Shown here: positions 1 through 39,404 of the stretch, piece after piece
Layout of the letters: each line of letters opens with the position of its first letter
Position numbering within the stretch: the first letter of the stretch is position 1
NCBI GenBank assembly: GCA_030448005.1
Contig: JAUJNT010000001.1
Span: 100,166 to 139,569 of the forward strand
Source: Thermoleophilaceae bacterium
GTDB taxonomy: Bacteria > Actinomycetota > Thermoleophilia > Solirubrobacterales > Thermoleophilaceae
DNA length: 39,404 bases
Direction of reading: 5' to 3'
Notes under the pieces: model-generated
Database searches by the model: none
The model's input: the letters and a program-made list of their open reading frames with translations, nothing else
Told to the model about the DNA's origin: nothing
Program-made: the position numbers and the translations under genes

Positions 1-15
1 CGGTTATCGGGCCGC

Positions 16-471
16 TCAGTTGTGACTGCCGAGGCGGTCCCAGCAGTACAGCTCAACCGCCTCCGCCGCCAACTCCATCGTGCGCTCGAGGGACAGCCAG
101 GGAAGTACCGTGTCGAGTGCCTGCTCCTCGCTGATGCCTGCCTCGAATGCGTCCTCCCCGCGAAAGCCCGCGGCGATCTTGAGCGCTTCGCGCCGGTGCT
201 CCCCGAGGCGGGGGAACGCCTGCAGCAGGAAGTCCTTGTTGGCGATCGGATGCCCGACCTCGAGGGAGGCGTGCCACGCGGCCAGCATCGAGAGGTCGTC
301 CTCATCGAGGACCTCGACCGCCTTGGCGTAGTGCACCTGGAGCTCGTCGTCGGGGATCTCGTCGACCCACGCACGCACTACCTCGCCCAGCAGCTGGCGG
401 CGAGCCTCGCGCCCGACGGCCTCCGCGACGACCCTGATGGCCTCCTGAGGCTCTATGAAGCAAAGTGGCAT
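16..471 (-). CDS. Hypothetical protein downstream of addA
   Basis: This small acidic protein of 151 residues matches no family I recognise. It has no signal peptide, membrane segment or cysteine cluster and looks soluble and mostly helical. Recurrent helical stretches rich in Ala, Glu and Leu are visible, for example the AIRVVAEAVGREARRQLL segment near the N-terminus and a C-terminal RTMELAAEAVELY helix. I chose ATG at 471. A TTG three codons upstream (480) is the alternative and lies 11 nt after a GGAGG, so the start is open. The gene follows the AddA-like gene on the same strand after about 54 bases and may be the last gene of that operon. The gap holds only a weak 5-bp hairpin (GAACG/CGTTC). 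No function is proposed. Confidence 0.6.
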   Translation of the reverse strand: MPLCFIEPQEAIRVVAEAVGREARRQLLGEVVRAWVDEIPDDELQVHYAKAVEVLDEDDLSMLAAWHASLEVGHPIANKDFLLQAFPRLGEHRREALKIAAGFRGEDAFEAGISEEQALDTVLPWLSLERTMELAAEAVELYCWDRLGSHN

Positions 472-525
472 GGCAATCAAGGTACGGTGCGCCTCCGACG
501 GAAAAGGTGCTCCGAACGCCCCCGT

Positions 526-3500
526 TCATTCGGAGGCAGCGCCGGCGGGCGCAGTCGTGCGCTCGGGCCCCCAGATGCAGAGCGCGCGCTGCCCGGGGCA
601 GCCGGTGCAGAGCTCCCTGTGAGGGCGCTCCGAGGGCTCAAATCGACCGCTCACCACCCCGGCCGCGAGCTCGAGGAGGCGGCGCTCGAGGTCCGCTGCC
701 TGCGCCGCCTCGTAAACCGCCGAGACGGGCTCCTCCGGCCGCTCGAGGAAGCAGTAGGTCACCTCGGCGCGCTCGGCGCCCGAGCGCAGCGCGGCGAGGG
801 CGTAGACGATCCGCTGGGTCCCGTATGACCCGGCGGTGAGCGTGGCGGGATCGCGGTCGCCGAGGCGGTCGCTCTTGTAGTCGACGATCAGCACGCGGTC
901 GGCCTCGACCGCGTGGACGTCCACGACGCCGTTCACGAGCAGGCGGCGCCCCCCGGCACCTTCCGGCTCGAGCGGGAAGGAGAAGGGCAGCTCGGTGCGC
1001 ACCCGCCGGGCCGCGGCGATTCGCTCGCGCAGAGGCGTGCCGGCGAAGCTCGCCGCCATCCCCTGGAGGTCGGCGACGTCCGTCTGGCGGACCCTCTGGC
1101 CGTGGGCGGCGATCAACTCCTCGATGCGCCCGGCGGGGGGCGGGGAAGGCGAGGTGAAGCTGAGCGCCTCGAGAAGCTGGTGGATGAGGGCCCCGCGCAG
1201 GCGTGCCGGCAGCGCGGAGGCGGCCAGCGGTCGAGCCATCTGCTCCGCCTCGACGGCCGCCGCGCCGACCTGCCGTGCGCCGGACTCCGCGGCCTGCCGC
1301 GCATCGGGCTCCACGCCCGCCGGGTCGTCGGACTCGACGGCCGGGGGGTCGGGCGGAGCGAGTTCCTCCCCCCGCGGGAGCTTGAGCGCTCTCTCGAGGT
1401 AGAAGCGGTAGCCGCAGCGCTTGTAGCTCTCGAGGCCGGAATAGCTGAGTCTGCTGACCGGCAGCGCGGCGGGGACCGCCACGGCCGCAAGGGCGGGGGC
1501 CTGCAGCGCGTCGAGGCCCACGGGCTCGGGCTCCGGGGCGCCCGGCGCACGGTCGGCCGCCGGCAGCGCGGCATCCAGGTCGGCCGGCCGAACCTCCTCC
1601 GCCCGCACTCCCGGCCGGCCGTGGAGCGCCGAGCGGATCCACCGCATCGGCTCCTCCATGTCAGCGGCCTCGGGAAGGTTCTCGAGGTCCGTGGCGCCGC
1701 TCAGGACCAGGTGCTCCTGGGCGCGGGTGGCGGCCACGTAGAAGACCCGCCGCTCCTCCTCCTCGTCCTCGCGGCGCTGGCGCTCCTTGATCTGCACCAG
1801 TTGGGCGCTGTCCATCCTGTCCCCCTTGATGGAGGCCAGTCGTATGCCCACGCTGCCGTCCTCGGTGATGCGGAGGGCCGAGTCCTCTTCGCGCCCCCTC
1901 TTGCCGAGGTCCCCCACGCACACCACGGGGAACTCGAGCCCCTTTGCCCTGTGCACGGTCATGAGGCGCACGGCCTGCACGTCCTCGGACTCGAGCGGCG
2001 CCTGACCCTCGCGCTCCTGGAACAGGTCGCGCGCGGCCACGAAGTCGATGAACCCACGCAGATCCCGCCCTTCCTCCGCCTCGAACTCACGCGCCATCCG
2101 CATCAGCTTGCGCACGTTGGCCATCCGGCGTTCCCCGGCCGGGAGCGCGAGCACCGTCCGGTCATAGCCCGAGTCGGTGACCGCGCGGTCGATCAGGCGC
2201 TCGAGCGACATCCGTGGAGCGTCCATGCGCTCGCCGCGGAAGCGGGAGACGAACGACTCGAGGCGCCGCAGGTCCTCCGCCGGCAGGGCCGCCGCCAGCG
2301 CCGCGGCCTGCTCGTCCCGCCCGCCGCCGTCCACGGGGACGAGCCGCTCGAGGGCGTCCCAGACACCGTGCGCGCGGCGGCCGAGGTCGGCCACGAGCAC
2401 GAGCGCATCGAGCGACACGCTGACGATCGGGGAGCCGAGCAGCGAGTGCAGCGCGAGCTCGTCGCGCGGATTGGCGAGCGCGGCCAGGTAGGCCCGCAGG
2501 TCGGCCACCTGCTGCTGGCTCCAGTATCCCCGGCCACCGAGCACGTAGGTGGGGATGCCCCGCTCCTCGAGGGCGCGCTCGTACACCGACAGGTTGGTAG
2601 TGGCACGCACCAGCACGACCACCTCCCTGTGCTCGTAGGGCCCATCGCCGGTGAGCTGCTCGATCCGCCTGGCCAACACGCGCGCCTCCGCCGCCCGCCA
2701 GGTGGGGACGCCACGCATCGAGGCCCCGAAGAGGGTCTCGGCGGCGTCCTCGTCCTCCTCTGCCCCGGCGTGCTCCTTCCACCGCTGGGCGCAGCGGTCG
2801 GTTACCAGCAGCTCGACGCAGGGCAAGCTGCGGGGCTCCCCCTCGCGAGCCGCCGGTCCCTCGCGCAGCGGTTCGAACGAGTCGCCCCAGAGTGAGCCGA
2901 ACAGGGCGTCGACCGCCTCGAGCACCTCGCCGCGGCTGCGGAAGTTCACCGTCACGCGCTCCGCGCGCCCCGCGGCCTCGGCGGCGTCGCGATGCTCGCG
3001 GAAGACAGCCACGTCTGCGTGACGGAAGCGGTAGATCGACTGGCGCTCGTCTCCCACGCGGAACAGGTTGTCCCGCCCGAGCTGGGCGAGCAGCCTGTTC
3101 TGGAGCCGGTTGGTGTCTTGGAACTCGTCCACCATGATCTGCGTGAAGCGCCCGGCGTAGCCCTCGCATACCTCGGGCTCCTCCGCGAACAGACGCGTTG
3201 CACGCAGCTCGAGGTCGTCGAAGTCGACTCCCGAGCGCTCGCGCTTGAGCGCCTCGTAGCGGGTGCCGTAGGCATCGAGCAGGTCGCGCAGGTGGCCGTG
3301 GTCGGCGAACTCCGCCTGGGCGGCGCAGAGGGCGAGCAGCGAGTTGCGGGCCTCGAGGTAACGGGCGCAGGCCGGCCCCTTCAGGACGTTCGCCCCGCCC
3401 GGAGAGAAGCCGAACGGCTTGAGCGCCGCCGGCTCGGGCAGGCCGTCCGCGTCGAGCAGCTCGAGGCACGACTCCACGGCGGCGCGCGCGGCGCCGACCT

Positions 3501-4140
3501 TCTTTCCGGCGCTCGCCCCCAGCTCGGCCAGCGCCAGCCTGGCCGCGGCGCGAAGCTCTTCTACCTCCCCGGCGGGCTCCGGCGCATCGAGGTCGGGCAG
3601 CCGCGGGTGCTCGTGGCCCAGGCTGCGCAGGTGCGAATAGGCGGTGCGCACCATGTCCGCCAAGCGGTCGGACCCGTACCGCACCAGGAGGTCCAGCCGC
3701 TTGCCCTCGTCAGCCTTGCCCAGGAAGTCGAGCAGCGCCAGGTCGAACGCCTCCAGCCCGAGGCGCTCGGCCTCGAGCGCCTCCATCACCCGGAACTCCG
3801 GATCGAGCCCGGCCGTCAGCGCATGCGTGCGCAGGACCCGCGCGCAGAAGCCGTGGATGGTGGAGATCCACGCCGTCTCGGTGGCGCGGGCCTCGACCGG
3901 CCTCTGGCACTCCGAGAAGCGCCCGCGCACACGAGCCCGCAGTTGCGCGGCCGCCTTCTCGGTGAAGGTGATGGCGAGGATGGAGTCCACCGCGGCGCCG
4001 TCCTCGATCACCGACCTGACGAACCGCTCGACGAGCACGGAGGTCTTGCCCGCCCCGGCTCCGGCCGATACGAGCAGCGGACCGTCGCGGCGCTCGATCG
4101 CCCGCAGCTGCTCCGCGGTGAAGGATGCCTGCGCGCTCAT
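526..4140 (-). CDS. addA: AddA-like ATP-dependent helicase-nuclease (UvrD/RecB family)
   Basis: This is a 1204-residue superfamily 1A helicase with a C-terminal RecB-type nuclease, expected to unwind and degrade double-strand DNA ends for recombination. Visible helicase motifs in order are Walker A AGAGAGKTS (Lys32), TFTEKAA, Walker B VDEFQDTN near residue 337, GDERQSIYRFRHAD, NFRSRGEVL, TVHRAKGLEFP and VFYVAATRAQEHL. The nuclease has Asp1074 (GVVDVH) and the DYK motif Asp1087-Lys1089. Cys909 (YKRCGYRF) together with Cys1178, Cys1181 and Cys1188 (C-x2-C-x6-C) resembles an Fe-S nuclease clamp. Such a clamp is known in AddB and AdnB but is not a feature of classical Firmicute AddA. The start ATG at 4140 overlaps the stop of the upstream AddB-like gene as ATGA, so translation is probably coupled. 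The frame stays open upstream to 5106, but that part is antiparallel noise inside addB. An AdnA/AdnB-type name is possible. Confidence 0.9.
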   Translation of the reverse strand: MSAQASFTAEQLRAIERRDGPLLVSAGAGAGKTSVLVERFVRSVIEDGAAVDSILAITFTEKAAAQLRARVRGRFSECQRPVEARATETAWISTIHGFCARVLRTHALTAGLDPEFRVMEALEAERLGLEAFDLALLDFLGKADEGKRLDLLVRYGSDRLADMVRTAYSHLRSLGHEHPRLPDLDAPEPAGEVEELRAAARLALAELGASAGKKVGAARAAVESCLELLDADGLPEPAALKPFGFSPGGANVLKGPACARYLEARNSLLALCAAQAEFADHGHLRDLLDAYGTRYEALKRERSGVDFDDLELRATRLFAEEPEVCEGYAGRFTQIMVDEFQDTNRLQNRLLAQLGRDNLFRVGDERQSIYRFRHADVAVFREHRDAAEAAGRAERVTVNFRSRGEVLEAVDALFGSLWGDSFEPLREGPAAREGEPRSLPCVELLVTDRCAQRWKEHAGAEEDEDAAETLFGASMRGVPTWRAAEARVLARRIEQLTGDGPYEHREVVVLVRATTNLSVYERALEERGIPTYVLGGRGYWSQQQVADLRAYLAALANPRDELALHSLLGSPIVSVSLDALVLVADLGRRAHGVWDALERLVPVDGGGRDEQAAALAAALPAEDLRRLESFVSRFRGERMDAPRMSLERLIDRAVTDSGYDRTVLALPAGERRMANVRKLMRMAREFEAEEGRDLRGFIDFVAARDLFQEREGQAPLESEDVQAVRLMTVHRAKGLEFPVVCVGDLGKRGREEDSALRITEDGSVGIRLASIKGDRMDSAQLVQIKERQRREDEEEERRVFYVAATRAQEHLVLSGATDLENLPEAADMEEPMRWIRSALHGRPGVRAEEVRPADLDAALPAADRAPGAPEPEPVGLDALQAPALAAVAVPAALPVSRLSYSGLESYKRCGYRFYLERALKLPRGEELAPPDPPAVESDDPAGVEPDARQAAESGARQVGAAAVEAEQMARPLAASALPARLRGALIHQLLEALSFTSPSPPPAGRIEELIAAHGQRVRQTDVADLQGMAASFAGTPLRERIAAARRVRTELPFSFPLEPEGAGGRRLLVNGVVDVHAVEADRVLIVDYKSDRLGDRDPATLTAGSYGTQRIVYALAALRSGAERAEVTYCFLERPEEPVSAVYEAAQAADLERRLLELAAGVVSGRFEPSERPHRELCTGCPGQRALCIWGPERTTAPAGAASE

Positions 4141-7061
4141 CCCTCCGCCCGGCAGATCGAAGGGTGTTCGCAGCCGCCGGCGTACCCACACGAGTCCGGG
4201 CATGAGCGCAGCCGGCCGGCGCGCATGCCCTCGGCGGCGGCCGCGATCGCGGCGCGCGCGCGCTCCATGCCCTCCGCGAAGTCCTCGGGCGAGCGACGGT
4301 CCCGGACGTGCACTCCCCCGCCCGCCTGCTCGGCCACCCCCGCCGCCAGGAGGCCGCGCGAGCGACGGTCGGAGCCGCGCAGCGGGGTGTACACGCCGCC
4401 CACGGCCTCGAGCCCCAGCAGCTTCTCCACGACCAGCATGTAGAGGGGCGCCTGCAACCTGCGCTTGCGGCCCCAGCTGGCCGCCTTGTAGCCATCGACC
4501 TTTCCGCTCTTGTAGTCGCGCACGAGTGCGTAGCGGCCCCAGGTGTCCACCCGATCGATCATGCCCCGCACGGCGATCCCCGCTGCCACCTCGACGGCGG
4601 CGTGGCCCTCCTCCTCCAGCCCGAAGCGCAGCTCCAGGTGCTCTGGCTCGAAGGCGGCGCCCTGCTCGGCCTCGTGGCGCAGGGTGGTGAGCAGGTCGTG
4701 CTCGAGGCGCCGGATCGCGGCTCTGACCCGCGAGTCGGTGGCCGCCACGCGGTGGCGCCCGCGCTCCTCCCTGAGGGCCCCGCGCAGGATCTCCTCCGCC
4801 TCTTGGAGGTTTCCTTGCGAGACCCCGCGCGCGCCGGTGCGCTCTCGCAGCCTCCTGAAGGTGAGCTCGAGCACCCGGTGGGCGAGCTTGCCGCGCACCA
4901 TGTGCTCGGAGTCGGGCTCGAGTCGTGCCGGGCGAAGGACGTCCTCCACAAGCCAGCGCACCGGGCAGCCGGCGTACTTCTCGAGACCGCCGGCCGACAC
5001 CGAGGCGGTTCGCTGCGCTAGCACCGCGAGCGCCGCCTCGCTGCTCAGCGACGCCACGGGGGCCGGCAGCCGGCGTGGCCCTCGCAACGTGACCGACCGC
5101 TCCCACTCGGCCGGCGTCGGGGCCTCACCGGGCTCCCAGGTGACATCCGCCAGGGTACGCCGGCGCTCGGTTCCCTCGAGCGAAGGAAAGACCGCAAGCA
5201 CGTCGTCGAGGAAGAAGGAGCGCGCCTGCGGGTTGCCCTCCTCGTCGCAGTAGCGAGAGCTGAGCACGAGCTCGCGCTCGGCGCGCGAGGCGCATACATA
5301 GAAGAGGTAGCGCTCGCGCTCGAGGCGCTCCTCGCGCATGGGCAGGCGCATTCCGCTGGCCGTGGCTATCGCACGGCGGTCGGCATCCGGCAGAAAGGCC
5401 TCGGGCACGCCCCTGCGGGGAAACTCCCCCTCCTGCAGCCCGCAGACCACGACGGCCTGAAAGCGCCGGGCGCGGATCGCCTGGGGCGAGGCCACCTGCA
5501 CCCGGTCGGGCTGCGAGCTCTCCCCCACCCGGATGCGCAGCGTCGCGAGCTGGTCGTGCACCCGCCGCCCGTCGATCCTGACGCGCGGGTTGGCGAGGAC
5601 CACGGCGCGCAGCTCTTCGATCGCGTCGTGGGCGGCGCGAAAGGCGCGGGCGTCATCGAGCTCGGCGCCGGCGAGGACGGGGGCGACCCGGCGATGGGGC
5701 GCGCTGAAGAGCCGCTCCAGACATCCGTCCAGCCCATTGAGCAGCGCGGCGATGTCGCCTGCCCCCGCGAGGCGGTCGATCACGTTCAGTGAGAACGCGG
5801 GCACGATGTGCTCCCAGAGCCTCCTCGCCTCGGCCGCCGTGGCGGCGGCGCCCTGGCGGACCTCGGCCTCCAGGCGGTCGGCCAGCCCGGGCTCCGCGAG
5901 TAGTCCCGGAGTGCGGAGATAGGAGAGCAGGTCCTCGGCCGTGCCCTCGAGGCAGGCGCAGCGCAGCACCGCGAGAAGGCCCTTTCCGAGCGAGGTGTGA
6001 GAGAGGGTGACCGACCTGTCGATCGAGTACGGGATCCCATAGGCGCCGAACACCTGCTCGAGGGTCGAGGCGTAGCGAGCGGGATCACGCATGACCACCG
6101 CCACCTCCCCGGGAGGGGTGCCCTCGCGCAGCAGCCGCAGCACCTCGGCGCCACACAGCTCGATCTCGGCGCGCTCCCCCCCGCAGGCGTGCATGCGCAC
6201 GGCCGCGCCCGGCGCCACACCCCCGCCGTCGGGCTCGAAGAGGCCCCGCTCGAGCGCGTGGAGCGCCGCGCGCGAGGCGGGCGCGTAATGGTCCGAGGTG
6301 GGCTCCAGGTGCTCGACCCCATCCGCGAGGGCGGCCAGCTCCTCACGGATAGTGGCGGTGGCGCGGAACGCCTCACGCCCGGGCTCGTATGGAAGCGACA
6401 CGGTGACCTGCGCTTCCGCACGACCGGCGAGGACCTCGAGGGCATCGAGCTCCAGCGGCGTGAAGTCATCGAAGCCGTAGACGAAGACCGGTGTGGCCTC
6501 CCAGCTGGCCGGGGCTGCGCGCAGGGAGTCGAGGGCGCGCCAGGAGAACAGCGCCTCGTCCATCAGCCCCGCGGCCTCGAGTCCGGCGCGGTAGCGGCGA
6601 TAGATCTCCGCCAGCTCCTCGGCGTACCGTCGGCGCCGTCCATCCTCCGTCCAGGCGCGAAGGGCCTGCCTGAAGCGGGCAGGCTCGACCATCGATCGCT
6701 CGAGGTCCTCCACGAACGCCGCCACCGCGCGCGCGAAGCCGGGGCGTGCCGCCGACTCGGCCAGCACCTCGAGACCGGCCATGGCCACCGCCTCCTCCAC
6801 GATGAGGCCGCGCTGGAGGTCGGAGGCCACGCTGGCGGTGAGCCCCGCCCGTGCGGCGATCATCCCGAAGAGCTGCCCCGAGCGCAGCACCCTGGCGCCG
6901 AAGACCGCTCCCCTGTGGGCCAGCTCGCGCTGGCTGTGCTCGACGTCCTCGAAGGCCGGCACGACGAGGATCGGGTCCTCCTCGAGCCGGTCGCGCAGCC
7001 GGCCCAGCACCGCGCCGGCCTTCGCGGAGTTCGCGGGCCCGGTGACGAGGGTCAGTGGCAC
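4137..7061 (-). CDS. addB: AddB-like nuclease subunit (PD-(D/E)XK, Fe-S), degenerate Walker A
   Basis: This is the probable partner of the AddA-like protein, about 974 residues. The N-terminus TGPANSAKAG sits where AddB has its Walker A loop. It keeps the lysine but lacks the last glycine and the Ser/Thr, so ATP binding is doubtful. The C-terminus is a RecB-family nuclease with Asp836 (GMIDR) and RDYKSGK (Asp849, Lys851). Cys699 (YAGCPVRW) plus the terminal cluster Cys954, Cys958, Cys964 and Cys970 fits a [4Fe-4S] clamp as in AddB/Dna2; which three of the four terminal cysteines bind is unclear. I placed the start at GTG 7061, just before PLTLVTGP, because related proteins begin there in my recollection. 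An in-frame GTG at 7100 would add 13 residues. Neither has a clear Shine-Dalgarno. The stop overlaps the addA start by 4 nt. Confidence 0.85.
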   Translation of the reverse strand: MPLTLVTGPANSAKAGAVLGRLRDRLEEDPILVVPAFEDVEHSQRELAHRGAVFGARVLRSGQLFGMIAARAGLTASVASDLQRGLIVEEAVAMAGLEVLAESAARPGFARAVAAFVEDLERSMVEPARFRQALRAWTEDGRRRRYAEELAEIYRRYRAGLEAAGLMDEALFSWRALDSLRAAPASWEATPVFVYGFDDFTPLELDALEVLAGRAEAQVTVSLPYEPGREAFRATATIREELAALADGVEHLEPTSDHYAPASRAALHALERGLFEPDGGGVAPGAAVRMHACGGERAEIELCGAEVLRLLREGTPPGEVAVVMRDPARYASTLEQVFGAYGIPYSIDRSVTLSHTSLGKGLLAVLRCACLEGTAEDLLSYLRTPGLLAEPGLADRLEAEVRQGAAATAAEARRLWEHIVPAFSLNVIDRLAGAGDIAALLNGLDGCLERLFSAPHRRVAPVLAGAELDDARAFRAAHDAIEELRAVVLANPRVRIDGRRVHDQLATLRIRVGESSQPDRVQVASPQAIRARRFQAVVVCGLQEGEFPRRGVPEAFLPDADRRAIATASGMRLPMREERLERERYLFYVCASRAERELVLSSRYCDEEGNPQARSFFLDDVLAVFPSLEGTERRRTLADVTWEPGEAPTPAEWERSVTLRGPRRLPAPVASLSSEAALAVLAQRTASVSAGGLEKYAGCPVRWLVEDVLRPARLEPDSEHMVRGKLAHRVLELTFRRLRERTGARGVSQGNLQEAEEILRGALREERGRHRVAATDSRVRAAIRRLEHDLLTTLRHEAEQGAAFEPEHLELRFGLEEEGHAAVEVAAGIAVRGMIDRVDTWGRYALVRDYKSGKVDGYKAASWGRKRRLQAPLYMLVVEKLLGLEAVGGVYTPLRGSDRRSRGLLAAGVAEQAGGGVHVRDRRSPEDFAEGMERARAAIAAAAEGMRAGRLRSCPDSCGYAGGCEHPSICRAEG

Positions 7062-7107
7062 GGCGACGAGGTATAGGAGACGGACAGGACGGCGCGGCAC
7101 ACGACGG

Positions 7108-7773
7108 TCAGAGTCGCGAGGCGTCTCCGGCGTCTGACGTCCTCGATGTGATACCGCGGCGCGCGGCCTGCGCGATCACCTCGGCGTAGCGGGCGGCGGG
7201 CAGCATCGGCGGAGCCTCCTGCAGCTGCCATCCGCTGCCCGGACGCAGTAGCCATCTACCCATCCGGACGCGTCCGTCGCCGACGGACTCGAGCCGCAGC
7301 TCCTCCTTGAAGTCGCCGCTGCGGCCACGGCTGACGCCGAGGGTGTCACCCGCAGCGCCGGCCGCCTCGTATTCGCGGCCGGCCGGATCGGACGCGGCCT
7401 GCAGGGCCTCGCTCATGCGAGTGGCGTCGCGCTCCTCCAGGATCTCGGCCGCCCGCTCCACCAGGCTCGCCACGTCCTCGGCCGCGAGCAAGGGGGCACG
7501 CCTGCGAAGGCCCGATCCATCCCATTCCGCGAGCCGAATGCCCCCGGGCACCCGCTCGAGGCGCACCTCGTAGGAGCCCTCCCCCTCCTCATAGGGGCCG
7601 ACGCTCACATACCGGCCGCTGAACGCCCGCGGCGCGGCGCTCTCTGCCTTCGCGCGCGGGCCGCTGCCCGACGGGGACCGGCGCGCGGGCCTCCGGCCGG
7701 GATCGAGCGGAGTTCCCTTCGAGCAGATCGGACAGTCCGCGGTGAAGCGGTTGTGGCGACAGAAGACGGGCAC
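7108..7773 (-). CDS. Hypothetical protein with N-terminal C-x-H/C-x2-C motif
   Basis: A 221-residue protein that I cannot assign to a named family. It opens with a compact Cys/His motif, CRHNRFTADCPICSKG, in which one Cys, one His and a CxxC pair could bind a zinc ion. A Pro/Arg/Ser-rich linker follows, then a mixed region (roughly residues 60-221) of charged beta and helical segments such as GRYVSVGPYEEGEGSYEVRL. There is no signal peptide or TM helix. I chose GTG at 7773 because GGAGG lies exactly 5 nt upstream; an ATG at 7806 is possible but would nearly reach the divergent gene at 7818. It lies 46 bases ahead of the AddB-like gene on the same strand, so it may be the first gene of that operon and could act on DNA ends. 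That link is inference from position only. Confidence 0.7.
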   Translation of the reverse strand: MPVFCRHNRFTADCPICSKGTPLDPGRRPARRSPSGSGPRAKAESAAPRAFSGRYVSVGPYEEGEGSYEVRLERVPGGIRLAEWDGSGLRRRAPLLAAEDVASLVERAAEILEERDATRMSEALQAASDPAGREYEAAGAAGDTLGVSRGRSGDFKEELRLESVGDGRVRMGRWLLRPGSGWQLQEAPPMLPAARYAEVIAQAARRGITSRTSDAGDASRL

Positions 7774-7778
7774 CGGAG

Positions 7779-7783
7779 CCTCC
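7779..7783 (-). promoter_or_regulatory. Shine-Dalgarno GGAGG deciding a GTG start
   Basis: On the minus strand GGAGG is followed by 5 nt and then GTG at 7773. The upstream ATG at 7806 has no comparable site. This supports the shorter form of the Cys/His-motif protein. Confidence 0.6.
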
Positions 7784-7817
7784 AGTATCCCCGACCGCCC
7801 TGCCAATATCCCGGCCG

Positions 7818-8911
7818 ATGCGCACGGCCATCGTCTCCGACCTGCATCTGGCTACGATCGCGGGCGAGGACGTGGCCCGGCGGCCGGCGGCGCGGGCGCG
7901 GCTGGTCGGGGCGATCGCAGGGGCAGACCGGGTGGTCGTCCTCGGCGACATGCTCGAGATGCGCGAGCAGCGAGCGGTCTCGGTGCTCGAGGCAGCCGCC
8001 CCGTTGCTGGAGGACCTCGGCGAGGCCACCGCCGGCAAGCAGCTCGTGATCGTGCCGGGAAACCACGACCACGAGCTGGTCAGGCCGGCTCTCGACCGCG
8101 CCCGCCTACGCGGCGCCGGCAAGCTGGGCGCCGAGGCCACCTTCCCCGCCGACGAGGGAGAGCTCGTGCGCCGCGTGGCGGCCCGGATGCCCCATACGGA
8201 GATAGTCCTGGCCTACCCGGGGATCCGGCTGCGCGACGACGTGTACGCCACCCACGGCCACTACCTCGACAGGCATCTCACGGTGCCGCGCATGGAGTGC
8301 GTGCTCGCCTCGGCGATAGCCCACTTCGCGGGCTCGGGCGAGAACGGCAGCTCGCCGGCAGCCGACGACTACGAGGCCGCGCTCGCCCCGATTTACGCCT
8401 TTGCGTACAACGTGGTCCAGGACGGGGAGGGGAAGGCGGTGACCCGCGGGGCCGAGTTCACGCGCAGCGTCTTCAGCCGCTCGAACCCGACCGGGCGCAG
8501 GGGCCTCGCGGGAATCGCCGTCGCGCGCCTGGCCATTCCGGGAGCCGTCTGGGGCCTCAACCGCCTGGGGCTCGGACCGTTCCGGCCGGACATCTCCCCG
8601 GCCGAGCTGCGGCGCGCCGGGCTGCGCGCGATGGCGGATGTCATCCGCTCGCTGGCGATCGAGGCCGAGCACGTGATCTTCGGTCACACCCACCGGCCCG
8701 GCCCGCTTGCAGGCGACGTCGAGGGTTGGACGCTGCCGGGCGGAACGCGGCTGACGAATACGGGCAGCTGGCTCTACGAGCCGGTCTTCATCCGGGGCGA
8801 CGGACCGTCGAGCCCCTACTGGCCGGGCGGCGTGACATGGCTCGCCGACGAAGGCCCGCCGCGGGTGACCAACGTGCTGGGGGACATGGACCTGCGCCCG
8901 AAAGGCCGGGC

Positions 8912-8915
<4 letters not shown>
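7818..8915 (+). CDS. Calcineurin-like metallophosphoesterase
   Basis: A 365-residue soluble phosphoesterase with the full two-metal motif set: SDLHL (Asp8, His10), GDMLE (Asp44), GNHDHE (Asn82, His83), THGHYLD and GHTHRPG. The fold is that of calcineurin-like phosphatases, which hydrolyse phosphomono- or diesters. The substrate cannot be read from sequence. A 50-70 residue insertion between the THGH and GHTH motifs contains a hydrophobic stretch (GIAVARLAIPGAVWGL) that may touch a membrane, as in the UDP-2,3-diacylglucosamine hydrolase group, but a lipid A role is unlikely in an actinobacterium. ATG at 7818 is the only good start. It is divergent from the gene starting at 7773, with only 44 bases for both promoters. 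Its stop overlaps that of the convergent topB gene, the two stop codons sharing a CTAG. Confidence 0.88.
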
Positions 8916-11188
<2,273 letters not shown>

Positions 11189-11290
11189 GAGCTCCCTCCA
11201 CTGTACGCAGACTCGCGCCGAGCGTCGTCCGGTGAAGGGCTCTCGGGCGGTTCTCAGCCCCCCTGACGGCGTCCTGTGGCGCCTCCGCCC

Positions 11291-11306
11291 TGGTCAGCCG
11301 TGACCA
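11291..11306. promoter_or_regulatory. Palindrome TGGTCA-N4-TGACCA upstream of sigma-like gene
   Basis: TGGTCAGCCGTGACCA is a perfect 6-bp inverted repeat with a 4-nt centre, about 20 nt before the ATG at 11327 in the topB/sigma-like divergent region. A GGGG-N6-CCCC element follows at 11310-11323. Either could be an operator or a small hairpin. No experimental or family evidence links them to a regulator. Confidence 0.3.
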
Positions 11307-11326
11307 AACGGGGTACGGTCCCCACC

Positions 11327-12829
11327 ATGGGCGCAGCGGCCCCATCCCTTCGCTTGCGTGCGGGGGGCCCCGATCAGGAGGCGAGGCTGGCCCATGCCGC
11401 CGCGGCAGGGACCGGCCGTGCCTTCTCTGCGCTCTATGCGCGCCACGAGCACAGGGCCTTCAATCTCGCCTTCCGCATCACGGACTCGGAGGAGGACGCC
11501 GCCCGCATCACACGTGACGCGTTCGTGGACGCCCTGCGGGCGCTCGCCCACTTGGGTGACGGCCCGCCGAGCTTTGGCACCTCCCTCACGATCGCGACCT
11601 GGAACGCCGGCCACGAGCTGGTCGAGCTGCCCGGCGCCCGGGGGGAGGCAGAAGAAGCGGATTCGGAGCGCGACCCGGCGCCCGACGCTCTCGAGGCTCA
11701 GGTAAGGGAGGCCAACTTCCGCCTGCCAGTGCGGGCGCGTGCGGTCCTCGCGCTCGGGGAGCTCGACGGAACCTCCCACGGGCAGATCGCCACGGTGGTG
11801 GACATCGACCCCGGATCGGTCGCCGGCGTGATCGCGAGCGCCCGGCTCGGACTGCACGCTGAGCTGCGCGGCGCGGACCTGACGGCGGACACCGGCTCGT
11901 CGGAGGACTGCGAGCAGGCCCTGCCCCTGATCGCGATGCGCGACGACGGCCAGCTCGTGGACGAGCAGGACTTCGAGTGGCTCCTCGAGCACCTGGCCCA
12001 CTGCGCGGGCTGTCGCCTGCGCCTCGACGCGATGCAGGAGGCCGCCGCTGCCTACCGCGCCTGGCCGCAGATCGCCGCTGCGCCGGGGCTCTTCCGGCAG
12101 ACGAGGGCGGCGGCAGCCCAGCTCAGCGGCGCAGACTGGAGCGAGATCGAAAAGGCCGGCGGCCCCAGGCGGGCTCGCCCTTCGGGCATCGGCGGGCAGA
12201 ACGCGAGGGTGATCCTCGCGGCGATCGGCAACGCCGGCACCGCCGCCGCCGCGGGAGCTCTCGGCGCTTTGCGCGGGCGCGCGTCGACGCTGGCGGCGCA
12301 GACGATGCGACGCCGCCCGCAGCGCAACATGGTCGTGATCGCCGGCCTGCTCCTCCTGGGGCTGTCCGCCATAGCGGCGGGGGCGACGCTCATGCGGCCC
12401 GGCAACGATGGGCCCGAGAAGGCCGCCCCGCCGGCGAAAGAGGCAACCGAGCCCGCCGCCAGCCGGCCCGCCCCTGCGACGAAGCCGAAGAGGCGGTCCA
12501 AGGCGCGGCCCGCCGCCAGGGAGCGGGAGGCACCGCCCGTGCCCCGGCGGGCGGTCGCGATCAGGCCCCGAGCCGCCCCTGAGCCCCAGAGGCCTGGCCC
12601 GCGGCAGCGCCCGCCAGAAGAGCGAAGGTCCTCACCCGAGCGGCGAAGGCCCTCACCCGAGCAGCGCGCACCCAAGGCACGGCTCGCCCCCGAGCAAGCC
12701 CCCGCCCCGACACCCCCGCCTCAGCAGCAGCCCGACCCGCAGGCACCTCCCCCCGTTACGCCCCCGCAATCCCAGCCGGCCCCGCCGGGCTGCAACGTCG
12801 GAGGCGGCAGCCCGGACCCGTGCCCCTGA
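11327..12829 (+). CDS. Sigma-factor-like protein fused to zinc anti-sigma motif, TM helix and Pro-rich tail
   Basis: A 500-residue multidomain protein. Residues about 15-85 resemble sigma-70 region 2 (RAFSALYARHEHRAFNLAF, then a degenerate DAFVDALRAL). Residues about 135-190 resemble sigma region 4 (LPVRARAVLALGELDGTSHGQIATVV). Next comes a ZAS-type motif H-x3-C-x2-C (His222, Cys226, Cys229), the hallmark of zinc anti-sigma factors. One TM helix covers about 334-356 (VVIAGLLLLGLSAIAAG). The last 140 residues are Pro/Arg/Ala-rich, include a near-duplicate RRSSPERRRPSPEQR, and would lie outside the cell. I chose ATG at 11327, where the sigma-like region begins; an upstream in-frame start at 11276 is possible. 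The arrangement suggests a membrane-tethered sigma-like regulator that carries its own inhibitor, but the sigma core is degenerate and may no longer bind RNA polymerase. It stands alone, without a partner gene. Confidence 0.8.
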   Translation: MGAAAPSLRLRAGGPDQEARLAHAAAAGTGRAFSALYARHEHRAFNLAFRITDSEEDAARITRDAFVDALRALAHLGDGPPSFGTSLTIATWNAGHELVELPGARGEAEEADSERDPAPDALEAQVREANFRLPVRARAVLALGELDGTSHGQIATVVDIDPGSVAGVIASARLGLHAELRGADLTADTGSSEDCEQALPLIAMRDDGQLVDEQDFEWLLEHLAHCAGCRLRLDAMQEAAAAYRAWPQIAAAPGLFRQTRAAAAQLSGADWSEIEKAGGPRRARPSGIGGQNARVILAAIGNAGTAAAAGALGALRGRASTLAAQTMRRRPQRNMVVIAGLLLLGLSAIAAGATLMRPGNDGPEKAAPPAKEATEPAASRPAPATKPKRRSKARPAAREREAPPVPRRAVAIRPRAAPEPQRPGPRQRPPEERRSSPERRRPSPEQRAPKARLAPEQAPAPTPPPQQQPDPQAPPPVTPPQSQPAPPGCNVGGGSPDPCP

Positions 12830-12862
12830 CGGGCCGCGCGCCCCCCGGGGCAACGGAGCCCA

Positions 12863-12925
12863 GGGGAATTGACCCTGCCACGAGCGGTGCTCACTGTCGC
12901 CCCCGAGCCGGAGGGTCAATACCCC
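12863..12925. terminator. Large inverted repeat between convergent genes, possible bidirectional terminator
   Basis: GGGGAATTGACCCT (12863-12876) pairs with AGGGTCAATACCCC (12912-12925) with one mismatch in 14. The 35-nt interval contains a second small hairpin, GAGC-GGT-GCTC. It lies between the convergent sigma-like and lysyl-oxidase-like genes, and the right arm includes the stop codon of the latter. There is no T-tract, so a terminator role is inferred from position and structure. Confidence 0.45.
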
Positions 12926-13752
12926 GTCCCGGGCGCTTCATCACGGGAGGGCGGCGGCGCCGGGGCGCGCCGTGCGCAGCGCTGGGGACCGGGCCTGAAG
13001 GGGAGACGAACGGTCACCGAGGCCGCGTTGTTGCGCTCGTTGGACTCGTAGACGCCGTTGAGCGGGTCGGCTATGTGACGGAAGCCAAAGCACCCGCGCA
13101 GGCCCGTCACGTCGATCCACTGCTCCGGATAGGTCGGGGGATACACATCTGACCAACCGACGGATGTGCCGAGCGTGACCCGGCGAGTGGCGGCGCCCGT
13201 GTTGCACGCCGGGTAGACCATGCGCCGCGGGGACGGGCGGAGTGAGGGACGGGTGTGCTTCAGGTCGCGCAGGCAGTAGCTCACCTTCGGCCCGGTCTTC
13301 ACCCGCTTGATGCGGCGCCCACGGGAGTTCAGGCGCCAGAGCTCGAAGCGGGCCGCGTGAAGGAACTTCCAGTACCGCTGCTGGCCCGGGACGAACTTGA
13401 AGAGCAGCCGCGCGCCCGTCTTGATCCCGATACGGCCTCTGCGGCGACGGTAGATCCGCTGCCTGCCGCGCATCTGGTACCGGCTTGTGCGCACCCCGTG
13501 CAGCTCCGCGGGGCCGAGACCGACGTTGTCGATCGAGTTGCCCGCGCGGAGGACCACGCGGCCGGGTCGGACCAAAGGGTCGATCTGGAGGCCGAACGGC
13601 TTGCGCATCACCAGGTCGGGGCACAGCAGTCGCGCGCGGGACTTCGCATCGAGACAGGGGTTGGCCGGCCGGGCCGCCGCCGGCGGGACCGCCGCCGAGG
13701 CGGCAATGACCATCCCGAGCAGGGCCGTCGCGGCAATCCGTGACCTGAGCAT
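12916..13752 (-). CDS. Secreted lysyl-oxidase-like protein lacking copper histidines
   Basis: A 278-residue exported protein. The N-terminus is a signal peptide (MLRSRIAATALLGMVIAASA, cleavage probably near AAARP). The mature part follows the lysyl oxidase family: LDPLVRPGRVVLRAGNSIDNVG-like start, WKFLHAARFELW, KVSYCLRD, and the strong C-terminal block DVYPPTYPEQWIDVTG then GCFGFRH, with ADPLNGVYESNERNN. Active family members oxidise lysine amino groups using copper bound by an H-x-H-x-H cluster and a lysine-tyrosyl quinone. Here the tyrosine/QWIDVTG region is kept, but the expected histidine cluster before the ARFEL strand reads RYWKFLHAARFEL, with only one His. The protein is therefore probably a non-enzymatic relative. 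ATG at 13752 starts a clean signal peptide; GTG at 13770 would add six residues. It is convergent with the sigma-like gene and follows marP on the same strand. Confidence 0.75.
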   Translation of the reverse strand: MLRSRIAATALLGMVIAASAAVPPAAARPANPCLDAKSRARLLCPDLVMRKPFGLQIDPLVRPGRVVLRAGNSIDNVGLGPAELHGVRTSRYQMRGRQRIYRRRRGRIGIKTGARLLFKFVPGQQRYWKFLHAARFELWRLNSRGRRIKRVKTGPKVSYCLRDLKHTRPSLRPSPRRMVYPACNTGAATRRVTLGTSVGWSDVYPPTYPEQWIDVTGLRGCFGFRHIADPLNGVYESNERNNAASVTVRLPFRPGPQRCARRAPAPPPSRDEAPGTGY

Positions 13753-13786
13753 GGTGAACTTGTACCCCACGAGGTTGCCCGAGCCG

Positions 13787-14935
13787 CTAACGCGTGCAGG
13801 GCCCGGTGCCTACTCCCGACCTCGCGCGGGCCAGGGCCCGCTGCATCGAGGTGTCAGGCACGCCGAACCCGCTGCCGCTCCCCGATCGCAGGGTCGCCGC
13901 AAAGACGGTCGTGACCACCCGGCCGCCTCCGTCGACCATCGGGCCGCCCGAGTTGCCGGAACGCACGACGCCCCGCAGGGCGGTTATCCGGCGCTTCACC
14001 GGGCCGCGGTTGTAAGCGTCCCGGCTGATCACCGTGCGCGTCCGGCCAAGACGAGCCGCCTGCGCGTCGTATGAGCCGTTCTCAGGGAAGCCCAAGACGG
14101 CCCCCGACGTGCCCACAGGCGCGCCTGCGTTCAGTCCCAGTGCCGGCACGCCAGACGTGCCAGGAGCGCGCAGGATGGCAATGTCGTTCTTGGGGTCGAA
14201 CCAGATCGCCTCGGCTTCATGGCGGTTGCCTTCTCCCCGCACCTGCACCGTCGTGTCGTCCTGACCGGCCACCACGTGGGCGTTCGTCACGATCACGCCG
14301 TCTCGGGCCACCCAGCCCGAGCCCTGGACGCCGAGCCCGCAGGCGGTGCCGAGCACCCGGACCACGCTGCCGGCGGCGGCCCTCACCTGGGGGTCCCTGA
14401 CGATCGCGGAGCTCGGCGGCCCGACGCCGGGGTCGGGGCCCGCGATTCGGGGAAACGGATCGAAGCGGGCCAGTGCGTTGAGCAGCGAGCCCGACGGCGG
14501 CAGTATCTGGTTGAGCTCCTGGACGACCGCCGAGCGCTGGAAGGGCTTTCTCAGCTCCCGCGCCCCGGGGGTCTGCAGCGCGACCGCCGCGATTATCCAG
14601 ACGAGCCCGAGGCCGAGGCAGGCGATCAGCAGCGAGCCCCCCAGGCCGTCGAGGACTCCGAGCCGGTCGTCCATCCGGCCGCGCAGGTGGAACCCGAGCA
14701 ACTCGAGACCTGAGGCCACCATCCCGCCCACGAGGAGCGCCCCCACGAGCGCAACCGCGGGTGCAAACGGCGATTCGGAGCCCTCGTTGAGGAGGTGCGG
14801 ACCCAGGCGCGATCCGAGGAGCGCCCCTCCGGCGAAGCCCCCGAGGGAAAGCGCCCCGACGATCAGGCCTTGGGAGTAGCCCCAAGCACCCATTGCGAGG
14901 GTAAACGCCAGGATGCCCCAATCCAGTGGAGTCAC
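13787..14935 (-). CDS. marP: MarP-family membrane serine protease
   Basis: A 382-residue membrane protease like mycobacterial MarP (Rv3671c), a periplasmic trypsin-fold protease needed for acid and oxidative stress resistance. The first about 160 residues form a CvpA-like domain with four TM helices (WGILAFTLAMGAWGYS; LSLGGFAGGALLG; VALVGALLVGGMVASG; GSLLIACLGLGLVWIIAAVAL). The protease domain has the catalytic triad His220 (TNAHVV), Asp251 (FDPKNDIAIL) and Ser329 (RSGNSGGPM). Cysteines at GTACGLG and in the C-terminal GPCTR may form the regulatory disulphide described for MarP. ATG at 14935 gives the expected MTPLDWGIL start. It is divergent from the PBP gene with only 28 bases between, so promoters probably overlap the coding ends. 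Confidence 0.93.
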   Translation of the reverse strand: MTPLDWGILAFTLAMGAWGYSQGLIVGALSLGGFAGGALLGSRLGPHLLNEGSESPFAPAVALVGALLVGGMVASGLELLGFHLRGRMDDRLGVLDGLGGSLLIACLGLGLVWIIAAVALQTPGARELRKPFQRSAVVQELNQILPPSGSLLNALARFDPFPRIAGPDPGVGPPSSAIVRDPQVRAAAGSVVRVLGTACGLGVQGSGWVARDGVIVTNAHVVAGQDDTTVQVRGEGNRHEAEAIWFDPKNDIAILRAPGTSGVPALGLNAGAPVGTSGAVLGFPENGSYDAQAARLGRTRTVISRDAYNRGPVKRRITALRGVVRSGNSGGPMVDGGGRVVTTVFAATLRSGSGSGFGVPDTSMQRALARARSGVGTGPCTR

Positions 14936-14963
14936 AGTCGATGGAAGGTAGCCTGAAGGGCTC

Positions 14964-16652
14964 TTGACTGACGAGGTCGCCCTCGAGCGCCACCGGCGCA
15001 GGAAGTATCGCGTGCTGCCGGCGCTGGGCGCTCTGGCAGTGGTTGCGCTCGGAGCGGGAATCGCAGCCGGGGTGGGCGCGTCATCGGAGTCCGAGCGCGT
15101 CGCGCGGGACTTCGGCAGCGCTTGGGCGAAGGGGGACTACGGAGCGATGTACCGGTTGCTCAGTCCTGGTGCGCGCGCCCGGTTCGACATCCGGGCCTTC
15201 CAGGGCGCCTACGAGAACGCCCGCCGGATCGCCACGGCTACGGCCCTGCGGGACGCCGTGCCGGAGGGTGAGCGCGGCGGGACCGTCCCGTTGCCCGTGA
15301 CGGTGGGCACCCGGGTGTTCGGCACGGTGCGCGGAGTGGTGCGCCTGCCACTACGCGAGGGGGCGGTGAAGTGGGAGCCGCACCTGGTGTTCCCCGGGCT
15401 GCGGAAGGGCGAGTCGCTCTCCCGCAGGACCGTTCCACCCAAGCGTGCGGCGATCCTGTCGGTGGATTCCAAGACCCTGGCCGAAGGGCCCGCGGAGCTG
15501 CGGACCTCGCCGCTCGGGGGGCTTGCGTCTTCGGTGGCCGGCACGGTGGAGAAGGCCGATGACAGGGCTGAGCGTCTGCGCCTGTTCGCGCGCGGGTTCT
15601 CAGGCGGCACGCCCGTGGGAGCCACCGGCCTCGAGCGGATCTTCGAGGAGCAGGTGGCCGGGCGCCCCGGCGGAGTGCTCCTGGCAAGGGGGCGGGTGCT
15701 CGCGCGAAGCCAGCCGCGGGCCGCCGAGCCGGTGCGCTCGACGATCGACACGCGCGTGCAGGAGGCCGCCGTTACCGCCCTTGCCGGTCGGCTCGGGGGC
15801 ATCGCCGCCCTCGATCCGCGCACGGGGGCGGTGCGGGCGCTGGCCGGAATCGCCTTCTCGGCGCCCCAACCGCCCGGGTCGACCTTCAAGATCGTGACGA
15901 CCACGGCGGCACTCGAGGCAAAGCTGGTCAGCGTGTCGGACAAGTTTCCTGTGCAGAGCAACGCCGTGATCGACGGGGTCGAGCTCGAGAACGCCAACGG
16001 CGAGCTCTGCGGCGGCACCTTCAAGCAGTCCTTCGCCCACTCGTGCAACTCGGTCTTCGGGCCCCTCGGCGTGAAGGTCGGCTCGAGGCGGCTGGTGGAG
16101 ACCGCCGAGCGCTTTGGCTGGAACGCTCCCCCCACGCTCGCGGGCGAGAAGCCAAGCACCCTCCCCGCCGCCGAGCAGATCGTCTCGCCTCTGGAGATCG
16201 GCTCGACGGCGATCGGGCAGTTCAGGACCCTTGCCACGCCGCTCCAGATGGCCTCGGTGGCCCAGACGATCGCCAACGGCGGCGTGCGGATGACCCCTAC
16301 GGCGATGGCCGCGCGACGCCCCCGCGCCGTGCGGGTGACCTCCACCGGGGTGGCGGCCTCCCTCGAGCGGCTGATGCTCGCCGTGGTGGCCGAAGGCACC
16401 GGCACCTCCGCGGCCATCCCCGGCATCAAGGTGGCGGGCAAGACGGGCACCGCGGAACTCGAGGACACGCGCGGCGCGGCCGGGGAGACCCGAAGCGGGG
16501 ATCCCTCCAACACCGATGCCTGGTTCACGGCCTACGCCCCCGCCGGACGACCGCGAATCGCCGTTGCGGTCCTGCTGGTCAGAAACGGCTCCGGTGGAGC
16601 CACCGCGGCACCGGCGGCACGCACGGTCCTCGCCCGCGCGCTCGGGAAGTAG
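14964..16652 (+). CDS. Penicillin-binding transpeptidase (MecA-N-like plus transpeptidase)
   Basis: A 562-residue cell-wall DD-transpeptidase that would cross-link peptidoglycan outside the membrane. The N-terminus has a short basic tail and one TM helix (LPALGALAVVALGAGIAAGV). A region at about 45-130 (ARDFGSAWAKGDYGAMYRLLSP) resembles the NTF2-like MecA-N domain of class B PBPs. The catalytic domain holds all three motifs: Ser306-x2-Lys309 (GSTFK), Ser360-Cys-Asn362 and Lys493-Thr-Gly. No glycosyltransferase domain is present, so this is class B. Start is TTG at 14964 with GAAGGG just upstream; no better start is in frame. Its promoter must lie within or next to the 28-base gap to divergent marP. 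The next gene is convergent after 17 bases. A PbpA-like role is likely but the exact symbol is uncertain. Confidence 0.9.
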   Translation: MTDEVALERHRRRKYRVLPALGALAVVALGAGIAAGVGASSESERVARDFGSAWAKGDYGAMYRLLSPGARARFDIRAFQGAYENARRIATATALRDAVPEGERGGTVPLPVTVGTRVFGTVRGVVRLPLREGAVKWEPHLVFPGLRKGESLSRRTVPPKRAAILSVDSKTLAEGPAELRTSPLGGLASSVAGTVEKADDRAERLRLFARGFSGGTPVGATGLERIFEEQVAGRPGGVLLARGRVLARSQPRAAEPVRSTIDTRVQEAAVTALAGRLGGIAALDPRTGAVRALAGIAFSAPQPPGSTFKIVTTTAALEAKLVSVSDKFPVQSNAVIDGVELENANGELCGGTFKQSFAHSCNSVFGPLGVKVGSRRLVETAERFGWNAPPTLAGEKPSTLPAAEQIVSPLEIGSTAIGQFRTLATPLQMASVAQTIANGGVRMTPTAMAARRPRAVRVTSTGVAASLERLMLAVVAEGTGTSAAIPGIKVAGKTGTAELEDTRGAAGETRSGDPSNTDAWFTAYAPAGRPRIAVAVLLVRNGSGGATAAPAARTVLARALGK

Positions 16653-16669
16653 GCCCGACCCCGGACGCT

Positions 16670-17239
16670 CTAGAGGTCCAACTCGACGGTCTTCGTCTCC
16701 CGCTCTCCCTCTTCGAAGTCGTACGGACCCTCGATCTTCAGCTCGAGCGGCCGGTTCTCGGTGGCGGCGAGCGGGAAGTTGAAGAGGAGAATGGACGCTG
16801 CCGTCGGGCCAAACTCCGCGACGCTTCCGGCCTCGGGGATGCAATCCCCCGGGAGGAGCTTGCCGGGGTGATAGATGAAGGGGTTGTCCTCCTCGACCTC
16901 GACGGGCTCGAACTCGTTGCCCTGGTTGTCCTCCACGTGGAAGCTCGACGCGGTCATCCGCGGCTTGGATCCCTCGTTGCACGCCTGGAGGAAGACTCCA
17001 TAGAGGGCTCTGCCCGGCTCGGCGGGCTTGTCGTAGAAGGCCCTGTCCGGGGTGATGTTGAGGTTGAGCTCGCGCGTCAGAAAGACGTTGTAGGCGATGC
17101 CCGCCACGTCGATCGCGAGGCCCTCCCGGGCCGGTTCGTCCACCCCGGGCTCGTGCCCCCTCCCGCATGCGGACAGACCTCCGACGGTAATCAGGGCCAG
17201 TGCGCAGGCAGCGGTAAGTTTGAGGCGGCGGAGGCCCAT
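16670..17239 (-). CDS. Putative secreted lipoprotein
   Basis: A 189-residue exported protein of unknown function. The N-terminal signal (MGLRRLKLTAACALALITVG) ends in a lipobox Leu22-Ser-Ala-Cys25, so the mature protein should be lipid-anchored at Cys25. The body (ITPDRAFYDKPAEPGRALYG, GNEFEPVEVEE, NPFIYHPGKLLPGD) resembles the beta-sandwich style of DUF4352-type lipoproteins, but I cannot confirm membership. It is acidic and has two further cysteines (ACNEG, DCIPE) that could form a disulphide. It follows the SRPBCC gene after 13 bases on the same strand, and the CxxC mini-protein is upstream of that, so the three probably form one transcription unit. It is convergent with the PBP gene. Confidence 0.8.
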   Translation of the reverse strand: MGLRRLKLTAACALALITVGGLSACGRGHEPGVDEPAREGLAIDVAGIAYNVFLTRELNLNITPDRAFYDKPAEPGRALYGVFLQACNEGSKPRMTASSFHVEDNQGNEFEPVEVEEDNPFIYHPGKLLPGDCIPEAGSVAEFGPTAASILLFNFPLAATENRPLELKIEGPYDFEEGERETKTVELDL

Positions 17240-17252
17240 CGCGGCGGGCAGT

Positions 17253-17813
17253 CTATCCGTCGGCCGCGGCCATCTTCCTCGGTGCCCGCACGTGGTCTCC
17301 GAAGCGCGGCGCCGTGTGCGGCTCGTATCCCGCCACGGTGACCTGCTCGGGAACGCCCGTCGCGGGCTCCTCGAGCAGCCGGCGCAGTCGTTGGAGCGCC
17401 TTGTCGGTGCTCCGGCGAATCCAGCGGTGCGCGCCGCGCTGCCGGAAGCGATCGACCGCCGTCTTCGGCTCGCTGCGTGTGGTCAACTCAACCCGGCAGC
17501 CCCCCTCGCGCTCGGGCTCGAAGTCGTAGACGGCGGAGAGCGTGGAGCGCCCGCGACGACCGACCCTGCCCTCCTCCACTATCCGTCGCGGCCGCTCACA
17601 CTCGGTGATCCTTGTCTCCGCTCGCTCGCTGAAGAGCGGCCGGTCGAGCAGGAAGCGTGCCGAGGCCCCGGAGCCGCGCGGGTTGGAGCGTGCCAGCCGG
17701 AAGTCCTTGAGATAGTGGTCCGTGAACGCCGGGCGACGCGAGAGGTCGGATACCAAGTCGAACACGTCCTCGCACGGAGCGGAGATGACCGTGCTCACCT
17801 TGACCTCGCGCAT
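17253..17813 (-). CDS. SRPBCC (START-like) family protein
   Basis: A 186-residue protein with the N-terminal pattern of the polyketide cyclase/START-like (SRPBCC) superfamily: EVKVSTVISAPCEDVFDLVSDLSRRP, then FRLARSNPRGSGASARFLL, TRITECERPRRIVEEG and a strand-rich YDFEPEREGGCRVELTTR. Members hold a hydrophobic ligand in a helix-grip fold; the ligand here is unknown. The C-terminal about 60 residues are basic (RWIRRSTDKALQRLRRLLEE). There is no signal peptide. ATG at 17813 is the first good start and fits the fold. It stands between the CxxC mini-protein (25 bases upstream) and the lipoprotein (13 bases downstream) on the same strand, consistent with an operon. Confidence 0.85.
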   Translation of the reverse strand: MREVKVSTVISAPCEDVFDLVSDLSRRPAFTDHYLKDFRLARSNPRGSGASARFLLDRPLFSERAETRITECERPRRIVEEGRVGRRGRSTLSAVYDFEPEREGGCRVELTTRSEPKTAVDRFRQRGAHRWIRRSTDKALQRLRRLLEEPATGVPEQVTVAGYEPHTAPRFGDHVRAPRKMAAADG

Positions 17814-17837
17814 CGGGCCGCATTCTAGTTCGGCGGG

Positions 17838-18080
17838 CTAGGCCGCGCGGGGAGCCACCGCGAGGTGGCGCTCGCTCGCGTGCACGCGCTCAGTGCGCAC
17901 GGGGTCGCGCTCGTCCGCGGGCAGCTGCGAGCGGCACAGGTCGCACAGCACCCGTCCCGAGTCCATCTCGTGCAGCCGCTCGCCGACCAGGGGAGTGCGC
18001 CGGCAGGTCGCGCAGCGAGACCTGCCGCTTTCGAGCGAGCCGACGCTCTGCCGCAGCAGTATGCCCGCGAGGTCTGGCAT
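17838..18080 (-). CDS. Small CxxC...CxxC zinc-binding-like protein
   Basis: An 80-residue protein with two CxxC pairs, CATCRRTPLVGE and LCDLCRSQLP, spaced about 22 residues apart with a conserved-looking LHE core. This is the layout of a small treble-clef or zinc-ribbon domain. The tail is basic with several His residues. No signal peptide is present. It may be a nucleic-acid or protein-binding adaptor, but function is not assigned. The longer overlapping open frame here (17825-18106) lacks this regular Cys spacing and is rejected. It is the first gene of the probable three-gene minus-strand unit with the SRPBCC and lipoprotein genes, and is divergent from the zinc-ribbon-FHA gene. The shared upstream region is about 145 bases. 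Confidence 0.7.
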   Translation of the reverse strand: MPDLAGILLRQSVGSLESGRSRCATCRRTPLVGERLHEMDSGRVLCDLCRSQLPADERDPVRTERVHASERHLAVAPRAA

Positions 18081-18177
18081 GGGTGGTCCATTCGCGCCGT
18101 TTGCACCTATCCCTTTCCCGCGGTTCGGATGTCCCGCAGAAACAGGACTAGAAAGCGGAGAACCGGCTAAGACCTCC

Positions 18178-18206
18178 TTGACTCTTCGTTAGCATTCGCA
18201 CAAACA
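18178..18206 (+). promoter_or_regulatory. Possible weak promoter for zinc-ribbon-FHA gene
   Basis: TTGACT (18178-18183) matches a -35 box. With a 17-nt spacer the -10 position reads CAAACA, a poor match. It is the only TTGAC element in the divergent region and lies 20-45 nt before the start, so it is offered as a guess. Confidence 0.25.
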
Positions 18207-18216
18207 ACTAGCCCCA

Positions 18217-18223
18217 GAGGTGA
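18217..18223 (+). promoter_or_regulatory. Shine-Dalgarno GAGGTGA deciding the FHA gene start
   Basis: GAGGTGA matches the 16S anti-SD end and is placed so that ATG at 18226 is the start. The alternative in-frame GTG at 18220 is inside this site and cannot be the start as well. Confidence 0.65.
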
Positions 18224-18225
18224 CG

Positions 18226-18744
18226 ATGAAAGCCGTCAGCACAGGAACCCTGGCAGGGGCCGGTTCGTTCAGCTGTGCCATCTGCGGATTTGCCGTGGCA
18301 CTCCAAGAGCAGGACGAGATCCCCGACTGCCCGAGCTGTGGCGGAGGAAGCTTCAAGCGCTGCTCCATGTTCGGTACGACCCTCTCGCACGCCCCTCCGC
18401 GGCCCGAGGCCGACCACCCGGCGTGGCTCGCTGAGGCCCGCGACTCGCTGGCCGACCCCGGCGACTACATCGCATACGACGCCGGCGATAGCACTGTGGC
18501 GGTTCTGCTCAAGGACGGCTGGACCCGCGTCGGACGCAGCCTCTCCGCGGACCTCCGCCTCGACGACCCCACGGTCTCGCGCCGTCACGCCCTGATCTAC
18601 AGGGACGAGGAGGGCGCCAGGGTGCTCGACGACCGCAGCCTCAACGGCGTCTTTCGGAACGGCGAGCGAGTGGAGCTGGCGCAGCTATGCGACGGCGACA
18701 CGCTGACCGTGGGCCGGTTCAACCTGCACTTCTTGCGACAGTAG
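18226..18744 (+). CDS. Zinc-ribbon and FHA-domain protein
   Basis: A 172-residue signalling-type protein. Residues about 15-50 form a zinc ribbon with CAICGF and CPSCGGG pairs and one more Cys (KRCSMF). Residues about 95-172 form an FHA domain, recognisable by GWTRVGRS, LDDPTVSRRHA and DDRSLNGVFRNGERV, which binds phosphothreonine peptides. Together the domains suggest a phospho-dependent adaptor, perhaps linked to a Ser/Thr kinase elsewhere. No TM segment is present. The start at ATG 18226 is set by a strong GAGGTGA site. It is divergent from the CxxC mini-protein gene. About 213 bases separate it from the ferritin-like gene; I see no clear terminator there. Confidence 0.88.
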   Translation: MKAVSTGTLAGAGSFSCAICGFAVALQEQDEIPDCPSCGGGSFKRCSMFGTTLSHAPPRPEADHPAWLAEARDSLADPGDYIAYDAGDSTVAVLLKDGWTRVGRSLSADLRLDDPTVSRRHALIYRDEEGARVLDDRSLNGVFRNGERVELAQLCDGDTLTVGRFNLHFLRQ

Positions 18745-18957
18745 GGGAGTAGCCAAGGCTTCTGCTTTCACGCGGGCGGAGTGCTGGCGGCCCGGCGCGG
18801 CCTTCTGAGCGTGTCCGTTGTCGATTGGTGCCCGATTGGGTTGATAGGCGCGTTGCCACTCTACCCCGGGCCATGGCTGCGGCATCGTGGGGGCGCGGGC
18901 CTTCGGGGTTCTCCGATGGACTCGTTCGTTAGAACTACCACGCAGGGGAGAGAAGAT

Positions 18958-19722
18958 ATGAGTGAGTCGGAGATGAGCGGAACCGATCCGTTGACGGTCG
19001 CACGCGAGGTTGGCGATACCCGTGCGGGCTTCCTGCGTAAGGCGGGCCTTGGTGGCGCCGCGTTGGTTGGTGGTGGCGTGCTGCTTGGGAGTGCCGGTCC
19101 GGCGTTTGCGGGGCACGATGATGGGGTTCCGGATGAAGACATCCTCAACTTCGCGTTGACGCTCGAGTATCTGGAGGCGACTTTCTACACTCAGGCGCTC
19201 GGCGGTGGAGGCACGACCGGCGTACCGGGCAGCTCAGCAACGTTCAACCGCAGAAGGCTCACCGGCGGCAGGCAGTTCGCCGGTTTGGGCGGGCGCATCC
19301 GCCGCGACGCATATGACCACCTGACCGACATCCGTGACCACGAAGTCACGCATGTCGACTTCTTCGTTGGTGCGCTGGGCCCGGCGGCCGTGGGGCCGTG
19401 CCAGTTCGACTTCTCCTCGGCCTTGAGGAGTGTCGGTTCGTTCCTCGGAACCGCGCAGGTTCTCGAGAACACCGGGGTGATGGCCTACGACGGCGGGATC
19501 CGCTACGTCGATGCGGGGGACAACCTGCAGGCGGGGGCACAGATCGCGACCGTCGAGGCGCGGCACGCCGCCTACCTGAACCTGATCAACCGCGACTCCC
19601 CGTTCCCGGATGCCTTCGACATGGGCAAGAAGCCCTCGGAGATCGTCGCGGCGGTGCAGGCGACGGGGTTCATCGTCTCTTGTCCCGCGGAGGTGACGGC
19701 CCTCTTCGCGCGCCTGCCCTAG
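18958..19722 (+). CDS. Secreted ferritin-like domain protein
   Basis: A 254-residue protein with a ferritin-like four-helix bundle of the desiccation-related (Ferritin_2/PF13668-like) type. The N-terminus (GFLRKAGLGGAALVGGGVLLG, then AGPAFAGHDD) is an export signal. It has Tat-like spacing but no twin arginine, so Sec export is equally likely. Helix motifs with likely metal ligands are EYLEATFYTQAL, RDHEVTHVDFF, LENTGV and TVEARHAAYLNLI. I chose ATG at 18958 because GGGGAG lies just upstream; the frame stays open from 18781 but lacks coding character. Codons at the start (many GGT, TTG and GTT) are less GC-rich than in neighbouring genes, which may mean high expression or recent arrival. A strong hairpin follows the stop, and a relic of a sigma/anti-sigma locus lies downstream. 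Confidence 0.88.
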   Translation: MSESEMSGTDPLTVAREVGDTRAGFLRKAGLGGAALVGGGVLLGSAGPAFAGHDDGVPDEDILNFALTLEYLEATFYTQALGGGGTTGVPGSSATFNRRRLTGGRQFAGLGGRIRRDAYDHLTDIRDHEVTHVDFFVGALGPAAVGPCQFDFSSALRSVGSFLGTAQVLENTGVMAYDGGIRYVDAGDNLQAGAQIATVEARHAAYLNLINRDSPFPDAFDMGKKPSEIVAAVQATGFIVSCPAEVTALFARLP

Positions 19723-19753
19723 CTTCGCCTGCTGGGTTGGGTCCCGTCGTGCG

Positions 19754-19784
19754 ACAGACGAGGGCGGGCTCCGCCCTCGTCTGT
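19754..19784 (+). terminator. Strong hairpin after ferritin-like gene
   Basis: ACAGACGAGGGCGG and CCGCCCTCGTCTGT form a perfect 14-bp stem with a 3-nt loop, 32 bases after the stop. There is no T-tract, which is common for actinobacterial terminators. Confidence 0.7.
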
Positions 19785-19999
19785 GGCCCGGGCTTGCGCA
19801 AGAACACCAGAGACACCGCTCGCTCAATCGAGGCATTGTGTCGAGAGCAGGCGAGTGACCCCTCGTCCTGCTAGGCAACGTTCAGCCTCGCCCGCCGAGC
19901 CCGACCAACGACTGAATCGCGACCCTCGCCGTTGCGCAAGCGCGCTGCTCCTCGCGCGCTCGCGCGCATGAAACATCGTGTCCGTGGTGACCAGCACTG
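19785..19999. other. Non-coding gap with two TTGCGCAA palindromes
   Basis: No gene is supported in this gap. It holds an inverted pair of 10-mers, GCTTGCGCAA (19792-19801) and TTGCGCAAGC (19932-19941). Each contains the 8-bp palindrome TTGCGCAA and they lie about 138 bases apart. They may be regulator sites left from the sigma locus, or chance. Confidence 0.35.
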
Positions 20000-20585
20000 A
20001 TGACCCACGGTGATGCCGGTCATGATTTGGCTCGCTTGAACAACGAGGAGCTCGTTCGGGGTGTCGCGCGGGTTTGAGCCTGCGGCCTTCGACGTCCTGT
20101 ACCGGCGCCACGGAGCGGCAGCTTTCGCGCTGGCGCGGCGCATGCTGAGACAAGCGCGCGCGGAGGACGCCGTCCAGGAGGCATTCCTAGGCCTGTGGCG
20201 CAGCGCGCGCTATGACTCCCGCAGAGGATCGGTGCGTACCTGGCTGCTCAGCATGTGGGTGGTCACAAGGGCGGGCGGCGGCCCGGACGCGCGCGCCGCG
20301 GTCCTGATCCGTAATGACCAACCTCGACTTGTGCTAACCGACATCGACCGGCCACGGGACGGTCGGATCTATCAGGCATGGCTGGTTCGCCCACCATCGC
20401 TGCCCGTCCCCACCGGAGCACTGTTCTCGGTCGGTGGGACCGGGGACACGACGATCATGCTCCCCGCCCTTGGCGGCGCCGTGCGCGTGATCGTCACCTC
20501 AGAACCGCCGCGCGGCAGCACCTTTCCAACACTGCCGCCGGTAGCGGCCGTACGTCTTCCTGTCCATGGGCAGACCCCACGCTGA
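20000..20585 (+). pseudogene. Decayed sigK-rskA-like locus: sigma region 2 fused to anti-sigma C-terminus
   Basis: Two inactivating changes are visible. ATG at 20000 opens a frame reading MTHGDAGHDLARLNNEELVR, a typical ECF sigma N-terminus, which then stops at a TGA near 20076. The continuing sigma sequence EPAAFDVLYRRHGAAAFALA is in the +1 frame, so one base was gained at about 20070-20075. The second frame runs through sigma region 2 (RRMLRQARAEDAVQEAFLGL, YDSRRGSVRTWLLSM). At about 20255 it then passes without a stop into the C-terminal part of an RskA-like anti-sigma factor (RPRDGRIYQAWLVR, VIVTSEPPRGSTFPTLPP). Sigma regions 3-4, the anti-sigma zinc or N-terminal part and its TM helix are missing, so more than a kilobase was probably deleted. 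An intact locus would have controlled a stress regulon, perhaps including the ferritin-like gene upstream. Confidence 0.75.
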
Positions 20586-20771
20586 CTCCCCAAGGACACT
20601 CAGGGCGGTCCCGTCGACGAAAGTCGCTAGCCCTATCAGCGAACCCTGTCTGGAGGGCATCAGCCGGACTTGGCGGGAGGACGGGAATCAGCACATCCAC
20701 ACGGGGATGATGCGCGCGGGTTGCTTCCGAGCTCCGTCATGTCCGTGAAGTAGCCGCCGCGACCGGGAGGG
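20586..20771. other. Short non-coding stretch, no gene seen
   Basis: No open frame here has homologous features or a credible start. It may be debris from the deletion that created the upstream pseudogene. Confidence 0.4.
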
Positions 20772-22370
20772 TCACTCCCCCTCCTCGTCCCGCGGCCCGG
20801 ACCAGAACGCGTCCCCCACCGTCACGGTGCCCGCCGTCTCGGCCTGATGTCGGAGCGAATGGGGGTCCCCGTCCTCGAAGGCGAACATCGACTCGGCGCT
20901 GACGGGACGGGCCACGCCGGTGCCCCCGAGGAAGCGATCGACCACCCGGGCGCAGCGGCGGCCCTCCGCGATGGCCGTTACCACGAGCGACTGCCCTATG
21001 CGGGCATCGCCGCAGGCGAAGACCGCCTCCGTGCGCGTGGCATAGACGGGCGCCCTGACGTTGCCGCGTCCGTCGAGGTCGAGCGCAAGCTCTTCGATCA
21101 GGCCCTCGTGCTCCGGGTGGTTGAATCCGATCGCCACCAGCACGAGGTCAGCCTCGTGGTCGAACTCGCTGTCCGGCACCGGGCGCAGGTCGCGCGATGA
21201 GCTTCCCTCGACCCGGCGCCCGTGCACGCCGGCGACCCGGCCGTCGTGCCCGAGGATCTCCGTGACCTGAGCGGCCCAGTGGCGCTCGCCGCCCTCCTCG
21301 AGGGCGTAGGTGCTGTGTGTCCGCTTGGGGGGCAGCGGCCATGGGGTCCTCGCGTCGCGTCCCGACGCGGGCAGCTCCGGGTAGACATCGAGCAGCAAGA
21401 CGTCGGCGGCGCCCTCGCGGAGCGCGTTCGACACGCAGTCCATGCCCGTGTCGCCGCCCCCCACCACCACGACGCGCTTGCCGGCCGCCGATATCTCCTC
21501 GCCGGTCTGGCGTGCCGGACGGCCCTCCTGAGCTGCCACCCAGCGGTTGCGCCTCTCCTGAGCTGCCACCCAGCGGTTGCGCCCGTAGAGGTAGTCCATC
21601 GCCGGATGCACCCCCCGGAGTCCTGCACCGGGCACCTCGATCTGCCGGGGCACGCGGGAGCCGGTAGCGATGACAAGGGCATCCTGGCGGCGCCAGAGGT
21701 CCCGCAGCGTGAGGTCGCGACCCACGTCCACGTTGCACTCGAAGATGACGCCCTCATCCTCCAGCAGCTTGATGCGGCGGTCGATGATCCACTTCTCGAG
21801 CTTGGCGTCGGGCACCCCGAAGCGCAGCAGCCCGCCCGGCGCCTCATCGCGCTCGTAGACGGTGACCTCGTGACCAAGCCGGTTGAGCTGGGAGGCCGCG
21901 GCCATGCCCGCGGGCCCCGAGCCCACCACGGCCACCGTGCGCTCGGTGCGGCGCTCGGGCGGGTGGGCCTCGATCCAGCCCTCCTCGAACCCGCGCGTCA
22001 CGATCGCGAGCTCGATCTGCTCGATCGTCACCGGATCGTCGTTGATGTTGAGCACGCATGCCGACTCGCACGGCGCCGGGCAGATCAGGCCGGTGAACTC
22101 CGGAAAGTCGTTGGTGGCATGCAGCTGGGTCAGCGCATCGCGCCAGCGGTCCAGATAGACGAGGTCGTTCCAGTCGGGGATCTTGTTGCCGAGCGGGCAG
22201 GCCTCATGGCAGAAGGGGATGCCGCAGTCCATGCAGCGCGCGCCCTGGTCGCGCAGGGTCTCGTCGGGCGGGAGCCTGAAGTACTGCTTGTAGTCCTTCA
22301 CGCGGTCCTCGGGGTCGCGCTTGTCGAAGCCGACCCGTTCGAGGCGAAGGAAGGCGCCCTGCTCGCCCAT
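20772..22370 (-). CDS. gltD: Glutamate synthase small (beta) subunit
   Basis: A 532-residue NAD(P)H-dependent flavoprotein that passes electrons to the GltB subunit. The N-terminal half has the two [4Fe-4S] cysteine sets, CMDCGIPFCHEACPLGNKIP and CPAPCESAC. The FAD site is GSGPAGMAAASQLNRLGHEV with a following YERD, the NADPH site is VVVGGGDTGMDC, and the final FAD strand is VFACGDARIGQS. It starts at ATG 22370 directly after the gltB stop (TAGATG), so the two are co-translated. An oddity is a 30-bp tandem duplication at 21525-21583 that repeats RNRWVAAQE within the loop before GEEISAAGKRVVV. It keeps the frame and adds ten residues in a region of little conservation. The enzyme is probably still functional. 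Confidence 0.95.
   Translation of the reverse strand: MGEQGAFLRLERVGFDKRDPEDRVKDYKQYFRLPPDETLRDQGARCMDCGIPFCHEACPLGNKIPDWNDLVYLDRWRDALTQLHATNDFPEFTGLICPAPCESACVLNINDDPVTIEQIELAIVTRGFEEGWIEAHPPERRTERTVAVVGSGPAGMAAASQLNRLGHEVTVYERDEAPGGLLRFGVPDAKLEKWIIDRRIKLLEDEGVIFECNVDVGRDLTLRDLWRRQDALVIATGSRVPRQIEVPGAGLRGVHPAMDYLYGRNRWVAAQERRNRWVAAQEGRPARQTGEEISAAGKRVVVVGGGDTGMDCVSNALREGAADVLLLDVYPELPASGRDARTPWPLPPKRTHSTYALEEGGERHWAAQVTEILGHDGRVAGVHGRRVEGSSSRDLRPVPDSEFDHEADLVLVAIGFNHPEHEGLIEELALDLDGRGNVRAPVYATRTEAVFACGDARIGQSLVVTAIAEGRRCARVVDRFLGGTGVARPVSAESMFAFEDGDPHSLRHQAETAGTVTVGDAFWSGPRDEEGE
21525..21583. repeat. 30-bp tandem duplication inside gltD
   Basis: Bases 21525-21553 and 21555-21583 are identical over 29 positions with period 30. 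On the coding strand this gives RNRWVAAQE twice. It is a frame-preserving recent duplication, or an assembly error. Confidence 0.85.
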
Positions 22371-25300
22371 CTAGGCGGCTGCCTTGTCGGCGGTGTCGGG
22401 CGCGAGCTCTGCGAGGGCCCGCTTGTAGTCGTGGGGCATCACCTTCACGAAGCGCGGAAGCTGGGCGTCCCAGCCCTCGAGCACGCCGGCGGCCAGCGGC
22501 GACCCCGTGCGCGCGGCGTGCTCGGCGATCAGGTCGCGCAGACCGAGCGCGTCATCGGGGGAGATCTCGTCGAATCCCACGAGGTCGGTGTTGCAGTGCT
22601 CGCGGAAGTCGCCCTTCACGTCGAGCACGTAGGCGATCCCGCCGCTCATCCCGGCGGCGAAGTTGAGCCCCGTGGGCCCCAGCACCACGACGCACCCGCC
22701 GGTCATGTACTCGCAACCGTGATCTCCCAGGCCCTCGACCACGGTGGAGGCCCCCGAGTTGCGCACGGCGAAGCGCTCGCCCGCGTAGCCGCGGAAGAAG
22801 GCCTTGCCCGACGTGGCCCCGTAGAGGGTGGTGTTGCCCGCGATCACGCAATCCTCCGCGGCAAAGCCGGCGTTCTCCGGCGGGCGAACGGACAGAGTGC
22901 CCCCGGACAGGCCCTTGCCGGCGTAGTCGTTCACGTCGCCGAGCAGGCTGAGCGTCACCCCGGGGGCAAGCCAGGCGCCGAAGCTCTGGCCGGCGGACCC
23001 TCGGAAGGAAATCTCGATCGCGCCTTCGGGGAGGCCCTCGGGACCGTGGGCGCGGGCGATCCTGCTTGACAGAAGGCCCCCGACGGCCCGGTTCTTGTTC
23101 TCGATCCCGCGCTCCAGGCGAACGGGCTCGCCACCTGCCAGAGCGGACGCGCAGGCCTCGATCAGCTCGTGGTCGATGGCGTCCTCGAGCACCGGATCGG
23201 GCGCGCGCACGCGGTGGCGCGGTCGGCCGTAGGCCTCCTCGGGCACCTCGAGCAGCGGCGCCAGGTCGAGGCCCCGCGCCTTCCAGTGGTCGACCGCCGC
23301 GTCGGGCACGAGCAGCTCCGTGCGCCCGATCAGCTCGTCCACCGTCCTCACCCCGAGGGCGGCCATGATCGCGCGCGCCTCCTCGGCGACCATGAAGAGG
23401 TAGTTGACCACGTGCTCGGGCTGGCCTGCGAACCGCGCCCTCAGCTCCGGGTCCTGGCTCGCGATGCCCACCGGGCAGGTGTTGAGATGGCAGACCCGCA
23501 TCATCACGCAGCCGAGCGCGATCAGCGGGGCGGTGGAGAAGCCGTACTCGTCGGCGCCGAGCAGCGCTGCGATCACCACGTCGCGCCCCGTGCGCAGCTG
23601 GCCGTCCGTCTCTACCACGATCCGCGAGCGCAGGTCGTTGCGCAGCAGGGTCTGCTGGGTCTCCGCCAGCCCGATCTCCCACGGGATGCCGGCGTGCTGG
23701 ATCGACGACTGTGGCGAGGCGCCGGTGCCGCCGTCGTGCCCCGCGATCGTGACGTGGTCGGCATTGGCCTTGGCAACGCCGGCCGCCACCGTGCCCACGC
23801 CGATCTCGGAGACGAGCTTGACCGACACCCGGGCGTCGGGGTTGGCGCAGCGCAGGTCGTAGATCAGCTGCTTGAGGTCCTCGATCGAGTAGATGTCGTG
23901 GTGGGGCGGCGGCGAGATCAGCCCCACCCCCGGCGTCGAGTGCCGCAGACCCGCGATGTAGTCGTCCACCTTGTGGCCGGGAAGCTGGCCTCCCTCGCCT
24001 GGCTTGGCGCCCTGAGCCACCTTGATCTGCAGCTCGTCGGCGTTCACCAGGTAGTCGATCGTCACGCCGAAGCGCCCTGAGGCCACCTGCTTGATCGAGG
24101 AGCGGCGATCGTCCTTGAACCGCTCGGGATCCTCTCCCCCCTCGCCGGTGTTCGACTTGCCGCCCACGCGGTTCATCGCCTGCGCCAGCGTCTCGTGGGC
24201 CTCGGGTGAGAGCGCGCCCAGGCTCATGCCACCGCTCTTGAAGCGCTTCACGATCTCGCCGGCGTGCTCCACCTCGTCGATCGGCACCGGCTCGACGTCC
24301 TCGCGCAACCGGAGCAGCCCGCGCAGGGTCGATCGCCTGACGGCCACGTCGTTCACGTACTGCCGGAAGCGCTCGTAGGCCTCCGGGCCCTCCTCACCGC
24401 GCGCCGCGTGCTGCAGGGTGGCGACCGTCTCGGGGTTCCAGCCGTGGAACTCCCCCCCGCGCCGCCACGCGTAGACCCCGCCCGGCGGGAGCAGCTCCGA
24501 GGCCGCTGCCGGATAGGCGCGCGCATGCCGGTCGAGCGCCTCGCCCGCCAGCACGTCCAGCCCGATGCCGCCCACCCGCGAAGGCGTGCCGGTGAAGTGG
24601 CGGTCCACCAGCTTGCGGTCGAGCCCGATGGCCTCGAAGATCTGTGCGCCGGTGTAGGAGCGCACCGTGGAGATGCCCATCTTCGAGAGGATCTTGAGGA
24701 GGCCCTTGCCGATCGCCTTGATCAGCGCGTCCCCGGCCTCTTCCTGGGTGAGCGTCTCGGGCAGGCGGCCCTCGCGCTGGATCGCCGACAGCGACTCGAA
24801 CATGATGTACGGGTTCACCGCCGCCGCGCCGTAGCCGATCAGGCACGCGATGTGGTGCACCTCGCGCGCCTCGCCCGTCTCCACGACCAGGCCGCAGCGC
24901 AGGCGGGTGCCCTGCCGCACCAGGTGGTGGTGCACCGCGCCCGTGGCGAGCAGCGAGGGGATGGCCGCGCGCTCTGCGCCCAGGTTGCGGTCGGACAGGA
25001 TGAGGATCGTGACGCCCTCGCTCAGCCACTCGGAGGCCTCTTGGCAGATCTCCTCTAGCCGGGCCTCCATCCCGTCCGGGCCCTGGGCTATAGGCCAGGT
25101 AATGTCCACCGTGCGGGCCTGGAACACGTGGTGGTCGACCTGGCGGAGCTTCTCGAGCTCCGGGTTGCGCAGGATGGGCTGGCTCATCACGAGCTGGTGG
25201 CAGTGGTCGGGCGTCTCGCCCAGCAGGTTGATCTCCGGCCCGACGCACGCCTGCAGGCTCATCACGACCGACTCCCGGATGGGATCGATCGCAGGGTTCG

Positions 25301-26858
25301 TGACCTGCGCGAAGAGCTGCTTGAAGTAGTTGAAGAGCGGCGGCCGGCGGTCTGACAGGACGGCGAGCGCGGTGTCGTTGCCCATCGAGCCGGTCGGCTC
25401 GGCTTCCGCCTTGACCATCGGCGCCAACAGCACCCGCAGGTCCTCCTCGCTCCACCCGAACGCGAGCTGCTTTGCCCGCAGCGGCTCCACGCGGGGAACG
25501 CGCGGGCCGCGGTCCTCGATGTCCTCGATCCGGACGACCCGCTCGGAGAGCCACTTGCCGTACGGGTTCCGCTTGCCGAGCTCGTCCTTCAACTCGGCAT
25601 CACCCACGATCCGGCCGCCCTCCACGTCCACGAACAGCAGCTTGCCGGGGTGCAGCCTTCCCTTGGCCACCACGTCGGCCGGGTCCACGTCGAGCACACC
25701 GGCCTCGGAGGCGAACACCACCCAGCCGTCCCGCGTCTCGAGCCAGCGCCCGGGGCGCAGGCCGTTGCGGTCGAGCGTCGCTCCGACCGAGCGGCCGTCG
25801 GTGAAGGCCACGGCGGCCGGGCCGTCCCAGGGCTCGATCAGGGAGTCGTGGTAGGCGAAGAAGTTTCGTACTCCCTCCGAGAGCTCACGGCGCCCCTTGT
25901 AGGCCTCGGGGATCAGCATCGACATCGCGTGGGGAAGGGTGCGCCCGGAAAGGACCAGCAGCTCGAGTATCGCGTCGAGCGATGCCGAGTCCGACAGCTC
26001 CTCGTCGAGGATCGGCAGGAGCTTCTTGACGTCGTCGCCGAACAGCGGCGAGCTCAGCTGCTCCTCGCGTGCGCGCATCCAGTTGCGGTTGCCGCGGAGG
26101 GTGTTGATCTCGCCGTTGTGGGCGATCATCCGGTACGGATGGGCAAGCTCCCAGCTCGGAAACGTGTTCGTGGAGAACCGCGAGTGCACCACGGCCAGCC
26201 TGCTCTCGACGCGCGGGTCGCGCAGATCGGCGAAGAAGCGCGAGAGCTGTGGGGCGGTGAGCATCCCCTTGTAGGCGAGCGTGCGCGAGGAGAAGGTGGG
26301 GATGGCAAGACCGTCGAGATGCTCGTGCTCGATCACCTTCCGGGCCACGTAGAGCGCGCGCTCGAAGGCGTCCTGGTCCTCGGCCACCGCATCGCCCGCG
26401 CCCACGAAGAGGTGGGCCATGTGCGGCGCGGTGCGCAGCGCGCCCTCTCCGCAGGCGCTCTGGTCCACGGGCACCTCGCGCCAGCCGAGCACACGCTGGC
26501 CCTCGGCCTCGACCGTGCGCTCGATCAACTCGACCGCGGCGGCGCGGTCGTCCACGGGACGCGGCAGGAAGCAGACCGCCACTCCATAGCGCCCCGGCGC
26601 GGGCAGATCGACGTCCACCACCTCTCGAAAGAAGCCGTCCGGGAGCTGGAGGAGGATGCCGGCGCCGTCGCCTGTGGCGGGGTCGGCGCCCTGTCCCCCT
26701 CGGTGCTCCAGGTGCTCGAGGGCCACGAGCGCGCGCTGCACGACCGCGGCCGAGGGCGGCGCCTCAAGGCGTGCGACGAACGCGACGCCACACGCATCGT
26801 GCTCGTGGTCGGGGGCATACAGACCCCGGGGGGGACTCTGGGCTGCGGTTGCGATCAT
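22371..26858 (-). CDS. gltB: Glutamate synthase large (alpha) subunit
   Basis: A 1495-residue glutamine:2-oxoglutarate amidotransferase. It makes two glutamates from glutamine and 2-oxoglutarate with electrons from GltD. The N-terminal Ntn amidotransferase should be freed by removal of about 22 residues to expose Cys23 (HDACGVAF). The central domain and FMN-binding synthase domain follow (SGGMSLGALSPEAHETLAQAMN; VSVKLVSEIGVGTVAAGVAKA; IAGHDGGTGASP). The [3Fe-4S] cysteines are Cys1117, Cys1123 and Cys1128 in CVMMRVCHLNTCPVG. The C-terminal beta-helix has GGTLSVRPP, VIAGNTTLYGATSGKAF and GVVVVLG-like turns. Length is normal for the family. ATG at 26858 is the start. It is the first gene of the gltB-gltD operon and is divergent from the amidase across a 106-base region that holds a 19-bp palindrome. 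Confidence 0.97.
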   Translation of the reverse strand: MIATAAQSPPRGLYAPDHEHDACGVAFVARLEAPPSAAVVQRALVALEHLEHRGGQGADPATGDGAGILLQLPDGFFREVVDVDLPAPGRYGVAVCFLPRPVDDRAAAVELIERTVEAEGQRVLGWREVPVDQSACGEGALRTAPHMAHLFVGAGDAVAEDQDAFERALYVARKVIEHEHLDGLAIPTFSSRTLAYKGMLTAPQLSRFFADLRDPRVESRLAVVHSRFSTNTFPSWELAHPYRMIAHNGEINTLRGNRNWMRAREEQLSSPLFGDDVKKLLPILDEELSDSASLDAILELLVLSGRTLPHAMSMLIPEAYKGRRELSEGVRNFFAYHDSLIEPWDGPAAVAFTDGRSVGATLDRNGLRPGRWLETRDGWVVFASEAGVLDVDPADVVAKGRLHPGKLLFVDVEGGRIVGDAELKDELGKRNPYGKWLSERVVRIEDIEDRGPRVPRVEPLRAKQLAFGWSEEDLRVLLAPMVKAEAEPTGSMGNDTALAVLSDRRPPLFNYFKQLFAQVTNPAIDPIRESVVMSLQACVGPEINLLGETPDHCHQLVMSQPILRNPELEKLRQVDHHVFQARTVDITWPIAQGPDGMEARLEEICQEASEWLSEGVTILILSDRNLGAERAAIPSLLATGAVHHHLVRQGTRLRCGLVVETGEAREVHHIACLIGYGAAAVNPYIMFESLSAIQREGRLPETLTQEEAGDALIKAIGKGLLKILSKMGISTVRSYTGAQIFEAIGLDRKLVDRHFTGTPSRVGGIGLDVLAGEALDRHARAYPAAASELLPPGGVYAWRRGGEFHGWNPETVATLQHAARGEEGPEAYERFRQYVNDVAVRRSTLRGLLRLREDVEPVPIDEVEHAGEIVKRFKSGGMSLGALSPEAHETLAQAMNRVGGKSNTGEGGEDPERFKDDRRSSIKQVASGRFGVTIDYLVNADELQIKVAQGAKPGEGGQLPGHKVDDYIAGLRHSTPGVGLISPPPHHDIYSIEDLKQLIYDLRCANPDARVSVKLVSEIGVGTVAAGVAKANADHVTIAGHDGGTGASPQSSIQHAGIPWEIGLAETQQTLLRNDLRSRIVVETDGQLRTGRDVVIAALLGADEYGFSTAPLIALGCVMMRVCHLNTCPVGIASQDPELRARFAGQPEHVVNYLFMVAEEARAIMAALGVRTVDELIGRTELLVPDAAVDHWKARGLDLAPLLEVPEEAYGRPRHRVRAPDPVLEDAIDHELIEACASALAGGEPVRLERGIENKNRAVGGLLSSRIARAHGPEGLPEGAIEISFRGSAGQSFGAWLAPGVTLSLLGDVNDYAGKGLSGGTLSVRPPENAGFAAEDCVIAGNTTLYGATSGKAFFRGYAGERFAVRNSGASTVVEGLGDHGCEYMTGGCVVVLGPTGLNFAAGMSGGIAYVLDVKGDFREHCNTDLVGFDEISPDDALGLRDLIAEHAARTGSPLAAGVLEGWDAQLPRFVKVMPHDYKRALAELAPDTADKAAA

Positions 26859-26930
26859 TGGGCAAGGGGTCCCGCGACGAGGTGGCCGAGCACCGCAGCG
26901 AGCCCATAAAAACTACCAGTGCCGCATAGC

Positions 26931-26949
26931 GTCCGGCCACTGGCCGGAC
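26931..26949. promoter_or_regulatory. 19-bp palindrome between gltB and amidase
   Basis: GTCCGGCCACTGGCCGGAC is a perfect inverted repeat of 9 bp around a central C, 73 bases before the gltB start and 16 before the amidase start. It may be an operator for one or both divergent genes. An A/T-rich spot (CATAAAAACTA, around 26906) beside it may hold the gltB promoter. Confidence 0.4.
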
Positions 26950-26964
26950 TGCGATGATCGCCGG

Positions 26965-28392
26965 GTGACGGGCCTCCTGCGCTCATCCGCCCTCGAGCTC
27001 GGCCGCATGGTGCGGGCGGGCGAGGTGAGCGCGCGCGAGCTGGTCGAGGCCTCGCTGGCCCGGATCGAGGCGGTGGACCCCGCGATCAACGCCTTCCCGC
27101 TGGTCGACGCCGAGGGCGCGCTCGCCGCCGCCGAGGGGGTGAAACCGGGCGACGAGCGGCCATTCGCGGGGGTGCCGATGGCCATCAAGGACCTCTTCGC
27201 ACCCGTCGCCGGGTTGCGGATGTCGCAGGGCTCCGACCTGCTCGGTGACTACACGCCCGACTACGACTCCGCGCTCGTGCGCCGGTTTCGAGAGGCCGGG
27301 TTCGTCATCGTCGGGAGGTCGGCGTCGCCGGAGTTCGGCATTCCGCCCGTGACCGAGCCTCGGCGCTTCGGGCCGACGCGCAACCCGTGGGACACCGAGC
27401 GCACCCCGGGGGGCTCGAGCGGCGGGGCCGGCGCCGCGGTGGCCGCCGGAACCGTGCCGGTTGCCCACGGCAGCGACGGCGGCGGGTCCATCCGCATCCC
27501 CGCGGCCTGCTGCGGTCTCGTGGGACTCAAGCCTTCCCGCAACCGGATCTCGAGGGCACCCGACATCGGCGAGCACCTCCTCTCCACCGACGGCGCACTC
27601 ACGCGGACGGTGGCCGACAGCGCGGCGCTGCTCGACGTGATGGCCGGCTACGAGACGGGCGATGCCAACTGGGCCCCAACCCCTCCCGAGCCGTTCGCCG
27701 TGACCGCGGCGCGGGGACCCGGGAGCCTGCGGATCGCGCTGACGCTCGACCCGCCCATCGAGGCCGTGCTCGACCCCGCCTGCGAAGAGGCGGCTCGCGC
27801 GGCCGCCGAGCTGCTTGCCTCCCTCGGTCACGAGGTGAGAGAGGTCACGGCCCCCTGGAAGGGAACCGACCTCCTGTCCACCTTCTCGGTGCTGTGGGCC
27901 GCCAACGTGGCGATCTCGGTCACCCACGGACAGCTCGTCGGGGGCCGCACCGCCACGGAGGAGAACGTGGAACCGCTCACCTGGGCCTTGCACCGGCGCG
28001 GCCTCGAGCATTCCTCGGTCGAGTACCTCGGCGCGACCGCCGTCCTGCAGGGCTTCGCCCGCGGGGTGATCTCCCTGTGGCGTGACATCGACGTGCTGAT
28101 CACCCCCGCGCTTGCGCGCCGCCCCGTGCGGATCGGCGAGATCGACACCTGCGGCGAGAAGCCGATGGACGAGTTCCGCAAGGCCGGCCAGTTCACCCCT
28201 TACACGGCGGCCATCAACGTGACCGGCCAACCGGCGATCTCGGTGCCCCTCTTCCAAGGAGCCGACGGCCTGCCGCTCGCGGTGCAAATGGTGGGCCCGC
28301 CGGCGGGAGAAGGGGTGCTGCTGGCCCTTGCGAGCCAGCTCGAGGAGGCCCGGCCGTGGGCGGGGCGCGTACCGCCCGAACCGGCGCCCTGA
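26965..28392 (+). CDS. Amidase (amidase signature family)
   Basis: A 475-residue amidase that cleaves carboxamide bonds; substrate not known. The Ser-cisSer-Lys triad is Lys75 (AIKDLF), Ser151 (GGSSGG) and Ser175 (GGGSIRIPAAC), with the spacing seen in the family. Other conserved parts are GRSASPEFG, TRNPWDTERTPGGSSGG and QFTPYTAAINVTGQPAISVP. GatA-like sequences share this fold, but there is no gatB/gatC nearby, so a free amidase is more likely. GTG at 26965 begins just before LLRSSALELGRMVRAGEVS, the usual N-terminus; the frame extends further upstream through gltB antisense and is ignored. The next gene overlaps its end by about 37 bases if its GTG start is right. Confidence 0.93.
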   Translation: MTGLLRSSALELGRMVRAGEVSARELVEASLARIEAVDPAINAFPLVDAEGALAAAEGVKPGDERPFAGVPMAIKDLFAPVAGLRMSQGSDLLGDYTPDYDSALVRRFREAGFVIVGRSASPEFGIPPVTEPRRFGPTRNPWDTERTPGGSSGGAGAAVAAGTVPVAHGSDGGGSIRIPAACCGLVGLKPSRNRISRAPDIGEHLLSTDGALTRTVADSAALLDVMAGYETGDANWAPTPPEPFAVTAARGPGSLRIALTLDPPIEAVLDPACEEAARAAAELLASLGHEVREVTAPWKGTDLLSTFSVLWAANVAISVTHGQLVGGRTATEENVEPLTWALHRRGLEHSSVEYLGATAVLQGFARGVISLWRDIDVLITPALARRPVRIGEIDTCGEKPMDEFRKAGQFTPYTAAINVTGQPAISVPLFQGADGLPLAVQMVGPPAGEGVLLALASQLEEARPWAGRVPPEPAP

Positions 28393-30770
28393 GCGGGCCC
28401 CGTTGCTACGGTGAGCGCCTGCGAAAGGCCTGCACCGCACTCCTTCTCGGCGCCCTTGCGGTCGGCGCCGGCACCTCCTCCGCGGACCCGCCCGCCCGCA
28501 CCTCACAGAGCTCCGAGCTCGCCGGCAGGACCACGCTGGAGCAGCGGCTCGGCGGCGGCGACCCCGCCCGGGCGTTCACGTTCCTTTCGCCGCGACGCGG
28601 TGAGCGCCATGTGCTTCGCCAGGAGACGGTCGGCACCGCGCTGCCGGACCGTGCCGGGCGGCGGCGCTCGCTGCTCTACTTCGCCCAGCTCTCGGACTTC
28701 CAGCTCGCCGACGAGGAATCCCCCGCCCGGGTTGAGTTCGTGGACCTGACGGCCAACTCGCCGTTCCCGCAGACCTTCAGCGCCGCGCAACGCCCGCAGG
28801 AGGCGCTGGTGGCACAGGCCGCCGAGGCCAGCATCCGCCAGGTCAACCGCTTCCGCTCGAGCCCGGTCCGCCAGGCCGATGGTAAGCGGGCGGCGATGAG
28901 CTTCACCGTCTTCACGGGGGACCTGGCTGACAGCCAGCAACTGAACGAGGCGCAGGGAGTGCTGGCGCTGCTCGAGGGAGGGCCGCTGAACCCCAACAGC
29001 GGGGGCACCAACCAGGGCTGCCCGGCCGGCACCCCCGGTGCCGAAGAGGCTGCTCGCTACACGGGCGTCCAGGACAAGGACGACTTCGCGGAGGGCCCCC
29101 AGTTCTACGACCCCGACTCGCCGAGCGGCCCCTACGCCCGATGGCCCCGCTGGCCCGGGCTGATGGACCGCGCGCAGGTGCCGTTCTCCGCCACCGGGCT
29201 GAGGGTTCCGAGCTACCTGGCGTTCGGCAACCACGACGGTCTCGTGCAGGGAAACGCGTCGGCGCTCGCGCCCTACGAGGCGATCGCCACCGGCTGCGTC
29301 AAGCCGACCCTCCCCGCCGTCGATCTGCTCAACCCCCAGAGCGTCCTCAGCCCCGGCTACCTCGGCGGCCTGCTCGCCACGAGCCCGTCCCGGGTGGCAC
29401 TCGTCCCGCGCGACCCCTCGCGCCGCTACCTCGACCACGCGCAGTTCAAGGAGCTGTTCCGCTCCGGGCAGGCCGACGGACACGGCTTCGGCTACGTCGA
29501 TCCCGCCGAGAACTCCGCCGGCGCCGGCCATGTCGGCTACTACGCCTGGAGTCCCAAGCCGGGCTTTCGCTTCATCTCGCTCGACACCGTCTCCGAGGGA
29601 GGCGTGCCCGGGCCCTCGGCCGAGGGCAACATCGACGATGCCCAGTGGCGCTGGCTCGGGCGCCAGCTGGCGGCCGCCGAGCGCGCCGACGAGCTCACGA
29701 TCGTCTTTGGCCATCACCCCGTCCGCAGCCTCAACTCGAGGATCCCCGACGAGGAGGCGGGGCCGTGCGTGGTGAACGACTCCCACGGCCACGGCCTGAA
29801 CCCCGGCTGCGACCGCGACCCGCGCCGATCGACCCCGTTGCACCTGGGCAAAGAGCTCAGGGACATGCTGCTGGCCCACCCGCACGTGATCGCGACCGTG
29901 TTCGGGCATACCCACGAGAACAGGGTCACGCCGTTTGCCCGCGTCGGCGGCGGCGGCTTCTGGGGGATCGAGAGCCCCTCGCACATCGACTGGCCGATAC
30001 AGAGCCGCCTGATCGAGGTGATGGACAACGCCGACGGCACGCTCTCGATCTTCGGCACCCTGCTCGACGTGGACGCCCCCGTGCGGGCCCCCGCATCAGG
30101 CACGCCCGCAGCCGGCTTCGGGGTGCCCGAGCTTGCCTCCGTTGCTCGCACGCTCGCATTCAACGACCCGCAGGCCGGCGGGCTGCCGAGCGGCGACGGA
30201 AAGGGCGACGGCGAGGCACGCGATCGCAACGTCGAGCTGGTGGTGGGCGACCCGCGCCGTTCGACGGGCGCGCGCGGGCGCTGTGCCCCGCCACGGGGGC
30301 GGGTGAGGGGCGCCTACGTGGGCCGCGCACGCCTTGGGCGCAAGCGATCGACCAATCGGTGGGCCTTCCCGCGAAGGAGCCTGAGCCGGCCGCGCGCGAG
30401 CATCGACCGCTTCTGCCTCGTCGGGGGCCGCGCCACCCGGGTCGGCTACCCCTCCCGCCGCCTGCACTCGGGCATGTCGCCCCGCGAGCGGCGCCGCACG
30501 CGCGGGCGCGCCGTGCTGGCGCTCAGCTCGCACCCGACGTATGCCGTCAGGCGCGTGCGCAACGGCACCCCCGTGCGCGCCCTGCGGCGCCGTTTCCGCG
30601 GGGAGCGGCGTTTCAAGGTGGGCCGCAACAGCTGGTATCTGGTCCGCGGAGCGCGTGCCCGGATCGTCTTCAAGACCCGGGGCCACACCGTGAGGGAGGT
30701 CGGCCTCGCCGACCGGCGGCTGACGAGCACCCGGCGCGGGGCCCTGCGGCTGCTGCGCGGGTTTCGCTGA
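28356..30770 (+). CDS. Secreted metallophosphoesterase (TIGR03767-like) with basic C-terminal domain
   Basis: An 804-residue exported phosphoesterase resembling the PPA1498/TIGR03767 family. After a hydrophobic N-terminal segment (ACTALLLGALAVGAG) come the metal motifs YFAQLSDFQLADEES, VFTGDLADSQQLN, FGNHDGLVQGN, FGHHPVRSLNS and FGHTHENRVTPF. The catalytic part ends near residue 625. The last about 170 residues are very rich in Arg (RRSLSRPRASIDRFCLVGG, TYAVRRVRNGTPVRALRRRF, WYLVRGARARIVFK, VREVGLADRRLTS) and look like a separate repeat or wall-binding domain. The start is uncertain. GTG at 28356 overlaps the amidase end and is the only standard codon before the signal; a CTG at 28389 or 28419 is possible. 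The protein is probably placed in the envelope; substrate unknown. Confidence 0.85.
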   Translation: MGGARTARTGALSGPRCYGERLRKACTALLLGALAVGAGTSSADPPARTSQSSELAGRTTLEQRLGGGDPARAFTFLSPRRGERHVLRQETVGTALPDRAGRRRSLLYFAQLSDFQLADEESPARVEFVDLTANSPFPQTFSAAQRPQEALVAQAAEASIRQVNRFRSSPVRQADGKRAAMSFTVFTGDLADSQQLNEAQGVLALLEGGPLNPNSGGTNQGCPAGTPGAEEAARYTGVQDKDDFAEGPQFYDPDSPSGPYARWPRWPGLMDRAQVPFSATGLRVPSYLAFGNHDGLVQGNASALAPYEAIATGCVKPTLPAVDLLNPQSVLSPGYLGGLLATSPSRVALVPRDPSRRYLDHAQFKELFRSGQADGHGFGYVDPAENSAGAGHVGYYAWSPKPGFRFISLDTVSEGGVPGPSAEGNIDDAQWRWLGRQLAAAERADELTIVFGHHPVRSLNSRIPDEEAGPCVVNDSHGHGLNPGCDRDPRRSTPLHLGKELRDMLLAHPHVIATVFGHTHENRVTPFARVGGGGFWGIESPSHIDWPIQSRLIEVMDNADGTLSIFGTLLDVDAPVRAPASGTPAAGFGVPELASVARTLAFNDPQAGGLPSGDGKGDGEARDRNVELVVGDPRRSTGARGRCAPPRGRVRGAYVGRARLGRKRSTNRWAFPRRSLSRPRASIDRFCLVGGRATRVGYPSRRLHSGMSPRERRRTRGRAVLALSSHPTYAVRRVRNGTPVRALRRRFRGERRFKVGRNSWYLVRGARARIVFKTRGHTVREVGLADRRLTSTRRGALRLLRGFR

Positions 30771-30800
30771 GCGGGCCTGGTCGCTGAGCGGCGGGATCTG

Positions 30801-30877
30801 GTCGGGCCAGACCTGACCTCTTGTTGTCGGTGGCCGGACCTACCTCTTGTTTGTCGGGCCAGACCTGACCTCTTGCT
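30801..30877. repeat. Three tandem ~26-bp palindrome-bearing units
   Basis: Units at 30801-30825, 30826-30852 and 30853-30877. The first and third share 23 identical bases starting GTCGGGCCAGACCTGACC; the middle unit is diverged. Each holds a near-palindrome of the form GGTC-n-GGCC-n-GACC. The array sits between the phosphoesterase stop and the DUF559 gene end. Confidence 0.75.
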
Positions 30878-30915
30878 CCTAAACTGCCCCCTCGGCTGTT
30901 GAGGAACAAATGGTC
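30866..30915. repeat. Imperfect direct repeat, copy B (flank of DUF559 gene)
   Basis: These 50 bases match 31855-31904 at 42 of 50 positions without gaps. This copy lies just beyond the DUF559 gene's stop and joins the tandem array. Translated in the gene's orientation it still resembles the gene's N-terminus, so it may be a relic of a second, lost copy. Confidence 0.75.
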
Positions 30916-30932
30916 TTCGATACACCCATCGG

Positions 30933-31910
30933 TCAATGCCGCGTCAGCATTCGACCTGCCCTGCCGAGCAGGTTGACCACCGTCGCTACCACCTCGTCAG
31001 GACTGTGCACGAGCTCTTGGTCGGTGAAGCGGACGGGATCGTACCCGGCGAGTCGGAGCACGCGATCCCGGCGGCGGTCCTCGACGAAGGCGTGCGGACT
31101 GAGGTGGTGGTAGCGGCGGCTGTCGAGCTCGATGACCAGGCGGCTGGCACGCCAGAGGCAGTCGACCTTGATCTCCTCGCCGGGGATCGGCACGTGGACG
31201 TTGAGCTCCGGGCGCTCCACACCGGCTCCGTCGAGGAGGGCCAGGAAGAGCTCCTCGAGGCCGCTGTGAGTGACTGTGGCACCCAGATGGTGTCGCTCGA
31301 CAAGCTTCCTGAGCCGTCTGGCGCCGTGGTGTCCGCCTGCCCGCTCGAGCACGTCGAGGAGAGAGCGGGTGTCGAGCAACCCGAGAATCCAGCCCTGCTC
31401 ATATGCCCTCTCGAGGGGGCGAGGTGTGGCCACTGCCGCGAAGTCCAGCATCGTCCGGGACGGACTTGTGCACGGGATGCCAGCGTTCACGCACCTGTCA
31501 CGAGGGAGAAGGATCGCGGTGTGGCGGTCGATTCCCCTGAGCTTGCGCCCCCTCTGCCCTGCCGCCGTGACGTCGATGCGAGGGCGCGAGCTTCGCATGA
31601 GCCCGAGGAGCATTGCAGCGTCGCGGTGGCTCAATACGGCGCCCGGCCCGCAGGCGCGCACGGCCGCAAGCCACCTGCCACGCAGGCTGAGCAAGGGATC
31701 GCCGACCGCATACACCCCCGGATAGAGCCGGTGAAGCGATCCGCGGGCCGACCGGTTCTGGATTGCCGCGCGGGAGAGCCCCAGGGCGAGGGGATCCTGA
31801 GTGGTCAGGACCCCGTCCTGAGCCGCCGAGAGGTCTGCAACCGCCCCCTCGACGTGACCTCTTGTTCCTGAACGGCCCCCTCGGCGGTTTTCGAACAACT
31901 GGTCTGCCAT
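30933..31910 (-). CDS. AbiEi-like N-terminus plus DUF559 endonuclease-like protein
   Basis: A 325-residue protein. Residues about 27-75 form a winged-helix like the AbiEi antitoxin domain (LSAAQDGVLTTQDPLALGLS, then LHRLYPGVYAVG). Residues about 225-310 resemble the DUF559/Vsr-type PD-(D/E)XK nuclease fold (EEIKVDCLW, LVIELDSRRYHH, RRRDRVLRLAGYDPVRFT), with Asp and Glu in the expected places. Such genes are numerous in actinobacterial genomes and their role is not settled: antitoxin, DNA-repair nuclease or defence accessory have all been suggested. There is no toxin (AbiEii) partner nearby. The start ATG at 31910 and the first 17 codons lie within a repeat that also occurs downstream, so the true start is uncertain; TTG at 31898 is the other option. 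The gene stands alone among repeats, which suggests a duplicating or mobile history. Confidence 0.82.
   Translation of the reverse strand: MADQLFENRRGGRSGTRGHVEGAVADLSAAQDGVLTTQDPLALGLSRAAIQNRSARGSLHRLYPGVYAVGDPLLSLRGRWLAAVRACGPGAVLSHRDAAMLLGLMRSSRPRIDVTAAGQRGRKLRGIDRHTAILLPRDRCVNAGIPCTSPSRTMLDFAAVATPRPLERAYEQGWILGLLDTRSLLDVLERAGGHHGARRLRKLVERHHLGATVTHSGLEELFLALLDGAGVERPELNVHVPIPGEEIKVDCLWRASRLVIELDSRRYHHLSPHAFVEDRRRDRVLRLAGYDPVRFTDQELVHSPDEVVATVVNLLGRAGRMLTRH
31855..31904. repeat. Imperfect direct repeat, copy A (5' end of DUF559 gene)
   Basis: Direct repeat partner of 30866-30915 at 42 of 50 identity. It covers the first codons of the DUF559 gene, so the gene and about 0.95 kb of sequence are bracketed by the two copies. 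Confidence 0.75.
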
Positions 31911-32061
31911 CGACCTACCCTGGCGCGCGCCCCTTCACGGAGGAAGGCAGGCCTGTTACGACTGCCTGACAGGACTGACACGAGCGTGTCGCCCTCCATC
32001 ACGACCGGCGACCTCGGCTCCCTCGCTCGGCCCTTCGTGGCCGAAAGGGAACCCGCGCAGC

Positions 32062-32484
32062 TCAGCGAAGCGCCAGTGAAGCCCGGCCGCGCTCAGCGCC
32101 CGGCGCCGCGGCGATAAGAGCGCCGAGCGGCTCGCTCAGCTCACGAAGCTCCTGGAGGCGCGCGCGCTCCTCGGGAGGCTGATAGGACTCCGTGTCACGC
32201 TCTGCGAGGTAGAAGCAGAGCGCCTCGCGCAACGCGCCCAGCTCTCTCTCGCCCAGCACCAGCCTGCCGCCCAATCCCGCGCTCGCCACGGACTGCAACC
32301 GATGGGAGAGCTCCGAGAGGCAGCGCAACGAGAGCGCGTCCGAAGCGATCTCCAGCCCGTCCCCGCCAAAGCGCCGGCGCAGGTAGAAGGAGAGCGCGTC
32401 GGCCAGGGCGGCCGCCTCGGGCGCGGCTAGTTCCACCACAGCGTGGTGCGTCTCAACGGCATGCTCTTCCCAGGTGAAGCGCAT
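32062..32484 (-). CDS. Hypothetical helical protein
   Basis: A 140-residue protein of unknown function, apparently soluble and helical. Two segments look related in plan: a helix of EAAALADALSFYLRRRFGGD type and a later ELGALREALCFYLAERDTES. Both contain the pattern L-x2-AL-x-FYL, so an internal duplication is possible. There is no signal peptide, TM helix or metal motif. I chose ATG at 32484, preceded by GAGAGGA. The frame stays open upstream to 32640 through a GC-rich repeat with no coding look. It stands alone on the minus strand. The 150-base gap to the DUF559 gene has small inverted repeats, including GACACGAGCGTGTC near 31977-31990, of unknown role. Confidence 0.65.
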   Translation of the reverse strand: MRFTWEEHAVETHHAVVELAAPEAAALADALSFYLRRRFGGDGLEIASDALSLRCLSELSHRLQSVASAGLGGRLVLGERELGALREALCFYLAERDTESYQPPEERARLQELRELSEPLGALIAAAPGAERGRASLALR

Positions 32485-32603
32485 AGTCCTCTCTCGACAG
32501 GTTAGACGTCGAGCTCCATAGGCAATTCCTTTCCCGATCGGCGGGCCCGAAACACCGGCCGCGCGCCAGACGGCGGGGCGAGCGCCCGGCTTGCGTTTCC
32601 TCG

Positions 32604-32704
32604 CCGGGCGCCAGACCGGCGTACAGACGCCACCGGGCACCCGGGCGCCAGCCGCCGCCGGCAGCCGGGCGCCCGGGACCGGCGTGCAGCCGCCGCCGGC
32701 AGCC
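32604..32704. repeat. GC-rich degenerate direct repeats, non-coding
   Basis: The 17-mer AGCCGCCGCCGGCAGCC occurs at 32650 and 32688. CCGGGCGCC followed by ACCGGCGT(A/G)CAG occurs at 32604 and 32665. The 226-base gap from 32485 to 32710 has no other feature I can support. Confidence 0.5.
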
Positions 32705-32710
32705 CTCGGT

Positions 32711-33100
32711 CTAGACCGGATCCCCCTCGAGAATGCCGAGCTCCACGAGCCCCGCCGCCACGAGCATCAGCAGCGCGCTCGGCAGGTAGTACACGCCGAT
32801 CGTGGAGAAAAGGGTCGTGATCAGCGCGAAGGCCACCAGGAGGGCACCGCAGACCGTCGCTGCGACGGTCGTGCGCTTCACGAGCGCCGTGGCGCAGAGT
32901 GCGATGGGCGCGATCAACAGGACGATCACCCACTTGCCGTGGGCATCCACGTAGGTGCGCTTCTCCCGCTCGTTGATTACGCCCCCGGAGGGCGTGGGCA
33001 CGAGCTCGCCCTCCTTCTCCCTGACCGTGGGCTTGAACGAGAACCAGGCGGACACGAGGACCGCCAGCACGAGGGCCGCGATGACTAGCGCCCTGGGCAC
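32711..33100 (-). CDS. Small membrane protein
   Basis: A 129-residue membrane protein of unknown function. Four hydrophobic segments are visible: ALVIAALVLAVLVSAWFSF at the N-terminus, VIVLLIAPIALCATALV, VAATVCGALLVAFALITTLF and YYLPSALLMLVAAGLVELG. Between the first and second lies a charged extracytoplasmic or cytoplasmic loop (REKEGELVPTPSGGVINERE). Start is GTG at 33100, which opens directly into the first helix, with AGGACG upstream. No neighbour is close enough to suggest an operon: the HAD gene ends 142 bases upstream on the same strand. Confidence 0.7.
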   Translation of the reverse strand: MPRALVIAALVLAVLVSAWFSFKPTVREKEGELVPTPSGGVINEREKRTYVDAHGKWVIVLLIAPIALCATALVKRTTVAATVCGALLVAFALITTLFSTIGVYYLPSALLMLVAAGLVELGILEGDPV

Positions 33101-33241
33101 CTGCGTCCTGACGTTGCCCGCGCGGGCGCATGCGGGCGCCGCTGTATGAGCATTTCTCCCGGTGGCTTCAGGTGTGCTGGCATTAGGATCGCGCGCAGCC
33201 TAGTTACCGCCGCCCGGGCAGTCAAACCACAGCGGGAGCGC

Positions 33242-34033
33242 TCAACCTGCGGCTGCCAACCGCCTCAGGGTGGCCGCGTCGAGCCGCCCGGGCGGGTCGA
33301 GCTCGTGCGGGTCTGCGAGCACGTCGGCGGGGGCGTCGCGGCTCCCGAAGCCGTCGAGGACGAGATCGGCGGCATCGAGGTCCTGCTCCCGCGTGTAGTC
33401 GTTGACCACCACCACGCACGGGAGGCCGGCTGCCTTGGCCGCCTCCAGCCCGACGGCGGAGTCCTCCACAGCAGCGGCAACCGACGGGGTCACGCCAAGG
33501 CGCTCCAGCGCCATCAGGTAGGAGCTCGGGTCGGGCTTTCGCCGCGGCACCTCGTCGCCTCCCACGATGGCCTCGAAGCGTCCGGGTCCGAAGAGCCGGT
33601 CGAGCAGCGGGTCGACCCACTCGCGGCTTCCCGTCGTGGCCACCGCGAGCCGCACACCCGCGTCGTCCAGCTCGTCCACGAGATCCTCCACACCGGGGCG
33701 CGCCTCGATCTGCCCCTCGCGCGCCATCTCCTTGAAGAGGTCCGTCTTTCGCCGGTGCAGGCGGCCGGCCAGCTCGTCCCGCTCCTCCTCGGCCATGCCC
33801 CGCTCCTCGAAGTAGGCGCTCAGCCGGCGCTTGCCTCCTGGGACGGCCAGCAGCTCGCCGTAACGCTCCACGTCCCAGCGGTCGGGAAGACCGGCCTCCT
33901 CGAAGGCCATGTTGAAGGCCACGCGGTGGCCGTCGCGCTCGCTGTCCACGAGCGTCCCGTCCACGTCGAGCACGACGGCCTGGAGTCTGTGCCCCGCGCT
34001 CACAGAGCCGGAAGCTATCCCACCGCGGGCCAT
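33242..34033 (-). CDS. HAD-superfamily hydrolase (phosphatase/phosphomutase-like)
   Basis: A 263-residue HAD hydrolase of the CbbY/Gph subfamily. The nucleophile motif is LDVDGTLVDSE (first Asp), motif II is VATTGSREW, motif III is RRKPDPSSY and motif IV is AVEDSAVGLEAAKAAG. A helical cap domain lies between motifs I and II (RHRLAFNMAF-like). Beta-phosphoglucomutase, phosphoglycolate phosphatase or sugar-phosphate phosphatase are all possible and cannot be separated here. I kept ATG at 34033, which has GGGAG four bases upstream; GTG at 34003 is the other option and starts nearer the fold. It follows the nudix gene by 36 bases on the same strand, so it may be the last gene of the lysA-thrB transcript. 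Confidence 0.88.
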   Translation of the reverse strand: MARGGIASGSVSAGHRLQAVVLDVDGTLVDSERDGHRVAFNMAFEEAGLPDRWDVERYGELLAVPGGKRRLSAYFEERGMAEEERDELAGRLHRRKTDLFKEMAREGQIEARPGVEDLVDELDDAGVRLAVATTGSREWVDPLLDRLFGPGRFEAIVGGDEVPRRKPDPSSYLMALERLGVTPSVAAAVEDSAVGLEAAKAAGLPCVVVVNDYTREQDLDAADLVLDGFGSRDAPADVLADPHELDPPGRLDAATLRRLAAAG

Positions 34034-34069
34034 CCCGCTCCCGCGCCGCGCCGGAGCTAGTAGGACGGC

Positions 34070-34465
34070 TCAGAGCCGGATGCCCGCCACCAGCTCCCGG
34101 TCGCGCTCGTAGGTGAGCGCCTCGACGGCCCCGTGCGCGGTCATCCAGCGCAGCTCGTCCACCTCGTCGTTTGGCTCGAACTCGCCGCCCACCACCTCCA
34201 TCAGCCAGTAGCGCACGATCTTCTGCCTGCCCCTGCCGTCGGCGTAGTGGGTGCTCTCAAGCTCCGGGCCCAGCTCGCACCGCAGCCCGGTCTCCTCCTC
34301 GACCTCGCGCAGGGCGGCCTCCTCGAAGCTCTCGCCCGGGTCGAGCTTTCCCTTTGGCAGCGTCCAGTCGTCGTAGCGCGGCCGGTGCACCACGCAGATC
34401 TCCATGCCGTTCTCGCCGGGGCGCAGCACCACGCCCCCGGCGGCTTCAACCGTGCGCGGCGTCAT
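34070..34465 (-). CDS. Nudix hydrolase
   Basis: A 131-residue single-domain Nudix hydrolase that cleaves nucleoside diphosphates linked to another group. The Nudix box GKLDPGESFEEAALREVEEE with TGL after it fits G-x5-E-x7-R-E-U-x-E-E-x-G-U exactly. The N-terminal EAAGGVVLRP and the KGKLDPGES turn resemble MutT/Ap4A-type hydrolases, but the substrate is not predictable. ATG at 34465 overlaps the thrB stop as ATGA, so it is translationally coupled to the threonine genes. Why a Nudix gene sits in this operon is not clear; a housecleaning role is possible. Confidence 0.92.
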   Translation of the reverse strand: MTPRTVEAAGGVVLRPGENGMEICVVHRPRYDDWTLPKGKLDPGESFEEAALREVEEETGLRCELGPELESTHYADGRGRQKIVRYWLMEVVGGEFEPNDEVDELRWMTAHGAVEALTYERDRELVAGIRL

Positions 34466-35319
34466 TCGAGTGCCTGCACGTCGGCTCCGCCGGGGGCAAA
34501 CTGCGCGCGCCGCACGATGCAGTCGGCCGCCTCGGTCCAGAGCGTCTCCATCACCGCGCCGGTCTGCTCCCAGTGACACCAGAAGAGCACGCTCGGGCCG
34601 GCTCCGGAGATCGTGGCTCCCACCGCTCCCAGCTCCGCGGCGTGGGCGACCAGCTCCACCGAGCGAGGATACAGGTGCGCGCGGCGGGCCTGGTGCAGGC
34701 GGTCCGAGAGCCCGCGGCCGATGAGCGCGAAGTCCTCCCGGGCCAGCCCGAGCATCAGAAGCGACACGTGGGCCACGTTGTGCACGGCATCGGTCAGCGG
34801 CACCTCCGCCGGCAGCGCCGCGCGCGCGTCGGCGGTGGGCACCGGCTCCGGGGGCGTGGCCAGGACCCCCTCGAGGCCGGCGGGCGGCTCGAAGCGCACC
34901 GGCCCGTCCGCGGCGCACACCACGAATCCGCCGTGGATCGCGGCGGCCACGTTGTCGGGATGCCCCTCGAGGTCACGCGCCAGCTCGAAGATCGGAGCGT
35001 CCAGCTCGTACATGTGGTCGGCCGCTGTCAGCCCCGCCACGATGGCCGCCGCGCTCGAGCCGAGACCCGCCGACGACGGGATCTCGGAGTGGATCCGGAA
35101 GGTGAGCCCGTCCACCGGGCTGAGTGCCTCGAAGGCGCGCACGCAGAGGTTCGACCGGTCGAGCGCGACGCCCGGGACGTCGCACTCCACGGTGAGTGCG
35201 CCGCCGGTCTCGGTGACCTCGAGCTCCAGGTAGATCGAGAGCGCCGCCGCGAGCGCGTCGTATCCCGGCCCGAGATTGGCCGAGGAGGCCGGCACCCGCA
35301 CCCGCCGCCGGCGGTTCAC
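34462..35319 (-). CDS. thrB: Homoserine kinase
   Basis: A 285-residue GHMP kinase that phosphorylates homoserine, the step before threonine synthase. The N-terminal [16 protein letters not shown] strand, the ATP loop [11 protein letters not shown] (residues 81-91) and the C-terminal [14 protein letters not shown] motif are all present. Length matches bacterial ThrB. GTG at 35319 overlaps the thrC stop as GTGA. A longer upstream frame exists but only covers thrC antisense. The downstream nudix gene overlaps by ATGA. Confidence 0.94.
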
Positions 35320-36314
35320 CCGCCCCCCATCACTGCCGTCTCCACTTGTTCGATGTCGGGCTCGCAGGGAATGACCGACGCCGCGCGGTTCATCGCCGTC
35401 TGCGGATCCTTCAGCCCGTGGCCGGTCAGGACGCACACCACGCGGCCCTCGGCCCCGTACCTGAGCAGCCCTGCCACCGACGCGGCCGAGGCCGGCTCGC
35501 AGAAGACCCCCTCCCGCGATCCCAGCAGCGAATATGCCTCGAGGATCTCCTCGTCGGTCACGGCGCGCACCTCTCCCCGGGAGCCCGTGAAGGCGCTCAT
35601 GGCGTCCTCCCAGCGGGCCGGGTTGCCGATCCTTATCGCCGAGGCCACCGTCTCGGGCTGCTCGACAGGTGCGCCCTCCACCAGCGGCGCGGCGCCGGCC
35701 GCCTGATAGCCGTGCAGCCGTGGGCGCACGCCGTCCTCCTGAAACCCGCGCCACCAGGCGGTCACGTTGCCGGCGTTGCCCACCGGGATGCAGAGCACGT
35801 CGGGTGCCTCCCCGAGCTCCTCGCAGACCTCGAACGCACCGGTCTTCTGCCCTTCGATCCGGTAGTCGTTGACCGAGTTGACGAGCGCGATCGGATGACG
35901 CTTGGCGAGCTCACGCACCAGCTCAAGCGCCTGATCGAAGTTCCCGCGCAGAGCGATCACGCGCGCGCCGTGCATCAGGGCCTGGGCGAGCTTGCCCGTC
36001 GCGATCTTCCCCTCGGGCACGATCACCACGCCGCGCAGGCCCGCCCGGGCGGCGTAGGCCGCGGCGCTCGCCGCCGTGTTGCCCGTGGAGGCGCACACCA
36101 CGGCCTTGGCGCCCTCCTCGAGGGCCGCCGACACCGCCACCGTCATACCGCGGTCCTTGAACGACCCGGTCGGATTGGCCCCCTCGACCTTCAGGTAGAC
36201 ATCGCAGCCCGTGCGCTCGGACAGGAAGGGGGCACCCACGAGCGGCGTGCCGCCCTCCTCGAGGCTCACCCGCGGCTCGACGGGAAGACGATCCGCGTAC
36301 CGCCACAGGTTCAG
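35316..36314 (-). CDS. thrC: Threonine synthase, probable CTG start
   Basis: A 332-residue PLP enzyme that turns phosphohomoserine into threonine. The PLP lysine is Lys53 in GSFKDRGM, and the phosphate loop resembles [10 protein letters not shown]. Other family marks are [30 protein letters not shown] and [13 protein letters not shown]. The nearest standard start, GTG 36269, would cut off [15 protein letters not shown], which is the usual ThrC N-terminus (WRYxDxLP). Upstream of it in frame there is no ATG, GTG or TTG before a stop, but CTG at 36314 follows a GGGAG with 7 nt spacing. I therefore propose a CTG start. This is inference; GTG 36269 remains possible. The hom stop is 13 bases upstream and the thrB start overlaps the end. 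Confidence 0.92.
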
Positions 36315-36321
36315 GGGGCCG

Positions 36322-36326
36322 CTCCC
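36322..36326 (-). promoter_or_regulatory. Shine-Dalgarno GGGAG supporting the CTG start of thrC
   Basis: GGGAG on the minus strand lies 7 nt before CTG 36314 and about 52 nt before GTG 36269. It supports the extended N-terminus of threonine synthase. Confidence 0.5.
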
Positions 36327-36327
36327 G

Positions 36328-37563
36328 TCACTCGAACACCTCTTCGATCACATGGATGACCCGGGGGGGCGCGCGCACGAAGTCGAGTCGCTCGATCAGG
36401 TCGACCGCCGCCCGGAAGCGCGACTCGAGCACAGCGTGCATGACCATCGCAAGGCGGGCGTCCTCGCCGATGCCCTTCTGCACCACCGACTTGATCGACA
36501 CCCCCTGGAGGCCCAGGATCTCCGCCACCTGGGCGAGCACCCCCGGACGATCCGCCACCTCCACGTGCAGGTAGAACGCCGACTCGACGTCGCTCACGAG
36601 CGGTTGTGGCTCCGCCGGTGGCGGGTTGTAGGAAGGGGGGATCATGGCCGAGACCACGTCGCCCAGCACCGCCGAGGCCGTCTGGCTGCCGCCTGCGCCC
36701 GGGCCCGAGAGCGTGATCTCGGTGATCGCGGGAGACTCAATCGTGACCGCGTTGAAGGAGCCGTTCACGGCCGCCAGCGGATGACCGCCGTAGAGGAAGG
36801 CGGGATACACCTGTACCGAGAGCCCGTCCGCGCGACGCTCCGCGCTGCCGATCAGCTTGAGCGATAGGCCGAGCTCCTTGGCGTAGGCGATGTCCTCGGC
36901 CGTGATGCTCTCGATCCCCTCGCAGGGCACCTCGTCGAGGTGCACCGGCGTCCCGAAGGCCAGGCGGGCAAGGATCGCCATCTTGGCTGCCGCGTCCTTG
37001 CCGGTCACGTCCTCGGTGGGGTCGGCCTCGGCATAGCCCAGCGCCTGCGCCTCGCTCAACGCCTCCTCGTAGGAGGCCCCGGTGCGCTCCATCGCCGTCA
37101 GGATGAAGTTGGTCGTGCCGTTCACGATCCCGTGGACGCGCTCGATGTGCGCGCCCGCAAGGCTCTCGCCGATCACCCGGATGGCCGGCACCACACCGGC
37201 CACCGCTGCCTCGTAGCGCAGCTGGGCGCCCGACTCGCCGGCCGCCTCGAAGAGCTCCTCGCCGTGCCGGGAGAGCAGCTGCTTGTTGGCGGTCACGAGG
37301 TGCTTGCCGGAGCGCAGGCAGCGAAGCGCGTACTCGAGCGCGGGATCCGTGCCGCCGATCAGCTCGACCACCAGGTCGCTGCGCTCGAGGATCTCGCCGA
37401 AGTCCCCCCGGCTGCGGGTGAGCACGCCGCAGATCTCGGGGCGCCGGCCCACCACGCCGGCGATCGCGTCCGCTCGCTCCTCCAGCAGGCGCTCGAAGGC
37501 GCCACCAACCGTGCCGTGGCCCAGCAGCCCGACCCGGAAGGGCCGGGTATGGCTAGCGGTCAC
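36328..37563 (-). CDS. hom: Homoserine dehydrogenase with ACT domain
   Basis: A 411-residue NAD(P)-dependent enzyme that reduces aspartate semialdehyde to homoserine. The nucleotide site is [12 protein letters not shown] (residues 12-23), followed by [11 protein letters not shown] and [12 protein letters not shown]. The catalytic region is [21 protein letters not shown]. The C-terminal ACT domain ([20 protein letters not shown]) binds threonine in homologues, so feedback inhibition by threonine is expected. GTG at 37563 lies inside the end of lysA (GTGACCGCTAG, 11-nt overlap). The longer frame upstream only reads lysA antisense or another frame. The gene is part of the lysA-hom-thrC-thrB operon. 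Confidence 0.95.
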
Positions 37564-38845
37564 GGAGGGTGAGATCGTCGTAGGTCTCACGCCGCACGAC
37601 CACGCGGGCATCGCCCTCGCGGCAGAAGATCACAGGTGGGCGCCGCACCGCGTTGTAGTTGTTGGCCATCGCGTGACCATATGCGCCGGTGGCCGGGATC
37701 ACGAGGATGTCGCCGGGGCGTGGGTCCTCGAGCGCCGCCTCCGGCACGAGCACGTCGCCCGACTCACAGTGCATCCCCGCGATACGGCAGGGTGTGGAGT
37801 CACCGAAGCGCGCGGCCAGGTCGGCCTCGTAGACCGCGCCGTAGAGCATCGGGCGGATGTTGTCCGACATGCCACCGTCCACCGAGACGTAGGTGCGCAC
37901 GCCCGGGATCTCCTTCACCGTGCCTACGGTGTAGAGCGAGACGCCCGCGTTGCCCACGAGCGAGCGACCCGGCTCGCAGAGCACCGTCACGTCGCGCGGC
38001 GCGCCGCGCAGCATCGCCTCGGCGTACTCGTCGGCCGACGGTGGGCGCTCGTCGCGGGTGTAGGCGATGCCGAACCCACCGCCGAGGTTGAGCAGCGGCA
38101 GGTCGCCGATCTGCAGCAGCACGTCGGCGAGCGCCTCGTAGACGTCGAGGGCGTACACCTGGGAGCCGATGTGCGCGTGCAGTCCGCGCAGCTCGAGCCC
38201 CGCCTGCGAGCAGCGCTCGATCGCCTGCCCTACGTGGGCCATCGGAATCCCGAACTTCGAGTCCGCCTGGCCGGTTCGGATCGAGGCATGGGTCTCGGGC
38301 TCGATGCCCGGGGTCACCCGCAGGAGCACGCGCTGGGAGGCGTCGCCCGTGAGCCGCTCGAGGCGGTCGATCTCGTCGAAGGAGTCGACCACGATGTGCC
38401 CGACCGCGGCGGCGAGCGCCTCCTCGAGCTCCCGGTCACTCTTGTTGTTGCCGTGCATGTAGATGCGGTCGGCGCCGAAGCCGCCGGCGAGCGCCATGTG
38501 CAGCTCCCCGCCGGAGGCCACGTCGCAGTCAAGCCCCGCCTCGGCGAAGAGGCGAAGTGCGGCGGTGCACGGGAACGCCTTGCTCGCGTAGACCACGCCG
38601 AAGCGCTCGGTGCGGCGCGCGAAGGCCTGCGTGACCACGCGCGCCCGCTCGCGCATGTCGTCCTCTGCGTAGACGTAGGCGGGCGTGCCGAACTCACGTG
38701 CCAGCTCGATGGTGTCGCAGCCACCGATCTCGAGGTGGCCGGCCGCGTTGATGCGCGAGCCCAGTGGATAGACGTGCGCGACGGCACCGGGCAGGCCGGC
38801 CTCCCTCGCCTCAGGCAGGGCCTGGTCTGCGTCCTCGCGGGGCAT
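37553..38845 (-). CDS. lysA: Diaminopimelate decarboxylase
   Basis: A 430-residue PLP enzyme that makes L-lysine from meso-diaminopimelate. The PLP lysine is in VVYASKAFPC, the phosphate-binding glycines are LGGGFGIAY, and the C-terminal active-site motifs are CEPGRSLVGNAG and HCESGDVLV. The N-terminus reads VYPLGSRINAAGHLEIGGCD, as in actinobacterial LysA. ATG at 38845 is the start; an open frame continues to 38983 but belongs to the divergent gene's antisense. The start lies only 13 bases from that of the divergent hydrolase, leaving little promoter space. This gene heads the amino-acid operon. In many actinobacteria argS precedes lysA, but it is absent here. Confidence 0.95.
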   Translation of the reverse strand: MPREDADQALPEAREAGLPGAVAHVYPLGSRINAAGHLEIGGCDTIELAREFGTPAYVYAEDDMRERARVVTQAFARRTERFGVVYASKAFPCTAALRLFAEAGLDCDVASGGELHMALAGGFGADRIYMHGNNKSDRELEEALAAAVGHIVVDSFDEIDRLERLTGDASQRVLLRVTPGIEPETHASIRTGQADSKFGIPMAHVGQAIERCSQAGLELRGLHAHIGSQVYALDVYEALADVLLQIGDLPLLNLGGGFGIAYTRDERPPSADEYAEAMLRGAPRDVTVLCEPGRSLVGNAGVSLYTVGTVKEIPGVRTYVSVDGGMSDNIRPMLYGAVYEADLAARFGDSTPCRIAGMHCESGDVLVPEAALEDPRPGDILVIPATGAYGHAMANNYNAVRRPPVIFCREGDARVVVRRETYDDLTLRDR

Positions 38846-38858
38846 AGGCTTGGCGATT

Positions 38859-39404
38859 ATGAAGCACGCCTCCCCGCAGCCACCGGAGCTGGGCGAGCAG
38901 GATGGCCTCTCGTACGCGCTGTTCCTTCCCGACCGCCGGCCCAGCGCCGGAGTGGTCATTCTCCACGGCGCCGGCTCCGCCAAGGAGAGCCACTTCGACT
39001 TCGCTCGCCTCTGCCGGGAGGCAGGCCTCGCCGCCCTGGCCTATGACGCCCGCGGGCACGGCCGCTCCGAGGGGGTCTTCGGACCATCGGCCATAGAGGA
39101 CGCGGTGGCCATGTGCTCGCTGCTGCGGCAACACGCACCTGAGGTGGCCCTCCGCGGCTCGAGCCTCGGTGGCTGGCTGGCGATCCACGCCGCCGCGGCG
39201 GACCGCCACGTAGCCGCCGTCGTGGCCATCTGCCCGGCGCCCGAGGCCCTCCTTCTCCGCGGCCTGCGCTCCGGAGCCCTCCAGGGCTTCAGAGCCGACC
39301 GCGAGGCGCTTGAGCCGTTCCTTCAGGAGCTCGATCTCACGCACGCCGTCAGGCAGCTCGGCCGGCAAGGATTCAGCACGGACGCTGAATCCTTCGAATC
39401 CGGT
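38859..39404 (+). CDS. Alpha/beta hydrolase, partial (runs off window)
   Basis: The first 182 codons of an alpha/beta hydrolase with no stop before the window end. The oxyanion-like HGAGSAKESHFDF, the strand LAALAYDARGHGRSEG and the nucleophile elbow RGSSLGGW (G-x-S-x-G) are present. The later Asp and His are not seen, since the gene is cut or diverges near the end. Serine-hydrolase activity on esters is likely, but the substrate is unknown. ATG at 38859 begins just before the usual N-terminus. It is divergent from lysA with only 13 bases between starts. From about 39365 the predicted sequence (GRQGFSTDAESFESG) no longer looks like the family and contains a perfect hairpin, so this end may be unreliable. 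Confidence 0.78.
   Translation, partial: MKHASPQPPELGEQDGLSYALFLPDRRPSAGVVILHGAGSAKESHFDFARLCREAGLAALAYDARGHGRSEGVFGPSAIEDAVAMCSLLRQHAPEVALRGSSLGGWLAIHAAAADRHVAAVVAICPAPEALLLRGLRSGALQGFRADREALEPFLQELDLTHAVRQLGRQGFSTDAESFESG
39369..39392. repeat. Hairpin at the window end
   Basis: GGATTCAGC and GCTGAATCC form a perfect 9-bp stem with loop ACGGAC, followed by a third GAATCC. It lies within the open frame of the partial hydrolase. It may be a terminator-like element or a sequence-end artefact. Confidence 0.45.

Follow-up and report, generated by a model that had tools for sequence, protein, structure and literature searches.

The window analysed here, a stretch of 39,404 nucleotides from a contig of a Thermoleophilaceae bacterium (JAUJNT010000001.1), contains a DUF559/AbiEi-like gene situated between two similar blocks of DNA. 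This arrangement raises the question of what the blocks are and how they are related to the gene that they flank. Recounting of the ungapped identity between 30866-30915 and 31855-31904 gave 42 of 50 positions, in agreement with the preliminary description of the locus, and the similarity can be extended to 65 nt at 80% identity. The gene is located on the minus strand, so the 31855 block lies at its 5' end and the 30866 block just past its stop codon. The natural unit of the repeat is 49 bp. In the 3.2-Mb genome its best non-self match is the second copy (E 4e-10). The locus is formed by the following features:

30933..31910, minus strand: gene of an AbiEi-like/Vsr-like nuclease fusion, an open reading frame of 325 amino acids (Pfam, PADLOC, AlphaFold2)
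31287..31853, minus strand: AbiEi-antitoxin fold, residues 20-208 (structure match to 6y8q and 1zel)
30951..31271, minus strand: Vsr/EDxHD-type nuclease domain, residues 214-320 (structure match to 3r3p and 1cw0)
31856..31904, minus strand: 5' palindrome of 49 bp, GACCAGTTGTTC...GAACAAGAGGTC, overlapping the gene start; proposed AbiEi-type operator with 23+3+23 geometry (PMC7319586)
30867..30915, minus strand: 3' palindrome of 49 bp, the second copy, 17 bp past the stop codon and identical to the 5' copy at 41 of 49 positions
30799..30876, minus strand: three units of ~26 bp, each opening with the outer half-site block (A/G)CAAGAGGT, the first overlapping the end of the 3' palindrome

The protein is matched by the Pfam families AbiEi_4, DUF559 and MTES_1575 as well as by the AbiEi models of PADLOC (E 4e-23); NCBIfam gave no match for it. 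A 306-residue construct was modelled with AlphaFold2 from an alignment of 52 sequences, with a mean pLDDT of 93. The AbiEi half of the model (residues 1-189 of 306) superimposes on AbiEi from S. agalactiae (6y8q; Z 13.8, 182 residues, rmsd 4.1) and on Rv2827c from M. tuberculosis (1zel; Z 10.1). The nuclease half (residues 195-301) superimposes on the catalytic domain of I-Bth0305I (3r3p; Z 12.9, rmsd 2.2) and on Vsr (1cw0; Z 10.1). Six residues, E200, D231, E242, D244, H249 and D259 in the numbering of the construct, are invariant in 52 of 52 homologues and correspond to acidic and histidine positions that characterise this nuclease fold. Since these catalytic-type residues are invariant, the nuclease domain is probably active. 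No gene of the AbiEii (DUF1814) toxin was seen beside the window gene, where three neighbouring ORFs have no Pfam match.

Each window copy of the 49-bp unit is palindromic, though imperfectly, as 16-17 of the 23 arm positions pair. Both copies read GACCNNTTGTTC...GAACAANNGGTC, with small departures. The placement of the first codons of the gene inside one copy was confirmed: the reading frame passes through the 5' palindrome with its first ~19 codons. The three ~26-bp units beside the 30866 copy are real as well; they look like repeated half-palindromes and not like a separate array, and may be comparable to composite REP arrays. The 10-mer AGACCTGACC, proposed earlier as the core of a mobile repeat, had to be discarded. 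Otherwise it is a chance word in the window genome: the other sites checked lie in unrelated sequence and have no common context. Elsewhere in the window, a GC-rich stretch (32649-32704) contains two exact direct copies of the 18-bp sequence CAGCCGCCGCCGGCAGCC, with starts 38 bp apart.

AbiEi binds two 23-bp inverted repeats located 3 bp apart (PMC7319586), and the 49 bp of the window palindrome equal the length of this operator. The same geometry is found exactly in a bracket palindrome of genome G001 (locus L100; 23 + ATA + 23) and in one of genome G066 (L114; 23 + 3 + 23). Among the bracketing palindromes, the sequences of which are mostly unrelated, the arms lose complementarity between offsets 24 and 25 (~0.5-0.6 before, ~0.3 after), irrespective of the choice of axis (K = 14, 18, 24 or 32). 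An odd axis is present in about three quarters of them, not in all. In the copies from genomes G111 and G207 each half-site harbors an inner and an outer conserved block, with a variable and poorly paired middle; in G111 the mid-arm pairing is not kept, the positions being often unpaired. This block pattern fits the footprint of a protein on duplex DNA better than the formation of a hairpin. The long, conserved repeat of genome G221 shows hardly any palindromic symmetry around the axis used, and counts against the general reading of the palindromes as parts of a module with the gene. The centre of the 5' palindrome is mostly separated from the start of the AbiEi domain by a multiple of three (-15 to -30), as would be expected if translation regularly included a part of the palindrome or if the start codon lay close to its centre.

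The gene family is present in 43 of 148 sampled genomes of Actinomycetota at a strict cut-off. At the 5' end, 74 of 167 homologues from the same order carry a 49-bp palindrome in which at least 17 of the 23 positions pair, against one in gene bodies and none in shuffled sequences. At a local alignment score of at least 40, 29 of 169 genes but 0 of 129 other ORFs of the same loci are bracketed by matching palindromes on the 5' and 3' sides (Fisher p 3e-8), and mismatched pairs of 5' and 3' sequences give an expectation of ~0.1 each in direct and inverted orientation. The window gene has a bracket score of 65, while the 99.9% level of the null distribution is 38. In other orders of Actinomycetota, brackets with a score of at least 45 were detected in 17 of 24 testable loci, some of them with tandem copies. 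At three loci (L329 of G096, L308 of G101 and L319 of G144) the brackets can be tandem arrays with at least two palindromic units on each side. Against the modular reading, about half of the homologues have no strong 5' palindrome, and a strong 3' match is missing in most of those from the same order.

The palindromes are private to their genes. Five family genes of G001 are associated with five different palindromes, and the bracket palindromes of loci L097 and L098 occur nowhere else among the matches listed for their genome. For pairs of AbiEi domains with identity above 60%, the similarity of half-sites is 0.67, compared with a background of ~0.42. In the sequences compared, the palindrome follows the AbiEi domain of the protein that it flanks, although proteins of 70% identity can carry quite different palindromes, which counts against the modular reading.

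Absence of the repeat from the rest of the genome and from other DUF559 loci, which would have refuted the preliminary description on its own terms, was not observed, as the repeats recur at both. The module has few copies in the window's own genome: besides the two bracket copies there are three solo copies (C1:49631, C2:109695 and about C8:337555) and one palindrome of the window type at the 5' end of the paralogue L021. The solo copies surfaced when the 5' copy and later families were used as queries; a genome search with the 3'-side DNA 30790-30930 returned no further copies, and the solo copies found later show the low sensitivity of that search. A second palindrome family in this genome, that of the gene L022, has five dispersed copies. 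Words of the type GATCGGGC are repeated upstream of the L022 gene (~1435-1525, G000:C4), and similar words are present on both sides of the L021 gene.

Dispersal is much more pronounced in some relatives. The families of G001 and G066 each occupy at least about 30 places per genome, and among the matches listed further dispersed families were seen in G056, G025, G078, G049 and G026, as well as in G221, G207, G125 and G159; many of the genomes are draft assemblies, and the copy numbers are mostly lower bounds. In the high-copy genomes the copies have sharp borders and mostly unrelated flanks. The complete genome G111 contains one family gene at the cut-off used and, including the two that form the bracket itself, 15 verified copies of the bracket palindrome. 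In two complete genomes, where the neighbours were assigned by simple heuristic ORF calling, most of the classifiable copies lie between convergent genes, a few nucleotides from the stops. A similar placement, between genes near stop codons, has been described for REPs (PMC3733652). In G066 some dispersed palindromes (L255, L259 and L260) share a longer adjoining stretch, CGTCCGTCTTCCGTCACACCCCC, which suggests a larger composite repeat.

One site carries signs of movement or conversion. A palindrome of G066, together with flanking bases, is situated in frame inside a conserved gene (L253:1903-1951, G066:C22; orthologues L266-L274). Congeners were compared at the same codon: the palindromes of G091, G093, G078 and G070 share the outer arms and differ in the inner sequence, G056 has a palindrome of its own family, and G050 and G072 have other palindrome-like sequences. 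There is no palindrome at this site in G094, and the pattern of matches suggests that there is none in G048 either. The comparison of polymorphic sites concerns this single site, which may either have been hit repeatedly or have carried palindromes that were converted to the sequence of the resident family.

Taken together, these observations make it more likely than not that the window gene belongs to a class of autoregulated, REP-like nuclease-palindrome modules, in which the palindromes act as operators and, probably, also as spreading sites of cleavage or homing. The repeats would be binding sites of the very protein that they flank. Two subunits would bind the 49-bp site through their AbiEi-like parts, one 23-bp inverted half-site each side of the 3-bp spacer. 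The 5' copy, which overlaps the gene start, would serve as an operator for autorepression, and the matching copy past the stop codon would complete the bracketed module. The nuclease part may nick or cut at or near the palindromes. Repair from other copies could then copy palindromes, and occasionally the entire module, into new positions and could also convert old palindromes to the current family sequence, homogenising them. The outcome would be private, genome-specific and dispersed palindromes of the REP-like kind. The 3' palindrome and the dispersed copies need no nuclease if another agent copies the palindromes, and this counts against the proposed role of the nuclease in spreading.

Several other explanations share a part of the evidence. 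The palindromes may be nothing but operators of an AbiEi-like repressor, with the 3' and dispersed copies constituting a regulon or titrating the repressor and with nothing mobile. The AbiEi-operator geometry, the 5' position overlapping the gene start and the footprint-like conservation all agree with such purely regulatory sites. The dispersed copies of the complete genomes, however, are mostly found between convergent genes at stops and not at promoters, one copy lies inside a coding gene and is missing in a congener, and the numbers of sharply bordered copies in some genomes, as well as the retention of a nuclease with conserved catalytic-type residues, also speak against regulation as the sole function. 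We consider regulation alone unlikely, with a small but real chance of being the whole explanation. The observation that the sequences can fold and that many copies follow stop codons would suit transcription terminators or RNA hairpins insulating the gene. Yet in folding, single window copies have just a modest advantage over shuffled sequences (z-scores of -1.4 and -2.6, calculated as DNA), mid-arm pairing is lost in G111, and a constant length of 49 bp with unrelated sequences is better accounted for by a protein site, which makes terminators or hairpins very improbable.

It is also conceivable that another agent moves the palindromes and that the nuclease gene is a passenger or parasite lodged between pre-existing ones. 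ISPpu9 sits in REPs (PMC8450116), and in high-copy genome G001 another gene is flanked too: two palindromes bracket an alpha/beta hydrolase-like ORF, the second of them 2 bp past its stop (L242:1666-2610, G001:C183). A lodged passenger would, however, not be expected between palindromes that are found nowhere else among the matches listed, as at L097 and L098, nor between palindromes that co-vary with its own AbiEi domain. Moreover, the Y1 transposase (PF01797) is absent from nine of the ten palindrome-bearing genomes tested, including that of the window (the tenth, G025, has three), so the dispersed palindromes of these nine genomes are not explained by RAYTs. A passenger gene is therefore quite unlikely in our estimation. 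The same result divides the earlier suggestion of a REP-like mobile repeat: it was right as to the kind of element, given the solo copies and the families dispersed in relatives by the same kind of gene, and not supported as to the link with Y1 transposases. Two other origins were proposed there. A gene-capture site is unlikely, the palindrome being tied to one gene family and its sequence following the AbiEi domain. A relic of a tandem paralogue would account for two copies around one gene, and DUF559 genes are indeed multi-copy, but the homology of the 3' copy does not extend past the palindrome and the short repeated units, with no coding similarity seen beyond 49-65 bp; solo copies occur elsewhere without such a gene, and the pattern is repeated with different sequences at dozens of loci. 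Such a relic is hardly credible.

The nuclease-palindrome module resembles several known systems. In REP-RAYT systems (REPtrons) a single gene is bracketed by palindromes that form private dispersed families and co-diverge with the protein (PMC2817692, PMC3733652). The present arrangement shares the flanking of one gene by two palindrome copies, the dispersal of cognate private palindromes between genes, often near stop codons, and the co-divergence of protein and palindrome. In contrast to REP-RAYT, the bracketed gene encodes an AbiEi-type binder with a Vsr-type nuclease instead of a Y1/HUH transposase, the palindromes are of ~49 bp with 23+3+23 geometry, and they open with unrelated sequences, lacking a GTAG/CGTC head. 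The arrangement works like REP-RAYT but the protein machinery is unrelated, and for this reason it was not classed as a RAYT system. With the AbiEi antitoxin of the type IV toxin-antitoxin system AbiE the window protein shares the full two-domain fold and a palindrome of the same geometry at the gene start; it differs by the fusion to a nuclease, by the lack of an AbiEii partner next to the window gene and by the duplication of the putative operator at the 3' side and its dispersal. The homing endonuclease I-Bth0305I, an EDxHD/Vsr-like enzyme that forms a dimer on its target of almost 60 bp (PMC3943268), has the same nuclease fold and the conserved acidic and histidine residues. Unlike it, the window gene was not seen in an intron or intein, and its presumed targets would be multi-copy palindromes that also flank the gene.

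No report of an association of palindromes with DUF559-type genes was found in the open-access literature. So far, REP-like palindromes have been linked with a single class of enzymes, the Y1 tyrosine transposases, and for some REP families no mobiliser is known. A broader proposal, to which we assign slightly less than an even chance, is that a second and independent kind of REP system exists in actinobacterial genomes: an operator-binding homing endonuclease of AbiEi-Vsr type, for which its own 49-bp operator would be a selfish, copyable target, may spread and homogenise private palindromes without a transposase. A large family of uncharacterised genes is now tied to private palindromes, the length of which corresponds to the known binding geometry of their own DNA-binding domain. 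This offers a testable function for the AbiEi_4-DUF559 proteins, and the many natural pairs of a protein and its 49-bp site can serve to study changes of DNA specificity. Should the nuclease be the driver of the spread, the REP way of life would have arisen independently in these modules, with the operator being at the same time the homing site.
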